Origin: Lactobacillus johnsonii ATCC 33200 | GTDB taxonomy: Bacteria; Bacillota; Bacilli; Lactobacillales; Lactobacillaceae | Length of the DNA: 64,000 nt | Assembly (NCBI RefSeq): GCF_000159355.1 | Contig: NZ_GG670120.1 | Span: 877,099-941,098, forward strand | Direction of reading: 5' to 3' | Part shown: in pieces, positions 1 through 64,000 of the stretch | Numbering within the stretch: position 1 is the first letter of the stretch | How the letters are laid out: every line of letters begins with the position of its first letter | Program-made: the position numbers and the translations under genes | The notes under the pieces: model-generated | Database searches by the model: none | Told to the model about the DNA's origin: nothing | Seen by the model: only the letters and a program-made list of their open reading frames with translations

Positions 1-1145
1 TTCTCTACTTTCCATTTGCGAATTTCGCCATTATCTTCATCTACACCGACTAAGGTCATATCGTGTGTTGCAGATCCTTCCCCAGTGGCTAAACGATCTG
101 CTTTACTCATTTGAGTATCAACACTAAATAGATTATCCGTTTTGTATAATTCAGTATCAAGGAAACCAGTCTTACGTTCCATTTGTTTTAATACGTCGTT
201 TCCAAAAATAACTGCTTTTCCATCTTTCAATTGGGCTGCAGCTGCTCTTGCTAACACTTCAATTGGTACATTTAGCCCCGTAATCGGAGTTCCACCAGCC
301 ACATTATCGTATAAACCTTGGTGATAGCGTTTATTGTAATCATAATTAGGTGAATTTAATAAAACAACGTAATCATCCCAATTAAAGTCTTTTAAATATT
401 TTTCAGCAAATTGACGTGGAGTTAAATCCTTTTCTAAATGATATTTCTTATCGTCGTCTCGGTACTCTAAATCAAATTTTTTAGGTGGCTCACCCAAAGC
501 AACGGCTGCCATGCGGTAAACCTCATTTAAAAATTCTTTCTTAGCCTTTTCAGCTTCCTCGAGCTTACCTTCTTGAACTAATTTCCGAAGTACCAAAGCA
601 TCTTTTCTTTCTTTACGAGCTAAAGAGTCAATTAGAGCACTGGTATTATTTGAAGTCGCATTTTCTGGCATCGCGTATGATGGAACAACACCGTATTTTT
701 TAACTAGATTAATGGCCATTTGCCACAATCCTCCATCTTGGCCTGCAAAGTTGAACCAAGTTTCAACTTCCCGATCATCAATTGGTCTACCAGCTAGGCG
801 AATCATACTATCGTAAAAAGCATTTGCTCTCTCAATCTTATCCCAAAAGAAATTATAAGCTTGTGAGAAAGTAAAATCCTTAACATGATACTTTTTGCCA
901 AAATGATGACGCAAAACATTTAAAGTAGCAAATTCCCAACAACGTCCAGAATGTTTTTGATCAGTAACTCCACCGATATCTAATTCAGTTGAAAAAGTAT
1001 GATTTAATCGCTTTGAAACTTCATCGTTAAATGATGCCTCAAATAATCCACTTCGACGTGCAGCTCTAGAAGCAATTTTATTTTTATCATTTTTGTTAAA
1101 GTCTGCAGAAAAAGCTGCTAATTCTTGTTCAGATAAGGCGCCCAT
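1..1145 (-). CDS. C1B cysteine aminopeptidase (PepC/PepE/PepG family), cut by the left window edge
   Basis: A papain-like cytosolic peptidase of the bleomycin-hydrolase family, which trims peptides taken up during growth on protein. The 381 visible codons begin at ATG 1145 behind AAAGGAGA. The active-site cysteine is Cys69 in the motif SGRCWEFA. The histidine region (HDMTLVGVDEDNG) lies at the extreme left edge, so only the end of the protein, including the catalytic Asn segment, is missing. The Glu after GRCW resembles PepE/PepG more than classical PepC, so I do not assign a symbol. It stands alone, with a terminator-backed gene upstream. The family is certain; endo- versus aminopeptidase activity is not. 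Confidence 0.9.
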   Translation of the reverse strand, partial: MGALSEQELAAFSADFNKNDKNKIASRAARRSGLFEASFNDEVSKRLNHTFSTELDIGGVTDQKHSGRCWEFATLNVLRHHFGKKYHVKDFTFSQAYNFFWDKIERANAFYDSMIRLAGRPIDDREVETWFNFAGQDGGLWQMAINLVKKYGVVPSYAMPENATSNNTSALIDSLARKERKDALVLRKLVQEGKLEEAEKAKKEFLNEVYRMAAVALGEPPKKFDLEYRDDDKKYHLEKDLTPRQFAEKYLKDFNWDDYVVLLNSPNYDYNKRYHQGLYDNVAGGTPITGLNVPIEVLARAAAAQLKDGKAVIFGNDVLKQMERKTGFLDTELYKTDNLFSVDTQMSKADRLATGEGSATHDMTLVGVDEDNGEIRKWKVE

Positions 1146-1223
1146 TATATTTCTCCTTTTATCTTCATTAATTTAATTAATTTTAATCTTACATTAATAT
1201 AGAAAATAAGCAAGTTTTATAAC

Positions 1224-1256
1224 AAAAAAGCTAAGTATTTGATCGAATACTTAGCC
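1224..1256 (-). terminator. Rho-independent terminator of the flavin-barrel gene
   Basis: A perfect 10-bp stem (GCTAAGTATT / AATACTTAGC) with a 6-nt loop is followed on the minus strand by TTTTTTG, about 50 bp after the stop at 1306. Confidence 0.85.
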
Positions 1257-1305
1257 TATTTATTAAATAATTTAAAATGCAGACAGAAAAATATCTTTTC
1301 TATAA

Positions 1306-1671
1306 TTATTCAAAAATTTCATCAATATCAAGTACTACTACAAATGCATTTGGAGTATCGGTACCAGAAACGATCTTCTTTGCGTATTCATCATCTTCAT
1401 GAACATGTGGCGTAGCCAAAACTTGAACAGCAGTATGTGATGGTACATCAGCTGCTACTAATGCTACTTTTGAACCATTTTTAATATTTTCAAAGGCTGC
1501 ACCTTTAGTTTTTTCAAGATATTGCATATGAGATGGGTCTAATACTGTCATTGAGCCTTTAGGACCAACCTGTGGATTACCATTTTCATCAACAGTAGCA
1601 ATGTAAACTAAATTGTTCTTAAAAAGGTCAGCTTGTTTATCAGTTAATTTATTTGTGTTTAATTTCTTCAT
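1306..1671 (-). CDS. Pyridoxamine 5'-phosphate oxidase-like flavin-binding split-barrel protein
   Basis: A 121-residue cytosolic protein of the PNPOx-like split-barrel superfamily, members of which bind FMN, F420 or heme and often act as small reductases. The pattern supporting this is an early strand with VYIATVDENGNPQVGPKG followed by alternating strands to a C-terminal VVVLDIDEIFE. The start is the ATG at 1671, behind AGAAAGGAAC at normal spacing; an ATG 30 bp further out has no ribosome site. It is monocistronic with its own terminator. The substrate cannot be told from sequence. Confidence 0.8.
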   Translation of the reverse strand: MKKLNTNKLTDKQADLFKNNLVYIATVDENGNPQVGPKGSMTVLDPSHMQYLEKTKGAAFENIKNGSKVALVAADVPSHTAVQVLATPHVHEDDEYAKKIVSGTDTPNAFVVVLDIDEIFE

Positions 1672-1701
1672 AGTATACAGTTCCTTTCTACTAATAATCA
1701 C

Positions 1702-1985
1702 CTATAAGTATAGGCCTATTTAATAAAAAAATCTTCTTTTTTGCTCAAATTTTTATAATATTTAATTAAATTAAATAACATTTATACCAGATATTAATCT
1801 ATATAAATAGCTTTTACTTTTTTTATTGTCTTATTAATGAATCAAAATTAATAACGTTTAGCTTATATGAAATCGTTTTATTTTTCATTAACATCAGGAA
1901 TTTTTTATTCCTTACACATCTTGATAAGTATCATGAAACTATAAATAAAAAATTATATTAAAAATAAGAAAAATATAATTTGATG
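1702..1985. other. AT-rich intergenic stretch, no gene seen
   Basis: About 280 bp of very AT-rich DNA between the flavin-barrel gene and the T-box promoter. It should hold the minus-strand promoter of that gene (TATACT and TTATAG-like hexamers near 1675-1705). I see no coding frame with a ribosome site and no convincing structured RNA. Confidence 0.5.
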
Positions 1986-2013
1986 TTGACTTATTTTCAA
2001 AACGTCATAATAC
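1986..2013 (+). promoter_or_regulatory. Putative promoter of the T-box leader
   Basis: TTGACT at 1986-1991 and TAATAC at 2008-2013 are separated by 16 bp, and a transcript would start about 20 bp before the first T-box element. The -10 box is imperfect. Confidence 0.5.
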
Positions 2014-2039
2014 TATGGTCACAAACATTATTATCAAAC

Positions 2040-2305
2040 AGCTTTGATAAGGAAAAGTAATTAGGAAATCGTCTTTCAGAGAATTTCTGGTTGGTGTGAA
2101 GAAATAGATAGATTCTTAATGAAAATCACCTTTGAGCGTAAACTACGATTTAGAGTGGTTCAAGGGACAGCCCTTTATAACGACGGCGTATCGTTCTCCT
2201 GTATTGAACCGTACGTTAATTAAAGACTAGTTTTCTAATAAAAATAAGTAGTATAGCGACAAGACGCCCTATTGGATCAATTCGATCTAATAGGGCGTCT
2301 TTTTG
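2040..2305 (+). promoter_or_regulatory. T-box leader, isoleucine-type specifier, degenerate T-box
   Basis: A tRNA-sensing leader upstream of the oppA-like pseudogene. Visible parts in order are an AGTA element (AAAAGTAA near 2054-2061); a stem I distal hairpin with the GGTTGGTG apical motif near 2090; a specifier region GAAAATCACCTTTGAGC near 2119-2136, in which ATC (Ile) occupies the specifier position before A-CCTTTGAGC; and a middle domain closed by GGTTCAA / TTGAACC. A T-box-like AAGTAGTATAGCG at about 2245-2257 comes next, then a terminator. Compared with the consensus AGGTGGTACCGCG, the T-box matches 9 of 13 positions and the TGG that pairs with the tRNA CCA end reads TAG. Uncharged-tRNA readthrough is therefore probably weakened. 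Confidence 0.75.
2262..2305 (+). terminator. T-box leader terminator
   Basis: A 17-bp stem (2262-2278 with 2284-2300, one G-T pair) with a 5-nt loop, followed by TTTTT. This is the transcription-off structure that competes with the antiterminator. Confidence 0.9.
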
Positions 2306-2353
2306 TATTCTTAATCATGCTGTTAGTAGATTTTTGACGAAAGGAGATTTTAT

Positions 2354-4108
2354 ATGAAGATGTCAAAGTCCAAACTGCTGTATGTAACTCTCGCAAGCTC
2401 TCTTACGATATTCGCAACTGCTTGTGGTGCTAAGAAAACTGATTCCAGTAATCAGACAATCAAGTTTTCTCAGAATGTCCCCAAGAAAGTCATTAAAAAA
2501 GGTGGCACTCTTACCTATGCACTAGAAAACGAATCACCTTTTACTGGAATTTTTCTCTCAGAAATTGCTGATACCAGTCCCGATGTAGAGGCTTCCGCTC
2601 CGGGAGATGAGTCGCTGTTTTCAATCAATGATCAATATCAAATTACTGATAAAGGAGCTGCCACGTTAAAATTAAATCATCACGATAATACAGCTAAAAT
2701 CAAGGTAAAGGACAAAGTTCGCTGGTCAGATGGTAAACCGGTAGTTGCCAAAGATCTAGAGTACTCTTATGAAATTATTGCCAATCCTAAGGTTCAAACT
2801 ACTCAATATACTTCTTCATTAGAAAATATTAAAGGTATGGCTGAATATCATCAAGGAAAAGTCAAAGAGATTTCTGGAATTGAAATGCCAGATGGTCCTA
2901 ACGGGAAGACCTTAATTCTTCATTTCAAAGAATTAAAACTAGCAATGCTAAATTCTGCTAGTGGTTTTTACTGGGAACATGCCGCTCCTTATCATTATTT
3001 GAAAAAAGTACCATTCGAAAAATTAGTATCTAGTGATCAAGTTAGAAGGCATCCCCTCTACTTTGGTCCTTACAAGATGGATAAGACAGTTCAGGGTCAG
3101 TCAACTAGCTGGTCTAGAAATCCGTATTATTGGCGTGGAAAACATAATTTTGCTCACATCTACATGTCAAATATTACTAATTCAAATGTTTCCCAAGCAA
3201 TCAAAAGCCACAAATTTGATGTAGCCAGTGTTTTAGATTCTCAATAGCTACAAGTCAAAAATACCAAGGGAGTTAATTTCGTTAGCAAAAAGACTCTCAG
3301 CTACAACTACCTAGCCTTTAAAGTTGGTAAATGGGATCAAAAACTAGGAAAAAATGTAGAAAATCCTCATGCTAAAATGAACAACCCTGCCTTAAGAAAA
3401 GCAATGGCTTATGCTATGAATGTAAATGTTATTAATAATCGTTTTTATCATGGCTTAAAATTCAGAGTTAACTCACTAATTCCGTCATAATTTACGCCAT
3501 ATTAAGATAAAAACATCCCAACTTATTCTTATAATTTAAATAAAGCTAATGAATTATTAGATAAAGCTGGCTACAAAAAAGCCCCTGGTGCCCTTTACAG
3601 ACGTCAGCCTAACGGTAAGCCTCTAGTAATTAATATAGCTGTGCGTGGATCAGGCGAAAACAGCGAAGCTATCTGGCGCAACTATATCCAGCAATGGAAA
3701 AAAGCCGGCCTAAACGTTAAGTTTCTTGGCGGTCGCCCAATGGAATTTAATCGCTGGGTTGCCGCAGTTAAATCTAGTGATCCAAAAATTGATGTGCTTG
3801 AAGGAAGTTGGGACGCCGCCGGTGACCCTTCTCCAAGCGTATTTTATGGTGAAAAAATGCCATATAACTTTGCCCGCTTTGTGTCTCCAACTAATATTAA
3901 ACTTTTAGATGAAATTGATTCTGCCAAATCTTTTGATAAAAATTATCGTGTACAAAAATTCCATGAATGGCAAAGATGGATGTACAGTAAAGCTTACGTC
4001 GTTTCAACTAGTGGAGCTTACTCGGTTACTGCAGTTAACAGTAAGGTTACGGGATGGTCATTAAAACCATCCGCTAATGTTTGGTATGAAGCTGGCTTTA
4101 GCAAATAA
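2354..4108 (+). pseudogene. Oligopeptide-binding lipoprotein OppA-like, broken by three in-frame stops
   Basis: The frame from ATG 2354 (behind GAAAGGAGA) to TAA 4108 would encode about 584 residues, the normal length of an extracellular solute-binding family 5 protein. It starts with a lipoprotein signal peptide whose lipobox cysteine is Cys24 (ATAC). The frame stays the same throughout but is interrupted by TAG at 3245-3247, TAA at 3488-3490 and TAA at 3503-3505. No indel is needed to restore the protein; flanking text such as RWSDGKPV and MNNPALRKAMAYAMN is well preserved. The longest product, 297 residues, lacks the second lobe and should not bind peptide. No permease or ATPase genes are adjacent, so it was probably an orphan binding protein serving an Opp transporter elsewhere. 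Confidence 0.9.
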
Positions 4109-4160
4109 TTCATAAATAATTACTAATCATCATATATAACTTTAATATCGACTTGTCCTA

Positions 4161-4198
4161 AAAATGAAGTATCTATAAATGGATACTTCATTTTTTAT
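4161..4198. terminator. Bidirectional terminator
   Basis: A stem of AATGAAGTATC / GGATACTTCATT with T runs on both sides, placed between the oppA-like pseudogene and the convergent MerR gene, whose stop codon sits in the T tract. Confidence 0.85.
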
Positions 4199-4632
4199 TT
4201 ATCAATTTTTAGATATCGACCATGCTCATCGACTACACCTTTAAAATGATACTTTTGACCATCTTGCACTAAAAGTTCTCCCAAGTCGATCTCACCGTAC
4301 GCTTTATCTGCATCCGTAATAGTTACATCATTAAAAGTATGTTCAAAAAAGTTTCTCACAATTTTACTTTTTACTTTAATATCTTTTGAGCGCTCAAAGG
4401 CTGCAGATAAAGTAAATCCCTGATCAAGTTGAGTTTTAATAAAAATAATTAAATATAAAGTTGAAAGAGTATATCTTCTAACTCCACTTTGATTATCATC
4501 GACCGGCTTAATATATCCCTTTTCTTCCCAATACCGTAACTGTCTTTGGGAAACACCAACAGTTTTACTTACTTCGCCTATTCCGACTTCAATATTTTGA
4601 AACACATCATGAAATATCTTTTTTGCTTCCAT
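4195..4632 (-). CDS. MerR-family transcriptional regulator
   Basis: A 145-residue DNA-binding protein. The winged-helix motif (VGIGEVSKTVGVSQRQLRYW, then EKGYIKP and RRYT) fills residues 17-60; a short helical dimerisation part and a C-terminal tail without clustered cysteines follow, so it is not a metal sensor of the MerR/CueR kind. I place the start at ATG 4632 because AAGGAT lies 6-7 bp before it; the ATG at 4653 has no good site. It is divergent from the efflux gene at 4810, with 177 bp between them holding the efflux promoter, so it most likely controls that gene in response to a drug-like ligand. Confidence 0.85.
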   Translation of the reverse strand: MEAKKIFHDVFQNIEVGIGEVSKTVGVSQRQLRYWEEKGYIKPVDDNQSGVRRYTLSTLYLIIFIKTQLDQGFTLSAAFERSKDIKVKSKIVRNFFEHTFNDVTITDADKAYGEIDLGELLVQDGQKYHFKGVVDEHGRYLKIDK

Positions 4633-4693
4633 TTTTTTATCCTTAAATATCATAATCTCAACTCTAGTTTAAAATCTTATGACAGTTTTAGCA

Positions 4694-4761
4694 ACATATA
4701 TGTCAAAGATAATTACATGTTTGTAAGATTATTTGACAATTACTTTCTTTAAGAATATAGT
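4694..4761 (+). promoter_or_regulatory. Divergent promoter region of the efflux operon and MerR gene
   Basis: For the efflux genes, TTGACA (4733-4738) and TATAGT (4756-4761) have exactly 17 bp between them. A 10-bp palindrome ACATATATGT lies at 4694-4703. On the minus strand a TTGACA (4706-4701) could serve the regulator gene, with a weak CATAAG 19 bp further on, the longer spacing typical of MerR-controlled promoters. An inverted pair AATCTTA / TAAGATT flanks the region. Confidence 0.6.
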
Positions 4762-4809
4762 TTTTATAGTTAAATTTTTAATATTAATAATTTAGAAAGG
4801 ATCTTCAAA

Positions 4810-6282
4810 ATGGATAAACAACCCACCGATATTCACGGAAAGTCCTATAATCGAAACTTACTGGTACTAGTTTTAATTATTGGTTCTTTCTGTACTGTGT
4901 TAAACGGGACATTGCTTGCTACTGCTCTACCTTCAATAATGCGTTCCTTTCATATCAGCACTGCAACTGCTGAATGGCTTTCAACAGCATTTTTGCTAGT
5001 TAACGGAGTAATGATCCCAATTTCCGCATGGTTAATCAATCGCTTTGGATCAAGAAAAATGTACTTGAGTGCAATGTCTGTTTTCTTTATTGGAACAGTT
5101 ATTGCAGCAATTGCACCAAACTTTGGAACCTTACTTGCTGGTAGAATTATTCAAGGATTAGGCGTTGGAGTCACGATGCCTCTTCTTCAAACCATTATGC
5201 TTTCTATCTTTCCAGCTAATAAACGTGGAGCTGCCATGGGAACTGTTGGTATTGTTATCGGCTTAGCTCCTGCCATCGGCCCAACTTTATCTGGATGGAT
5301 CGTTGATAATCTTTCTTGGCGCTACTTATTTAGTATTATTGCCCCAATTGCTGGCGTGGTTATTATATTAGCTTTCTTTTTAATTAAAGATGTACTCCCT
5401 ACTAAAAAAGAAAAAATTGATATTTTATCTGTAACCACTTCTACTGTTGGATTTGGGAGCTTACTTTACGGTTTTTCCGAGGCCGGCAACAAAGGTTGGA
5501 CTAATCCAGAAATTCTAATGTTTATTGGTGTAGGGATAGTATTTGTCATCCTCTTCGGTCTTCGTCAATTGAAAATGTCAGATCCTTTCTTAGATATTAC
5601 TGTGTTCAAACACTTTGAATTTTCTTTAGCCGCAGCCCTTAGTGGTATTACAAATTTGGCCATGGTTGGTATAGAGATGGTGCTACCTTTATATATTCAA
5701 AACTTACGGGGAGTATCTGCATTTCATTCAGGTTTAATGCTTTTGCCAGGTGCCCTAATGATTGGAATTATGTCACCAATTACGGGACATTTATTTGATA
5801 AATATGGTGCCCGCAAGATGGCCATTACGGGAATGACCCTGTTAACATTAGGTACAATCCCATTTGTATTTTTGACTGAGCAAAGTTCCTATACCATAAT
5901 TATCGTTTTATATGCAATCAGAATGGTCGGAGTAGCCTTAGTTATGATGAATGTTACCACTTCTGGGATGAACTCATTACCTTTAGACAAGATTTCACAC
6001 GGAACTGCAGTAAACAATACCTTTAGACAGGTTTTAAGTTCAATTGGTACTGCCATTTTAGTCTCTGTTTTAACTACCACGACTAACAACAATATGCCAA
6101 GTAAAGAATTACTAAAAACTTTACCACTTCAATATAAAAATCAAGCTATTAATGCTACTTTAGATGGGTTCCATGCTTCATTTGCCATGAGCATTGTCTT
6201 TGCCTTAATTGCTTTAGTTCTTGCTTTCTTCCTCAAGAAAGGTAACCGTGCCCGTGAAAATCAAGAAGAGGTGAATGGATAA
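4810..6282 (+). CDS. DHA2-family MFS drug efflux transporter (EmrB/LmrB type)
   Basis: A 490-residue membrane protein with about 14 hydrophobic segments, the DHA2 layout of proton-coupled multidrug exporters. The first segment carries the LNGTLLATALPSI sequence typical of this branch, the loop 2-3 motif is NRFGSRKMY, and the motif C-type GIVIGLAPAIGPTLSG lies in segment 5. The start at 4810 follows AGAAAGGAT. The stop overlaps the next start by one base (TAATG), so the two are translationally coupled. Transcription likely starts at the TTGACA-17-TATAGT promoter just upstream and answers to the divergent MerR protein. Substrates are unknown. Confidence 0.9.
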   Translation: MDKQPTDIHGKSYNRNLLVLVLIIGSFCTVLNGTLLATALPSIMRSFHISTATAEWLSTAFLLVNGVMIPISAWLINRFGSRKMYLSAMSVFFIGTVIAAIAPNFGTLLAGRIIQGLGVGVTMPLLQTIMLSIFPANKRGAAMGTVGIVIGLAPAIGPTLSGWIVDNLSWRYLFSIIAPIAGVVIILAFFLIKDVLPTKKEKIDILSVTTSTVGFGSLLYGFSEAGNKGWTNPEILMFIGVGIVFVILFGLRQLKMSDPFLDITVFKHFEFSLAAALSGITNLAMVGIEMVLPLYIQNLRGVSAFHSGLMLLPGALMIGIMSPITGHLFDKYGARKMAITGMTLLTLGTIPFVFLTEQSSYTIIIVLYAIRMVGVALVMMNVTTSGMNSLPLDKISHGTAVNNTFRQVLSSIGTAILVSVLTTTTNNNMPSKELLKTLPLQYKNQAINATLDGFHASFAMSIVFALIALVLAFFLKKGNRARENQEEVNG

Positions 6283-6842
6283 TGATAATCGTAATTTTAA
6301 TCTTAGCAGCAATTTTATTTATTTACTTCAACGTCATCCCTGGTAAAGGACATACTATAATCTCCTGGCTTTCTTTAATTGTTACATCACTTTGTATTCT
6401 GGGGATTGTTGCACATGACTATAATCACTGGGGAATGAAGACTGAGACACAAATAAGTAAACAAAATCTCGCCTCAAGTGCTAATCCCAATCTTCCCCTT
6501 CTACTTTATCAACCTCTAGGTAATGGTACAGAAAAAGTGTACTTATATAAAACTAGCAATGAACAAAAGAAGCCAAAAGCTATTAAACTTGATAAGGTAT
6601 CGACCGAAATTAAACATAGTGCGCAAGCCAATCTTCAAATAGAAACCACTCGATATGTTTACCGAGATAATTTTAGTCGAATTATGTTTGGAGTCTTTAG
6701 TCATAATAATGAACTCAAACAGAGAAAATATATTTTTACCATTCCATCAAACTGGAAAGTCATTTCAACTAAAGATATGAAAAAATTACAAAAGCAAATG
6801 GAAGAAAAAATGCAGGCCCAAAAAGCTGCAGCCCTTCATTAA
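6282..6842 (+). CDS. DUF4811-type membrane protein coupled to the efflux pump
   Basis: A 186-residue protein with two N-terminal membrane helices (about residues 1-18 and 25-46) and an extracytoplasmic or cytoplasmic strand-rich domain ending in a charged helix (KKLQKQMEEKMQAQKAAA). It resembles the DUF4811 family found next to DHA2 exporters in lactobacilli. It begins inside the stop of the efflux gene (TAATG overlap), which argues for fixed stoichiometry and a role as pump accessory. No catalytic motif is visible. Confidence 0.75.
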   Translation: MIIVILILAAILFIYFNVIPGKGHTIISWLSLIVTSLCILGIVAHDYNHWGMKTETQISKQNLASSANPNLPLLLYQPLGNGTEKVYLYKTSNEQKKPKAIKLDKVSTEIKHSAQANLQIETTRYVYRDNFSRIMFGVFSHNNELKQRKYIFTIPSNWKVISTKDMKKLQKQMEEKMQAQKAAALH

Positions 6843-6859
6843 TTTTTATCTATATCCTA

Positions 6860-6893
6860 AAAAAAGAAACGTCTATACAGACGTTTCTTTTTT
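6860..6893. terminator. Bidirectional terminator
   Basis: A 12-bp stem AAAGAAACGTCT / AGACGTTTCTTT with a 4-nt loop and T runs on both strands, between the efflux operon and the convergent glycosyltransferase gene. Confidence 0.9.
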
Positions 6894-7680
6894 ACTTTCC
6901 TTTTCCATTTTCATAGGCGAGAATTTTACTTGCTAAGGAAAATTTTTTATCTAAGTCTTTTAAATAAAGATCATTTTCATTTTTACCAACATTCTTATTA
7001 AATAAGCCCTGCGCTTGTGTATCAGGAATTCCTTCACGCATTTTTTCTATTCTTAAACTACATACTACCGTTGGTACATTCGATAATACTTCGACTAATT
7101 TTAACCATAAATCATCTACTGTAATGTAGTGCTTAATATAATCTAAATTAAACAATAGCTTTTTATCTAATAGATGAGGTGGGTATAAAACACTGCCAGC
7201 CCCCGTAGCTAATAATTTCATCGATGGCTGTTCATACTTTTGACTGCACCAATTCCAATCATCATATGCTTTAATCGATCCATCATCATTAAAAGTTATT
7301 TCATGTGCTCTTCCCGTGACAATACATTTCGGAAATTTTAAGTACGTTTTATATAATTCTGATAGCATTTCTTTGTAGTAAATAACATCATCATCTACTG
7401 TAACAATAATATCGTCAGGAAACTCTTGCATAGCATAATAATACTTTTTATGTGGTTTTAAATCTAAGGGAACAAAGCGATATTCAATACCCCTATCGCG
7501 TAATTCAAGAAGAGATGATGGAAGATGACTTTCTTTAATATCATCAGTCAGATAAACTAAAATTTTATCGGCTTTTTTAGTCTGATTAAGCAAACTTTTA
7601 AGGCAAATAGATAGTGTATTCAACCTATCTCCATAGCTTGTCAAAGAAACAATTAGCCGAGGATTCAATGCCTTTTTCAT
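6892..7680 (-). CDS. Family 2-like glycosyltransferase
   Basis: A 262-residue cytosolic GT-A fold enzyme without membrane segments. RLIVSLTSYGDR near residue 8 forms the first nucleotide-binding strand, and VTVDDDVIY near residue 94 is the DXD-type metal/sugar-nucleotide motif. The start is ATG 7680, nine bases behind GAAAGGG; the ATG at 7689 is too close to that site. It stands alone, outside any obvious polysaccharide cluster, so acceptor and sugar are unknown. It probably decorates a cell-surface glycan. Confidence 0.75.
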   Translation of the reverse strand: MKKALNPRLIVSLTSYGDRLNTLSICLKSLLNQTKKADKILVYLTDDIKESHLPSSLLELRDRGIEYRFVPLDLKPHKKYYYAMQEFPDDIIVTVDDDVIYYKEMLSELYKTYLKFPKCIVTGRAHEITFNDDGSIKAYDDWNWCSQKYEQPSMKLLATGAGSVLYPPHLLDKKLLFNLDYIKHYITVDDLWLKLVEVLSNVPTVVCSLRIEKMREGIPDTQAQGLFNKNVGKNENDLYLKDLDKKFSLASKILAYENGKGK

Positions 7681-7792
7681 ACTGCTCATCCCTTTCAGTT
7701 TAATATTATTAATAATTATATCTTGATAGCGTTTTATAATAAATTAATATGCTCATTATTTATTATTTTTAAGACCCAACTTATAAACAAAA

Positions 7793-7824
7793 CAAAAAAA
7801 GCTACAATCAGAAATGATTGTAGC
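7793..7824 (-). terminator. Terminator of the Fic operon
   Basis: A perfect 10-bp stem GCTACAATCA / TGATTGTAGC with a GAAA loop, followed by seven T on the minus strand, 140 bp after the fic stop. The stretch between (7825-7965) holds a small ACTTCTT-type hairpin and no coding frame I can support. Confidence 0.8.
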
Positions 7825-7965
7825 TCAACATGATCTTAATGAAGAAAAATAAATTGTTACACTTCTTAAAGGAGAAGTTTTCGGATCAGTCATCTACATC
7901 TTAGTCCATTTTTCTTCTATTGTTAAATCCAAATCTTTAATATAACAAATATCGGTTCAACTTAT

Positions 7966-8553
7966 CTAATGAGCAGTTTTCTTTGCTTTAGCATTAACTC
8001 TAATTAAACTAGCAATTTGATCAATATCTGCATTATTTTGGGCAATAATCAGGTCTTTGTTTGAACGTGGATAATCAATCACTTGACCATGATTGGCAGC
8101 AAAAGCTTGTAAAAATAATTTACTGCTTCTCCCATTTCCCTCTCTAAAGGGATGAAGATAATTTAATCTATCCAGTAAAAAAGCATAGTCAACATTTGCA
8201 AGTTCTTTTTTAGAAGACAATTGTTGTATCTTTTCGTCTATTTCTTCAATTCCAAAATTAATACGAGAATACTCTAAAAACTCTGTCTCTCCTTTAACTA
8301 ATTCATAGTCTCTAATTTGACCAGCCCAATCGTAGAGCCAGCCAAACATAATTTTATGAATTTTTTTCAAATCTTCAACACTAGTGATTTTTTTATTCTT
8401 TCTCAAAAAAGCCACGGCCCGAATTCCTGAGCTTAAGTATTCTTTTTGTGCTAATTCTGCCGCATCAGTAATATTGAGTTTATTTTTAAGCGTACCATTT
8501 GGGTAAAGAAATTTTTGACGATACCATTCAGAATCCTTTACGGACTCATTCAT
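7966..8553 (-). CDS. fic: Fic-domain AMPylating (or related) toxin
   Basis: A 195-residue protein made essentially of one Fic domain. These enzymes transfer AMP (or another phosphate-containing group) from a nucleotide to a target protein. The active-site motif HPFREGNGRSSK lies near residues 133-144: the catalytic His, the metal-binding Glu and the GNGR anion loop are all present, while the second arginine of the usual HPFxEGNGRxxR is Lys. The N-terminal YPNGTLKNKL part is typical of VbhT-like single-domain Fic proteins. ATG 8553 follows GGGGTGAA and overlaps the upstream gene by 8 bp, a toxin/antitoxin arrangement with coupled translation. Target unknown. Confidence 0.88.
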   Translation of the reverse strand: MNESVKDSEWYRQKFLYPNGTLKNKLNITDAAELAQKEYLSSGIRAVAFLRKNKKITSVEDLKKIHKIMFGWLYDWAGQIRDYELVKGETEFLEYSRINFGIEEIDEKIQQLSSKKELANVDYAFLLDRLNYLHPFREGNGRSSKLFLQAFAANHGQVIDYPRSNKDLIIAQNNADIDQIASLIRVNAKAKKTAH

Positions 8554-8965
8554 TTTCTTCACCCCAAATCCGATCAATTTCACTTTTAATCTCCTTAGAT
8601 GGATTAATCGCCTCATCAAGAAGCATTAAAATATCCTCTTCATCTGGTTGCCAACCCTCTAAGTGTTCACTTTCTACAACAAATCTAATTTGTTCATACA
8701 TTTCTGGATCTTCAATATAAATGCCTTGAATCATTTGATTAGTGTCATTAATTTTCAAAGAATAAACTGGATCAAGTAATTCCAGTAAATCTCCTGGTCG
8801 CATATTTAAAGATGACGATAATGCCGATAAAATTGCGCTTGACCAATTATCTGGATTCTCATTAAGTGCTTCTTCTAAATCTTTTTCCATTAAAGAATTA
8901 CTTTGTGAAATATCCTTTAAGGTTAAATGATGATTTGTAAGTAAAATTGATATTTTTGATAACAT
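8546..8965 (-). CDS. Putative Fic antitoxin, VbhA-like C-terminus fused to an HTH-like N-terminus
   Basis: A 139-residue protein encoded just before fic and overlapping it by 8 bp. Residues 95-139 read like the small antitoxin VbhA: the inhibitory motif S-x-x-x-E-G is present as SEHLEG at 99-104, followed by a Pro-Asp turn (QPDEED) and two helices ending in a charged tail. In VbhA the motif glutamate blocks ATP in the Fic site. Classical VbhA is about 60 residues. The extra residues 1-80 look like a helix-turn-helix or XRE-type unit (LTLKDISQSNSLMEKDLEEA, then SSAILSALSSSLNMRPGDLL). It could both neutralise the toxin and repress the operon; that is inference. Confidence 0.7.
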   Translation of the reverse strand: MLSKISILLTNHHLTLKDISQSNSLMEKDLEEALNENPDNWSSAILSALSSSLNMRPGDLLELLDPVYSLKINDTNQMIQGIYIEDPEMYEQIRFVVESEHLEGWQPDEEDILMLLDEAINPSKEIKSEIDRIWGEENE

Positions 8966-9045
8966 AATTGCCCTCGTTCATTTTTACCTTACTATTATTT
9001 ATATATTTTAAATCAAAATTGGATTTTCACTAAAAAATTACATAA

Positions 9046-9089
9046 AAAATAGAGAATTAGCACCTTTAGAATTACTAATTCTCTATTTT
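9046..9089 (-). terminator. glmS terminator
   Basis: A 14-bp stem AAATAGAGAATTAG / CTAATTCTCTATTT with a 14-nt loop, followed by a T-rich tract on the minus strand, about 20 bp after the glmS stop. Confidence 0.85.
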
Positions 9090-9109
9090 CATAATTAATC
9101 TAAATTTTA

Positions 9110-10921
9110 TTATTCAACTGTAACACTCTTAGCCAAGTTACGTGGTTTATCTACATCAAGGCCCTTATCTTTTGATGCATAATATGCAAGAAGTTGAGCT
9201 GGCACAACAGTTAATAGAGCAGACATATAATAGTTAATTTCTGGTAAAACTACATTGTCCCCTTCTCTAGCAAAGTCTTTACCAGCAATAGTAACAACGT
9301 TAGCACCTCTAGAAACAACTTCTTGAATATTTCCACGCGTTAAATCAGCAGTTGCAGGATCATTAATTAAGGCAATTACTGGGGTATCTTTTTCGATAAG
9401 AGAAATAGTACCATGCTTTAATTCGGCTGCTGCAAAACCTTCAGTTTGAATATATGAAACTTCTTTAAGTTTTAATGCTCCTTCTAAGGCTACTGCATAA
9501 TCAATTCCACGTCCAATGTAGAAAGCATTTCGAGACTTAATTAGGTATTTATCAGCAATCTCTTTTAAACTTTCTTTACTGTCAACAAGTTGCTGCATCC
9601 CTTCTGCTGCAATAGCTAAATCATGCTTTAAATTCCAATCTTTAGCTTCTGCTTTATTAAGTGATTCGCCCAACGCCTTAGCCAGAACTGCTTGAACAGC
9701 AATTTGGGCAGTGTATGCCTTAGTAGATGCAACTGCAATTTCAGGACCAGCTTCTAAGAGCATAGTGTAGTCTGCTTCTCTTGATAAAGTTGAGCCTTCT
9801 ACATTAGTGATTGTTAAACTTGGGATATTACGCTTATTAACTTCTTTCAAAACAACACGAGAATCAGCGGTTTCTCCTGACTGAGTTAAGAAAATAAAGA
9901 ATGGATCCTTACTCATCATTGGGAAGTGATAACCAGCTTCTGATGCCAAACCAACTTCAGTTGGGATTCCAGTATAATGCTCTAACATTGTCTTACCAAC
10001 TAAACCAGCATGGTAACTAGTCCCAGCAGCGTAAATATAAATACGATCTGCTTTTGAAATAGAATCAATAATTTTTGGATCAACCTTAACATCATCATTT
10101 TCATCAAAATAAGTTTGAGAAATTTTACGCATTACGCTTGGTTGTTCATCAATTTCTTTGAGCATGTAAAATTCGTAAGTTCCCTTTGAGGCTGCATTAG
10201 GATCAATATCTAATACGTGGGGCTTACGTTCAACCTTTTTACCATCAACAGTTTCGATTGTGTAAGAATCTTTAGTAATGTCACCAACATCACCATCTTG
10301 TAAATCAACAAACGTTTTGGTTTGATCTAAAACAGAAATTGCATCAGACGCAATAATATTGAAACCATCGCCAAGTCCTAACATCATTGGTGACTTATTT
10401 TTAGCAATAAAAACATGCTCTGGCTCAGTGTTATCAACTAAAAGGAAAGCATATGAACCTTTGACTAATTTCAAAGCTTCTTTAAACGCAGAAAAACCAT
10501 CTAAATTCTTCTCACGAGCAATCTTACTAATTAATTGGACAACCACTTCAGTATCAGTATTAGAGTAGAATTTTACTCCTTGTAAGTATTTTTCTTTTAA
10601 TTCGGCATAATTTTCAACAACCCCATTATGAACTAGGTAAAAACGCTTAGTTTCATCAAAGTGAGGGTGAGCATTATCTACTGTTGGCTTACCATGTGTA
10701 GCCCAACGAGTATGACCAATTCCTACTAATCCTTGTTCATCAGGAGTTAGTTTTTCTTTTAAGTTAGAAATTCTACCAACCGCTTTTGTTAGATATTCGT
10801 TTCCATTTAAGTCATTTAAATACATACCTGCAGAATCGTAACCACGATATTCTAAGTTAGTTAAGCCATTTAAAATAATATCTCTTGCAGGTTTTCCAAC
10901 AACACCAACAATTCCACACAT
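9110..10921 (-). CDS. glmS: Glutamine--fructose-6-phosphate aminotransferase
   Basis: A 603-residue enzyme, full length for the family. It makes glucosamine-6-phosphate from fructose-6-phosphate and glutamine, the first committed step of UDP-GlcNAc and so of peptidoglycan synthesis. The N-terminal glutaminase domain (about 1-240) starts with Met-Cys2-Gly, Cys2 being the nucleophile once Met is removed. Two SIS sugar-isomerase domains follow (about 285-420 and 455-590), and the end is KPRNLAKSVTVE. The start follows AAAGGAGAA. A TTGACC-17-TATTAT promoter and a leader hairpin precede it; I do not see a glmS ribozyme. It is monocistronic. Confidence 0.98.
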   Translation of the reverse strand: MCGIVGVVGKPARDIILNGLTNLEYRGYDSAGMYLNDLNGNEYLTKAVGRISNLKEKLTPDEQGLVGIGHTRWATHGKPTVDNAHPHFDETKRFYLVHNGVVENYAELKEKYLQGVKFYSNTDTEVVVQLISKIAREKNLDGFSAFKEALKLVKGSYAFLLVDNTEPEHVFIAKNKSPMMLGLGDGFNIIASDAISVLDQTKTFVDLQDGDVGDITKDSYTIETVDGKKVERKPHVLDIDPNAASKGTYEFYMLKEIDEQPSVMRKISQTYFDENDDVKVDPKIIDSISKADRIYIYAAGTSYHAGLVGKTMLEHYTGIPTEVGLASEAGYHFPMMSKDPFFIFLTQSGETADSRVVLKEVNKRNIPSLTITNVEGSTLSREADYTMLLEAGPEIAVASTKAYTAQIAVQAVLAKALGESLNKAEAKDWNLKHDLAIAAEGMQQLVDSKESLKEIADKYLIKSRNAFYIGRGIDYAVALEGALKLKEVSYIQTEGFAAAELKHGTISLIEKDTPVIALINDPATADLTRGNIQEVVSRGANVVTIAGKDFAREGDNVVLPEINYYMSALLTVVPAQLLAYYASKDKGLDVDKPRNLAKSVTVE

Positions 10922-10937
10922 AAGTTTTCTCCTTTGG

Positions 10938-10966
10938 TATAGTTCATTTAAGTTAAATGGACTATA
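10938..10966 (-). promoter_or_regulatory. Hairpin in the glmS 5' leader, next to the ribosome site
   Basis: An imperfect stem (TATAGTCCATTTAA / TTAAATGAACTATA on the minus strand, one internal mismatch) directly upstream of the AAAGGAG site of glmS. It could stabilise the message or tune translation. It is not followed by a T run, so it is not a terminator. Confidence 0.5.
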
Positions 10967-10989
10967 TTTATTTTGCTGTTATACTAGCA

Positions 10990-11018
10990 ATAATAACCCT
11001 ATTAAAGAAATTGGTCAA
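10990..11018 (-). promoter_or_regulatory. glmS promoter
   Basis: On the minus strand, TTGACC (11018-11013) and TATTAT (10995-10990) are 17 bp apart, with the glmS start about 70 bp further on. It lies only 37 bp from the first copy of the tRNA-end repeat. Confidence 0.75.
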
Positions 11019-11054
11019 GATGTTTTATCTAAAATTGGTCTATATCAAAAGATG

Positions 11055-11107
11055 AAAAAATTGCACAAAAAAGACGCCCCATATGGAGCGTCATATCAAT
11101 GATTTGG
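11055..11107. repeat. Direct repeat copy A: duplicated tRNA-Arg 3' end plus terminator
   Basis: 53 bp that match 13207-13260 with three substitutions and one single-base gap. It contains the last 8 nt of tRNA-Arg(UCU) (CCAAATCA on the minus strand), the GACGC...GCGTC terminator stem and the AAAAAATTGCAC tail, but the rest of the tRNA is absent. The stem here has a C-A mismatch (GACGCCCC against GGAGCGTC), as expected of an unused copy. Confidence 0.85.
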
Positions 11108-11184
11108 TGCTCATAAAAAATATATAGAAAAGCTTACATTTTTCTTTGCAATCCATTTCATCTTTATTCATCAAATGAAATACG

Positions 11185-12801
11185 CTACTCTTTCACTTCA
11201 TTTAAATTAATCACTTTATTAGCCAATTGTTTTATTTCTTCTCTTAGATGATGAGTTACCATTATAACCGTTTTATTCTTCTTTGATAAAATTGCCTTTT
11301 CAAGTTTAACGCTAGCAGACTTATCTAATGCAGAAGTTGCTTCATCTAATAAATAAATAGGTGTATCTCGTAGAATTTCTCTAGCAAATGAAATACGCTG
11401 CTTCTGTCCACCTGATAATTGCTCTCCCTGATCATTCAATACAGTATCCACGCCATTGGGAAGTTTAGCGATCATATCTTCAAGGCCACATTCATGAATA
11501 ACGTTATTTATTTCAGCATCAGGTATATTTTTGCCTAGAGTCAAGTTCCACTTTAAAGAAGCTGAAAAGATATAAGGATCTTGTTGTAAATATGATATTT
11601 TTTCATGTAAGTCATTGTCTGAAATTGCTGAATAACTTATATCATTCATTTTTATATCACCACTATTATTTCTTAGTAGTCCCGCAATTAAATTAAGAAT
11701 GGTGGACTTACCGGCAGCTGAATCACCTACCAATATATATTTATTATTAAGCTGGAAATCTAAATTTAAATTTTGGAATAGAGGCTTATCGTTTTTAGAA
11801 TATTTGTATGAAATGTTGTTAAATTTTATATTACCTAATTCTAAGTTTTTAACTATTTGATTGTTAGGGTTCAAATCAAACCCTGATTTGAATTTCTTCA
11901 TAATAGGTTTAACTGATTTGAACTCTTGCCAATTAAAACTAATACCACTTAATTCCGCAAAGATGGTACTTGCGAAAAATTGCGCGCCACTGATAGTTCC
12001 TACTGGAGTTAAATTATGCAATATTAGCCAACCCGTTTGTCCCAAAATAATTACCTGACTAATAAATGCCAACCCATTTGTGATAGCCTGTGTAACTCCA
12101 GCTGCTTTAGCATATTGTACGGTATGCTTTTTAACATCATCTGAAGACTTATTAATTTTCGTTACGATAGTCTGAGGTAAATTAGCAAGAAAAAGAGTAT
12201 TAAATCTATTTAGTATATCGTTTATTGTATTGACTAAGCGTTCATTAGCATGGGTATATTCCAAGGATTTTTTAGCCAATATTTTTGAGAACAGATTTGG
12301 AACGATACCCATAATAATTGTCAAAACCACCACAGTAATTACTAGACTGAAATTGAAGTAGGCTAATGTTAACATTCCAAAGATTATTTCAAATACTTGC
12401 CTGACAATCATTAGAAAATCAGTGATACCAAAATTATTAATTGTAGTTATATCATTGGTTAGCCATGAACTATAGGTAGATACAGTTTGCTTATGAAAAA
12501 TAGCGTAATTAGATCTTGATAATTCAGTAGCGATATCTTTTCTAATTAACTTATCTACATTTTGTGAGAATCTAGCTTGTTCAATATTAACCAAACAATT
12601 TACTATTGCGTAAACAATGTAGGCTAATCCCATTACTGCAACCCACATAAAGAATTCATTTGCTCTAAATTTTGCAACAGCACTCAAGGCATTTGCACTA
12701 GAGATACCGGCTAAAGTTAGAAAACCTGCATTAACAACTATTAGAAATACCACAAACAGGAATTCTCATTTTAATTTTCTAAAATATTTTAATAATTCCA
12801 T
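11185..12801 (-). pseudogene. ABC exporter (fused membrane and ATPase domains) with a nonsense codon at position 12
   Basis: The only well-placed start is ATG 12801, behind AAGGAG. That frame runs MELLKYFRKLK, then TGA at 12768-12766, then continues unbroken for 526 codons to 11185. The TGA probably replaces TGG. The body has an exporter-type membrane domain with about six helices (about residues 1-280) and a full nucleotide-binding domain: Walker A GDSAAGKST, signature LSGGQKQR, Walker B IYLLDEATSALD. A GTG inside the first helix, at 12753, could only allow poor restart. The gene lies alone in a segment between two tRNA-end repeats and was probably carried in. The substrate (peptide, lipid or drug) is unknown. 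Confidence 0.8.
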
Positions 12802-13206
12802 ATATACTCCTTAGTTTATTAAATTTTAACTTAAATAATAAACATATAATTAAAATAAATCAATATTTTTTAATGAAAGTAAAATAAAAATTGCACCATA
12901 AAATCTGCTTAAAATTAATTTATTGATGAGTAATTGAGAATATTAAAAGTTCAATTATTAGAAAAATTATGTCATAAACGAAAGCCCGATAGCACAAATT
13001 GCACTAAATGGTCAAAAAGAGTATTAGTTTTTGTAGAAAACTGGTAATACTTTTTAGAATTCCTTGTATCTCTTTGCTGTAATTTAAATGTAGTATATTT
13101 AAAGCTTGTTGCAAAATCACTGATATAGTTCTTTTAAAAATAATTCCATTAACTTAAAGAAAGCAACAAATTAATTAGCCTGGGGGGGTCATTTGGGGGG
13201 GCAAAT
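12802..13206. other. Non-coding end of the tRNA-Arg segment with repeats and G runs
   Basis: About 400 AT-rich bp without a supportable gene. It holds two copies of AAATTGCAC (12888-12896 and 12996-13004; two more lie in the flanking direct repeats), a long hairpin at about 13018-13060 built on AGTATTA / TAATACT with an inner GTTTT / AAAAC stem, and two runs of seven G (13182-13188 and 13195-13201) separated by TCATTT. G runs of this length occur nowhere else in the window. They could be protein-binding arm sites of a lost integrase. Confidence 0.55.
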
Positions 13207-13260
13207 AAAAAATTGCACAAAAAAAGACGCTCCATACGGAGCGTCATATCAGTGATTTGG
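13207..13260. repeat. Direct repeat copy B, overlapping the intact tRNA-Arg
   Basis: The intact partner of 11055-11107: tail AAAAAATTGCAC, terminator stem, spacer and the 3' acceptor strand of tRNA-Arg(UCU). The pair brackets 2.1 kb with the broken ABC exporter, as attL/attR would in an element inserted at a tRNA 3' end. Confidence 0.85.
13219..13245 (-). terminator. tRNA-Arg(UCU) terminator
   Basis: A perfect stem GACGCTCC / GGAGCGTC with an ATAC-type loop and seven T on the minus strand, 8 bp after the tRNA 3' end. Confidence 0.9.
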
Positions 13261-13326
13261 GTGAGATTCGAACTCACGACCCACGGTTTAGAAGACCGTT
13301 GCTCTATCCAGCTGAGCTACCAAACC
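13253..13326 (-). tRNA. tRNA-Arg (anticodon UCU)
   Basis: A 74-nt cloverleaf. The acceptor stem is GGTTTGG / CCAAATC with discriminator A, the D arm is GCTC/GAGC, the anticodon loop CTTCTAA has anticodon TCT, and the T arm is GTGAG-TTCGAAT-CTCAC. The CCA end is not encoded. It reads rare AGA codons. Confidence 0.97.
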
Positions 13327-13445
13327 AATTCCTTAACAGAACATATTCTAGTATAGGGAAAAGGGACTTATATGTCAATTACTTTTTTGAATTTTTTTGA
13401 TTTTAATTTAAATTTTTTATCTACCCCACCTTTAGGGATATAAAA

Positions 13446-13483
13446 ATAAGGAATAGCAGCTGATATTTACCATTCCTATTCCT
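13446..13483 (-). terminator. Terminator of the HAD phosphatase gene
   Basis: On the minus strand GGAATAG and CTATTCC flank an 18-nt loop and are followed by TATTTTTAT, right after the stop at 13484. It is a moderately convincing hairpin. Confidence 0.55.
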
Positions 13484-14254
13484 CTAAATTAACTTATAAT
13501 ACTTGCATGCATTAAAGATGCCGTCTGCGTCAATATCAGTAGTTACATAGTCTGCAATGCGCTTTACTTGCTCTTCGCCATTCCCCATTGCAACTCCAAT
13601 TTTAACAGCTTTTAACATTTCTAGATCATTTTCGCCATCACCAAAAGCCATTGCATCTGCTAAAGTTTGACCTTGTAGTTCTAGATACTTTTCAATACCA
13701 GCTAATTTACCACCGTCTTTTGAGATGATATCTACTGCATATTCATTCCACCAACTTAATTTACAATTAGGCAAATCATTCACTAAATGCTTTAATTTTT
13801 CTCGATCTCCATATGCAATAAATTGATAGACTTTTTCTCCGTGATATTCACCAATAGGTGCAACTTTACTTGAAACAGCTTTTTGAGCAGCTACCACCTC
13901 ATCAGTTACAAAATTAATATATGGGCCCTTTTTACCAATCGTAGTAATTGGAACAGTTTTTTCTTTAATTAATTGGACCATTTTTTCAGTATCCTTCTCA
14001 TCAATTGGATTACCAAAAATTTCTTTTCCATCTCCATCCAAACAAAGTTGACCATTCATTGTCAAATAACCATCAAATTTCAAATCCTTGACTGGTAATT
14101 TTTTTAATTGACTCATATCACGGCCTGTAGCTAGCACTAATTTATAGCCATTTTCATGTAAAAGCTTAAGTGCCTTCCTAGTACTTTCTGGAACGCTATC
14201 AGTTTTATGAGAAACTAACGTTCCGTCCACATCAAAAAATATTGTTTTTACCAA
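13484..14254 (-). CDS. Cof-type HAD-IIB hydrolase (sugar-phosphate phosphatase type)
   Basis: A 256-residue cytosolic phosphatase of the HAD superfamily. Motif I is FFDVDGTL at residues 6-13 (nucleophile Asp8, acid/base Asp10), the motif II threonine lies in VLATGR, the motif III lysine in the GGKLAGIEK region, and motif IV is GDGENDLEML near residue 205. The C2-type cap between motifs II and III marks the Cof subfamily, which acts on sugar phosphates, FMN or pyridoxal phosphate. It is monocistronic with its own terminator. The natural substrate cannot be read from sequence. Confidence 0.9.
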   Translation of the reverse strand: MVKTIFFDVDGTLVSHKTDSVPESTRKALKLLHENGYKLVLATGRDMSQLKKLPVKDLKFDGYLTMNGQLCLDGDGKEIFGNPIDEKDTEKMVQLIKEKTVPITTIGKKGPYINFVTDEVVAAQKAVSSKVAPIGEYHGEKVYQFIAYGDREKLKHLVNDLPNCKLSWWNEYAVDIISKDGGKLAGIEKYLELQGQTLADAMAFGDGENDLEMLKAVKIGVAMGNGEEQVKRIADYVTTDIDADGIFNACKYYKLI

Positions 14255-14287
14255 ATCCTCTCACCTCTATCTTTTCAATTATATCAA

Positions 14288-14320
14288 AAATGCGCTTTCA
14301 AAACCGAAAGCGCATCTTTT
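14288..14320 (-). terminator. pepN terminator
   Basis: A 10-bp stem ATGCGCTTTC / GAAAGCGCAT with a 6-nt loop followed by a T tract, about 20 bp beyond the pepN stop. The flanks are T-rich on both strands. Confidence 0.85.
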
Positions 14321-14340
14321 AATTATTTATTTTTCAAATT

Positions 14341-16875
14341 TTAGTCAACAGCTTTAGCAATTGCAGCGTTAACAGCAGACTGTTCTTTCTTAACTAAGTT
14401 AACCTTAGTTTCAATTACCTTAGTATCCATCTTGATTTCACGAGTTAAGCCTGGAGTATTGATCTTTGGTTCAAAGAAGTCTTTGAATTGATTCAATCTT
14501 TCTTCAGTATGGAAAATATTTGCAGTTACAGTAATAAAGGTTGCAAATTCCATATCTCCACCTACAGTTGCTTCAAGCCATGGCCATTCTAATCTAATCC
14601 AGTTCCAAGCTTGTTCTTGGCCAAATGGATTAGCTAAAACATTACGGTACCATGCACGTAAGTCTTGTGGCTTAATAATTTCAGAATTTTCAAAGTCATC
14701 AACAATTGCATCAATGATTTCAGGCATTTTAATTGAAGTAATACCAGCACACAAGTCTTGCTTCAAACTTGCATCAGAAGTTTCTTGATACTTCTTAAGA
14801 AGTTTATCAAATAAAGTCATGTTACCAAAGTTCTTAACTTCGTTAACCAAAACAGCACTTCTAATATCAGCGGAAATACCCTCTAAGTTATCCGAATTTT
14901 CTGAATAAATAGTATGTAGACCGTTAATTGTCTCATCATTACCAGCATATAAGGAAGCTGCAACAACATATGGTCTAGTTAAATTATCATCATTAGATTC
15001 ACCAGCTTTTGGAAGTAATCCTAGACGCTTAACTTGTTTTTCAGAAAGTAAATTATAAAGCTTCTTTAGATCCTTTTCTTCCTTAGAATCTGGAGTTACA
15101 AAATTACGTAAAGTAGTCATAATTCTGTATAAAGCATTGTTTACAATTGGTGAAGTAGAATCTGCAAATTTAGGAAGAAGTGGAACAATATCTGCATAAG
15201 ACATATGACCGCCTTCTGCTAATAATCTGAAGTCTTGTAGTAACTGTAATTTATCAACCGCATCTAATTCATCAATATGGTTCAAAATATCATCAAGTAA
15301 GGTCTTATCATATTTAACAATGAAGTCTGAATTGTTGCCTACATTTAAACGGAATGGAACACCGTTGTCAGCAATTAAATCAGTATAGTCACCAACAACT
15401 AATTTTCCATCCTTCATAATCTTTGGAACAGCAGCATAGTTTGAATTTAGTGGGATTTGCCACTTACGTCCCACTTCCTTACCTTCACCGATAAAGAATT
15501 GTTTTTGAGTTAAAACTAACTTACCATCTTCAACTTTTGCATTTACTACTGGGTAACCTGGTTGTTCAAGCCAAGAATGCATAATCGTACCAATATCTAA
15601 GCCGCTTGCTTCTCCAAGCGCCTTCCATAAATCATCCCCAGTTGCATTACCATATTTATGAGCAGCAAAGTAGTTCTTCAAACCTTTACGAAGAGCTTCA
15701 TCTCCTAGTAAGGCACGAACCATTACTAACATTCTTGATCCCTTTGCATAAACAATGGCTGAGTCAAATAAGGCATCAATTTCAGCTGGATCATTAACCA
15801 TAACATGAACAGATTGAACACCGTCTGTTGCATCCCTTTGGAGAGCTGCTGGAACTTCTGAAGTTTGGAACATTTCCCAAATCTTCCAATTTGGTTCTAA
15901 GGCATCAATAGCCACATATTCCATCATATTAGCAAAACTTTCGTTAAGCCATAGATTATCCCACCACTTCATAGTTACTAAGTCTCCAAACCATTGGTGA
16001 GCTAATTCATGAGCAATAACTGTAGCAACTAATTGCTTCATTTCTAATGAAGTATTGTCAGGATCAAGTAATAAGTATGCTTCACGATAAGTTACACAAC
16101 CCCAGTTTTCCATCGCACCAGCTGAAAAGTCAGGAAGTGCTACTTGATATGAATGTTCTAATGGATATGGAGTTTCATAGAAATCTTCAAAGAATTCAAT
16201 TGAACGCTTAGCAATGTCTAAGGCAAAATCTAATTCTTTTGCTTGGTGAGCTCTTGTAGCAAAAACACCAATTTCAACGCCAGATTTTGTCTTAGTCAAT
16301 TTTCTTTGCATATCACCGAAGACAAAAGCAACCAAATAACTAGACATACGTAGAGTTGGTTTAAAGTAGTGAACACCATCTTTAAACTTCTCTTCTGGTT
16401 GGTTAGAAATAATACTTTCACCAGGTTTTTCATCAAACTTAATTGCAAGTGCAAAAGTAGCTTTTGCTTCTGGTTCATCAACACATGGGAAGGCTTGACG
16501 AGCAAAGGTGGTTTCAAATTGTGTACCAATTAATTGCTTCTTTTCACCATCAACTTCGTAGTAAGAAGGATAAATTCCCATCATTGTATCAGTCAACTTA
16601 CCTTCGAAGTCAACTTCAATTTTCATCTTACCTACTTTTCCAGCTTCAATATTAATTACTTCATCTTTATCGTTGTAATTAAAGTCAGCCTTCTTTTGAT
16701 CTACTCTAACAGAGGTAATCTTTAAGTACTTTTGATTTAGTTTTACTAATTCTTCCTGTGCTTCACCGATTACAACAGTCTTGCCATGAAATCTCTTCTT
16801 TTCACGACTAATATCTAAATAGATATCGTAATGTTCTGGATGAAAAGTTTCATAAAAGCGTTTTACTTCTGTCAT
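14341..16875 (-). CDS. pepN: Aminopeptidase N (M1 zinc metallopeptidase)
   Basis: An 844-residue cytosolic enzyme, the expected length for lactobacillary PepN, removing N-terminal residues from peptides with broad specificity. The exopeptidase motif GAMENWG is near residue 255. The zinc site HELAHQWFGD follows near residue 289, and the third ligand is Glu in NESFANMMEY about 20 residues on. The C-terminal part is the helical ERAP1-like domain. The start at 16875 is preceded by GGAGGTC. It diverges from pepX, and together with the PepC-type gene they form part of the casein-peptide degrading set. Confidence 0.97.
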   Translation of the reverse strand: MTEVKRFYETFHPEHYDIYLDISREKKRFHGKTVVIGEAQEELVKLNQKYLKITSVRVDQKKADFNYNDKDEVINIEAGKVGKMKIEVDFEGKLTDTMMGIYPSYYEVDGEKKQLIGTQFETTFARQAFPCVDEPEAKATFALAIKFDEKPGESIISNQPEEKFKDGVHYFKPTLRMSSYLVAFVFGDMQRKLTKTKSGVEIGVFATRAHQAKELDFALDIAKRSIEFFEDFYETPYPLEHSYQVALPDFSAGAMENWGCVTYREAYLLLDPDNTSLEMKQLVATVIAHELAHQWFGDLVTMKWWDNLWLNESFANMMEYVAIDALEPNWKIWEMFQTSEVPAALQRDATDGVQSVHVMVNDPAEIDALFDSAIVYAKGSRMLVMVRALLGDEALRKGLKNYFAAHKYGNATGDDLWKALGEASGLDIGTIMHSWLEQPGYPVVNAKVEDGKLVLTQKQFFIGEGKEVGRKWQIPLNSNYAAVPKIMKDGKLVVGDYTDLIADNGVPFRLNVGNNSDFIVKYDKTLLDDILNHIDELDAVDKLQLLQDFRLLAEGGHMSYADIVPLLPKFADSTSPIVNNALYRIMTTLRNFVTPDSKEEKDLKKLYNLLSEKQVKRLGLLPKAGESNDDNLTRPYVVAASLYAGNDETINGLHTIYSENSDNLEGISADIRSAVLVNEVKNFGNMTLFDKLLKKYQETSDASLKQDLCAGITSIKMPEIIDAIVDDFENSEIIKPQDLRAWYRNVLANPFGQEQAWNWIRLEWPWLEATVGGDMEFATFITVTANIFHTEERLNQFKDFFEPKINTPGLTREIKMDTKVIETKVNLVKKEQSAVNAAIAKAVD

Positions 16876-17071
16876 ATTTTGACCTCCAATATTTAACTTC
16901 TCAACTATTTATTATAAGAAATTAAAATCTTACTTACCAGTTTTTGGATTAAATTAAAAATAATTTAGGCTATCCTACATAATTTAAAATATTGTTTCAT
17001 TCTTCTTTTATTCAATTAAAACTAGTAAAATAAAAATTAAGAGAAAAGACAAAAAAGGAGTGTTTTTTATA

Positions 17072-19456
17072 ATGAAATATAATCAATATGGTTATTTAAA
17101 AACAGACTTTGACCAAATTGTTAAAGAACTACAATCTATTAACTTCTTACCTAATGATTGGAAAGAAAATAGTTTTTCTGGCCTTTTAGCAACGTTAGTT
17201 GAAAACTCCGTTGCTGAAGCCAAAACTTACGATGCAAAAGAAGCTAAATTAGCAGAATTTGCAGTTAGTGATCATAAAAATTTAAAAGATTTTCTAGCTG
17301 AAAATCCTAATTCAATTTCACGTAACCAATTTTATAATATTGCTCTGCAATTACTCGGCTATCATGTTGGCTACGATTATGACTTAAATGATCCACTAGC
17401 TCGGATGAAGGCTAATTCTCTTCCTTACACTGATCACGAAGAAATTAATCGTAATGAATTAGTTAAAGTCTTCTACCGCCTACTTAACACTCGAGCTAAA
17501 AATGGCCAAACTTTCATTGATAATATGGCTGGTAAAGGTTACTTCACCCAGTTTTATGGTAATAATAAATTTATGTACTTTAATGGTAAGTCACTACCAG
17601 TTTTTGATATGAGTAAGGTTATTCGTGAAGTAGTTTATGTTGAAAGTGATCTTGATACTGATGAAGATGGCAAACCTGATTTACTTCAAGTCACAGTCTT
17701 TCGTCCTTATCAATCAAACAACTTCAAGTTCCCTGCTCTCTATACAGCAGATCCATACTTTGGCGGAATTATTGCTAATGAAAAACGAAACCACAATGTA
17801 GATGTCAATCTAGAAGATGCTACTAAAAGTACTTACCCTAAGTATGAAGCAATGCCTACTGCTAAAGCTCAAAAGCCTGCTAGTGAAGATCAAGCCGCTA
17901 CAGAAGAAGCAGTACATAAAGCAGCCTATTCGCTAAATGAATATTTATTAGCACGTGGATTTGCAAATGTTTATGCTGGTGCCATTGGAACACGCGGTTC
18001 CGACGGTTTAAGAATTACTGGTGCACCAGAAGAAACTGAAAGTGCTAAAGAAATTATTGAATGGCTCCATGGTGACCGTATTGCCTATACTGACAGAACT
18101 AGAAAGCATGAAACAAAAGCTTCCTGGTGTAATGGGAATATTGGAATGACTGGTCGTTCATACCTTGGTACTCTTCAAATTGCAGTTGCTACTACAGGGG
18201 TGAAGGGACTTAAAACTGTAGTTTCTGAAGCTGCAATTTCTTCTTGGTATGATTACTACCGCGAGCATGGCTTAGTCATTGCTCCCGAGGCTTGCCAAGG
18301 AGAAGACTTAGATATGCTGGCTGAAACTTGTCAGTCTAATCTTTGGGATGCAGGTGACTATCTAAAAATCAAACCTAGATATGATGCAATGCAAAAGCGT
18401 CTTTTAGAAAAATCAGATCGTGAAACTGGCCAATATTCTGATTTCTGGGAGGCTAGAAATTATCGTCACCACACTGATAATATTAAATGTTCTTGGATTT
18501 CAGTTCATGGTCTTAATGACTGGAATGTTAAGCCTAAGAATGTTTATAAAATTTGGCAAAAAATTTCTAAATTACCAATTGCACATAAACTATTCTTACA
18601 CCAAGGTCCGCACTACAACATGAATAATCTTCTTTCCATTGACTTTTCTGATTTAATGAACCTCTGGTTCTGTCATGAATTGTTAGACATTAAAAATAAT
18701 GCTTACAAGCAATGGGAAGATGTAATGATTCAAGATAATCTACAACCAGATATCTGGCATGAAGAACCAACTTGGAATAATGAATTAGGTAAAAAAGAAA
18801 TTTACTTCCCAGATAAGAGTGGCAGCCTCTTAAAAGATGGCGGAGAAGATAATGATAAAGTTTCATTTACAGACCAAGGTGGAAAAATCTTTAAAGAAGC
18901 TAAAATTTCTGAAGGAAAATGGCAGTACGACTTCATTTCTGGAGAAGAAAAATGGCTTGATCAACAATTGCGCTTTGTAACTGATGAATTCATTCATACT
19001 GTTACAGTAGTTGGTCGTCCCAAGATTAAAATGAGTGTTTCTACCTCTCTTCCTAAAGGCCAAATTTCCGTAGCTTTAGTTGATCTAGGTACTAGAAAAC
19101 GCCTCACTCCAATTCCTAAGTCATTTAATGATCAAATTCAAGAATTAGGCTACCGCTTCGGCACCGAGGTAATGAAGGAATTCGTTCCTGATAAAGAAAC
19201 TAAGGCTAAATTAATTACTAAAGGTCACATGAATGTTCAAAACTATGCAGATATGAAACATGCCGAAAAAGTTGAACCTGGTAAATTCTATGACTTAGAA
19301 TTCGAACTACAACCTACCTTCTATCGTTTACCAGCCGGTGCACGATTAGGCTTAATCATTTACTCAACTGATCAAGGAATGACGAAGCGTCCATTAGAAG
19401 AAGAAACTTATACTATTGATTTAGATAAGACACAATTGATTTTTCATGAGATGTAA
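17072..19456 (+). CDS. pepX: Xaa-Pro dipeptidyl-peptidase
   Basis: A 794-residue S15 serine peptidase that releases X-Pro dipeptides, needed to use proline-rich casein peptides. The N-terminal helical oligomerisation domain (1-145) is followed by the alpha/beta-hydrolase core with nucleophile Ser in TGRSYLG near residue 368. The later Asp and His ([10 protein letters not shown] and LHQGPHYNM regions) and a C-terminal beta-sandwich follow. The start is ATG 17072, 11 bp behind AAGGAG; the GTG at 17060 overlaps the ribosome site and is unlikely. It is divergent from pepN. Confidence 0.97.
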
Positions 19457-19508
19457 TAACTATTGATACTAATACTGAGCCTCCACTTAAAGAAAGGGGA
19501 GAGACAAT

Positions 19509-19550
19509 ATGGAAACTTCAAGTTCAACAATGTATTGGATATTATTTTAA
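19509..19550 (+). other. Possible 13-residue reading frame with a strong ribosome site
   Basis: ATG 19509 follows AAAGGGGAGA at 6-9 bp and opens METSSSTMYWILF before TAA. It could be a gene-start remnant, a leader peptide, or chance. It lies between the pepX stop and its terminator. Nothing else supports translation. Confidence 0.25.
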
Positions 19551-19577
19551 ATAATAATATTTTAAAATTTACAGTAC

Positions 19578-19624
19578 GCAAAAAGCAGCTAGTCTTCAAA
19601 AAACGAAAACTAACTGCTTTTTCT
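19578..19624. terminator. Bidirectional terminator between pepX and the histidine kinase gene
   Basis: A stem AAAAAGCAGCTAGT / ACTAACTGCTTTTT with one mismatch and T runs on both strands. Confidence 0.8.
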
Positions 19625-20898
19625 TATTTTGCTAATTTCAAAATTACTGTAAAGATAATCATATCATCTTTATGACTAACATGAATTTTCCCATGAAATG
19701 TGTGAACAATCTCTTGCGCCATTGCTAATCCAATTCCAAATCCTGATTGCTTTGAATTGTGTGATTCATCTTCTCTATAGAAGCGTTCAAAGAAATGTGA
19801 ATAATCTTTTCCTTTTCCTTCTTTATAAGTATTAGCAACCTTTAAGATGGCATTTGTTCCTAGCCTTCCTTTAGTTAAGGTTACCTGCACTTTCCCATCT
19901 TTATCGCAATATTTACGTGCATTGTCTAGTAAGATATTAATCAGTTCACTTAACACATTTTTCTCTGCCTTAACATATAAATCTGGCATAATCATTCCAC
20001 TATATTTAAGATTATTTTTTTGCATTACAGACTTAAAGCTATTAACATTCTTTTTAACAATTTCAGAAAAATTCACTTTATTTAGGACCACTTCACCAGT
20101 TTCACCAGTTCGAGCTAGTGCAATTAATCGGTTAATTAACCTTGTTAATCGATCAACTTGTTCCTTGGTGCTTTTATTCCATTCAGAATTATTGCCTAAC
20201 ATCTCTTCCATTTCGGTATTAGCAGCAATAATGGCCAAAGGAGTTTTTAATTCATGACCAGCATTGGTAATAAACTCACGTTGTTTACGATACGTTGTAA
20301 TAATTGGACCGATTGCCTTTTTAGAAACCAAAATCAATACCAAGGCAAAAACAATCAAAGCCCCAATTGCTAAAACAATCGATACCCTAACTAGGAGAGA
20401 AAAACGATGATAAATCAGCGATTCATTTAAATAAACAATAAACTTACGACCAGTCTGATTTTTCCCAACACGGTAAGCATACTGATTATTACCAATTGTC
20501 ACTACGCCGTCTGCTGTCTTATCATTAAAAATTCTCTTACTTGTACTAAGAATTTCAGTTCGTCCAACATCATAAACATTGTCATCATTTACTATCCGCG
20601 GATTACTCTGCGGAGTCTCAGCAACAGTGAAATAACGATATTGAAAAACTGCCTCCGGATTATATTCGCCTGCCAAGAAATTTTTATTAATTGGATCTTT
20701 TTGATTACCAAAGACTGGTTTAGCATTCCGCGGGGTTAATTGTCCTTGATTGTTCACCAAGGCCGTTAAAACTCGATCCACCTCATTATGACTTTGAGTA
20801 TAGCTAACTCCCAATAAAGCACCTAAGGTGATTACGAGAACTATAAACAAAGCTGTAATCGACATTCCAATAAATTTCCGCCGAAACTTTTGGATCAT
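19624..20898 (-). CDS. Sensor histidine kinase (RelS-like position)
   Basis: A 424-residue membrane kinase. Two transmembrane helices (about 11-33 and 167-192) enclose a 130-residue extracytoplasmic sensor domain with no motif I recognise. The dimerisation/phosphoacceptor motif is NAGHELKTPL with His215, followed by the N box (LLDNARKY) and G box (GFGIGLAM) of the ATPase domain. No separate HAMP domain is evident. It starts 10 bp after the response regulator stop and is the last gene of a three-gene operon with the alarmone synthetase, the order of relPRS in streptococci. The stimulus is unknown; oxidative or envelope stress is a guess. Confidence 0.9.
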   Translation of the reverse strand: MIQKFRRKFIGMSITALFIVLVITLGALLGVSYTQSHNEVDRVLTALVNNQGQLTPRNAKPVFGNQKDPINKNFLAGEYNPEAVFQYRYFTVAETPQSNPRIVNDDNVYDVGRTEILSTSKRIFNDKTADGVVTIGNNQYAYRVGKNQTGRKFIVYLNESLIYHRFSLLVRVSIVLAIGALIVFALVLILVSKKAIGPIITTYRKQREFITNAGHELKTPLAIIAANTEMEEMLGNNSEWNKSTKEQVDRLTRLINRLIALARTGETGEVVLNKVNFSEIVKKNVNSFKSVMQKNNLKYSGMIMPDLYVKAEKNVLSELINILLDNARKYCDKDGKVQVTLTKGRLGTNAILKVANTYKEGKGKDYSHFFERFYREDESHNSKQSGFGIGLAMAQEIVHTFHGKIHVSHKDDMIIFTVILKLAK

Positions 20899-20908
20899 TT
20901 TAGCTCAC

Positions 20909-21574
20909 CTACCTAATTAAGGAAAAACTACCACCTTTTTCACCGACAATCTGAACTGAGCTCTGAATCGACTGCAACTTTTGTCTTAGATAAGAAATAT
21001 AAATCCAAACGACATCTTCACTAGTTTCATCATCATCTTTCCAAACATGCGCTAATAAATCTGAAGTTGAAAATTCTTTTCCTTCATTAAGCATCAAATA
21101 ATTCAAAAGTTGAGTCTCTTTACTTCCTAAACGAATTGAATTATGACTGACTAGTTCTTGTTCAGCAACATTTAAAGCCAGGTCTCCTACCTCAACCTCA
21201 TTAGGTGTATATTGATCGTCTCGTCGTTCTTTTGAACGTAAACGTGCTAGCAACTCTTTCAGTGAAAATGGCTTAGTTAAATAATCATCAGCTCCGCTAT
21301 CTAAACCAGTTACTCGATCATCAACTTCTGCTTTTGCGGTTAACATTAAAACATAAGTCTTATCGCCACTCTTGCGAATCTCCTTTAGGGCAGTAATTCC
21401 ATCCATGACTGGCATCATAATATCTAAGATGATAACGTCATATGAATTTTTCCGCGCAAGTTCAACTGCATCCCGTCCATTAAAAACAGGATCCACCTCA
21501 TAATTGACACTCTGCATTGCGGCTACCAAAACACGAGATAACTGTTCTTCATCTTCTGCAAGCAAAATTTTCAT
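20909..21574 (-). CDS. OmpR-family response regulator (RelR-like position)
   Basis: A 221-residue DNA-binding regulator. The receiver domain has the acidic pair EDE near residue 8, phosphoacceptor Asp51 in LDIMMP, the T79 region and Lys101 in LTKPF. The C-terminal winged helix spans about 125-221 and ends YISYLRQKLQ. It lies 4 bp after the alarmone synthetase stop and 10 bp before its kinase, so all three are one transcription unit. It probably controls its own operon; targets are not visible here. Confidence 0.93.
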   Translation of the reverse strand: MKILLAEDEEQLSRVLVAAMQSVNYEVDPVFNGRDAVELARKNSYDVIILDIMMPVMDGITALKEIRKSGDKTYVLMLTAKAEVDDRVTGLDSGADDYLTKPFSLKELLARLRSKERRDDQYTPNEVEVGDLALNVAEQELVSHNSIRLGSKETQLLNYLMLNEGKEFSTSDLLAHVWKDDDETSEDVVWIYISYLRQKLQSIQSSVQIVGEKGGSFSLIR

Positions 21575-21578
21575 TAAG

Positions 21579-22190
21579 TTAATCTTCCTCTCTAATTAAA
21601 TGGCGCAAAGTCTGCATACTTACATCACAAGAAGCTAATTCATCAGCCACTCGCTTCAACTCTTTACCAATCATTTCGGGATTCTTTATCTTGTGCTTAT
21701 ACTTCATTTCATGCTCTAAGCTAGCCCAAGTATCCATCGCTATCGTTCTAAGTTGTACTTCAACATAGTAGTGACCCGGGGTGTTTCCTACAATATCTTC
21801 TTCGGGTCTTTCAACATCTAAAATCATATGATAAGAACGATACCCATTTGGTTTAGCATTCGTAATGTAATCTTTTTGCTTGACGATTTCTACGTCGTTC
21901 CATTCCTTAATTAAATCGATACAGGTATAAATGTCATCAATAAAATTGCAAACCACACGAATTCCTACACTATCTCGATTTTCTTTTAGAGCTGATTTTG
22001 GGGTTACCGGCAATTCTTTTCGTTGACATTTTTCAATCATGCTTTCTGGCCGCTTAACTCGGCCAATCAAGTGTTCATATAGGCTATCGCCGGTTTTCTC
22101 CTGATGAAGTTGATTTTCTTTCCTAAAGTACTCCAACATTTGGTTAAGTAAACTATCTAGCACTGGAGTATAGCCACCATAAATATCCAT
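21579..22190 (-). CDS. relP: Small alarmone synthetase, RelP/RelQ type
   Basis: A 203-residue (p)ppGpp synthetase without hydrolase, TGS or ACT domains, so of the monofunctional SAS class. It transfers pyrophosphate from ATP to GDP/GTP. Conserved pieces are the GIRVVCNF segment, the GTP-contact motif NGYRSYH and the catalytic VEVQLRT-xx-MDTWASLEHE stretch. The operon with a response regulator and histidine kinase downstream is the hallmark of RelP in streptococci; RelQ is usually found beside an NAD kinase. I therefore prefer relP, although paralog identity from sequence alone is uncertain. Confidence 0.82.
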   Translation of the reverse strand: MDIYGGYTPVLDSLLNQMLEYFRKENQLHQEKTGDSLYEHLIGRVKRPESMIEKCQRKELPVTPKSALKENRDSVGIRVVCNFIDDIYTCIDLIKEWNDVEIVKQKDYITNAKPNGYRSYHMILDVERPEEDIVGNTPGHYYVEVQLRTIAMDTWASLEHEMKYKHKIKNPEMIGKELKRVADELASCDVSMQTLRHLIREED

Positions 22191-22257
22191 ATTAAACCCT
22201 CTTTATTAATTTACTAATATTATAGCAGTCGAGATTTTTTTAATAACTATAATAATT

Positions 22258-23363
22258 TCAATTTAAAGAATTTTTGCTTTTCATTAGAAAAACTAAGAAA
22301 AAGGCAAGATTCCATATTAATAAGCAGATCATAACTCCCAAAATAGAATTTTTAACTAACCATAAAATTAAAGCTCCAATAACAAATATAGTTAAGAGGA
22401 TTATTGCTTCAATTTTTTCAAATCGACATACCTTCTTATTATAAACTTGGTTCACAATCAAAGAGAAATAATAAAGTACAATCGTAACTACAATTAACCC
22501 ATACAAAAACTTACGGTCCACATTTTTATTATTTAAATATAGGGCATCTACAGTCATTAACAATACAGAAATCGCAATTGCAATATGACTATACATTAAG
22601 ACAAATCCTCTACTAATTTGATGATGGTTAATGATCTTATCCGATAAAAGTACATAACTAGCAAACATTAAAACTAGTGATAAAAAAATGCAGCATACAT
22701 AAGAGGAGTCTTACTATTGAAATAATTTGCTAAATTAACAATTACTTCTCCAAACGCAATAATAACTATCAAACTTACTCTCTCCACCAAATGAAGGAAA
22801 TTAACTCTTTCAGCCTTAAATTTTTCCCATAAAAAGATTGGTAAAATCAAACCAATAATATAAGCAGCAATACAGAAATAAATCCCTACAGAATAACCAA
22901 GTATCAACCCTAAAATTACTAAAAAGAACTCTATTCCTAAAATAAATAAGAATTCTCTTTTATCATTAACTTCATTAACCGAAGTGAATAAATATTGGCA
23001 AAATATTGTTGCAATCATTACAGCCATCGCAATATTAAAATAGTGAAAGGTTATGCGCCATTCCGTATTAATATTGTTGGCTAAGCAAACTGCTGTAAAC
23101 ATATTTAAAACAATTCCGGCAATGTCTAAAAAGTTATTCTTGCTGTATCGATTAAAATAAACAACCTGATAGAGCCAAATTTCCATTACTACAACGACGA
23201 CTAATAAAAACTCTAAAAAAGTAGCTAAAGGAATACCTCCATTAACAGGATGATGTATCATCGCAGTAATTCTAGAAATCGCATATACAAAAACTAAATC
23301 AAAGAATAATTCAAACATGCTAACTGGTTTAGCAACTATTTTTTTACTTAAACTCCTCCTCAA
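22258..23363 (-). pseudogene. ltrA: Low-temperature-requirement A (LtrA) family membrane protein, frameshifted in a T run
   Basis: Two frames together make one LtrA protein of about 365 residues with around ten membrane helices. The first (23363-22674) has the family motif FELFFDLVFVYAI and LVERVSLIVIIAFGE. It ends at AAFFYH-stop directly after a run of seven T (plus-strand A7 at 22682-22688). The second (ending 22258) starts MFASYVLLSDKI and continues the family. An eighth T would give AAFFLSLVLMFASYV without interruption. The sequence T-TTT-TTA is also a classic -1 slippage site, so some full-length product is possible. The start is odd too: GAGGAGG at 23352-23358 has no ATG or GTG at proper distance, and only TTG 23363 opens the frame. 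The family's function is unclear. Confidence 0.8.
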
Positions 23364-23397
23364 ACTTAATTAGTTTCTATCTTGCCTTATATTCATA

Positions 23398-23438
23398 AAA
23401 AAATCAAAAATGCCCTTAGTCTTATCCGACTAAGAGCA
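23398..23438 (-). terminator. Terminator of the OsmC gene
   Basis: On the minus strand a GCTCTTAGTC / GACTAAGGGC stem with a 6-nt loop is followed by ATTTTTGATTTTTTT, 10 bp after the stop at 23449. Confidence 0.85.
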
Positions 23439-23448
23439 AATAGATAGC

Positions 23449-23859
23449 TTAATTTTCTAATTCTACATATGTTTTTACACTCTGCGATACTGTTTGATAA
23501 ACAGTTGAAACATGCAGAGTATGATCTAAAAAGTCTTGTTTTTCTTCTTGAGACATAGAGCTGTCAAAAGAAACCGTAATTAACATTTCACTAACAACTG
23601 ACTTTCCATGGCCGAGTTTAGTAGTAATTGCCTGATTTGTTACTTTAAAGTTCTTTACATCTAAATGATGTACATTTGCAATCATCCCTGCAGAAATTGA
23701 AATACAAGAGTTAACAGCACCAGCTAAATATTCTACTGGATTCGGGGCAACATTTTTATCACTTGCTGATTCATCAGCCATGAATTTATTTTTCTTTGTT
23801 CGATTTTCAATTTGCCAAGGAGTATCAGTTAATTCACTTTTTACTGTATATTTTGTCAT
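23449..23859 (-). CDS. OsmC/Ohr-family peroxiredoxin-like protein
   Basis: A 136-residue cytosolic protein. Members reduce organic hydroperoxides with two cysteines. The second catalytic Cys is in AVNSCISISAG near residue 52. The usual first-cysteine region is occupied by PVEYLAGA, so only one cysteine is visible. A two-Cys Ohr mechanism is therefore not supported, and a YhfA-like OsmC is more likely. It follows the ABC permease gene by 12 bp and may share its transcript. Pairing with an EgtU-like importer would fit a low-molecular-weight thiol or redox theme, which is inference. Confidence 0.8.
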   Translation of the reverse strand: MTKYTVKSELTDTPWQIENRTKKNKFMADESASDKNVAPNPVEYLAGAVNSCISISAGMIANVHHLDVKNFKVTNQAITTKLGHGKSVVSEMLITVSFDSSMSQEEKQDFLDHTLHVSTVYQTVSQSVKTYVELEN

Positions 23860-23871
23860 TTTTTCTCTTTT

Positions 23872-25419
23872 CTAAATTAATCCATGTTTTACCAAATAAT
23901 CATGAGCTACTTTAGCAGGTTTCTCATGCTTAACATTAACTTGATAATTCATCTGCTGCATTTCTTCAGTAGTAATTTTACCAGCTAATTTATTTAAAGC
24001 CTTTACAATTTGAGGATTTCTCTCTGCAAATTTTGTCCTCATTAGGGGAGCTCCCTGATATGGTGGGAAGAATTTCTTATCATCATCCAGCATCACTAAA
24101 TTATACTTCTTAATTTCTGCATCTGTTGTATAGCCATCAACAACATTAGCTTGATTATTAGCAATAGCATGATAGCGAATGCTCGATTCAGTACTCTTAA
24201 TTGAAGCAAAATCTAACTTATAGATTTTCTTTAAGCCGGGATAGCCATCTTTTAATGAGGTAAAGTCCGGATCAAAGGCTGCATGTACTTTTTTATTTAC
24301 ACGGTTTAAGTCACTCATCTTGGTCAAGTGATTGTCTTTAGCAAATTTTTGTGTTGTAGCTAAAGCATAACCATTCTGGTAAGCCATTGGCTTCAGATAT
24401 TCCATATCAAATTGTTTCTTTAAGTCGCTTCTAGCTTCTACATAAACTTGATTTGGATCATTCCCGGTCTTTTTACCAGTTTTGACTAACGTTTGTAAAA
24501 CTGTACCTGTAAATTCAGGATAAATATCAATCTTATCTGTTTGAAGAGCTTTGAATAAAAATGTGGTTCCACCAAAGTTAGGTTTTAAAACCACCTTAGT
24601 ATTGGGGTCATTCTTTTCGATTAGGTCCTTATACATATTAATCAAAATAGCTGGTTCTGATCCCATTTTTCCAGCAATAGTAATCGTTTGCTTTGTTTCA
24701 GCAACATTTTTAGAGGTATTAGCATAATGGTTATACAGGCTACTTCCACCCCAAATTACTAAAGCCAAGGCAATTAGTGCACTTCCTACTTTTAAACGTT
24801 TATTATTTTTTGAAATGAATTTCAAAACGCCACTAAATATTAGAGCAAGCAATGCAGATAAAATTGCTCCCATTAAGACTTCAGTATTATTGTTTGAATT
24901 AATTCCAACGTATATATAAGTACCTAAGCCTCCGCCACCAATTAAAGCAGCTAAAGTGGCAGTACCAATAATCATAACTAGAGCGATCCGAATTCCTGCT
25001 ACTATCATCGGCATAGCCAGTGGAATTTCTAGTCGCTGTAACTTTTTCCATTTAGTGAGTCCCAAGGCAGTAGCTGCTTCTTCTAGATTTTCGGGTATTT
25101 CCGTTAATCCCGAATAAGTATTTTGAAATATTGGCATAATTGCATATAGAACTAACGCAATGACTGCTGGCACGGTTCCGATTCCAACAAATGGTAGCAG
25201 TAAACCTAGAACCGCCAAACTAGGAATTGTTTGAATAATTCCCGCTATTTGAAGTGTAAATTCAGCAGCCTTTTTGTGACCTTTTAAAATAAAAGCCAGT
25301 GGAATTGCAATTACCATTGCAATCAGCAAGGCAATCAGAGAAATCTTAATATGAACAAGCGTGGTAGCCCAAATTTGTCCATGTTCAGTTAGTAACATCT
25401 GCCATAGTGATTTAATCAT
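23872..25419 (-). CDS. ABC importer, fused permease and substrate-binding domain (EgtU/OpuC type)
   Basis: A 515-residue protein in two parts. Residues 1-215 form an OpuCB-like permease with about six helices and the ABC-contact loop EAATALGLTKWKKL. After one more helix (about 217-233), residues about 245-515 form an extracellular OpuCC-like binding domain (GKMGSEPAILINMY, YPEFTGTVLQTLV, FFPPYQGAPLMR, LNKLAGKIT). From memory the binding domain is closer to the pneumococcal ergothioneine-binding EgtUC than to betaine binders, which carry an aromatic cage. Osmolyte or bile-related BilE function remains possible. It overlaps the ATPase gene by 8 bp, making a two-gene importer. Confidence 0.85.
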   Translation of the reverse strand: MIKSLWQMLLTEHGQIWATTLVHIKISLIALLIAMVIAIPLAFILKGHKKAAEFTLQIAGIIQTIPSLAVLGLLLPFVGIGTVPAVIALVLYAIMPIFQNTYSGLTEIPENLEEAATALGLTKWKKLQRLEIPLAMPMIVAGIRIALVMIIGTATLAALIGGGGLGTYIYVGINSNNNTEVLMGAILSALLALIFSGVLKFISKNNKRLKVGSALIALALVIWGGSSLYNHYANTSKNVAETKQTITIAGKMGSEPAILINMYKDLIEKNDPNTKVVLKPNFGGTTFLFKALQTDKIDIYPEFTGTVLQTLVKTGKKTGNDPNQVYVEARSDLKKQFDMEYLKPMAYQNGYALATTQKFAKDNHLTKMSDLNRVNKKVHAAFDPDFTSLKDGYPGLKKIYKLDFASIKSTESSIRYHAIANNQANVVDGYTTDAEIKKYNLVMLDDDKKFFPPYQGAPLMRTKFAERNPQIVKALNKLAGKITTEEMQQMNYQVNVKHEKPAKVAHDYLVKHGLI

Positions 25420-26374
25420 GTCCAGCCACCCACTTCAAAAATAAATTCCAAACTCTTTTTGGCTCAATTAAAAATTCACCAAACCTGGTCTCTGCAATAA
25501 ACAAAGTATCTGGATGGTTAGAACAATCTTTAATTAAATCCTCTACGCTATCAACGTGATAACGAACAAGGGTATCCACTTTAGGATAGAATCGTGGATC
25601 TACACCCAATTCGCTCTTCAATAAAGTTTCAAGATCAAGTTTCTGATTAATCCGATTTCCTGCAAAAAATTCCTGTACAAATTTGGTAGCCGGATATCTT
25701 AAAATTTCTCTAGGTTTGCCAACTTGCTCTAAAACACCTTTATGCAGAACTCCAATTGTGTTTCCTAAACGAATAGCTTCTTGCATGTCATGTGTTACAA
25801 ACATTACTGTTTTATTGAATTGCTCATGTAAATTAATAAGTAAGTCTTGTAGTTGCTTTCTTACAACTGGATCAAGAGCAGAAAAAGGTTCATCCATTAA
25901 AACAACTTCAGGATCCGCTGCTAAAGCTCGAACAATGCCAACTCGTTGTTGTTCACCACCTGATAGTTCACTCGGCATGCGATCACAATATAATTTTGGA
26001 TCCAAATCAACCGATTTTAATAGCTCTTCCTGTTTTTTTCGCCGTTCTTTGCGATCAACACCTTCTTGCTCCAACACAATTGTAATATTTTCACCAACAG
26101 TTAAATTTGGAAATAAACTAGCTGTTTGCAATACATACCCAGTCTTTTCCCTTAGTTTACGCAAATTATATTCTTTTATTGGTTTATCATTTAGAAGAAT
26201 TTGTCCCTTCGTTGGTTCAATAAGCCGGTTAAACATCTTTAGCAACGTTGTCTTTCCGCTCCCACTTGGTCCAACTAAAACAAAAATATCTCCTTTTTTC
26301 ACTGCGAAAGAAACATCTTTTAAGATTTCTTGTCCATCGTATTTTTTTGAAATATTTTTATATTCAATCATCAT
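25412..26374 (-). CDS. ABC importer ATPase subunit (EgtUA/OpuCA type)
   Basis: A 320-residue cytosolic ATPase. Walker A is GPSGSGKTT near residue 35, the Q-loop region YVLQTASLFP, signature LSGGEQQR, Walker B VVLMDEPF, switch His in FVTHDMQEA. After the ABC fold come about 80 extra residues without the CBS pair found in osmoregulated OpuA/OpuCA, which weakens an osmolyte role. AAGGG lies 4 bp before ATG 26374 and 7 bp before ATG 26371, so either may be used. It is the first gene of the operon, with the fused permease downstream overlapping by 8 bp. Confidence 0.88.
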   Translation of the reverse strand: MMIEYKNISKKYDGQEILKDVSFAVKKGDIFVLVGPSGSGKTTLLKMFNRLIEPTKGQILLNDKPIKEYNLRKLREKTGYVLQTASLFPNLTVGENITIVLEQEGVDRKERRKKQEELLKSVDLDPKLYCDRMPSELSGGEQQRVGIVRALAADPEVVLMDEPFSALDPVVRKQLQDLLINLHEQFNKTVMFVTHDMQEAIRLGNTIGVLHKGVLEQVGKPREILRYPATKFVQEFFAGNRINQKLDLETLLKSELGVDPRFYPKVDTLVRYHVDSVEDLIKDCSNHPDTLFIAETRFGEFLIEPKRVWNLFLKWVAGHD

Positions 26375-26449
26375 TTTACCCTTATAAAAATAGTTATTTA
26401 TATTTTCTCACTATTTATAAGAACTTGGCAAAAAGATTACATCTTTTTA

Positions 26450-26486
26450 AACAAAAAAATAAGACTGACGAAATAGTCAGTCTTAT
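26450..26486 (-). terminator. galU terminator
   Basis: A stem ATAAGACTGAC / GTCAGTCTTAT followed by seven T on the minus strand, 20 bp past the galU stop. Confidence 0.88.
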
Positions 26487-26504
26487 AGTTCCAAAGAAGC
26501 CTTA

Positions 26505-27410
26505 TTATTTCTTCTTTGAGTTTTTATCTTCTTTTTGTAATTTTTGAGCCATGTTAATAATGTACTCACGTAAATCATCTTTAATTTGAGGGTGAGATAA
26601 ACCATATTCAATTGATGTTTCAAGGTAACCTTCCTTGTTACCAACATCATGACGTTCACCATTAAATACATGAGCGAATACTCGTTGAGTCTTGTTCATA
26701 GTATCAATTGCGTCAGTTAATTGAATTTCGCCACCACGACCAGGTTTTTGATGTGCTAAAATATCAAAAATTTCTGGAGTTAACAAGTAACGACCAATAA
26801 TTGCGTAGTCACTAGGTGCCTTATCCACGTCTGGCTTTTCAACAAAGGCCTTAACGTTAATTAAACCAGGTTCAATTTCGCTATCTGGATCAATAACACC
26901 ATACTTAGAAACTTCTTCATGTGGTACAGGCATAACAGCAATAGTTGATGCATGAGTCTTGTCATAACGATCGATCAATTGCTTAGTTAGTGGAACCTTG
27001 TCATCCATCAAGTCGTCACCAAGCATAACAGCAAATGGTTCATCCCCAACGAAGCTACGAGCTCTTAAAATCGCATCCCCTAAACCAGCTGGGTGTGGTT
27101 GACGAGTGTAGTAAAGGTTAACACCTAAGTTAGTAATTGATTGGGTTAAGTGTAAAAGATCAGTCTTACCCTTTTCTTCCAAATCTTGTTCTAGTTCTGG
27201 GTTAGCATCAAAGTGATCTTCGATAGAACGCTTGTTTTTACCAGTAACGATCAAGATATCTTCAATTCCAGATTTTTTAGCTTCTTCTACAATAAATTGA
27301 ATTGTTGGTTTATCAACAATCGGTACCATTTCCTTAGGCATAGCCTTAGTGGCAGGTAAAAATCTAGTACCTAATCCAGCTGCTGGAATAACTGCTTTTC
27401 TTACTTTCAT
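26505..27410 (-). CDS. galU: UTP--glucose-1-phosphate uridylyltransferase
   Basis: A 301-residue cytosolic enzyme making UDP-glucose for glycolipids, teichoic acid decoration and exopolysaccharide. The N-terminal nucleotide-binding motif [17 protein letters not shown] starts at residue 11, MLGDDL marks the metal-binding turn, and FVEKP and [10 protein letters not shown] are typical. The start is ATG 27410 behind TGAGGAG; an earlier in-frame codon is not supported. The gene stands alone, followed by its terminator, and is separated from yihY by 73 bp. Confidence 0.96.
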
Positions 27411-27483
27411 TTTATTCTCCTCACAAAATAAGCTTTCCTTAGTGTATTTTACCAAACTTCTAGAAACTTATTTAGACAATTTA

Positions 27484-28392
27484 CTATTTTTTTCTAAAAA
27501 TTCTCAAAATCGGGCTACGACTGTATTCAATTTTTCTACCTTTTAATTCATCCCCTGTGGCATTAAGACAAATGCCAAGCAAAAGTAAAAATGAACCTAC
27601 ATTTAGCCATAACATAAAGATTATAAAAGAACCTACAATTCCATAGTTCTGCCAGCGCGTTCCGAATTGCCTCAAATATAAACCAAAGAAATAGGATAAG
27701 GCGCTCCAGCTCACTACGGTAAACCATACTCCAGGCCATACGATGCGCTTTCGTACAGTGATGTTGGGAATGACATAGTTAATATACAAGTTTATAATAA
27801 CCATAACCAAAATTATAATCGGCCAACGATAATTTTCCAACTTATATACCCACCACAAGGATAGATTAAAAATTGGAGCCAAGAATTCCATAATCTGTCT
27901 ACCAAAGGTAACAACAAAAATTATTATTGAAAAGCCAACTACCAAAATCACAGAGAGAACAAAAGTAAACGTTCTAGCAAGTAAATAGTTCCACCATGAC
28001 TTACCTTTTTCTTTTTTATCAACGCCATAAATTTTATTTGCTGCTAAGCGAATTGAATTAACTAAACAACTTAAAGACCAAATAGCAATCACAATACCAA
28101 GAGAAATAAAACCACTGGAGTGTTTTTTCAATAAAGCATTGATAATTGGCATAATTAGACTTGAAATCTGAGATGGAAAAATCAATTCAAGATAGCGAGC
28201 AATTGGCTCAGTGTCGATATTAAGCAAAGGTAAAACATTTCCAATAATAATTATGATTGGAAAAATACTTAATAGCACATAATAAGCAATAATAATTGAA
28301 GTCTGATTTATCTCGCCTTGGCTAATATATTTAGATAATAACTGAAAAAACTCTGTTATACGGTTTTTAGTCTGATTGATAAAAGAATTCAT
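27484..28392 (-). CDS. YihY/BrkB family inner-membrane protein
   Basis: A 302-residue protein with six membrane helices, the YihY layout; older names such as ribonuclease BN are misleading. Supporting segments are IAYYVLLSIFPIIIII in the first helix and the later YGIVGSFIIFMLWLN helix. It follows map by 14 bp and is probably co-transcribed. The function is unknown, with transport or envelope roles proposed for the family. Confidence 0.85.
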   Translation of the reverse strand: MNSFINQTKNRITEFFQLLSKYISQGEINQTSIIIAYYVLLSIFPIIIIIGNVLPLLNIDTEPIARYLELIFPSQISSLIMPIINALLKKHSSGFISLGIVIAIWSLSCLVNSIRLAANKIYGVDKKEKGKSWWNYLLARTFTFVLSVILVVGFSIIIFVVTFGRQIMEFLAPIFNLSLWWVYKLENYRWPIIILVMVIINLYINYVIPNITVRKRIVWPGVWFTVVSWSALSYFFGLYLRQFGTRWQNYGIVGSFIIFMLWLNVGSFLLLLGICLNATGDELKGRKIEYSRSPILRIFRKK

Positions 28393-28406
28393 GGTCTTAC
28401 TATCTA

Positions 28407-29231
28407 TTAATCTTCATCCAAAAAGTGAGGAAGATATTTTTCATAGCCATCATATGGCTTTTGCAAAGTTAAAATCTTTGGTCCATCTGGAGTAATTGCA
28501 AAAGTATGTTCAAATTGAGCTGCCTTCGAACCATCTGGAGTTGCATAGTAAACCCAATCATCATTAGGATCTGATACAGTTTTTTGTTCGATTCTCCAGT
28601 CTCCACCAGCTTCAACCATTGGTTCAACTGTAATAGTCATTCCTTCACGTAAACGCAAACCATGACCTGCCTTACCCCAGTGAGGAACTTCTGGATCTTC
28701 ATGGATAGATGGTTGAATACCATGGCCTACAAGTTCACGTACATCACCATAGCCATTTTCATCTTCAACATAATTTTGAATAACGCTACCAATATCACCA
28801 ATACGATTTCCAACAACCGCTTGATCAATTCCCATGTACATTGCTTTCTTAGTAACGTCCATTAATTTTTGGTCTTCAGCAGAAATTTCACCAACACCAT
28901 AAGTAGTACATGAATCAGTTTCGTAGCCATCAACGTTGCAAGTAACGTCAACGCTGACTAAGTCACCCTCTTTTAGGATCTTACCTTTTCTAGGAATCGC
29001 ATGAGCAATTTCATCGTTTACACTAATACAAGTTCCATACTTATATCCTTCAAAACCTTGTTCTGAAAGACGACCACCATGTTTTTTCATAAAATCTTGA
29101 GCAAATTCTTCAATTTCCCAAGTTGAAATTCCAGGTTTAATAACATCACGTAAACCTTCAAACATAGCTGCTAAAACGCGACCAGATTTTTGCATCCCTT
29201 GCAACTCGCGCTTTGATTTAATTGTTATCAT
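28407..29231 (-). CDS. map: Type I methionine aminopeptidase
   Basis: A 274-residue cytosolic metallopeptidase that removes N-terminal Met from new proteins. Metal ligands fit the pattern Asp in NVDGYETDS (two Asp), His in VGHGIQPSIHE, Glu in VEPMVEAGGDW and Glu in QFEHTFA. There is no N-terminal zinc-finger extension. The C-terminal tail of about 15 residues is longer than in short enterobacterial forms. The start follows AAGGAGA. It is essential and is the first gene of a pair with yihY. Confidence 0.97.
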   Translation of the reverse strand: MITIKSKRELQGMQKSGRVLAAMFEGLRDVIKPGISTWEIEEFAQDFMKKHGGRLSEQGFEGYKYGTCISVNDEIAHAIPRKGKILKEGDLVSVDVTCNVDGYETDSCTTYGVGEISAEDQKLMDVTKKAMYMGIDQAVVGNRIGDIGSVIQNYVEDENGYGDVRELVGHGIQPSIHEDPEVPHWGKAGHGLRLREGMTITVEPMVEAGGDWRIEQKTVSDPNDDWVYYATPDGSKAAQFEHTFAITPDGPKILTLQKPYDGYEKYLPHFLDED

Positions 29232-29354
29232 TAAAAAGTCTCCTTTTTTAATTTATATACTCTTAGCATACCTTAAATAGGTATGATTTTGTAGTTATTA
29301 AGAAAGTCTCAACCATTCATTATAAAGCTTTTCTTAAATAATTTCTCTTAAGAT

Positions 29355-29384
29355 TTACAAACTTCTATACTTCTTTAGTATAAT
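29355..29384 (+). promoter_or_regulatory. Flavodoxin promoter
   Basis: TTACAA at 29355-29360 and a perfect TATAAT at 29379-29384, 18 bp apart, about 30 bp before the flavodoxin ATG. Confidence 0.7.
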
Positions 29385-29416
29385 AAGAGAAAACGTTATA
29401 GAAAGAAGTTTTTTGC

Positions 29417-29863
29417 ATGAAAGCACAAATTGTCTTTGCCAGCATGACTGGTAATGATGAAGATATGGCAGAAATTTTAGAAGAAAACTTACAAGATGCA
29501 GGTTTTGACGTAGAAAATATTGACGTCAGTTTCGCAGATGCTAGCTCTTATCTTGATGCTGACCTTTGCGTAATGATTACTTATACATATGGCGAAGGCG
29601 TGATGACTGATGAATTAAAAGACTTTTATGACCAACTAATCACACTTGACCTATCCGGTAAAAAATTTGCTGTAATGGGTTCAGGAGACAAGACCTATAA
29701 AGATCACTATTGTGAAAACGTAGATGATTTTGAAAAAGCATTTATTAAATGTGGCGCTATCGAAGCAGCAAAACCAGTTAAAATAGAAAATGCAGTCGAT
29801 GATGAAGACATTGCCTTAATTGATCAAGCTACTGAAGAAATAGTTGAGGCATTTAATGGCTAA
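29417..29863 (+). CDS. Flavodoxin
   Basis: A 148-residue FMN electron carrier. The phosphate-binding loop is SMTGNDEDMAE at residues 9-19, the 50s-loop region is TYTYGEGVMTDEL, and the 90s loop has GSGDKTYKDHYCENVDDF. It is acidic as expected. A clean promoter precedes it. Its stop overlaps the GtrA-like start by 8 bp. Reductase partners are not in this window; the nitroreductase at 39739 is not adjacent. Confidence 0.93.
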   Translation: MKAQIVFASMTGNDEDMAEILEENLQDAGFDVENIDVSFADASSYLDADLCVMITYTYGEGVMTDELKDFYDQLITLDLSGKKFAVMGSGDKTYKDHYCENVDDFEKAFIKCGAIEAAKPVKIENAVDDEDIALIDQATEEIVEAFNG

Positions 29864-30365
29864 AAATCACCCTAAAAGGAAGGGACAAAAGATTACTCAA
29901 GAGCAGTTAAGAGAACTCGGCAGTAAATTAGTTGCGAGACACCGAAATTTTTATGTTTATGTTATCTTCGGTTTTCTAGCAGCCGTTATCAATATTGCCT
30001 GCTTTCTTTTATTGCATAATATTTGGAAAATGCCTGTGATTTATGCCAACACAATCGCATTTATTATTTCTAATTTAGCCTCTTTTTCTTTTAATAAACA
30101 TGGTGTATTCATTCAAAATGTCGATAAAAAGCATGGAGTAGTTTACCAAATTTGTTTATTCTTTATTTACCGAGTCATTAGTTTAGTCCCGGATAACTTA
30201 ATTATGCTAGTTGGTATTTCTTGGCTTAATTGGAATGCATTTTTTGTAAAAATAATCGATCAAATTTTAGTAGGTATTTTCAACTATTTAACTACCAAAT
30301 CAATTTTTCTTAATACTAGTGGTAAATTTGCTAAAAAATTTAAAGACTACTTTAATAAAAAGTGA
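29856..30365 (+). CDS. GtrA-family membrane protein
   Basis: A 169-residue protein with four helices (about 33-55, 62-84, 105-125 and 133-155). The family motif region NIACFLLLHNIW and the later LASFSFNKHGVF and IFNYLTTKSIFL place it in GtrA, whose members help lipid-linked sugars cross the membrane for surface glycosylation. I choose ATG 29856 (MAKNHPKRKG), which overlaps the flavodoxin stop and has GAGG in front; a TTG 12 bp earlier is less likely. No glycosyltransferase is adjacent. Confidence 0.85.
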   Translation: MAKNHPKRKGQKITQEQLRELGSKLVARHRNFYVYVIFGFLAAVINIACFLLLHNIWKMPVIYANTIAFIISNLASFSFNKHGVFIQNVDKKHGVVYQICLFFIYRVISLVPDNLIMLVGISWLNWNAFFVKIIDQILVGIFNYLTTKSIFLNTSGKFAKKFKDYFNKK

Positions 30366-30402
30366 ACTAAAAAAGCTCCATAAAAATGGAGCTTTTTTAG
30401 TT
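30365..30402. terminator. Bidirectional terminator with overlapping stop codons
   Basis: A perfect 17-bp stem (AACTAAAAAAGCTCCAT and its complement) with a 4-nt loop. Both the GtrA-like stop and the wecB stop lie in its arms, a very compact convergent end. Confidence 0.95.
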
Positions 30403-31539
30403 AAAATCAACTGGTTTTTGATTATGTTCCTTGTCAAAATAATAAGCAATTGCATCCATAATCCGATCAGCTGCTTTTCCATCCCCATATGGATTTTTTG
30501 CATTCGCCATTTCAGTATATGCTTTTTCATCTTCAAGTAAACGTATCATTTCAGCACGAACCTTATCTACTTCGGTTCCTACAAGCTTTAAAGTTCCAGC
30601 TGCAACTCCTTCAGGACGCTCAGTTGTATCACGTAAAACTAATACTGGCTTACCTAGAGAAGGAGCTTCTTCTTGAACTCCACCCGAATCAGTCATAATA
30701 AAGTAGCTTTTTTTAGCTAAATTATGAAAATCAACTACATCTAGTGGTTTAATCAAGTGAATTCGCGGATCGTCACTTAATACCTCTTTAGCTACCTTTT
30801 GTACACGTGGAGACAGATGAACCGGATAGATAATTTCAACGTCTTTATGACTATCAACTACCTGTTTCATAACTTTAAAGACGCGTCGCATCGGTTCTCC
30901 TTGATTCTCTCTGCGGTGCATGGTAACTAAAACAATCTTACTATCTGGGTTAATTTCATCCAGAACATCGTGATGATATTCTTCTTTAACTGTCTGTTCC
31001 AAAGCATCAATGGCAGTATTCCCAGTCACATAAATATTATCAGCGGGATGATTTTCTTTAATTAAGTTTTGTTTGCTTAATTTAGTTGGTGCAAAATATA
31101 AATCAGTTAAATCATCAGTCATTTGTCGATTCATCTCTTCTGGAAACGGAGAATACTTATTCCAGGTTCTAAGACCAGCCTCCACATGGCCTAACTTTGT
31201 TTGTTCATAAAAAGTTGCTAAGCCAGCCGCAAAGCTAGTTGTTGTATCTCCATGAACCAAAACAATGTCTGGTTGCTCTTTTTTTATTACTTTAGCCATA
31301 TCAAGAATTACTTTTGAAGTAATATCTTCTAATGTTTGATTTTTATGCATGATATTAAAATCATAGTCAGGTTTAATCTTAAAAATATCTAAAACCTGAT
31401 CCAACATTTCACGATGTTGAGCACTTACGACTGTTATCTCTTCAAAACGATCATCTTTTTTTAGCTTCAACACTAACGGTGCCACTTTAATAGCTTCTGG
31501 TCTAGTACCAAAAACTGTCATTACTTTTACTTTATTCAT
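30397..31539 (-). CDS. wecB: UDP-N-acetylglucosamine 2-epimerase (non-hydrolysing)
   Basis: A 380-residue cytosolic enzyme interconverting UDP-GlcNAc and UDP-ManNAc, the source of ManNAc for teichoic-acid linkage units. The N-terminal VFGTRPEAIKVAPLV, the TTTSFAAGLA and HVEAGLRT segments, and MTDSGGVQEEAPSLGKPVLV plus RDTTERPEG are diagnostic. The start at 31539 has TAAGGATAAATT in front. It is single, with a convergent terminator. It is also called MnaA in Gram-positives. Confidence 0.96.
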   Translation of the reverse strand: MNKVKVMTVFGTRPEAIKVAPLVLKLKKDDRFEEITVVSAQHREMLDQVLDIFKIKPDYDFNIMHKNQTLEDITSKVILDMAKVIKKEQPDIVLVHGDTTTSFAAGLATFYEQTKLGHVEAGLRTWNKYSPFPEEMNRQMTDDLTDLYFAPTKLSKQNLIKENHPADNIYVTGNTAIDALEQTVKEEYHHDVLDEINPDSKIVLVTMHRRENQGEPMRRVFKVMKQVVDSHKDVEIIYPVHLSPRVQKVAKEVLSDDPRIHLIKPLDVVDFHNLAKKSYFIMTDSGGVQEEAPSLGKPVLVLRDTTERPEGVAAGTLKLVGTEVDKVRAEMIRLLEDEKAYTEMANAKNPYGDGKAADRIMDAIAYYFDKEHNQKPVDFN

Positions 31540-31604
31540 AATTTATCCTTACCTTATATTTTGTATCTTCTACTATACCCCAATTAAATTTTCTTTGGTA
31601 CTAT

Positions 31605-31634
31605 TTGTCAAACTACTTTATACTTATATACTAT
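31605..31634 (+). promoter_or_regulatory. Possible promoter of the small membrane protein gene
   Basis: TTGTCA (31605-31610) and TACTAT (31629-31634) at 18 bp, close to the ATG at 31653. The leader would be under 15 nt, so the true start may lie elsewhere. Confidence 0.4.
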
Positions 31635-31652
31635 AAGGAAAGTGAGCAATTT

Positions 31653-31838
31653 ATGTTTAGTTTTTTATCTTTAGCTGCAATTTTAATTACCATTATAGTC
31701 TTTTGCTTAGTTTTCCTCTTTGGGAACTCTTACCCACAAAAAACTAAGCATGTTTTAATTGGAATTATTGCAATATTACTAATTATTTTTCTCTGGATTG
31801 TTTTAGAGATTTTTATTAACCCATTAAAATATGTTTAA
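31653..31838 (+). CDS. Small two-helix membrane protein
   Basis: A 61-residue protein made almost entirely of two hydrophobic helices (about 3-24 and 31-53) joined by the polar turn GNSYPQKTKH. It begins MFSFLSLAAIL behind AAGGAAAGTGAG. I recognise no family. A promoter-like pair lies upstream and a terminator directly after, so it is likely a real independent gene. Confidence 0.55.
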   Translation: MFSFLSLAAILITIIVFCLVFLFGNSYPQKTKHVLIGIIAILLIIFLWIVLEIFINPLKYV

Positions 31839-31844
31839 GATGAA

Positions 31845-31887
31845 TAAAAAAGCATTTCTTCTCATTAATTGAAGAAATGCTTTTTTC
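31845..31887. terminator. Bidirectional terminator
   Basis: A 16-bp stem AAAAAAGCATTTCTTC / GAAGAAATGCTTTTTT with a 9-nt loop. It ends the small membrane gene on one side and tRNA-Arg(CCU) on the other. Confidence 0.9.
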
Positions 31888-31892
31888 ATGTA

Positions 31893-31965
31893 TGACCCCG
31901 GTGAGATTCGAACTCACCTCTACGGTTTAGGAGACCATTGTTCTATCCAGATGAACTACGGGGTC
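31893..31965 (-). tRNA. tRNA-Arg (anticodon CCU)
   Basis: A 73-nt cloverleaf: acceptor GACCCCG / CGGGGTC with discriminator A, D arm GTTC/GAAC, anticodon loop CTCCTAA giving anticodon CCT, T arm GTGAG-TTCGAAT-CTCAC. CCA is not encoded. It reads AGG codons. Confidence 0.97.
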
Positions 31966-32015
31966 AGGACTAGTTTCTACTTTAACATAAAAACTAGTTT
32001 TTCACTATCATAAAT

Positions 32016-33347
32016 TTAGTATTGAGGTAAATAGAAATTCCGTTGATTATTATCTTGCTTAGCAATCTTATCTGCCGCAAAAACAAACGGCATCCAAATA
32101 AGAAGCGCAATTACCATATTAATGAGAGCCAGTACAATAGCACGCCAATCATAATTGCAAGCTAAGAACGGTCCAATAAGTGGCGGCATTACAGTTGGAA
32201 CAAAAATTTGAACTGGATTAACTAAACCAGCCTGTGTAGCCCAATAAGCTAATGATACATTTACTAAAGGAGCTACAACAAACGGAATTAAATAGACAGG
32301 ATTAAAAACAACTGGCAGACCGAAAATAATAGGTTCATTAATATTAAAAATTCCTGGTGCTACAGCCATCTTTGCTATTGTTCGATAATCTTTACGCTTA
32401 GAAAACATTAAAATGGCAATAATCAATACCAGAGTTCCGCCTGCTCCACCAAACCATGCAAAAACATTAAAAGAGTCGCGAACCCAAATATAAGGAACAT
32501 GCTCACTATTTCTAACAGCTGTAACATTAATATTTTCTGGTGTCAGCCACAAAGAATCCATTACTGGAGTTAGCACACTTATACCGTTAATTCCAAAGAA
32601 CCAGAAGATTTGAACCAAAAATGTAACTAATAAAACGACTCCAAAGCCCTGTCCTAAATTAACCAAGGGTCTTTGAATAGTAGTAAGCAGCCAATTACCA
32701 AAATAGGTTCCTGTAAGCCTTTGAAAAGCATAATTAACAAAACCTACAATAAAAATAGAAAGCAGAATCGGGATCAAAGTACTAAATGCAACCCATTCTG
32801 CATGCGGCATACTACTATCTACTTTTAGTCTAATTCTAGCCTTATAAAAGGTAATAAATAATGCCGTTCCAATACAGCCAAAGATAATAGCTGTAAATAG
32901 GCCCATTGTAGAAAATTGTTTGATATCAAAAGCATTTTTAATATCAACTACATCCCCATCAATGCGCAATTTAACAGAATCACTAATGCTCATTGCAAAA
33001 GCAACTAAAGAAGCGACAGAACCTGCAAATCGGTTCACTTCATAGGTCTTAGCTAGGTGATAACCCCAAGAAATTGCAAAATAAACCGCAAAAAGGGCAA
33101 ATGTGCCTTCCCAAATGATGTTATCAATCGCTACTACAGGCTGCATTAAAGAATAAAAAGTATCCCAATGCATTTGTACTTTAGCTGCTCTAATTATGCT
33201 ATTAAATAGCATTGCAATTGAACCAGCCATTGTAATTGGCAGTAAAGAAATAAAAGTATCTCGCATTGCAACTAGCCAGCGTACTTGAGCTAAACGCGAT
33301 GCAGGTGGTAAAACATAAGTTTCTAGCCATTTAACTAAAGATGACAT
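32016..33347 (-). CDS. Orphan PTS enzyme IIC, lactose/cellobiose family
   Basis: A 443-residue sugar permease with about ten helices. The family signature GIFNINEPIIFGLPVVFNP lies near residue 335, its conserved Glu binding sugar, and HAEWVAFSTL is near the middle. No EIIA or EIIB partner is encoded nearby, so it must borrow them. Its ATG overlaps the helicase stop (TAATG), so translation is coupled to a DEAD-box RNA helicase, an unusual partner. Sugar specificity among beta-glucosides cannot be decided. Confidence 0.9.
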   Translation of the reverse strand: MSSLVKWLETYVLPPASRLAQVRWLVAMRDTFISLLPITMAGSIAMLFNSIIRAAKVQMHWDTFYSLMQPVVAIDNIIWEGTFALFAVYFAISWGYHLAKTYEVNRFAGSVASLVAFAMSISDSVKLRIDGDVVDIKNAFDIKQFSTMGLFTAIIFGCIGTALFITFYKARIRLKVDSSMPHAEWVAFSTLIPILLSIFIVGFVNYAFQRLTGTYFGNWLLTTIQRPLVNLGQGFGVVLLVTFLVQIFWFFGINGISVLTPVMDSLWLTPENINVTAVRNSEHVPYIWVRDSFNVFAWFGGAGGTLVLIIAILMFSKRKDYRTIAKMAVAPGIFNINEPIIFGLPVVFNPVYLIPFVVAPLVNVSLAYWATQAGLVNPVQIFVPTVMPPLIGPFLACNYDWRAIVLALINMVIALLIWMPFVFAADKIAKQDNNQRNFYLPQY

Positions 33348-34576
33348 TATTTTTCTCTTCTATCCTTTCGAGGATGATATCCTTTATTTTTCTTATTGCG
33401 CCAACGCTTCTTTTTATGCTTAGGCTTAATTTTCTTTACTTTCTTCTCTTGAGTTTCTGGCTCTTCTTTTTTTCGTTTTGGCTTTTCAGTCGTTAAACTA
33501 TACCCTGCAAAATATGCTCTTTGAACTTGGTAAGTATCAGATAGTAATTTTTTCAAGTCTCTAAAGTCATGATCGTCCCCAAGAGTGACAACAGTTCCTG
33601 ATTTATTCATTCGGCCCGTCCTACCGCTCCGATGCAAGTAGGTATTTACTTCACTCGGAATTTCAAAGTTAATAACATAGCTAACATCAGGTAAGTCTAA
33701 CCCACGAGCTGCTAAATCAGTCGCAAATAAAAACTTAATTCGTCCTGCTCTAAAATCACTAAGAATTTTTTCTCTATTTTGCTTACTAGTTTCATTACTT
33801 AAAACAGCAAATTTTGTCTTACTATGACTAAAAATTCGCACAAATCTCATTTCACTTTCTGTACTATCAAAAAAGAGAATACCCTTGAACTTATCTAACT
33901 TTGCCAACCGCTGCAAAAACTGCATTTTATATTCATTTGAGACTTGTAAAAAGCAATGTTTAACTTCAGATTTTTGCTCTGGTCGCACATCAATCAGTAA
34001 GAAAGTATGATTAAACAAATCTTCGGCATCTTTTGTTATTTCTGACTCTGATGCTCCAAAAAGTAAAATTTGAGCAGTTGAAGATAAATTTTGTCCTAAT
34101 GAACTCAGTAAATCTAATTTTGTAAATTCTAAAATATCATCCGCTTCATCAATCACCAAGGCATTAATGTCTTGATACTTGATTCGGTTCTCTGATAAAA
34201 AGTCAAAAAATCTTCCTGATGTAGCAATTATTATTTCCGGTTTTTCCTTTTTTAAGCGTTCTAATTGTCTTTTTCTATTTCCTGCTCCAACTAATGCAAT
34301 GGTTTTTAAACCTAATGATTTTGCATAAGGTAAAAGATTATTTCTGGTTTGGATCGCAAGTTCAGTGGTTGGTTCTAAAATAATGCCTCGACCACCAATT
34401 TCGGCAATTCGCTCCATTACTGGCAAACCATAAGCTAAAGTTTTACCGGTACCAGTCTTAGCTAAGCCTACGATGCTAGCACCATTACGAATAGCATCAT
34501 ATGTTCTTTCTTGAATTAAGGTTGGTTCATTTTTATGTTCTTTTTCTAAAACTTGTGTAATTGCGTTTGAATACAT
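33347..34576 (-). CDS. DEAD-box ATP-dependent RNA helicase
   Basis: A 409-residue helicase: Q motif EPTLIQERTYDAI, motif I AKTGTGKT, Ib TTELAIQ, II VIDEADD, III FGAS in place of SAT, IV/V region AARGLDLPDV, VI HRSGRTGR, and a basic tail rich in Lys (KKVKKIKPKHKKKRW) for RNA binding. The start is ATG 34576 behind GAGGAAA. It lies 10 bp after the GH25-like gene and overlaps the EIIC gene by one base. CshB-type functions in ribosome assembly or mRNA turnover are likely; the III motif change is notable. Confidence 0.92.
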   Translation of the reverse strand: MYSNAITQVLEKEHKNEPTLIQERTYDAIRNGASIVGLAKTGTGKTLAYGLPVMERIAEIGGRGIILEPTTELAIQTRNNLLPYAKSLGLKTIALVGAGNRKRQLERLKKEKPEIIIATSGRFFDFLSENRIKYQDINALVIDEADDILEFTKLDLLSSLGQNLSSTAQILLFGASESEITKDAEDLFNHTFLLIDVRPEQKSEVKHCFLQVSNEYKMQFLQRLAKLDKFKGILFFDSTESEMRFVRIFSHSKTKFAVLSNETSKQNREKILSDFRAGRIKFLFATDLAARGLDLPDVSYVINFEIPSEVNTYLHRSGRTGRMNKSGTVVTLGDDHDFRDLKKLLSDTYQVQRAYFAGYSLTTEKPKRKKEEPETQEKKVKKIKPKHKKKRWRNKKNKGYHPRKDRREK

Positions 34577-34586
34577 TTTATTTCCT

Positions 34587-35297
34587 CTATTGTGTTCCTT
34601 GCTGACCATATAATTGCTCGTACTGTGTATTAGTACCAATATAAGCAAACATAGTTACATCCCGTTCGAGATTATCTATATTTTTAACTCTTCCATTTTG
34701 AGTGTAACACCAAAAAGCATAGTGTCGTCTATCTTTTAAACTTGCTCCCGTATATAAAAACCTTGTTCCTTCTGGAAAATAATTATGATAACGGTAGTCA
34801 CCAGCTATCATTACTCTTTTTCCAAGATTATTTATCATTTGAGCAAAAATTCCCATGCACTTCCAATATGACTTAGTCAAGTGACTAGCAGCTGGCACAA
34901 TCATAACAGGCAAACTTCCGGTGTTAATTCCAACTTTATTCAAAAAGTATTGGTATTGTTCTTGATTACTCGTTTCATCACTATAAGCAATAATTGTACC
35001 AAAGTTTAAGTTAGTTCCTTGAATTTGATCCCGATAAAGTAAGTAATTATCGTCAAAATAAGATTTTCCTTGTGTTGACCTCAAATATACAAAAGAAATA
35101 CCATTTTTTTCTAACTTATGTAAATCAATGTAATCTTTTGTTTGGTCTAGTTCAATGCCTAATACACTCATATTTGAGCCACGAGGAACAGTTGTATTTT
35201 GTCTCATATTAAAGTATCCCCATACTAGTCCTGAAAAAGCTAGAATGAGTAAAATAATAATACTTGGGAAAGTATATTTATGTCGATAACGATGCAT
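34587..35297 (-). CDS. Membrane-anchored GH25 (lysozyme)-like protein lacking the catalytic DxE
   Basis: A 236-residue protein with one N-terminal anchor helix (about 11-29) and an outside domain of the GH25 fold: VLGIELDQTKDYIDL at the first strand, SFVYLRSTQGKSYFDDNY at the second and third, GTIIAYSDE next. In active GH25 muramidases the following strand carries Asp-x-Glu; here that strand reads LPVMIVPAASH, with neither acid. It probably binds rather than cuts cell wall. It heads the operon with the helicase and EIIC. Confidence 0.78.
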   Translation of the reverse strand: MHRYRHKYTFPSIIILLILAFSGLVWGYFNMRQNTTVPRGSNMSVLGIELDQTKDYIDLHKLEKNGISFVYLRSTQGKSYFDDNYLLYRDQIQGTNLNFGTIIAYSDETSNQEQYQYFLNKVGINTGSLPVMIVPAASHLTKSYWKCMGIFAQMINNLGKRVMIAGDYRYHNYFPEGTRFLYTGASLKDRRHYAFWCYTQNGRVKNIDNLERDVTMFAYIGTNTQYEQLYGQQGTQ

Positions 35298-35417
35298 TTC
35301 AGTCCCTCCATTAGCTATTTTAACGAACTTCTTCTTTCTACACCACTTTCATTAAGATTTAGTATAAAATGATATCATTACTAAAAGTTATAGATATATC
35401 GAAAGGAAAGTACAATC

Positions 35418-36731
35418 TTGAAAAGACAAATTAGCTTTGGTCAAGCCCTAGCTACAGTCGTTGGAACTGTAATCGGTGGGGGCGTTTTTTTCAAAATAGG
35501 AAGCATTAGTTATGAAACCGGCACTCCCTCATTAACTCTTTTCGTCTGGATTTTAGCCGGTATTGTTTCCATCGCTTCTGGCCTCACCGTATCTGAAATT
35601 GCAGCTGCTCTTCCAGTTACTGGGGGCTCTATCAAGTACATTGAGTATACTTATGGAAAAGTTTGGGGCTTTTTATTTGGCTGGGCTCAAATGCTAGTCT
35701 ATTTCCCTGCCAATATTGCAGCTTTAAGTGTAATATTTGGGCAACAATTTGTTGTTTTATTTAATTTACCTGCTAAATACGCGACTTTAATTGGTCTACT
35801 GCTCGCCATCTTTTTAATGGGCTTAAACTTTATTTCTACAAAATTTTCGACCCGAATGCAATCAGTCATGACTATTCTTAAGGCTATCCCAATTGCTTTA
35901 ATTGTGCTTTTTGGTCTTTTTAATTCAAGCAAAGTCGATATTAACTTATTCCCTTTAAGCGCTGGGCATAATACATCTTTTTGGACAGGCTTAAGCGGTG
36001 GTTTACTTGCGGCTTTATTTGCTTATGATGGCTGGATTAACGTAACTAATTTAGCTGGTGAAATTGAAAAGCCTGAGAAGAATCTATCAAGAGCTATTAT
36101 CATCGGTCTATCTGCTATTACTTTAATTTATGTATTAGTCAACTACGCTTTTTTGACTGCTATTCCTTTTAAAGAAATTATCGGCAATCAAAATACTGCT
36201 TATTTAGCTTCGTTAAAACTATTTGGCAGTTTAGGCGGTAAATTAGTTACTATTGGAATTTTAATTTCAGTTTATGGCGCAATTAATGGTTTTATGCTTA
36301 CAGGAATGAGAATACCTTATACTTTAGCACAAAATAAAATGTTACCATTTTCCGATAAAATTAGTCGCACTAATGTTAATACAGGTGTGCCTACACTAAG
36401 TGCACTAATTATTCTTTTCGTATCTTTAATAATGATTATACTAGGGACTTTTGATCTCTTAACCAACATGCTTGTCTTCGTCATGTGGACCTTTACCACC
36501 TTAATTTCAATTGCAGTGGTAATTTTGCGCTACCGCGAACCTAAACTAGAACGTCCTTATGTTGTTCCTTGGTATCCTATTGTCCCGATCATCTCAATTG
36601 GTGGTGGTTTATTCATTGTGATCAGTACTGTAATTAATGAATTCTGGCTCTCAATAACTGGCATCGGTCTAACGCTATTGGGCCTTCCTATTTATTACTA
36701 TATGAAAAAACAGAATAATCGCCAACAATAA
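35418..36731 (+). CDS. APC-family amino acid permease
   Basis: A 437-residue transporter with twelve helices. The substrate-backbone loop in helix 1 reads ATVVGTVIGGGVFFKIGSI and helix 6 FAYDGWINVTNLAGEI, typical of the APC superfamily (LAT/YfnA-like). The start is TTG 35418 with AAAGGAAAG at proper distance; no ATG exists upstream in frame. It is monocistronic with a terminator after. Substrate unknown. Confidence 0.88.
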   Translation: MKRQISFGQALATVVGTVIGGGVFFKIGSISYETGTPSLTLFVWILAGIVSIASGLTVSEIAAALPVTGGSIKYIEYTYGKVWGFLFGWAQMLVYFPANIAALSVIFGQQFVVLFNLPAKYATLIGLLLAIFLMGLNFISTKFSTRMQSVMTILKAIPIALIVLFGLFNSSKVDINLFPLSAGHNTSFWTGLSGGLLAALFAYDGWINVTNLAGEIEKPEKNLSRAIIIGLSAITLIYVLVNYAFLTAIPFKEIIGNQNTAYLASLKLFGSLGGKLVTIGILISVYGAINGFMLTGMRIPYTLAQNKMLPFSDKISRTNVNTGVPTLSALIILFVSLIMIILGTFDLLTNMLVFVMWTFTTLISIAVVILRYREPKLERPYVVPWYPIVPIISIGGGLFIVISTVINEFWLSITGIGLTLLGLPIYYYMKKQNNRQQ

Positions 36732-36742
36732 AGCTCATAGAT

Positions 36743-36790
36743 AAAGGGTTGAAACTTCCACTAGCTAAGGAGAAAGTCTCAACCCTTTTT
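36743..36790. terminator. Terminator after the permease, also T-flanked on the minus strand
   Basis: A stem AAAGGGTTGAAACTT / AAGTCTCAACCCTTT with one mismatch and a T tract, 12 bp after the permease stop and facing the end of hpt. Confidence 0.85.
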
Positions 36791-36818
36791 AATTTTATGA
36801 TAAATATATTTTGAATGA

Positions 36819-37388
36819 TTAACGGTTTAAGTTTGCTTGAATAACTTCTGGTTTTAAAACACCAACATAAGGTAAATTACGATATGCATTTAAGTAGTCT
36901 AATCCATAGCCAACTACAAATTCATTTTCAACTTTTGAGCCATAGTAATCTACAACTACATCATCTTCACGGCGTTCTGTTTTATTAAGAAGCGCGCAAC
37001 ACTTTACACTCTTTGCGCCACGTTCAATTAATAGATCCTTCATAAATTTTAGAGTATGACCAGTATCAACAATATCTTCAACCAGTAATACATCTCTACC
37101 CTTAACATCTGCTTGAACGTCAATATCTAATCTAACTTTACCAGTTGATTCAAAGCCATCACCGTAGCTTGAAACATCCATAAAGTCATTTTGCATTTTT
37201 ACATTCATATGGCGTGTTAAATCAGTCATAAAGTATACAGCACCCTTTAGTACCCCAATGACTAATGGAAACTTACCAGCATAATCCTCAGTTAATTGCT
37301 TACCTAGTCTTTGACAAATCTCTTCGATGTCATCTTGACTAAATAAAACACGATCAATAATGTTGTCAATATTATCACTATTTTGCAT
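36819..37388 (-). CDS. hpt: Hypoxanthine phosphoribosyltransferase
   Basis: A 189-residue purine-salvage enzyme making IMP/GMP from hypoxanthine or guanine and PRPP. The PRPP motif LLVEDIVDTGHTL lies near residue 98, the SSYG flexible-loop start near 72, and the VVDYYGSKVENEFVVGYGLD base-binding region follows. Length is normal. Together with the nucleoside hydrolase at 45236 it supports nucleobase salvage. Confidence 0.96.
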   Translation of the reverse strand: MQNSDNIDNIIDRVLFSQDDIEEICQRLGKQLTEDYAGKFPLVIGVLKGAVYFMTDLTRHMNVKMQNDFMDVSSYGDGFESTGKVRLDIDVQADVKGRDVLLVEDIVDTGHTLKFMKDLLIERGAKSVKCCALLNKTERREDDVVVDYYGSKVENEFVVGYGLDYLNAYRNLPYVGVLKPEVIQANLNR

Positions 37389-37452
37389 TTTAACCCTCTA
37401 TATCCTTTTATAAATGCGTTGTTAATAGTAGAATTATAACATTTAATTAGAC

Positions 37453-37483
37453 AAAAAAGCACCTATCTTGAGGTGCTTTTTCC
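37453..37483 (-). terminator. Terminator of the CNNM/CorC gene
   Basis: AAAAAGCACCT / AGGTGCTTTTT stem with a 6-nt loop, immediately after the stop at 37486. Confidence 0.88.
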
Positions 37484-37485
37484 GA

Positions 37486-38868
37486 TTATTTATCTTTTTC
37501 TTTATCATTTTGATCGCTATTTTCTGAATCATCATTTTCACTGGCTTGATCGATCTTAGAAACGATGAACCAACGCATGAATCCTTGTTCAATGTTTACT
37601 AGCTTAAACTTAAAGCCTTCTAAATCAACAGACTCACCACGTTTTAAATTAGGATAGTGTTCCATCATATAACCACCTATGGTAATAATATCACTATCTT
37701 CGAATGCTTTCAGCTTAGTATGGAAGTAGCGTTCAAAATCATATAAAGTAGTCTTTCCTGAAACATGGATATTTCCATGATCATCGCGGACAATATATTC
37801 GTCTGAAACATCATCGATTTCATCCTTAATTGATCCGAAGAGTTCTTCATAAATATCTTTATCAGTTACAATCCCACTTGTTCCACCATACTCATCAACT
37901 ACTAAAACAATTGGTGTGTGCTTTTTAATCATTAATTTCAAAATATCTTGAATTAACATTGATTCAGGCACAGTAATAATCGCTCTAATAATTCTAGTAA
38001 TCGGAACATTAGGATTTTCCTGATCTTGACTTACGATATCATAAGCATAAACGTATCCTACAACATCATCTTTATCATTATCACGCACAACTGGGAAACG
38101 GCTAAAGCCATCTTTAATATATTTTTCTAAAGCTGTTTTTACATCATCAGCCGCATTTAAAACTTGAAGTTGAGTACGGTCTGTCATGATATCTTTAGCA
38201 ACTTTATCATTTAATTCAAAAGCACGTTCCATGTACAAAAGATCGTCTTTATCAAGTGAGCCGACAGTTACAGCGTTACGAGATAAACGTAAGATTTCAG
38301 ATTGTGAATAAACCTCACTTTCTTCATCAGCTGACTGCATCCCTAATAAATGAAGCAATCCATTAGCACTGTGATTAAGTAACCATACAAATGGATATAC
38401 AATCGTATGGAAAGCAGCTAAAGGAGTAACGACTGCCATTAAACACTTAACGGGCATGTCAATAGCAATATTCTTAGGAACAATTTCAGTTACAACAACC
38501 TCTAAATAAGTTAGCAATACAACACCTAAAGTTGCTCCTAATACTCCGCTAGTCTTTGCTCCAAACCAAGGTGTCATTTTAAACGCATCAGTCAATAGTT
38601 CTTCAATAGTTCCTTGACCAATCCAACCTAAAATAACACCAACTAAAGTAGTACCTACTTGAGTGGTAGACAATGACTCATTCAAATTATGAACCATATG
38701 TAGAGCACGCTTTAGTTTCTTAGGGTTGCCTTGACCGTTTGCCAGCATATCTTCTAGCTGACTCGATCTAGTCTGCACTAAAGCAAATTCAGCAACAACA
38801 AAGAAAATTGCAATTAAAAACGTTATGAAAATAACAATTAAATTAGTAGTTATAGTACTTGTAGACAA
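37486..38868 (-). CDS. CNNM/CorC-type membrane protein (hemolysin-C family)
   Basis: A 460-residue protein: DUF21 membrane domain (about 1-190, four helices), a CBS pair (about 205-335, with IMTDRTQLQVL and YGGTSGIVTDKDI) and a CorC_HlyC domain (about 350-440), then an acidic tail. Such proteins are linked to magnesium export or homeostasis; the name hemolysin is historical. The ATG at 38868 has AAGGTGA in front. It is single, with a terminator. Confidence 0.9.
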   Translation of the reverse strand: MSTSTITTNLIVIFITFLIAIFFVVAEFALVQTRSSQLEDMLANGQGNPKKLKRALHMVHNLNESLSTTQVGTTLVGVILGWIGQGTIEELLTDAFKMTPWFGAKTSGVLGATLGVVLLTYLEVVVTEIVPKNIAIDMPVKCLMAVVTPLAAFHTIVYPFVWLLNHSANGLLHLLGMQSADEESEVYSQSEILRLSRNAVTVGSLDKDDLLYMERAFELNDKVAKDIMTDRTQLQVLNAADDVKTALEKYIKDGFSRFPVVRDNDKDDVVGYVYAYDIVSQDQENPNVPITRIIRAIITVPESMLIQDILKLMIKKHTPIVLVVDEYGGTSGIVTDKDIYEELFGSIKDEIDDVSDEYIVRDDHGNIHVSGKTTLYDFERYFHTKLKAFEDSDIITIGGYMMEHYPNLKRGESVDLEGFKFKLVNIEQGFMRWFIVSKIDQASENDDSENSDQNDKEKDK

Positions 38869-38917
38869 GTGATCTTCACCTTTTTATATATTAAATAATT
38901 ATATCTCTATTTTAGCA

Positions 38918-39611
38918 TTATTTTGCTGAATCAGGGATCCAGTTTGCAACTAATCCGGGATGATTATAATTTTCTTCAATATTACTTGAAACTTGCTTGT
39001 TATAGAACTCGGCTGGTAGTTCTACTTTATCGCGTAAATTATGTTTTAAATCAATAAATCCTAACTTCAAAAACTTCTTATTTCTAATCTTAAAATGATA
39101 GCCTGTAAAGTAAGCTTTACTTCCTGGAATTTTTTTACAATCTGCCAGACTGAACTTCATTACTACATCATTTAATTTAATAAAGGCATAATAATCATTT
39201 TTACCAAGGTAGGTAACTTCTTGCCTCACTGATATCTTTTTATAAACGGAAGGCAAATGAGACGGAGTCTGAATATCAGCTACATATTTAAACATCTCGA
39301 TTTCTTCTGGATCATAATATTTATTAGAAAAAATCTGAGCATCATACTCTCTAACCATTGCCGTTAAATAATGATTTTCTTTGACATATTCTTTTGATTC
39401 CTTATTTTTAAAATAAGCTATCCCCAGAAAAGTTACTAAAAATACGGTTGTCACCCCAAATAAAGTATAAGTAATTTTATTATGTACGCATAAAAATGGA
39501 ATCAATCCAACAAAAAAAAATTATCCCTAAAATTAAAATATAGCCTGGCAATGTGTAATTAAACCATTTATCCCAATTAGCCCATTGCTCAGGAGAAACT
39601 AATAACATCAT
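38918..39611 (-). pseudogene. Two-helix membrane protein of unknown family, frameshifted in a nine-T run
   Basis: ATG 39611 follows AAAGGAG at 7 bp and opens MMLLVSPEQWANWDKW with a first helix (GYILILGIIFF). The frame then meets nine T (plus-strand A9 at 39512-39520) and stops 13 codons later at TAA. With eight T it would continue into VGLIPFLCVHNK and the 195-residue frame that ends at 38918. That frame has a second helix (about YTLFGVTTVFLVTFLGIAYF) and a soluble C-terminal domain without known motifs. The restored protein has about 230 residues. The long frame has no ribosome site of its own. This may be a real mutation, phase variation, slippage or a sequencing error. Confidence 0.65.
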
Positions 39612-39674
39612 TCTTCTTCTCCTTTATTTTTTATAATTATGTCATATTTTAATCTAATTTTAAATAAGAAAATA

Positions 39675-39734
39675 AAAAACTCTTAAAGAATTCATCTAAC
39701 AAATTAGCTAGACTTTAACTTCTTCAAGAGTTTC
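39675..39734 (-). terminator. Terminator of the nitroreductase gene
   Basis: AAACTCTTAAAGAA / TTCTTCAAGAGTTT stem with one mismatch, a long loop and a T-rich tail on the minus strand. Confidence 0.65.
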
Positions 39735-39738
39735 TTAA

Positions 39739-40395
39739 CTAGATATCTTTTTTAATCTTTAAAACTTCATCTAACGGTACACGTTTAGACTTATAATTAT
39801 TGATTGTTGCCTTCTTATTCGGATATCCTAAACCAATACCAATTCCAATTGATTCATCTTCTGGTATATCCAAATATTTTCTTATTACATCTGGGTACTT
39901 AACAAAAGCATGAGCTGGCATTGCACTTAAACCACGATTATTAGCAGCTAACATCAATGTCTGCGAAAACGCACCTAAGTCAAAAATTGACCAAGCTGGA
40001 GATTTTTTAGGAATAGTCAAAAATACTACCACAGGAGCGTTAAACAATTTTATTTGAGCTTGATCGAAAGCATCAGATTCACCACGTAAAAAGTAATCTA
40101 AAGTTTCACTCATCGTTGCCATATTCTTACTTGGAAACGTATCCCACTCAACTTTTAGCAATGAAACAAAATCTTCATGTGGTTCTTCATGAGCCAAGAC
40201 CTTCTCCTCATGATCTTTTCTTATTGCTTTTGCAACCTCACCTTCAGCCACATAAATTCGCCATGGTTGTGAATTTAGTAATGATGGTGTTCTTTGCGCC
40301 TCTTCGATTATCTTAATCACAGTTTTTTCGCTTACTCTTTGATCAGTAAACTTTCTTGTTGCATGTTCACTTGCTAAAACATCTTTAAAATCCAT
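39739..40395 (-). CDS. Nitroreductase-family FMN oxidoreductase
   Basis: A 218-residue flavoenzyme. The FMN-binding start HATRKFTDQRVS (residues 10-21), the TPSLLNSQPWRIYVAEG segment and the C-terminal IGIGIGLGYPNKKATIN are standard for NfsB/YdgI-like reductases. The electron acceptor is unknown. The start follows GGAAGGGATGAG. It is single. Confidence 0.9.
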   Translation of the reverse strand: MDFKDVLASEHATRKFTDQRVSEKTVIKIIEEAQRTPSLLNSQPWRIYVAEGEVAKAIRKDHEEKVLAHEEPHEDFVSLLKVEWDTFPSKNMATMSETLDYFLRGESDAFDQAQIKLFNAPVVVFLTIPKKSPAWSIFDLGAFSQTLMLAANNRGLSAMPAHAFVKYPDVIRKYLDIPEDESIGIGIGLGYPNKKATINNYKSKRVPLDEVLKIKKDI

Positions 40396-40510
40396 CTCAT
40401 CATCCCTTCCTACAATATCTTTTATTTATTAAAATTACACTTACTTTCCTCAATATATTATAACAATAAATGTCACACTAACAATACAATGATTTTTTAA
40501 TAACTACAAT

Positions 40511-40545
40511 TAAAAAAGATCGGAAATTAATCCGATCTTTAAAAA
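40511..40545 (-). terminator. Phosphoketolase terminator
   Basis: A perfect AAAGATCGGA / TCCGATCTTT stem with a 6-nt loop and T tract, 10 bp past the stop. Confidence 0.9.
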
Positions 40546-40554
40546 ATAATATCT

Positions 40555-42960
40555 TTATTCTAAGCCATTCCATTGCCATTCAGTAACTTCAGGCATATCT
40601 TTACCGTTATCACGGATATATTGGTGATGTTTAGCAAGCAAACTATCCATTTCATCAATGAAATCCACATTCTTTTCATTTAGCTCAGGAATACTTTCTA
40701 CTACATCTTTTGCTAAGTCATAGCGATCCATGTGGTTTAAAACACGCATATCAAAAGGAGTGGTAATGTCACCATTCTCTTCATACCCATGAATATGCAC
40801 ATCATCTTTACCACGACCGCGATCAAACCAAATTGATTCCATCATTGGCTTAAATCCATGCCATGCAAAGATAACTGGCGTATCTTTAGGGAAAAGACGA
40901 TTGAATTCTTCATTACTGATCGCATTTGGATTCTTTTCTGGGGACATTAACTTCATAACATCAATCACATTAATATAGCGAATCTTTAAGTCTGGGAATT
41001 TCTTATGAAGTAAATCAATGGCAGCTAAAGATTCAATTGTTGGTTCAGTACCAGTTGAAGCAAAAACAACATCTGGCTTAGCGCCCTTATCAGTTGATGC
41101 CCAGTCAACATAGCCAAGACCTTTATCAACTAATTTCTTAGCTTCTTCAATTGAGAACCATTGAGGACGAGGTTGTTTAGAAGTTACTAACACATTGATG
41201 CATTCGCGATCTCTAAATGCCTTATCAGATACAGCAAGAAGTGAATTAGTATCTGCTGGCAAGTATTCGTGAATTAAATCTGGACGATTCTTTTCATACA
41301 AATGAGTTAACATACCGGGATCTTGGTGAGTATAACCATTGTGGTCTTGCTGGAAAACAGTTGAAGTATCAACTAAGTTTATGGCTGGATAATCATGTCT
41401 CCAAGATTGTTCTTTGGCTTTTCTCAACCATTTCATATGTTGAGTAAGCATTGAATCAACTACACGGCCAAATGCTTCATAAGTAGCAAAGAATCCATGA
41501 CGACCAGTTAATACATATCCTTCAAGCCAGCCTTCATCTTGGTGTTCTGACAATTGTGAGTCAATTACACGACCCTCGTGAGCCAAGTTTTCATCGTTTG
41601 GAGTATGAATACTTTCCATCCATTGACGTTTTTGATTATCTAAAAGTTGGAATAAACGATTAGATTTAGTTTCATCCGGACCAAAACCACGGAAATTAGT
41701 TGGGTTCAATTCAGACATCTTGTCTAAATATTTTGCCCATTCAGCCATATCTTGTTTTTCGACAGATCCCGGTTTATCAAATTTAACTGCAAAGTCGCGG
41801 TAATCAGGCATATTTAAGACTTTTGGATCAATACCACCATTGGTTACTGGATTCATAGCCATTCTTTGGTCGCCTGATAAGGTATTTTCTTTAACGATAT
41901 CTTTTGGTGAGCCATCTTCATTGAATAATTCTTCTGGCTTATAACTTTCCATCCAATCAGTAAGCATTTCTTTATGAGCCATGTCATCTTGAGCAACAGG
42001 AATTGGAATTTGGTGAGCACGGAAACTATTTTCAATTGGATTGCCATCTAGATCAAATTTTGGACCAGTCCAGCCCTTAGGTACTCTAAAGACAATCATT
42101 GGCCACTTCACTAAGGAATCATCTTTGTTTTCACGAGCATGCTTTTGAATAGCCTTAATCTCCTCAACAACTTCATCCATTGTCTTGGCCATTTCTTGGT
42201 GAACTTCCATGTGGTCTTTATAACCATTAAATTCACCGTCTTTATATGCAGAAACAAAGTATGGCTTCCAACCCATTCCTTCAAAGTACTTAGTTAAGTC
42301 TTCATCACTCATTCTAGAAACGATAGTTGGATTAGAAATCTTAAAGCCATTAATTTGCAAGATAGGAATAACTGCACCATCTTTAATTGGATTAATGAAT
42401 TTACTTGAAAACCAAGAAGCAGCAAGTGGACCAGTTTCTGATTCACCATCACCAATTTCAACTGCTGCAATTACGTCTGGATTATCTAAAATTGCACCAA
42501 CACCATGAGACAGTGAATATCCTAATTCTCCACCTTCATGGATTGATCCAGGGGTTTCTGGAGCAGCATGAGAAGCAACTCCACCAGGAAAACTGAATTG
42601 CTTAAATAACTTAGCCATTCCCTTTTCATCTTGGGTAATTTCTGGGTAGCGTTCAGTATATGAACCATCTAAGTATGAATTAGATACCATTACTTGACCA
42701 CCGTGACCAGAACCTTCAATATAGAACATATTTAAATCATATTTCTTAATTGCACGATTTAAATGTGCATAAATAAAGTTTTGTGGCACAATTGTACCCC
42801 AGTGACCGATTGGCTTAGGTTTTACATCTTCTGCCTTTAAGTCTCTCTTAAGTAAAGGATTATTCATTAAAAATAATTGTCCCACTGATAAGTAGTTAGC
42901 TGCACGCCAGTATGCGTCAACACTCTTTAAGTATTCTTGAGAATCGTAATTTACTGCCAT
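40555..42960 (-). CDS. xpkA: Xylulose-5-phosphate/fructose-6-phosphate phosphoketolase
   Basis: An 801-residue thiamine-diphosphate enzyme that splits xylulose-5-P into acetyl-P and glyceraldehyde-3-P. The N-terminal [14 protein letters not shown] and the ThDP motif [14 protein letters not shown] lie in the PP domain, [20 protein letters not shown] near the end; all active-site histidines of the family appear kept. It is full length. AAGGAG lies 8 bp before the ATG, and a cre-like box lies just upstream. With rbsK and rpiA at 46-48 kb it would let ribose from nucleosides be fermented. Confidence 0.96.
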
Positions 42961-42973
42961 AGCTATATCTCCT

Positions 42974-42987
42974 TGAAATAGTTTTCA
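42974..42987. promoter_or_regulatory. cre-like box upstream of phosphoketolase
   Basis: TGAAATAGTTTTCA differs from the CcpA consensus TGWNANCGNTNWCA only at the central C. It sits 14-27 bp before the start codon, beside the ribosome site, where CcpA could block transcription. The lost central CG makes this tentative. Confidence 0.35.
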
Positions 42988-43067
42988 TTTGTTTATTACA
43001 GTACTTATCATATAGCATCAAGTGCAAAAATTCAACTTTTAAAATTATTGGGGCGGTCCAATTATAA

Positions 43068-43853
43068 TTACTTACTTTTTCCCTTTTCCTCTTCGAGTAC
43101 TTCACGAATCTTAATATTCTTTTTAAAATATTTTCGATACTGTGGATCAAGCTTATTATCCGTAATCAAAATATCAGCTTGCTTACAATCCATGACCTTA
43201 TACGGAGAAGATCTATCTTCTTTAAATTTATATTCTTCTGCCAGCAAAATAACTGTTTTTGTTCGATTAACTACTTCTCTTTCAATTTGTGCATCAGAGT
43301 GGTTAACTACAAAAACTCCATTTTTATTAACCGATGATGTCCCAATTACGGCAATATCAAATTCATATTGATCTATTTCTTTTAAACTATTTAAAGAAGA
43401 TGTATAGTGATTCTCTTTATTTAAATAGCCGCCTAATAAGATGACATTAGGCAAGTTATCCATCATTAAGGCACCCGCATTATCAATCGAATTTGTCATC
43501 ACTGTTGCATTTAATCCGTTAAGGTAACGACATAACTGCGAAATAGTCGTTGAAGCATTCAAATATATCAACTTATCAGCTGTTAAATATTTTGCCGTCA
43601 TCTTAGCTATTTTATTCTTTATAGGCGACAAAACATGGACGCGAGAATTATAATCTGGCACTGTCCCCTGTTTAATTTTCATCAATCCACCATGGATTCG
43701 AATCGCTTGACCGGTGCTGGTTAATTTAATTACATCCCTCCTAGCTGTATCAAAAGAGACATGACACAATTTCATAATTTCACGTGTACTAATTGTTTTT
43801 TTCTCATCTAATTTTTGTCTAATCAAATCTAATCTTTCAACTTGTGATTGCAT
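43068..43853 (-). CDS. DeoR-family sugar-phosphate-responsive repressor
   Basis: A 261-residue regulator: N-terminal winged helix with ISTREIMKLCHVSFDTARRD, the linker IRIHGGLM, and a C-terminal DeoRC sensor with the sugar-phosphate-type motifs YLNASTTISQL, VMTNSIDNA and AVIGTSSVNKNGVFV. GAGGTGAG precedes ATG 43853. The order is xpkA after it on the same strand, 107 bp away without a terminator between, so it may regulate or be co-transcribed with xpkA. The upstream region has phased repeats that may be its operators. Confidence 0.88.
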   Translation of the reverse strand: MQSQVERLDLIRQKLDEKKTISTREIMKLCHVSFDTARRDVIKLTSTGQAIRIHGGLMKIKQGTVPDYNSRVHVLSPIKNKIAKMTAKYLTADKLIYLNASTTISQLCRYLNGLNATVMTNSIDNAGALMMDNLPNVILLGGYLNKENHYTSSLNSLKEIDQYEFDIAVIGTSSVNKNGVFVVNHSDAQIEREVVNRTKTVILLAEEYKFKEDRSSPYKVMDCKQADILITDNKLDPQYRKYFKKNIKIREVLEEEKGKSK

Positions 43854-43908
43854 TTATCTCACCTCATATGTCTAATCTTATCAGAAAGCTCTTTCATTTT
43901 ACGCATTT

Positions 43909-43982
43909 ATCTGTATTTAGAGCTTTATTTTAAGGATTAATCAGTATTTAAGAAATGATTCACTGATTTAAATCAGTATAAT
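43909..43982 (+). promoter_or_regulatory. Phased repeats and palindrome between deoR-type gene and immunity-like gene
   Basis: Three direct repeats ATC(A/T)GTAT(T/A)(T/A)(A/T) begin at 43909, 43940 and 43972, that is 31 and 32 bp apart, three helical turns each. A weaker ATCAG lies at 43880. The third repeat overlaps a perfect 16-bp palindrome ACTGATTTAAATCAGT (43962-43977) and a TATAAT (43977-43982). The likely reader is the adjacent DeoR regulator, by inference. Confidence 0.55.
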
Positions 43983-44021
43983 GTTATTTAAATCAAGATA
44001 AACACTTAGCAAAAACCGCTA

Positions 44022-44055
44022 CTTTCATACAAAATAGGCTTTTCAAGCATGAAAG
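44022..44055 (+). promoter_or_regulatory. Leader hairpin before the immunity-like gene
   Basis: CTTTCAT (44022-44028) pairs with ATGAAAG (44049-44055), and GCATGAAAGATGC lies at its far side. A short TATTTTTG follows near 44063, so it might attenuate transcription. It lies in a 135-nt leader counted from the TATAAT at 43977. Confidence 0.35.
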
Positions 44056-44117
44056 ATGCTAGTATTTTTGTGGGCCCAAAAATCAGTTAAATTATTTAAG
44101 ATAGTGAGGTCTTTATC

Positions 44118-44444
44118 ATGTTAGAAAAATTTATTACAAAGCACGATGAAATTATCACAGTATTAAAAAATTTATATACTAGTTTCACTAAAGTTCAAAT
44201 TAAAGCATATCTTCCGCTTGAGCAGACAATTTTAAAAGTCATAGCCAAAGCTGAAAACAACGATGACGCAGCTGCTTGGAGCAATAAGTTAGTTATGTAT
44301 TTGCAATCTCAAATAGTACTTAAGCAAATTCCGATTACTAAGGAACAAGATACTTTAATTAATTCCCTCAGTGAGCAATGTAAAAACACTAACTTAAACT
44401 ATGTATATCTGTCCCCTGTTGACGATAGTTTGCAATTTGATTAA
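44118..44444 (+). CDS. Small helical protein, possibly a bacteriocin immunity protein
   Basis: A 108-residue soluble protein predicted as a bundle of about four helices, without membrane segments, ending in an unstructured tail (SPVDDSLQFD). Size, helical pattern and tail recall EntA/PedB-type immunity proteins of class IIa bacteriocins, and no bacteriocin gene is nearby. I do not see a decisive signature, so the assignment is tentative. GTGAGGT precedes ATG 44118. It diverges from the DeoR regulator and has a terminator after it. Confidence 0.5.
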   Translation: MLEKFITKHDEIITVLKNLYTSFTKVQIKAYLPLEQTILKVIAKAENNDDAAAWSNKLVMYLQSQIVLKQIPITKEQDTLINSLSEQCKNTNLNYVYLSPVDDSLQFD

Positions 44445-44457
44445 GCTACTCGTCCCA

Positions 44458-44501
44458 TACAAAAAGCCATTGTTTCTCTCATCCCCGAGAAAAACAATGG
44501 C
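44458..44501. terminator. Bidirectional terminator
   Basis: An AAGCCATTGTTTCTC / GAGAAAAACAATGGCTT hairpin with T runs, between the immunity-like gene and the convergent GntR gene. Confidence 0.85.
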
Positions 44502-44507
44502 TTATTT

Positions 44508-45236
44508 TTATTCTTGACTTAAGTTAACAAAAGTATTGTACTTCATGTATTTATAATGAATTCTCATATTTGAAACTTCAAATGGAGTTCCATCATCTAA
44601 AAAGAAAATACCTTCCATTACACCTACAGGTTCATTAGGTGCCAGCATCAGTTTAGATTGATCTTCTAAAGTTGATGGCTCAACTGTAATTGTTAAGAAT
44701 GAACGTGTTACAGTTTTATTTTGTGTATCTTCTAAGTAGTTAAAGAGGGATCCTTTAAGAATATCCGGATTTAATTCTGGAGTAATCTTAATAGGAATAA
44801 AACCTGTTTCAATTAAAAATGGTTGATCATCTAGTAAACGAAGTCGTTTTATTTGATAAACAAAATCTGAATCTTTCAAAAACAAATCCTGCCTCAAATC
44901 TTCGTCGGCCTTAATTACTTGATAGTCTAACAGCTCAATACTTTGCTTCTTACCGGGAACACTAAAGGAATCAGTAATACCTAAATTTGATCCCTCATAC
45001 TTAAAAAGTGCCTGATTTTTCAAATAGAGCGGATTAATAAATGTTCCGCTACCTCTTTTTTTAAAAACTATCCCTTGCTGAGCAAGCAAACCTAAAGCGC
45101 GTTTCATCGATGAACGGCTTACATGATAATAGTCACTTAGGCTTCGCTCATCAGGTAAACGCATATCTTCATATTCATTATTAAGTATTTTTTGTTTAAT
45201 ATCGCGCATTACTGAGCGATAGACTAAATCAGTCAT
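44508..45236 (-). CDS. GntR/HutC-family regulator with UTRA domain
   Basis: A 242-residue repressor. The N-terminal winged helix (about 5-72, with RLPDERSLSDYYHVSRSSMK) is followed by a UTRA ligand domain (about 90-238) that typically binds a sugar phosphate, amino sugar or nucleoside-like ligand. Its ATG overlaps the nucleoside hydrolase stop by one base (TAATG). It is therefore co-made with that enzyme and most likely controls their shared promoter in response to a nucleoside or ribose derivative. Confidence 0.9.
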   Translation of the reverse strand: MTDLVYRSVMRDIKQKILNNEYEDMRLPDERSLSDYYHVSRSSMKRALGLLAQQGIVFKKRGSGTFINPLYLKNQALFKYEGSNLGITDSFSVPGKKQSIELLDYQVIKADEDLRQDLFLKDSDFVYQIKRLRLLDDQPFLIETGFIPIKITPELNPDILKGSLFNYLEDTQNKTVTRSFLTITVEPSTLEDQSKLMLAPNEPVGVMEGIFFLDDGTPFEVSNMRIHYKYMKYNTFVNLSQE

Positions 45237-46159
45237 TATTTTCTCCCATTATTAGCAGTCTCGATACTATCAATGAACCAAGCTGCAAACTTCTCTGTAT
45301 CAACGTCGGTTGCAATTTGTGCATTATGTTTTTCACTTAAGAAATCCATCACACTAGCACCATATGTATAGCGTCCAGCTAATTCAATTTCAACATTAGC
45401 TGGCTTTAAAGTAAAGAATTCAGGATGAAGCATAATTCCAACCGCTGTCGGATCATAAATCTTAATTCGAGTATCTCCATCAGGTTCATGAATATTAGAA
45501 AACATCGAATAAAGCATTTTACCAACTTCGCCGCATTCTTTAATCTTGTCCATCTGATCTTGAGTTAAATGGGCCTTATCTCCAATTTCAAGTGGAGCTA
45601 CATAAACTGGCAAGCCGGAATGGAAAACTATCTGTGCCGCTTCTGGATCACCTGCAATATTATATTCCGCAAATGGACTATGGTTTCCATGCCCAATGTT
45701 TCCACCCATAATATAAACTTCAGCAATATTTTTTACCACATCAGGGTACTGCTTAAATAAAAGGGCAAAGTCAGTTAAAGGACCAACTCCTAATAAAGTA
45801 ACTTTTTCAGGACTGTTTTTAATTATTTCATACATCTTAGTAGCAGCAAGTCCTGGCTCTAATAAATCATCATTAGCTTTTTCAAATTCAAAGCCAGCAA
45901 TTCCCGTTTCACCATGGACAGAAGCTGCACTAATTGCTGGTCGTACTAACGGCTGATTAGCACCCTTGACTACAGGAACTTTTGTGTGTAAAAAGTTCTC
46001 TAAATCAAGAGTGTTTTGTAAAGTGTGAGCTAAAGAAACATTTCCCCAGGTTGGAACAATCATTTTAACATCAAGTTCATCTGCAAAAAGACTGATTGTC
46101 ATTGCAGCAATATCGTCAATACCTGGATCTGTACTAATAATTAAGGGCTTTTTTGACAT
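45236..46159 (-). CDS. Inosine-uridine-preferring nucleoside hydrolase family enzyme
   Basis: A 307-residue enzyme that cleaves nucleosides to base and ribose. The calcium-binding Asp cluster is STDPGIDDIAA at residues 9-19, VLGVGPLTDFAL (as LLGVGPLTDFAL) is near 120, YIMGGNIGHGN near 146, and AEYNIAGDPEAA follows. The active-site Asp of the C-terminal half is in KIYDPTAVG. AGAAGGACC lies before ATG 46159. It is in an operon with the GntR regulator and beside rbsK-rpiA. Specificity is not readable. Confidence 0.92.
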   Translation of the reverse strand: MSKKPLIISTDPGIDDIAAMTISLFADELDVKMIVPTWGNVSLAHTLQNTLDLENFLHTKVPVVKGANQPLVRPAISAASVHGETGIAGFEFEKANDDLLEPGLAATKMYEIIKNSPEKVTLLGVGPLTDFALLFKQYPDVVKNIAEVYIMGGNIGHGNHSPFAEYNIAGDPEAAQIVFHSGLPVYVAPLEIGDKAHLTQDQMDKIKECGEVGKMLYSMFSNIHEPDGDTRIKIYDPTAVGIMLHPEFFTLKPANVEIELAGRYTYGASVMDFLSEKHNAQIATDVDTEKFAAWFIDSIETANNGRK

Positions 46160-46214
46160 AAAGGTCCTTCTTTCTAAATTTACGTATCATATTTATTATG
46201 AACTAAGATTTGTT

Positions 46215-46251
46215 ACAAAAAAAGACTTGAACTGGTCAAGTCTTTTAAAAA
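46215..46251 (-). terminator. rbsK-rpiA terminator
   Basis: AAAAGACTTGA / TCAAGTCTTTT stem with a 5-nt loop and T run, 25 bp beyond the rpiA stop. It separates this operon from the nucleoside hydrolase operon. Confidence 0.88.
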
Positions 46252-46275
46252 TTATATTAGTTTTTGAAAAAATAA

Positions 46276-46974
46276 TTATTTTCTCTTCTTATCTTCAATT
46301 GTACCATCGCTATGTGCAATGATGACTTCATCACACATGTCTAAAAACAAACCATGCTCAACTACACCAACTGTGTGGTCTAGATAATCAGCTAAACCGT
46401 GTGGTACTGGAGTTGGATCAGTAGCTAAATCAATGATGTAATTACCGTAATGCGTTACATAACGCTTACCCTCATCATCTAAACGCCATTGAGGCTTCAA
46501 ACCCTCTGCTTCAAAACGCTTAAAGTTTTGCTCAGCAGACACTGGTAATACTTCAACTGGAAGCGGAAAGCCGCTTAAGTGATGAACAAGTTTCGATTCA
46601 TCAACAATCCAAATAATCTTCTTTGAGTTGATAGCGACATTTTTTTCTAGAGTTAAGGCACCCCCGCCGCCTTTAATCCCATCTAAATTATCGTCTACTC
46701 GATCAGCGCCATCTACTGTTAAATCAGCTTGATCAATATCTGCTAACTCATCAACCTTAAAGCCCAGTCCTTCAAGTTGCTTCTTACTACGGTTAGAAGT
46801 AGTAACAATATGCTTTAAACTAAAACCTTCCTTTTCTTTGCGTTCACCTAGTGCATCGATGAAAAATGCAACTGTTGAACCTGTTCCAACTCCTAAAACA
46901 GAATTAGGCTCTACCATCTTAGCTGCTTTAGTAGCCGCTTCTTTTTTTAATTGATCTTGCTCTGTCTTATTCAT
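46276..46974 (-). CDS. rpiA: Ribose-5-phosphate isomerase A
   Basis: A 232-residue enzyme interconverting ribose-5-P and ribulose-5-P. The motif GVGTGSTVAFFID at 27-39, the VDGADRVDDNLDGIKGGGGAL segment (catalytic Asp and Lys nearby) and the C-terminal GVVEHGLFLDMCDEVI are diagnostic. The start overlaps the rbsK stop (TAATG). It links ribokinase output to the pentose-phosphate/phosphoketolase route. Confidence 0.97.
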   Translation of the reverse strand: MNKTEQDQLKKEAATKAAKMVEPNSVLGVGTGSTVAFFIDALGERKEKEGFSLKHIVTTSNRSKKQLEGLGFKVDELADIDQADLTVDGADRVDDNLDGIKGGGGALTLEKNVAINSKKIIWIVDESKLVHHLSGFPLPVEVLPVSAEQNFKRFEAEGLKPQWRLDDEGKRYVTHYGNYIIDLATDPTPVPHGLADYLDHTVGVVEHGLFLDMCDEVIIAHSDGTIEDKKRK

Positions 46975-47900
46975 TATTTTTTCTCCTTCAAAGCTTCTTC
47001 AACTACTTCTCTAGTTGGAATAGATGGAAATGCACCTAATTTTTGAACTGTAAATGAGGATGATTTGGATGCATAAATCACACTATCTCTTAAGTTACTT
47101 AAATCAGGCTTCAATTCGCTAGATAAAGCACCTAAGAATGTATCACCAGCTGCTGTTGTATCAACTGCCTTTACTTTGAAAGCTGGAACAATCTCCTCAA
47201 TGTCTTCATAAGAAACATAAGATCCACGTTCACCAATTGTAATAATTACACCCTTAATTCCCATTTGATGAAAAATTTCGCTACTCTTCTTCATTGACTC
47301 TTCACTGTCAACTTTAATTCCTGTAATACTCTCAGCTTCAGTTTCATTAGGAGTAATCAAATCGGTTAACTCTAATAATTCTTCTGGGATATCAGTACGA
47401 GCAGGCGCAGGATTTAAAATAGTAATTTTACCAGCTTCTCTAGCAATCTTAAAAGCTTCAATAGTCGCTTCAATTGGTGTTTCAAATTGGGCAATCACAA
47501 AATCGCTATCTTCAATTTGACTTTTCGCATTTCTAACATCTTCTGCTGTTACGTCAAAATTTGCACCATGTTGAATAATAATTGAATTTTGCCCTGTCTC
47601 TTGAAGCAAAATATAAGCTTGTCCAGTTTGTTGGTTTGGGGTTATAGCTACATGGTCGACATTAATTCCATTTTCCTTAAATTGCTCAAGCATAAAACGA
47701 CCATTGTCATCATCTCCAACACGTCCAACAAAAATTGTTTCATTTTTTGCTCGACTACTTGCTACAGCTTGATTTGCTCCCTTACCACCAGCAGCTTTTG
47801 AAAATTCAGACATTGCTATTGTTTCTCCTGGTTGAGGAAGTTTCTTAATATGCATAATATTATCAACGTTAATTGACCCAACAATTGTAACTTTATTCAT
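46974..47900 (-). CDS. rbsK: Ribokinase
   Basis: A 308-residue PfkB-family kinase phosphorylating ribose. Signature 1 is AAGGKGANQAVASSR near residue 38; signature 2 with the catalytic Asp is DTTAAGDTFLGAL near 250. The start is ATG 47900 behind GGAAGGAAA; the codon at 47924 has no site. It is the first gene of rbsK-rpiA. No ribose transporter is here, so ribose may come from the neighbouring nucleoside hydrolase. Confidence 0.96.
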   Translation of the reverse strand: MNKVTIVGSINVDNIMHIKKLPQPGETIAMSEFSKAAGGKGANQAVASSRAKNETIFVGRVGDDDNGRFMLEQFKENGINVDHVAITPNQQTGQAYILLQETGQNSIIIQHGANFDVTAEDVRNAKSQIEDSDFVIAQFETPIEATIEAFKIAREAGKITILNPAPARTDIPEELLELTDLITPNETEAESITGIKVDSEESMKKSSEIFHQMGIKGVIITIGERGSYVSYEDIEEIVPAFKVKAVDTTAAGDTFLGALSSELKPDLSNLRDSVIYASKSSSFTVQKLGAFPSIPTREVVEEALKEKK

Positions 47901-47941
47901 GGTATTTCCTTCCCTGTATGGCAATATTTACTTTAATTATA

Positions 47942-47974
47942 GCAAAAAAGCATTCCATACACGGAATGCTTTGC
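47942..47974 (-). terminator. dps terminator
   Basis: AAAGCATTCC / GGAATGCTTT stem with a 6-nt loop and T6 on the minus strand, 16 bp after the dps stop. Confidence 0.88.
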
Positions 47975-47989
47975 ATAAATATATTTTTC

Positions 47990-48457
47990 CTATTCACCTT
48001 CACCTGGACGTTGACCAAGTTCAGCTGACATCATCCAAATTCTTTTTTCGATCGCGGTATGATAAGAAATCAATAAGTCATTAGTTGAGTCGTCTCCTTC
48101 TCCTTCACTAATCTTGATCCCTCTTTCATAATCATCTCGCAATTGTTTGTATGCATTTATAATTAATTGGAATCTCTCTTCAATTGACAAATCCCAGCTA
48201 CCGATTTGATCTGGAACGTTAGTTTCTTCCAATACTTCTTCGTAGGTGGAAATCGGATTACCATTAATGGCAATCAATCTTTCAGCAACTCCATCTTGCT
48301 GCTCAGCTAATTCTTCCATTACACCATCTAAATATGGGTGCAATTTCAAAAATCCTCTTCCAAGCATGTACCAATGGTGTTGATGGACAACCATGTGAGT
48401 TTGAGTTAAATCAGCAACAATTTCATTCATAATTTTTTTAGTTTTTGGATAAGCCAT
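47990..48457 (-). CDS. dps: Dps-family ferritin-like DNA-protecting protein
   Basis: A 155-residue four-helix protein that forms a 12-mer shell, oxidises ferrous iron and protects against peroxide. The intersubunit ferroxidase ligands fit His in HQHHWYMLG and Asp/Glu in HPYLDGVMEELAEQQDGVAERL. The N-terminus is short and not lysine-rich, so DNA binding is doubtful. AAGGAGGC precedes the start. It is monocistronic. Confidence 0.94.
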   Translation of the reverse strand: MAYPKTKKIMNEIVADLTQTHMVVHQHHWYMLGRGFLKLHPYLDGVMEELAEQQDGVAERLIAINGNPISTYEEVLEETNVPDQIGSWDLSIEERFQLIINAYKQLRDDYERGIKISEGEGDDSTNDLLISYHTAIEKRIWMMSAELGQRPGEGE

Positions 48458-48540
48458 ACAAAAGCCTCCTTAAAATATTAAACAATGTCTTTAGCTTCAT
48501 TATAACTATAAAAAATACTAAAAGCTAATTATTTGCTTAG

Positions 48541-50079
48541 TTAGTAAACAACTAAACCAATTGCCAAAAAGGCTAAGCAAATTCCAAATTCAATAACTAA
48601 CAGTTTCCAGCAAAACTTAAACCATTTATTGAATCCAATATTTACCATCATTAAGCTCATTAAAATTAATCCAGTTGGTGCAATTAAACTAATAAATCCT
48701 TGACCCCAATTATAGGCATCAATAATGCTTGCGCGATCAATTCCAACCACGTTAGCTAGCGGTGCCATAATAGGCATTGAAAGAACAGCTAAGCCAGAAG
48801 ATGACTGAATAAAGAAACCAAGAACAATGTAGACTAAGAACATAAACCAAATAAACAATAATGGTGGCATTCCAGAAACTTGCTGACTAAAGAAATTCAT
48901 AATTGTATCACTTGTATGACTTTCTTCCATCACAATTGAAACAGCACGTGCTAGGCCAATTGTTAAAGCTACACCCAATAAATCTGCCGCACCATTTACA
49001 AAGCTCTCAACAAATTTATGCTCACTTAAGCCTGAAATAAAGGCGAAAATATAGCCCGTTGCTAGGAAGACAACGGCAATTTCAGTAAAGTACCATCCCT
49101 TTTGTTGAACACCCCAAATCATTACGATAAAGGCAATCACAAAGACAAGTAAAGTTAATTTTTGACGCCAAGTAAATTTACTTTCTTGCATACTTTGATT
49201 CTGATTCATATATTCTTGATCTTCTTTAGCGAAGTCATTATAAACATATGAAGCTTTAGGATTCTTTTGCACTTTTTTAGCATAAAGAATGACGTAAATC
49301 ATCCCGACAATAACGCAGGTTGCCCACATACAAATTCTAAGCGGTAATGCATCTGTAAAATTGACCCCCGCCGTATTCGAGGCAATTACAGTCGAGAATG
49401 GGTTAATAGTTGATGCCATCGTTCCAATGCTTGTACCTAAAAAGATCGTCGCAACAACTGTCATCCTATCAAAGCCTGCTAATAAGAAGACTGGAATTAA
49501 GATAGGATAAAAAGCCATTGTTTCTTCAGCTAAACCAAAGGTTGTTCCACCAATGGCGATTAATCCCATTACTAAAACAATCAATAAAACTTGCTTACCC
49601 TTAATCTTTTTAGAAAGTGCCTGCATTCCGGCATCAATTGCACCATTTGCATGAACGACTCCAATACAACCACCTAGAATCAAAACAAAGGCAATAATAT
49701 CAATACTTTGAGCAATCCCGTTTACCTGAGAAGAAAGAAATTGATAAATCGCTCCACCGAGTCCTGGCTTTTTCTGATTAATTTTTTCATAGGAATCAGG
49801 AATAGCTACAGGTTTATAGATCGTTCCCCTAGTAAACTTTTTAACATCGATCTTAACCTTATATTTGTCTAAAGTTTTTTGGGTTGCTGCTTCTTTATGC
49901 TTGCTACCATTTGGTTTTGTAATTACAAACTCTTTACTTGGTTGATCATATTCAAGCGTTGCATAATTACCCGATGGTATAAAAAACGTTAAAATTTGCA
50001 CCAATAATAAAACGATAATAATAACTGTATATGCTGTTGGAAATTGATGTTTCTTCTTTTTTTGCACTGTATCGCTCAT
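48541..50079 (-). CDS. YfcC-family transporter (DcuC/ArcD-like superfamily)
   Basis: A 512-residue membrane protein with about twelve helices and a 75-residue outside loop after the first helix. GGTTFGLAEETMAFYPILIPV and the GTSIGTMASTINPFSTVIASN hairpin are typical of the YfcC group in the ion-transporter/C4-dicarboxylate superfamily. Substrates of the group are poorly known; amino acids, peptides or dicarboxylates are all possible. It is single, with no partner gene that would tell. Confidence 0.85.
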   Translation of the reverse strand: MSDTVQKKKKHQFPTAYTVIIIVLLLVQILTFFIPSGNYATLEYDQPSKEFVITKPNGSKHKEAATQKTLDKYKVKIDVKKFTRGTIYKPVAIPDSYEKINQKKPGLGGAIYQFLSSQVNGIAQSIDIIAFVLILGGCIGVVHANGAIDAGMQALSKKIKGKQVLLIVLVMGLIAIGGTTFGLAEETMAFYPILIPVFLLAGFDRMTVVATIFLGTSIGTMASTINPFSTVIASNTAGVNFTDALPLRICMWATCVIVGMIYVILYAKKVQKNPKASYVYNDFAKEDQEYMNQNQSMQESKFTWRQKLTLLVFVIAFIVMIWGVQQKGWYFTEIAVVFLATGYIFAFISGLSEHKFVESFVNGAADLLGVALTIGLARAVSIVMEESHTSDTIMNFFSQQVSGMPPLLFIWFMFLVYIVLGFFIQSSSGLAVLSMPIMAPLANVVGIDRASIIDAYNWGQGFISLIAPTGLILMSLMMVNIGFNKWFKFCWKLLVIEFGICLAFLAIGLVVY

Positions 50080-50177
50080 AACTTCTCCCTACTTAATACT
50101 ACAGTTTAATTTATAGTTTCATTATAGATTTCTTTTCTATCATTTGCACGCGCTTACAACTAAGAGTATAAAGTTAA

Positions 50178-50217
50178 ATAAAAATAGGAACCCTCAAATC
50201 AAAGGTTCCTATTTTTC
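50178..50217 (-). terminator. Terminator of the first GNAT gene
   Basis: AAATAGGAACC / GGTTCCTATTT stem with T runs on both sides, just past the stop at 50223. Confidence 0.85.
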
Positions 50218-50222
50218 TGTAT

Positions 50223-50669
50223 TCAGATTTTCTTTTTTAAGTAGACCATATCAATCAATTGTTGGCCTGCTTCATAAATTGGATGATTATAATTATCTAC
50301 GAAAAAATTTTTTATTCGGCCTGAAGGCTTAAAGCCGCATTTCAGATAAAATGGAATCGTTAAAGGACTGTCACCAGTTCCAACTTGCAAGAATTTATAA
50401 TCCCCTTTATATTTTTCCGAAATATAATTGATTAACTTTTTAGCATAGCCCTTCCCTTGATCAACAGGATAAGTAGCAAGATTTTTTATCTCAATAGTAC
50501 GATTATCTTCATATGTTATGACACACTCTGATCGCACTTTTCCGTCATCAATCAAGATATACATTCTTCCTCGATCAAGATAGCGGTCAACCATATCTTC
50601 CTGCTCATCAGCTAATAACAATAAATCAATATATTGTTTTTTATGATCTTTAACTTCTCTAATATCCAT
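50223..50669 (-). CDS. GNAT-family N-acetyltransferase
   Basis: A 148-residue acetyl-CoA transferase. The acetyl-CoA loop is YPVDQGKGYAKKLI (Q-x-x-G-x-G/A) near residue 70, followed by the beta-bulge and the FYLKCGFKPSG end. It starts 18 bp after the phoU stop and may be read from the pst operon, though no good ribosome site is visible. Acceptor unknown. Confidence 0.88.
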   Translation of the reverse strand: MDIREVKDHKKQYIDLLLLADEQEDMVDRYLDRGRMYILIDDGKVRSECVITYEDNRTIEIKNLATYPVDQGKGYAKKLINYISEKYKGDYKFLQVGTGDSPLTIPFYLKCGFKPSGRIKNFFVDNYNHPIYEAGQQLIDMVYLKKKI

Positions 50670-50687
50670 CGTATCAGATATTTAATC

Positions 50688-51371
50688 CTATAATTCAGTC
50701 ATTTCATCAGTATCTTTAGTATTTAAATCTACTAATTCTCCCGACATTTTATAGATAACCCATTGTGCTAGATTAACTACGTGGTCGCCAATACGTTCAA
50801 GTAAACGAATTACCATAAAGTAGCTTGAAGAAGCGACCGCTGCTTCTGGATCTTGCTTAATTCCAGAAATAATTAGCTTACGAGCCTTTACATATTCCTC
50901 ATCTACTTCATCATCTTTTTTAGCAACTTCACGAGCCAATTTTTCATCACCTTGTACATAAGCCTTTAAAACTTGGTCTAACATAAAGTTAACTTTTTTA
51001 GACATTGACTTAATAATTGCTTCAACTTCTGGAATACGAGGATTTCCCTTTACTCGAATTGTTTCCCAAGCAATTGAATTAGCATTTTCACCAATTCGTT
51101 CTAAATCATTAGTAGCTTTTAAGATACTAATAACATTTCTAAAGTCACTAGCCACTGGTTGTTGAAGAGCCATCAATTTCAAGGTTCTTTTTTCAACTTT
51201 TGTAGCAGCACGTGACACCTTTTGATCATCTTTAACTAGGCTTTGAGCTAGTTTTTTATCATGTTCAACAAAAGCTTGTGTTGCTTCTTCAATTGCTTCA
51301 CTAACATCAATACCCATTCCCATGAAACGAGTATTCAACTTACGTAATTCATCTAAAAAAACTTCATGCAT
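50688..51371 (-). CDS. phoU: Phosphate-transport regulator PhoU
   Basis: A 227-residue helical protein of two three-helix PhoU repeats, each with the metal-binding acidic pattern (LERIGENANSIAW near 98 and LERIGDHVVNLAQWV near 200). It links Pst transport to phosphate signalling. The start is ATG 51371 behind AAGGAG. It is the last gene of the pst operon. No PhoP/PhoR pair is in this window. Confidence 0.96.
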   Translation of the reverse strand: MHEVFLDELRKLNTRFMGMGIDVSEAIEEATQAFVEHDKKLAQSLVKDDQKVSRAATKVEKRTLKLMALQQPVASDFRNVISILKATNDLERIGENANSIAWETIRVKGNPRIPEVEAIIKSMSKKVNFMLDQVLKAYVQGDEKLAREVAKKDDEVDEEYVKARKLIISGIKQDPEAAVASSSYFMVIRLLERIGDHVVNLAQWVIYKMSGELVDLNTKDTDEMTEL

Positions 51372-51387
51372 CTTAAAAACTCCTTTA

Positions 51388-52143
51388 TTAACCAAAACGT
51401 CCATTCAGATAATCACTAGTAATTTGCTTTTTCGGATTCATAAACATATCTGAGGTCTTACCATATTCAATTAAGTCCCCACTCATTAAGAAAGCAGTAT
51501 AGTCGCTAATTCGAGAGGCTTGTTGTAAGTTGTGCGTTACCATGATAAAAGTAAAATCATGCTTTAATTCAAGAAGAGTCTCTTCAATCTCACTACTTGA
51601 AATTGGATCCAGAGCACTAGTAGGCTCATCAAGCAAAACTACTTTTGGACGAACCGCTAAAGCACGAGCAATACAAATTCTCTGTTGTTGTCCTCCAGAA
51701 AATGCTTGAGCGTTTCGATCTAAATTATCTTTAGTCTCTTTCCAAATTGCAGCTTGCTTTAAACTTTCTTCAACTCGCTGGTCGATCAATTCTTTATCTT
51801 TAATCCCAACAATTCTAAGACCGTAAGCAATATTGTCATAAACAGAAAATGGAAAAGGACTTGGCTGCTGGAACACCATTCCAACATCTTTACGCAACTC
51901 TACCAAATCCATTTTAGGACCATAAATATTCTTATTTTCAAATTTAATCTCACCACTAATATGAATATTAGGTATGTCGTCATTCATTCTGTTCAAACAA
52001 CGAAGAAAGGTTGATTTTCCGCATCCTGAAGGACCGATTAAGGCAGTAAGTTCTTTTTCTTCAAAGTCTAAGCTAATGCCGTGTAAAGCTTCAACATTTC
52101 CATAGCTTAGGTGAACATCTTTACTTGTAATAATATTTTCCAC
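51388..52143 (-). CDS. pstB2: Phosphate ABC transporter ATPase, second copy
   Basis: A 251-residue ATPase. Walker [10 protein letters not shown], signature FSGGQQQR, Walker [14 protein letters not shown] start it at GTG 52143 ([12 protein letters not shown]) because AAGGGG stands 6 bp before; a longer reading would run into pstB1. It is paralogous to pstB1, 10 bp away; Lactobacillus and other lactic acid bacteria often carry both. It acts with PstA/PstC at the membrane. Confidence 0.95.
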
Positions 52144-52153
52144 AGTAAACCCC

Positions 52154-52954
52154 TTATCCAAAACTTCCGCGAATGTAGTCTTCCGTAATTTCACCCTTAG
52201 GATTAGTAAAAATATTTTCAGTAGTGTCATACTCTAAAACATGACCTAAATGAAAGAAAGCTGTGTAATCACTAATACGACTAGCTTGTTGCATATTGTG
52301 CGTTACCATGATCATTGTATAGTCAGTTCTCAACTGCTTAAGAGTATCCTCAAGTTTAGAAGTAGAAACAGGATCAAGAGCACTAGCAGGCTCATCAAGT
52401 AGCAAAATTTCAGGCTTCAATGCAAGAGCTCGCGCAATACATAATCGCTGCTGTTGACCACCAGACATTGCCAATGCACTCTTATCTAACTTATCCTTCA
52501 CTTCATCCCATAGAGCAGCCGCTCTTAAACTTTCTTCTACAATTTGATCTAATTTTTGCTTATCATTTTCACCATTTGCTTTTAGAGCATAAGTAATATT
52601 TTCTCTAATTGATTTTGGAAATGGATTAGGCTTTTGGAAAACCATTCCAATATTTTTTCTTAACTGGTAAACGTTAATATTGTTTTTATTGATATCTAAG
52701 CCATGGTACCAAATTTTACCATCTACTCGAGCCACTTTATCATTCATTCTATTAAGACAACGTAAAAAAGTAGACTTTCCTGAACCAGATCCTCCAATTA
52801 AGGCTGTGATAGTTTTTTTCTTAAATTGAAGACTAGCATTAAAAAGCTTTTGAACACTACCTCTGTAAAAAACACTAAGGTCTTGCGTCGAGATAATCTG
52901 TTCATCTTTATCAAATTGATGAATATATGTCGGGGCTTCATTTACATTTTGCAT
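52154..52954 (-). CDS. pstB1: Phosphate ABC transporter ATPase, first copy
   Basis: A 266-residue ATPase. Walker [10 protein letters not shown] (first residues GG rather than GP), signature MSGGQQQR, Walker [13 protein letters not shown]. An N-terminal extension of about 20 residues precedes the ABC fold. AAGGAG lies ahead of the start, and it follows pstA by 10 bp. It may pair with PstB2 as a heterodimer or serve alternatively; sequence does not tell. Confidence 0.95.
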
Positions 52955-52964
52955 AAATTTCTCC

Positions 52965-53855
52965 TTATGACTTAGCAGCTGTTAATTTGCGGTATAAATG
53001 ATTACCCAAGGCACGTGCACCAAGATTGAATAAAATTACCACAATAATTAATAAAGCAGAAGTTGCAGCTGAAACAATTGTTGCATCGGGGATGATGCCT
53101 TCAGTATTAACCTTCCAAATATGAACAGCTAAAGTTTCTGCTGGACGCATCACATTTAAAAAACTAGTTGGACTAAATGGATTCCAATTACTGTAGTCAA
53201 TTGTAGATCCACTTTGACCTGCAGTATAAATTAAGGCAGCGGCTTCACCAAAAATTCTACCAGCACTCAAAATAATCCCAGTTAAAATTCCTGGTAAGGC
53301 TGCCGGCAAAACGATCCCGCGAATTGTTTTCCAGTTAGATAAGCCCAAAGCAAGTCCCGCATCTCTTTGCGCTTGCGGAACACCTTCAATAGCTTGTTCA
53401 ATGTTACTAGTTAGTGTTGGTAAATTAAAGAATGTAAGAGCCAAAGCACCAGAAATAATTGAAAAACCAAATCCAAACTGTACTACAAATAGTAAATAAC
53501 CAAATAAACCAACAACAATTGAAGGAAGTGAGCTTAAAATTTCAATTGTTGTTCTAATTAAGTTAGTAAACCAATTATCTTTAGCATATTCCGCTAGATA
53601 AATACCTGCTCCCAAAGCAATAGGAAGTGAAATAATTAAGGTTAATACTAGCAAATATAAGGAATTAAATAGCTGATCTCTTACCCCTCCGCCAGCTTGA
53701 TAGGAAGAAGCCTCAGAAGATAAAAAATGCCATGAAAGATGTGGTACACCCGAAACTAGAATATCGCCTAAAATCCCAAAGAGGATGATTACAACAATAC
53801 TCACTAAGGTATAAATACCAGCAGTAGCAATTTTATTACGAATTTTTGCATTCAT
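52965..53855 (-). CDS. pstA: Phosphate ABC transporter permease PstA
   Basis: A 296-residue inner-membrane subunit with six helices. The ATPase-contact loop DAGLALGLSNWKTIRGIVLP is near residue 165. It overlaps the pstC stop by one base (TAATG). It forms the phosphate channel with PstC. Confidence 0.96.
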   Translation of the reverse strand: MNAKIRNKIATAGIYTLVSIVVIILFGILGDILVSGVPHLSWHFLSSEASSYQAGGGVRDQLFNSLYLLVLTLIISLPIALGAGIYLAEYAKDNWFTNLIRTTIEILSSLPSIVVGLFGYLLFVVQFGFGFSIISGALALTFFNLPTLTSNIEQAIEGVPQAQRDAGLALGLSNWKTIRGIVLPAALPGILTGIILSAGRIFGEAAALIYTAGQSGSTIDYSNWNPFSPTSFLNVMRPAETLAVHIWKVNTEGIIPDATIVSAATSALLIIVVILFNLGARALGNHLYRKLTAAKS

Positions 53856-54847
53856 TATTTCTGTCCTCTCTTTCCAATTAAGCGGACTAAGAAGTTAAAG
53901 ACCAAAGACATAATTAACAATAGAAGGGCTAATGACCAAAGTGCATTATTTGGTAAGGTTCCCATAACTGTGTTTCCCATTTGACTAGTTAACTGACTAG
54001 TTAAAGTAGCAGATGGACTCACTAAGTTAGCTGGCATTAAAACGGCATTACCAATAACCATCTGTACAGCTAAGGCTTCACCAAAGGCTCTAGCCATCCC
54101 AAAAATTACCGCTGTCATAATTCTAGGAGAAGCAACTCGCAAAATCACTTTATAGATTGTTTGCCATTTAGTTGCACCTAAAGCTAAAGAAGCTTTCCGG
54201 TAATCAGATGGTACAGCTTTTAAACTATCAACAGTTAGCGAAGTAATTGTCGGTAAAACCATGACAAATAAAACTAAAGTCGCTGATAAAATACCAAACC
54301 CAGTTCCACCAAAAATATTTCTAATAAAAGGAACAATAACTGTTAATCCCAAGAATCCATAAACAACAGACGGAATTCCTACCAATAATTCAATTACTGA
54401 TTGCAAAAAGCGTGCACCCTTTTTAGAAGAATACTCAGTCATAAATAAGGCTGCTGCAATTGCAAACGGGGTTGCTACTAAAGCAGCTAGTAAGGTTACA
54501 GAAAATGAAGTTACAATCATTGCTGCTGCTCCAACATGATTCTTTCCTTCACCTGGATCCCAATCACTAGAAGTCAAAAATTGAAAAACATTCACATGAT
54601 CTTTAGTAAAAGTTTCTAGTCCATGAAATCCAATAAAACCAATAATTGAAGCAACCAAAATAATAATTAAAATAATGGCGCAGTAAGTTAGTCCTTTACC
54701 CCAATATTCTTGTCGTGTTTCTTTTGATGGCTCAGTTAAGCTGGCAACATCAACCTTACTTGCACCAATCTTCTTTAATTTAACATGAGGAACTTTTTGC
54801 TTATCTAAAGCAGACTCAACTACTTTTTTAAGATCTTTGTTATTCAT
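53855..54847 (-). CDS. pstC: Phosphate ABC transporter permease PstC
   Basis: A 330-residue permease with six helices after an N-terminal cytosolic stretch of about 50 residues (KVPHVKLKKIGASKVD), longer than in enterobacteria. The ATPase-contact loop is KASLALGATKWQTIYKV. The start is ATG 54847 with AGGA at 8 bp; a TTG one codon earlier is unlikely. It overlaps pstA by one base. Confidence 0.95.
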   Translation of the reverse strand: MNNKDLKKVVESALDKQKVPHVKLKKIGASKVDVASLTEPSKETRQEYWGKGLTYCAIILIIILVASIIGFIGFHGLETFTKDHVNVFQFLTSSDWDPGEGKNHVGAAAMIVTSFSVTLLAALVATPFAIAAALFMTEYSSKKGARFLQSVIELLVGIPSVVYGFLGLTVIVPFIRNIFGGTGFGILSATLVLFVMVLPTITSLTVDSLKAVPSDYRKASLALGATKWQTIYKVILRVASPRIMTAVIFGMARAFGEALAVQMVIGNAVLMPANLVSPSATLTSQLTSQMGNTVMGTLPNNALWSLALLLLIMSLVFNFLVRLIGKRGQK

Positions 54848-54863
54848 CAAAACGTCCTATTCT

Positions 54864-55733
54864 TTATTTTTGAACAACATGATTATTACTATCACGTTCG
54901 ACCTGCATCTTATCGATACTAATATAGCCTAGTTTAGGTACTAAATCATTTTGTACCTTACTTCCAAGCATGTAATCAATAAATTTTTGAACATTCTTGT
55001 TAGGTTTACCCTTAGTATAAATATGTTCATAAGACCAAAGTTGCCAGCGATTTGTCTCGACATTCTTATTCGTAGGCTTTATCCCATCAATACTCAATTT
55101 TTGAATATTTTCATCATTAGCATACTGGAATGAGATATAAGAAATTGTCCCTGGTGTAGAACTGACAATTTTACGTACAGTACCGTTAGAATCTTGTTCT
55201 TGAGCCTGAATTGGCTTTTTTCCATTTAGAACTAAGCCTTCAAAAGTTCCACGAGTACCGCTCCCTTTAGAACGGTTAATTACAGTGATAGTTTGGTTCT
55301 TACCACCAACTTGTTTCCAGTTAGTAATTTTACCTGTAAAAATATCACTCAATTGCTGCTTACTCAAATTGCTTACACCGGCACTCTTATTGGCAATAGG
55401 AACAACACCTACAACGGCAACAAGATGATTTTGCAATTTTTTAGCATCTATTCCCTTTTGAGTTTCAGCAAAAACATCGGAAGTTCCAATTTCAACTGCT
55501 CCTGCCTGTACTTGGCTAAGACCAGTCCCCGAACCTCCTCCTTGAACAACAATATTACTGTCAGGATGAGACAGACGATAGTCATTTCCAGCTTGCTCAG
55601 CTAAAAGTTGCATGGCACTAGATCCAACAACAGTAATCTTATTGCTATTATTGTTAGCACAGCCTGTAAGTCCGATTAAAATAGCTAGCAGTCCACAAAC
55701 AGCGGCTATTTTAAATTTAAAATTTTTTCTCAT
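54864..55733 (-). CDS. pstS: Phosphate-binding lipoprotein PstS
   Basis: A 289-residue lipoprotein: signal helix then lipobox LTGC (Cys near residue 25), followed by the phosphate-binding fold with VVGSSAMQLL, GGGSGTGLSQVQAG and NRSKGSGTRGTFEG, whose Ser/Thr/Arg residues bind phosphate. The start is ATG 55733 with GGAG at 6 bp. It is the first gene of pstSCAB1B2-phoU. A TTGACA lies about 65 bp upstream on the minus strand, but I cannot fix a -10 or a PhoP box. Confidence 0.96.
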   Translation of the reverse strand: MRKNFKFKIAAVCGLLAILIGLTGCANNNSNKITVVGSSAMQLLAEQAGNDYRLSHPDSNIVVQGGGSGTGLSQVQAGAVEIGTSDVFAETQKGIDAKKLQNHLVAVVGVVPIANKSAGVSNLSKQQLSDIFTGKITNWKQVGGKNQTITVINRSKGSGTRGTFEGLVLNGKKPIQAQEQDSNGTVRKIVSSTPGTISYISFQYANDENIQKLSIDGIKPTNKNVETNRWQLWSYEHIYTKGKPNKNVQKFIDYMLGSKVQNDLVPKLGYISIDKMQVERDSNNHVVQK

Positions 55734-55812
55734 CAATTTCTCCATGTAATTTATAGTATTCAACAAGAATATTCTATCATATTAGTACCTGTCAACAGAA
55801 TGCTTAAACTCA

Positions 55813-55842
55813 ACAAAAAAGCTAGGTTTTTCAACCTAGCTA
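55813..55842 (-). terminator. Terminator of the second GNAT gene
   Basis: GCTAGGTT / AACCTAGC stem with a 4-5 nt loop and T6 on the minus strand, 10 bp past the stop. Confidence 0.85.
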
Positions 55843-55850
55843 AAATTTAT

Positions 55851-56372
55851 TTATTCTCTGACGTTCTCATAAACATATGAAATTTCATCTGGACGATAAA
55901 CTCCATGCAATTCTCCCACTTTGGTGAAATTCATCTTGTCAATTAGATGTTGCATTGCGCTATTGTTTTCATGTGTATCAATTCGAATGCTATCAATATC
56001 TTTACGGTGATCGCGAATATAATCAATTACTTCAGTTAAAAGCTTAGTAGCATAACCATGACCTGCGTGCTTTGAATGAATGGCAACGCGGTGAATTACA
56101 ACATATTTATCAGTATCTAGAAGCCACTCACCTTTCAAATCATCATAAGAATGATCTGGTGCTTCAACTATAGAAATAGCACCTACTGTTTCACCATCAG
56201 CTGAAACAGCTAAATAGGCAAAACCTTTTTCAATATCTTCTTTAATTTGATCTGGTGAAGGATAGTCTCCTTGCCATTGATCAACTCCACGTTCTGCTAG
56301 TTGATTAGCACCATCCTTTAAAATTGTCATAATTTGATTATAATCATTCATTGTAGCTTGTCTAATCTTCAT
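55851..56372 (-). CDS. GNAT-family N-acetyltransferase
   Basis: A 173-residue acetyltransferase. The acetyl-CoA loop reads SKHAGHGYATKLL near residue 108, and MNFTKVGELHGVY is the usual end. The start is ATG 56372, 7-8 bp after AGAGGAT; an upstream ATG at 56423 has no site. It is single, ending in a terminator that backs onto the pst promoter. Acceptor unknown. Confidence 0.88.
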   Translation of the reverse strand: MKIRQATMNDYNQIMTILKDGANQLAERGVDQWQGDYPSPDQIKEDIEKGFAYLAVSADGETVGAISIVEAPDHSYDDLKGEWLLDTDKYVVIHRVAIHSKHAGHGYATKLLTEVIDYIRDHRKDIDSIRIDTHENNSAMQHLIDKMNFTKVGELHGVYRPDEISYVYENVRE

Positions 56373-56411
56373 TAAACTCATCCTCTTTAACTTTTCTAAC
56401 GCAACTATTAT

Positions 56412-56450
56412 AAAGAAAAGCACTCTCCTTGTAAAAAGAAAGTGCTTATT
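56412..56450 (-). terminator. Terminator of the amino acid ABC operon
   Basis: AAGCACTTTC...GAGAGTGCTTTTCTT hairpin on the minus strand, 17 bp beyond the stop at 56467. The stem is partly irregular. Confidence 0.65.
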
Positions 56451-56466
56451 TAAAAAATATTAATAT

Positions 56467-57198
56467 TTAAAGTACTTTAGAAAGAAAGTCTTTTGCACGT
56501 GGACTTTGCGGATTTTCAAAAATTTGTTCTGGACTTCCTTGTTCCTGCAAACATCCATCTGCCATAAACCACACTTCATCAGAAACTTCACGGGCAAATC
56601 CCATTTCATGGGTAACAATAACCATCGTCATGCCTGAATCTGCCAAGTCTTGCATTGTCTTTAAAACTTCGCCAACCATTTCTGGATCTAACGCACTTGT
56701 TGGTTCATCAAATAGCATTACTTCGGGATTCATTGCTAAAGCTCTAGCAATCGCAACACGTTGCTGCTGACCACCAGACAAACTAGAAGGATATTGCTTA
56801 GCCCGATCTTTCAAACCAACTTTATCAAGCAATTCTAAAGCCTGCTTTTCAGCTTCTTCTTCACTTACGCCTTTAACTTTCATAGGCGCTAATTTAACGT
56901 TTTCAACTACATTCATATTTGGAAAAAGATTAAAGCTTTGGAAAACCATTCCCATTTTTTCTCTTAAAATATCTAATTCCTTTTCACTAATATGTGTTAA
57001 ATCTTGCCCATCAAAAATTATTTTGCCGCTTGTTGGTGTCTCAAGTACATTAAGACAGCGCAAAAATGTACTCTTACCTGAACCTGATGGACCAATGATA
57101 CTAATAACTTTTCCTTTCTCAACATTTGCAGAAATATCTTTGAGGACTTCTTTTTTTCCAAAACTCTTCTTTAAATGTTCAACCTTAATCATTGTCAT
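56467..57198 (-). CDS. glnQ: Polar amino acid ABC transporter ATPase
   Basis: A 243-residue ATPase of the GlnQ/HisP class. Walker [10 protein letters not shown], signature LSGGQQQR, Walker [20 protein letters not shown], switch His [11 protein letters not shown]. It overlaps the permease gene by 14 bp, with AGAGGA 8-10 bp before ATG 57198. It energises the fused binding/permease protein encoded just before it. Confidence 0.94.
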
Positions 57199-58678
57199 TA
57201 CGCTTCATCCTCTTTTCAAAGTGATTCAATAATCTCGTTAATGAGAAAGTCATAATAAAGTAAATAATCATGGCAATAAATAATGGTAGAACACCCTTAT
57301 AAGTTGAAGTTTGAACTAATTGTGTTTGATACATCAGTTCTGCAACTCCAATTACTGAGACCAACGAACTATCCTTTAATAAAGTAATAAATTCGTTGCC
57401 TAAAGCTGGCCAAATGTTCTTAATTGCCTGCGGAATAATGACATATCTAAAGGCTTTTTGACGGCTTAAACCAAGTGAGCGAGCTGCTTCCATCTGGCCT
57501 TTTGGTAAAGAATCAATTCCTGACCTAATATCTTCAGCCACATAGGCTCCAGAATTAAGTCCAATCGCAATAATACCTGCAACCAAAGCGGAAAGATTAG
57601 AAATCAAATATCCAATTCCAAAGTAAACAAATAAAATTTGTACCATTTGCGGCGTACCACGGATAAATTCAATGTAGCAAACAGCAAGCCAGTGTAAAAT
57701 TGGATTCTTTGATAAACGCATCAAAGCTAAAATGATACCTAAAACAATACCAATAATTACTGAAAAAATAGTAATTACGATTGTATACCAAATACCCTTA
57801 AAGAAATATGGAATGTACTTGGCAAAAGTATTACTTTTCTTTTCTGTTTTCATATATTTAGCAGCTGCTGGTAAATATTCTTTACTAATCAAGTCTTTTT
57901 TCTGAACTTGGTCAATTGTTTTGTTTACTTGAGCTACTAAATCATCTTGTCCTTTAGCAATTGCAACTGCATTTCCCGCTTGAGTTTCTTTTAAGTTTGA
58001 ACGAACTGCAGCCAAGCCACTATTATTTTCGGCATATGCTTTAGCAATTAATTCTTCTACTACTACTGCAGAAACCTTGCCTGATTGCAAGGCTAAAACA
58101 AGATTGTTAATTTTCCCAAGACCCTTTAATTTAGAATCTTTCATTTGAGATTTAACTAAATTATATTGGTTACTCCCCGTTTGTGCTCCAACCGTTTGAC
58201 CTTTAAGACTTTGGATACTTGTGTACTTGTCTTTATCCTTTTTATTTACTAAGAAATATTCACCACTTGGCTTATAGTAAATTTTTGAAAATGCTACACT
58301 TTGCTTTCTTTCAGGAGTAGGCGTCATGGCAGAAATAACCATGTCTACCTTTCCTGTTTCGAGTGCAACTAACAAGGAGTCAAAAGACATATTTTTAATT
58401 ACAAGTTTTACGCCCAAGTCTTTAGCTATGTCTCTAGCTAGTTCAATATCTACTCCAACATATTTAGTCTTACCATTTTCACTTGTGGTAAATTCTAGTG
58501 GCGGATAATCAGCAGATGTGCCGACTACTAATTCTCCACTCTTTTTAATCTTCTTCAAGATACTACCTTCTGCTACTTGCTTTTGGTTAGCCGCTTGAGC
58601 TGGCTTGATAAAAGTAGCACCGAGTGAGAAAAACATCAAAAGTGCAAAGAAAAAGCTAAAAAGCTTTGTTTTTTTCAT
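57185..58678 (-). CDS. glnP: Polar amino acid ABC transporter, fused binding protein and permease
   Basis: A 497-residue protein: signal peptide ending PAQA-A near residue 29, an extracellular family 3 binding domain (about 35-265, with [43 protein letters not shown]), then a HisM-type permease (about 285-490, loop [20 protein letters not shown]). The fused layout is common in lactic acid bacteria for glutamine/glutamate uptake. The start is ATG 58678 (MKKTKLFSF); the ATG at 58687 sits on the ribosome site. Exact substrate inferred. Confidence 0.92.
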
Positions 58679-58734
58679 TACGCTCATTCCCTCTATAATT
58701 ACTATTAAAAAACTGAAAATTTAAGCTTTTGTTA

Positions 58735-58764
58735 ATTATAACGAATGAAATGTAATCTAGACAA
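58735..58764 (-). promoter_or_regulatory. Promoter of the amino acid ABC operon
   Basis: TTGTCT (58764-58759) and perfect TATAAT (58740-58735) on the minus strand, 18 bp apart, 57 bp before the start codon. Confidence 0.7.
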
Positions 58765-58778
58765 GTCATTCAAGAAGA

Positions 58779-59627
58779 TTATTCACTCAAATAAGTTTTT
58801 ATTGCTTGTAAATTTTTCTTAGCTTCTTTTACACCGATTTGGTATACGCGCCTCAATTCTTGGGTATCTTTCTCCATTGTGCCAATTTCTAAAGGATAAG
58901 GTGGTCTGATAACCAATATTTTGCCTTGTACTTCTTTTTTTCTAATGTAATTAAGCACATCATTATAATCTTTTGCTCTTGTCTTTAATTTTTTCAAGAC
59001 AGCGGGATACTTATGTAAGATCAATTCTAAAGCTGGATATAGTTTACTTGCTTCTTTTCGATAAGAGAGGGGCTGCGTTAAAATAACAACGTTTTTGTCG
59101 TAGCCAATTTTTTCAAAAAATTTAATGGGAATTGAATCACTAATTCCACCATCCCAATACTTACGACTCCCAATTTCAACTGACCGAGCAAAAACTGGAA
59201 TTGAAGAAGAAGCCCGGATCCACTGCAAATCTGCTTCTTTACCTAAAATCAATTTATGATATATTGCTTCACCATTATTAATGTCAGTTGCCACACACCA
59301 AAAATCCATTGGATTTTTTTGAAAAGCGACTGTATCAAAAATATCAAGTTTAACTGGTAACTCATGATAACAAAAGTCAGCCCCATATAAATCACCGGTC
59401 TTCAGCCATGATTGCCAACTAGACAAACGTGGGTCACTAGCATATTTTACGTTATAGCGCAGAACTCTTCCGATTTGTCTTGACTTATAATTGCAGCCAA
59501 AAGCAGCTCCAGCTGATACACCTATTGCACCATCAAAATCAATGCCGGCTTTCATCAGAGTATCGGTGACTCCAGCAGTAAACATGCAACGCATTGCGCC
59601 ACCTTCCATTACTAACCCTTTTTTCAT
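58779..59627 (-). CDS. Patatin-like phospholipase
   Basis: A 282-residue soluble enzyme. The oxyanion loop is LVMEGGAMRCMFTAG at 5-19, the nucleophile Ser is in GVSAGA near residue 38 (G-x-S-x-G), and the dyad Asp is in YWDGGISDSIP near 160. It belongs to the bacterial patatin group that acylesterifies lipids. Function in the cell is unknown. GGTGGCGAAAG precedes the start. It is single. Confidence 0.92.
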   Translation of the reverse strand: MKKGLVMEGGAMRCMFTAGVTDTLMKAGIDFDGAIGVSAGAAFGCNYKSRQIGRVLRYNVKYASDPRLSSWQSWLKTGDLYGADFCYHELPVKLDIFDTVAFQKNPMDFWCVATDINNGEAIYHKLILGKEADLQWIRASSSIPVFARSVEIGSRKYWDGGISDSIPIKFFEKIGYDKNVVILTQPLSYRKEASKLYPALELILHKYPAVLKKLKTRAKDYNDVLNYIRKKEVQGKILVIRPPYPLEIGTMEKDTQELRRVYQIGVKEAKKNLQAIKTYLSE

Positions 59628-59664
59628 ACTTTCGCCACCTTCCGTATTTTTACTATTTTAGCAA

Positions 59665-59696
59665 GAAAAAACTGCTAGTTAAAACTAGCAGTTAAA
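59665..59696 (-). terminator. Terminator of the P-type ATPase gene
   Basis: AACTGCTAGTT / AACTAGCAGTT stem (3-nt loop) with TTTTTT on the minus strand, directly at the stop codon. Confidence 0.88.
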
Positions 59697-59698
59697 TT

Positions 59699-62506
59699 TT
59701 ATTTATTTTTTGACTCTTTTCTTAAAATCCATTTTCTTAACTCGTCAATTAGAATTAATGGTAATGGGATACATACTAACATAATCCAATCATGTGCATT
59801 AAGCGGCTCCGTACCAAAAAATGACTGAAAAACTGGTACATAAGAAATGCATAGTAGCAAGACAATTTCCATAATGATCCCAATAAAAATCATCGAATTC
59901 TTAAAGAAATATTTGTTAAACATTGATTGTCTAGCATACCGAATATTTAAGACTGCCGCAATCTGACAAAAAATAATTGCCGCTAAAGTTACCGTAGTTG
60001 CTTGGCGATAATCCCAGCCATTTGCTGGTAAATTAGGAAAAATATGACCACGATAAAAGTTAGCAATGAAGAAGGCAGCTGTAGCAATTATCGAAGCAAT
60101 TAAACCATACCAGAGAAAGGCTTTTGCCAAGACATCTTTATTAATTAAATGATCCTTTGGTGATCTTGGCGGACGATCCATAATTCCTTTTTCAGGATCT
60201 TCTCGTCCTAAACCTAGGGCTGGAATCATGTCAGTACCTAGGTCAATAAATAAAATTTCCATTACAGTCAAAGCCAGTGGAATTGCCCCACCTGAAAGTA
60301 AAAACAGAACAGATGGAACGGCTTCAGGCATATTTGAGTTCAAAATGTAAATTAAGAACTTACGAATATTGCTGTATACACCGCGTCCTTCTTTAATAGC
60401 ACCTACAATAGAAGCAAAATTATCATCAGTCAAAATCATATCAGCTGCTTCTTTTGCAACATCAGTACCCGTTCCACCCATAGCGATACCAATATTTGCT
60501 TTCTTTAAAGCAGGTGCGTCATTAACGCCATCTCCAGTAGCAGCAACGATTTTGCCCATTTTTTCATACATTGAAACAACACGGTATTTTTGTTCAGGGG
60601 CCATTCTAGCAAAAACAACTTCACCTTCAAGATAATGTCTTAACTCTTCATCAGGCATTGTCTTTAAAGCGTCTCCCGTAATAACCGTCAAAGGCTTATC
60701 AGGATCAGTTAATCCAATTTCACGCGCAATACTCTTAGCAGTCAAACCATAGTCACCAGTAACCATCGTGACTTTAATCCCAGCCTTGCGGCATTCACGT
60801 GCCGCCTTATATACTTCAGCTCTCGGTGGATCCATCATAACGGTTAACCCTAAGAACGTGAGATCTCTTTCAACTGTATCAATTGTTGCAAGATCTAAAT
60901 TATCCATTATCTTTTGATCAAGATTACGACCAGCAACTGCTAAGACACGCAAACCATCTTTAGCATAGCCGTCATTTGCTCTCATAATCTTATCTTTTAT
61001 TTCCTGGGTAATAGGCTGAATTTTATCGTCACATAGGTAAGAGGTGCATTTATCAACCACACAATTTGGGGCACCTTTAGTATAAGTATTGAAACGGTGT
61101 GTACCATCGGAGCTCTGAATCACTGTCATCATTTTTCTACTTGAATCAAATGGCAATTCTTTAACGCGTGGTGTCTTTTCCACTTCTGCTTCAACATCTA
61201 TCTTTCCTTTTCTTGCAACAACCTCAAGACAAGCTTCAGTTGGATCACCTAAGATTTGGTAGCGTGGATGTTGCTTATCAGGCTTTTGAATTCTTGCATT
61301 ATCTGCAAAAACGCCACCAAGTAATACTTCCTTCAAGGTGTCATTGTCTTTTGCAAAAATATGCGTTGGTCCTTCTTTAATATGACCCTGCACTGCATAA
61401 CCTTCACCAGAAACATGGTAGCTCTTCTCTAAAGTCCAAAGTTCTTTTACGGTCATTTCGTTCTTAGTTAAAGTACCTGTTTTATCAGAACAAATGACAG
61501 AAGTTGACCCTAGCGTTTCAACACTAGATAAGCGCTTAATCAAGGCATGATTTTTTGCCATTCTTTGAACTGCTCCGGCCAGGGACAATGTAACAGTTGG
61601 CTCTAATCCTTCTGGAATAAAAGCCACAATCATCCCTAAAGCAAAAACAAAAGCTTTTACTAAAGGGTAATGTACAAAAAAAGTTGCAACTAAGAAGAAA
61701 ATAATACCAATAGAAATTGCTAGAATTGAAATTTGTTTCGTTAAAGTATCAAGTTCTTTTTCAAGTGGACTCTTTTGTTGCTTAACATTTTGTGTCAATT
61801 CAGCAATCTTACCAAAGTCAGTATTCATCCCCGTCTTAACAACAATCCCCGTAACGTTTCCCTTCATCATATTGGTGCCGGAAAAAATCATATTATTAAG
61901 GTCAGCGTGATTTTTCTTGTCAACATTTTCAATTCGATGAGCATCTTTGTGAACTGGATTTACTTCACCGGTTAAAGATGACTGATCTACTTGAGCACTT
62001 GTTGCTGCAATCACACGAATATCAGCTGGGATATCGTCTCCTCCTTCGAGTTTAACAATATCACCGGGTACTAAATCTTTAGCCAGGATTTTTTCTTCTT
62101 TACCGTTTCTTACAACACGAGTGTATGACGGTAACATATTCGCCAAGGCTTCAGTTGCCTTGTCAGCCTGAAATTCCTGCCAAAAACTAAAAATTCCATT
62201 AATAATGTTTACAGCCCAAATAGCAATTCCTAATTGTACTAAATTTGCGCAGAAAGCTATTATCCCAGCTACCCAAAGTAAAATCGCCATTAAACTTGTA
62301 AAATTAGCTATAAATTTTTTCCACAGTGGTTCTTGCTTTGCTTTAGAAAAAACATTTTTTCCATATGTTTGCTGCAAAGTATGTACTTCATCAATCGTTA
62401 AACCAGCTTGCTCTGTATTTAACTCTTTTAATGCATCTTCGACAGATAATTGAGCTACCTTAACTATCTCATCGTCTTCATCATCTTTTTTAGTCAAAGT
62501 TATCAC
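59699..62506 (-). CDS. P2-type cation-transporting ATPase
   Basis: A 935-residue pump with about ten helices. The actuator has SSLTGEVNPV, helix 4 FIPEGLEPTVTLSL, phosphorylation site CSDKTGTLT, hinge ATGDGVNDAPALKKANIG. The region FIPEGL and ETLGST resembles the Na+/K+-type P2C branch more than SERCA, so it could move Na+, K+ or H+ rather than Ca2+. I start it at GTG 62506 behind AAAGGAA; ATG 62530 has no ribosome site. It is monocistronic. Confidence 0.88.
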   Translation of the reverse strand: MITLTKKDDEDDEIVKVAQLSVEDALKELNTEQAGLTIDEVHTLQQTYGKNVFSKAKQEPLWKKFIANFTSLMAILLWVAGIIAFCANLVQLGIAIWAVNIINGIFSFWQEFQADKATEALANMLPSYTRVVRNGKEEKILAKDLVPGDIVKLEGGDDIPADIRVIAATSAQVDQSSLTGEVNPVHKDAHRIENVDKKNHADLNNMIFSGTNMMKGNVTGIVVKTGMNTDFGKIAELTQNVKQQKSPLEKELDTLTKQISILAISIGIIFFLVATFFVHYPLVKAFVFALGMIVAFIPEGLEPTVTLSLAGAVQRMAKNHALIKRLSSVETLGSTSVICSDKTGTLTKNEMTVKELWTLEKSYHVSGEGYAVQGHIKEGPTHIFAKDNDTLKEVLLGGVFADNARIQKPDKQHPRYQILGDPTEACLEVVARKGKIDVEAEVEKTPRVKELPFDSSRKMMTVIQSSDGTHRFNTYTKGAPNCVVDKCTSYLCDDKIQPITQEIKDKIMRANDGYAKDGLRVLAVAGRNLDQKIMDNLDLATIDTVERDLTFLGLTVMMDPPRAEVYKAARECRKAGIKVTMVTGDYGLTAKSIAREIGLTDPDKPLTVITGDALKTMPDEELRHYLEGEVVFARMAPEQKYRVVSMYEKMGKIVAATGDGVNDAPALKKANIGIAMGGTGTDVAKEAADMILTDDNFASIVGAIKEGRGVYSNIRKFLIYILNSNMPEAVPSVLFLLSGGAIPLALTVMEILFIDLGTDMIPALGLGREDPEKGIMDRPPRSPKDHLINKDVLAKAFLWYGLIASIIATAAFFIANFYRGHIFPNLPANGWDYRQATTVTLAAIIFCQIAAVLNIRYARQSMFNKYFFKNSMIFIGIIMEIVLLLCISYVPVFQSFFGTEPLNAHDWIMLVCIPLPLILIDELRKWILRKESKNK

Positions 62507-62571
62507 TTCTATTCCTTTTTTCAGCTCCATTTTAGTTCACTTTGAGAAAAGATGCACATAAAGTTGATATA

Positions 62572-62606
62572 TTAAAGAAGAGTAGCTACTTCGCTACTCT
62601 TCTTTC
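62572..62606 (-). terminator. Terminator of the immunity operon
   Basis: AAGAAGAGTAGC / GCTACTCTTCTT stem with a 6-nt loop and a TTT tail. The stop of the small membrane protein gene lies inside its arm. Confidence 0.85.
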
Positions 62607-62878
62607 TTTCCAAGATTCTGTTTTTGATATCTATATTCTTCAATAATTCCCTCTAAGAGAATTACTTCTAGTGTAAGCAATCCAAAAACTCCATTTTCTG
62701 AGGTAGAAAAAATACTCATACCAATTTTTATCCAGAGCCCTACACTTCCTATCAAAGCTAAATAAACAACTGGTGAAAGCCAGATAAACTTATGAAGCTT
62801 AACTGAAGTAAAAATATATGTTCCAATTACAATTACTGCCAAAGTTGGCATTGCATAATAAAAAGCTTGCACTTTCAT
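62594..62878 (-). CDS. Small membrane protein in an immunity operon
   Basis: A 94-residue protein (MKVQAFYYAMPTL start) with three hydrophobic helices (about 5-22, 30-52 and 60-78) and a charged tail (EEYRYQKQNLGKKEE). It starts 2 bp after the PedB-like stop, so it is co-translated. No family recognised; from context it may help immunity. An earlier ATG at 62896 would overlap the previous gene. Confidence 0.6.
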   Translation of the reverse strand: MKVQAFYYAMPTLAVIVIGTYIFTSVKLHKFIWLSPVVYLALIGSVGLWIKIGMSIFSTSENGVFGLLTLEVILLEGIIEEYRYQKQNLGKKEE

Positions 62879-62880
62879 TC

Positions 62881-63312
62881 CTACTTTCCAGGCCAAGTAT
62901 TAGTAGTATTCCAGCTGTTTAAGCCACCCAGCCAGCCTTTACTCATTGAAATTTCTTTAATTTTTTCAAGTAATGCTTCTTCATCTTTTTCTAAATGGAG
63001 ATGGTTTACTAAACAAAACGTATTCACATTTTGATAGGTTGTTCGTGCTTCGTTTACTGCATCTTGAACATTGTTATTCGTCTTATCTAAGGCAATCTCC
63101 AATTGTTCTAATAAGTATTCGTTACCTTTTCGATCATAATGAGTCTTAGCAAGTGAAATGAAATCATTCAATACTTGTGCCAATTCATTTTTCATGTTTT
63201 TGTCCATTCTTTCAATGGAAGCATCTAATAATTTTTGTGCTTCTGGATCATTGACGATGTCAGAATTACCTTTTATTTTTAAAATTTCTTCTTTTAATTT
63301 ATCGCTACTCAT
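62881..63312 (-). CDS. PedB-like bacteriocin immunity protein
   Basis: A 143-residue soluble, mostly helical protein. The end TTNTWP-GK matches the tail of the pediocin immunity protein PedB (TTNTWP), which I recall; the four-helix layout with VNTFCLVNHLHLEKDEEALLEKIKE also fits that family. These proteins block class IIa bacteriocins from killing through the mannose PTS. It is longer than the usual 100-115 residues by an N-terminal helical stretch. GGAGAAGAG precedes the start. No bacteriocin gene is beside it, so it may protect against others' products. Confidence 0.7.
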   Translation of the reverse strand: MSSDKLKEEILKIKGNSDIVNDPEAQKLLDASIERMDKNMKNELAQVLNDFISLAKTHYDRKGNEYLLEQLEIALDKTNNNVQDAVNEARTTYQNVNTFCLVNHLHLEKDEEALLEKIKEISMSKGWLGGLNSWNTTNTWPGK

Positions 63313-63399
63313 ACTCTTCTCCTATGCTTTAAATAGTTAATTAATAGTGTATAGATTCTAAGTTAACTAGTATATATTTTTCTTAACGTCCAGTAGATT

Positions 63400-64000
63400 T
63401 TAACTAATTAATCTCTCAATATTATTTTCAACACATTTTCTTCTTTTTCCCGTTATTAAAATTACGCTAACAAGTATAAATAATCCTGAAGTTATTATAA
63501 CGTGAGCTAAAGCTGGTGAATCAAAGATGGTTAAGATCCCGTTTCCTACAAAGCTAAGGGGAGTAAAGGAAAACACAACTAAATCAAATAAGAAATGAAA
63601 TAGAACATTGAGCCAGATCTGCCCTGAATATAGAAATAAGCTTCCTAAAAAGATACCTAATCCAACTGCTCCTAGCGATTGAATAATTACATCGGTTAAA
63701 TTTCTTTCTGGTGATAGCAACTGATTAAAATGAAGTAATCCAAACAGTAAGCTACTAATTAGAATAGTCAAAGATATCTTATGTTTATTATTTTTAAGCA
63801 TTGCCAAAAGAATAATAATTGTAAGATATCGCCAAACTTCCTCGGTAATACCAGCATCCGCAGCATTTAAGAATACTTCTAGTGCACTACAAAAATACTG
63901 TGATTCTGCTGGATTCAACCATTCAAAATTCCATTTCCAAATCAATTCTCCAATTAATTTAGGATTGGCTGTTAAAAAGGCATTGAAGAAAACCATATAG
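63400..64000 (-). CDS. CPBP-family intramembrane metalloprotease, probably cut by the right edge
   Basis: A membrane protein with about six helices visible. CPBP (Abi) motifs are all present: EEVWRYL near residue 54 (EExxR), FGLLHF near 86, NVLFHFLFD near 130. In bacteriocin clusters such proteins often confer immunity. The frame is open up to position 63999 with an in-frame ATG at 63996, so the real start likely lies outside the window. It is near the PedB-like gene, transcribed toward it, with an 87-bp gap. Confidence 0.85.
   Translation of the reverse strand, partial: YMVFFNAFLTANPKLIGELIWKWNFEWLNPAESQYFCSALEVFLNAADAGITEEVWRYLTIIILLAMLKNNKHKISLTILISSLLFGLLHFNQLLSPERNLTDVIIQSLGAVGLGIFLGSLFLYSGQIWLNVLFHFLFDLVVFSFTPLSFVGNGILTIFDSPALAHVIITSGLFILVSVILITGKRRKCVENNIERLIS

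Follow-up and report, generated by a model that had tools for sequence, protein, structure and literature searches.

The window, a 64,000-nucleotide stretch of the genome of Lactobacillus johnsonii ATCC 33200, contains a junction between glmS and a tRNA-Arg(UCU) gene at which a short repeat occurs twice, with a single ABC exporter gene lying in between. The features of this junction, all on the minus strand, are as follows:

9110–10921, minus strand: glmS, the chromosomal gene at the far side of the junction (from the ORF list; start at 10921)
11052–11107, minus strand: copy A, the attR-side repeat, with 8–9 nt of tRNA left; putatively the original chromosomal terminator, now 3' of the ABC gene (glmS-side flank as at the empty site of G036)
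11185–12801, minus strand: ABC exporter half-transporter gene, with an in-frame TGA at codon 12 (12766–12768) and open from a GTG at 12753
12803–12892, minus strand: DNA upstream of the ABC gene, with homology to the stretch preceding a homologue at another locus in relatives
12998–13110, minus strand: probable degenerate antitoxin-RNA promoter/terminator region of a phage Fst-type toxin-antitoxin, toxin ORF not preserved (local alignment)
13180–13203, minus strand: remnant of a phage attP arm, TTTGCCCCCCCAAATGACCCCCCC, with two degenerate TGACCCCCAAA repeats (same arm in G030, phi jlb1, KC5a and the scars of G015, G011 and G033)
13205–13260, minus strand: copy B, the attL-side repeat, comprising tRNA 3' end, terminator and GTGCAATTTTTT tail (repeat search and alignment)
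13252–13326, minus strand: tRNA-Arg(UCU), the intact target gene (ARAGORN; Rfam RF00005, 69.3 bits)

In an Rfam scan of the window, the tRNA alone scored above the cut-off. Between the two repeat copies the ABC gene is the sole ORF, and neither an integrase nor any structural phage gene was found within these 2.1 kb. Beyond glmS, positions 7966–8965 encode a protein with a Fic/DOC domain, and the ORF overlapping this gene weakly matches an HTH of the Cro/C1 type. The two may constitute a toxin-antitoxin pair; the Fic gene behind glmS is also present in the relatives examined.

The original prediction had described a 53-bp sequence present once with the tRNA and once next to glmS, and the repeat was recovered at exactly those positions. 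In a gapped alignment across the whole genome, the direct repeat measures 53–54 bp at 93% identity (E 1.6e-15 to 9.5e-16), a similarity far above chance expectation, with a start-to-start spacing of 2153 bp and no match in the genome beyond copies A and B. It is made up of the last 8–9 nt of tRNA-Arg(UCU), the terminator and the tail, placing the tRNA 3' end at both element boundaries, with a share of only 8–9 nt in copy A. The terminator fold is kept in copy A, with a hairpin energy of -14.6 kcal/mol versus -16.8 kcal/mol in copy B, and the oddity of its stem is a single G-U wobble. This feature had been taken for a mispaired stem and attributed to relaxed selection, an explanation that finds no support in the window, as the same wobble occurs in the functional tRNA-proximal copies of three relatives (G006, G030 and G015) and at the empty site of G036. 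A true stem mismatch is restricted to the outer copy of G006. Lying downstream of the ABC gene, copy A could act as its terminator.

Phage traces are found on the inner side of copy B. The degenerate TGACCCCCAAA pair directly behind it corresponds to the integrase-side pair of the phage, and no second pair of this type was found elsewhere in the window. By their position, and by what is generally known of such integrases, these repeats are putative integrase arm-binding sites. No right-hand phage arm (P') was found near copy A, so that attR is recognised by the repeat alone; the P' arm has also been lost in G015 and G095. Furthermore, the region at 12998–13110 aligned with the promoter/terminator segment of the phage antitoxin RNA with a local score of 62, versus 28.9 ± 3.8 for dinucleotide shuffles, none of which reached 62 (0/300). 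The match is short, about 110 bp at 76–79% identity, the toxin ORF is missing, and the window gave no RefB11 match in Rfam. No close relative of the G030-type integrase is encoded in the window's genome (best 24–27% identity). Most of the insert is non-phage by its sequence relationships, since the phage collections searched (IMG/VR and INPHARED) contain no relative of the ABC gene or of the DNA close around it.

The same junction was compared across one genome per species, several of them MAGs (G006 with 79% completeness and 4% contamination). Nine Lactobacillus genomes, the window's included, carry glmS beside tRNA-Arg(UCU), and a tenth, G088, is alike up to its contig end inside the ABC gene. 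The original prediction had pointed to an empty tRNA-Arg–terminator–glmS junction, or a larger integrase-bearing insert at the same place, as states to be sought among strains, and both exist. In G036, there is one repeat copy and no insert, and the tail leads directly into the glmS promoter, as does the flank of copy A on the glmS side. In G030, by comparison, 37.5 kb separate the two copies, a 367-aa tyrosine integrase (Pfam Phage_integrase and Arm-DNA-bind_4) lies directly behind the tRNA at attL, and the far copy (attR) has 46 nt of tRNA. Two prophages in IMG/VR also encode an integrase of the G030 type (96–98%), and in one of them attR abuts glmS; IMG/VR 2562617156_000002 is an integrase-bearing prophage at this junction.

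Intermediate states are also found. The scar of G015 and G095 (the latter L. taiwanensis) spans no more than about 440 bp, or roughly 0.4 kb. Apart from the phage arm it contains a type I toxin-antitoxin of the Fst family (hits to Pfam Fst_toxin and Rfam RefB11), and its attR retains 28 nt of tRNA; this toxin-antitoxin is 94.5% identical to the KC5a copy just before the attP end. In G011 and G033, a single repeat copy is left with the phage arm still behind it, followed in G011 by about 40 bp that, read by eye, resemble the 3'-terminal part of the integrase gene in G030. The 2.1-kb ABC scar of the window recurs in G006 and G089 at 94–95% identity, and in G088 up to the contig end. In a glmS tree, the four ABC-scar genomes group together with G036 just outside; support is 100/100 for the five and weak (89/94) for the fork uniting the four. 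This topology would fit a single gain of the scar after the split from G036, and a precise loss in G036 is a possible alternative.

This series bears on the simplest reading of the repeat, in which the copies are two mere terminators, or in which recombination, homologous or illegitimate, duplicated the tRNA end in tandem, with no integrating element involved. The repeat does include the terminator, and both copies fold, but the phage arm repeats stand behind copy B only, and an empty site as well as full integrase-bearing prophages occupy exactly this junction, so that the reading is already contradicted by the series and deserves next to no credence.

Among named phages, the closest parallels are phi jlb1 (KF767351) and KC5a (DQ320509), temperate phages of Lactobacillus gasseri. 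Coverage of the G030 prophage is 84% at 92% identity for phi jlb1 and 82% at 88% for KC5a. Both phages have attP arms of paired TGACCCCCAAA repeats on either side of the att core, of which the window keeps one arm, and a tyrosine integrase that matches the G030 integrase at 55–60%. In addition, the 3' half of a tRNA-Arg serves as their att core, and an Fst-type toxin-antitoxin adjoins attR, whereas the window retains a probable remnant of the antitoxin region only. They differ in that their core corresponds to tRNA-Arg(CCU), not UCU; a direct search of IMG/VR for the exact UCU-type arm gave no match. The RefB11 sRNA (RF02848)/Fst type I toxin-antitoxin (PF13955) is intact at this site in G015, G095 and the IMG/VR loci, whereas the window has a probably related antitoxin-RNA promoter/terminator region with neither a toxin ORF nor an Rfam match. 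The locus also resembles tDNA islands of the Islander type, whose ends are marked by a regenerated tRNA gene and a displaced fragment (PMC4383910). The element in the window likewise has an intact tRNA at one end and a displaced 3' fragment at the other, but it is without an integrase and its displaced fragment is worn to 8–9 nt. The site is not described in the papers found, an absence that carries little weight because subscription literature lay mostly outside the search.

Two further observations concern integrases at tRNA-Arg genes. In G011 (C1:600781–641967; L135, L163), two integrases of the same type lie 40 kb apart at tRNA-Arg(CCU), which suggests tandem phi jlb1-like prophages. In the more distant Lactobacillus G007 (C1; L150, 1309–1384), tRNA-Arg(UCU) is followed at about 118 bp by an integrase belonging to a different subtype, so the same tRNA is targeted elsewhere in the genus.

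Altogether, the repeats are very probably the worn ends of a phi jlb1/KC5a-type prophage at tRNA-Arg(UCU), nearly all of which has been deleted, with an ABC exporter in the scar. The attL/attR arrangement of an integrated element that has lost its integrase, as originally proposed, is borne out by the empty site, the prophages and the phage arm beside copy B; the element itself is better seen as a prophage of this type than as an unspecified island. The tyrosine integrase of a temperate phage resembling phi jlb1 and KC5a would have inserted the phage into the tRNA gene, in its 3' half. The phage attP would thereby have rebuilt tRNA and terminator, giving copy B with the arm repeats behind it, and the native tRNA end and terminator of the chromosome would have been displaced to the glmS side as copy A. 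The assignment of copy A as the displaced chromosomal end and of copy B as phage-borne follows from their flanks, that of copy A on the glmS side matching the empty site and the inner one of copy B matching phage, although any gene conversion between them could obscure which is the original. A deletion would then have removed nearly the whole prophage, integrase included, leaving the attL arm, a damaged toxin-antitoxin region (beside attR in these phages) and an attR cut to 8–9 nt of tRNA. The order of these events, like the deletion itself, is inferred. The shared att core of G030, phi jlb1 and KC5a starts in the anticodon loop; since copy A does not include the loop portion and no second arm is left, excision seems unlikely, and the element in the window is probably immobile.

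The ABC gene was expected to be a lone, broken exporter. It is indeed single and has an early stop at codon 12, but this is one stop only, and loss of function is not certain because a start at the GTG, from which the frame runs open from 12753 to 11185 (522 codons), would cost just 16 residues relative to the ATG with a ribosome-binding site at 12801. Codon 12 is TGA in the window only and sense in G006 and G089, the other two of the three complete scar copies compared. Among these three copies, dN/dS is 0.13–0.18, which points to past purifying selection. The motifs GDSAAGKST, LSGGQKQR and IYLLDEA are all present. NCBIfam scores fell far under the curated cut-offs, with CydD nearest, and the product appears best described as a half-transporter without family assignment. 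Just 3' of the stop codon, positions 11163–11189 repeat 27 nt of the gene's interior at 11376–11402 (81%, same frame, RISF), and this downstream copy is kept in G006, G088 and G089.

Homologous DNA is found in G030 and G011 (75%), and in G095 and contig C15 of the MAG G006 (73–74%). The G030 homologue lies between the genes for a LacI-family regulator and a penicillin-binding protein, and the homology also spans about 70–90 bp upstream. At this locus (L113, 7047–8681), close relatives differ in whether they have the ABC homologue; in the window's genome, the LacI-type and penicillin-binding protein neighbours are about 75 bp apart with no ABC gene between them. Since relatives carry the homologue at a chromosomal locus, a host locus is the probable source from which the exporter reached the tRNA, with transport by a phage a further possibility. 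Known phage cargo was rejected as a source, the gene having no match in IMG/VR or INPHARED, and so was a plasmid, merely short ATPase-domain matches being found. Under the prophage-scar reading, the gene would have entered the scar with its own promoter region and been maintained by selection in the clade until the window's genome recently acquired the stop.

In a variant of this reading, the exporter would have been a lysogenic-conversion gene of the prophage, located near attR and spared by the deletion. The position between the toxin-antitoxin region and attR is typical for such cargo, and the dN/dS values indicate selection on the gene, but the lack of any relative in phage records or IMG/VR and the chromosomal setting of the nearest homologue (75% DNA identity) make this variant rather unlikely. 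Alternatively, a small non-phage island could have brought the exporter as cargo and later lost its own integrase, the phage-like arm being left from an earlier scar. Such an island would accord with an ABC homologue elsewhere in the relatives' genomes, with the lack of a phage carrying this gene and with solo-arm scars (G011 and G033) as possible insertion places. It is nevertheless improbable, as no integrase or other island gene was found and the order from arm to antitoxin-RNA region is that of the prophage-derived scars in G015 and G095.

On a wider view, the prophage scars at tRNA-Arg(UCU) would serve these lactobacilli as a permanent landing site: time and again the residual arm and toxin-antitoxin region would take up host genes, the ABC exporter being one example, which would then be retained behind the insulation of the duplicated tRNA terminator. 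This is a speculative proposal with little probability. The understanding of the mechanism is unchanged by the present results, and the scar, well resolved, is of an ordinary kind. It is tied to a named phage type and belongs to an unusually complete decay series at one junction, comprising an empty site, a full prophage, a toxin-antitoxin-only scar, a solo arm and a cargo scar. The series thereby illustrates how far an integrated phage can be eroded while the tRNA keeps its phage-supplied 3' end and terminator.
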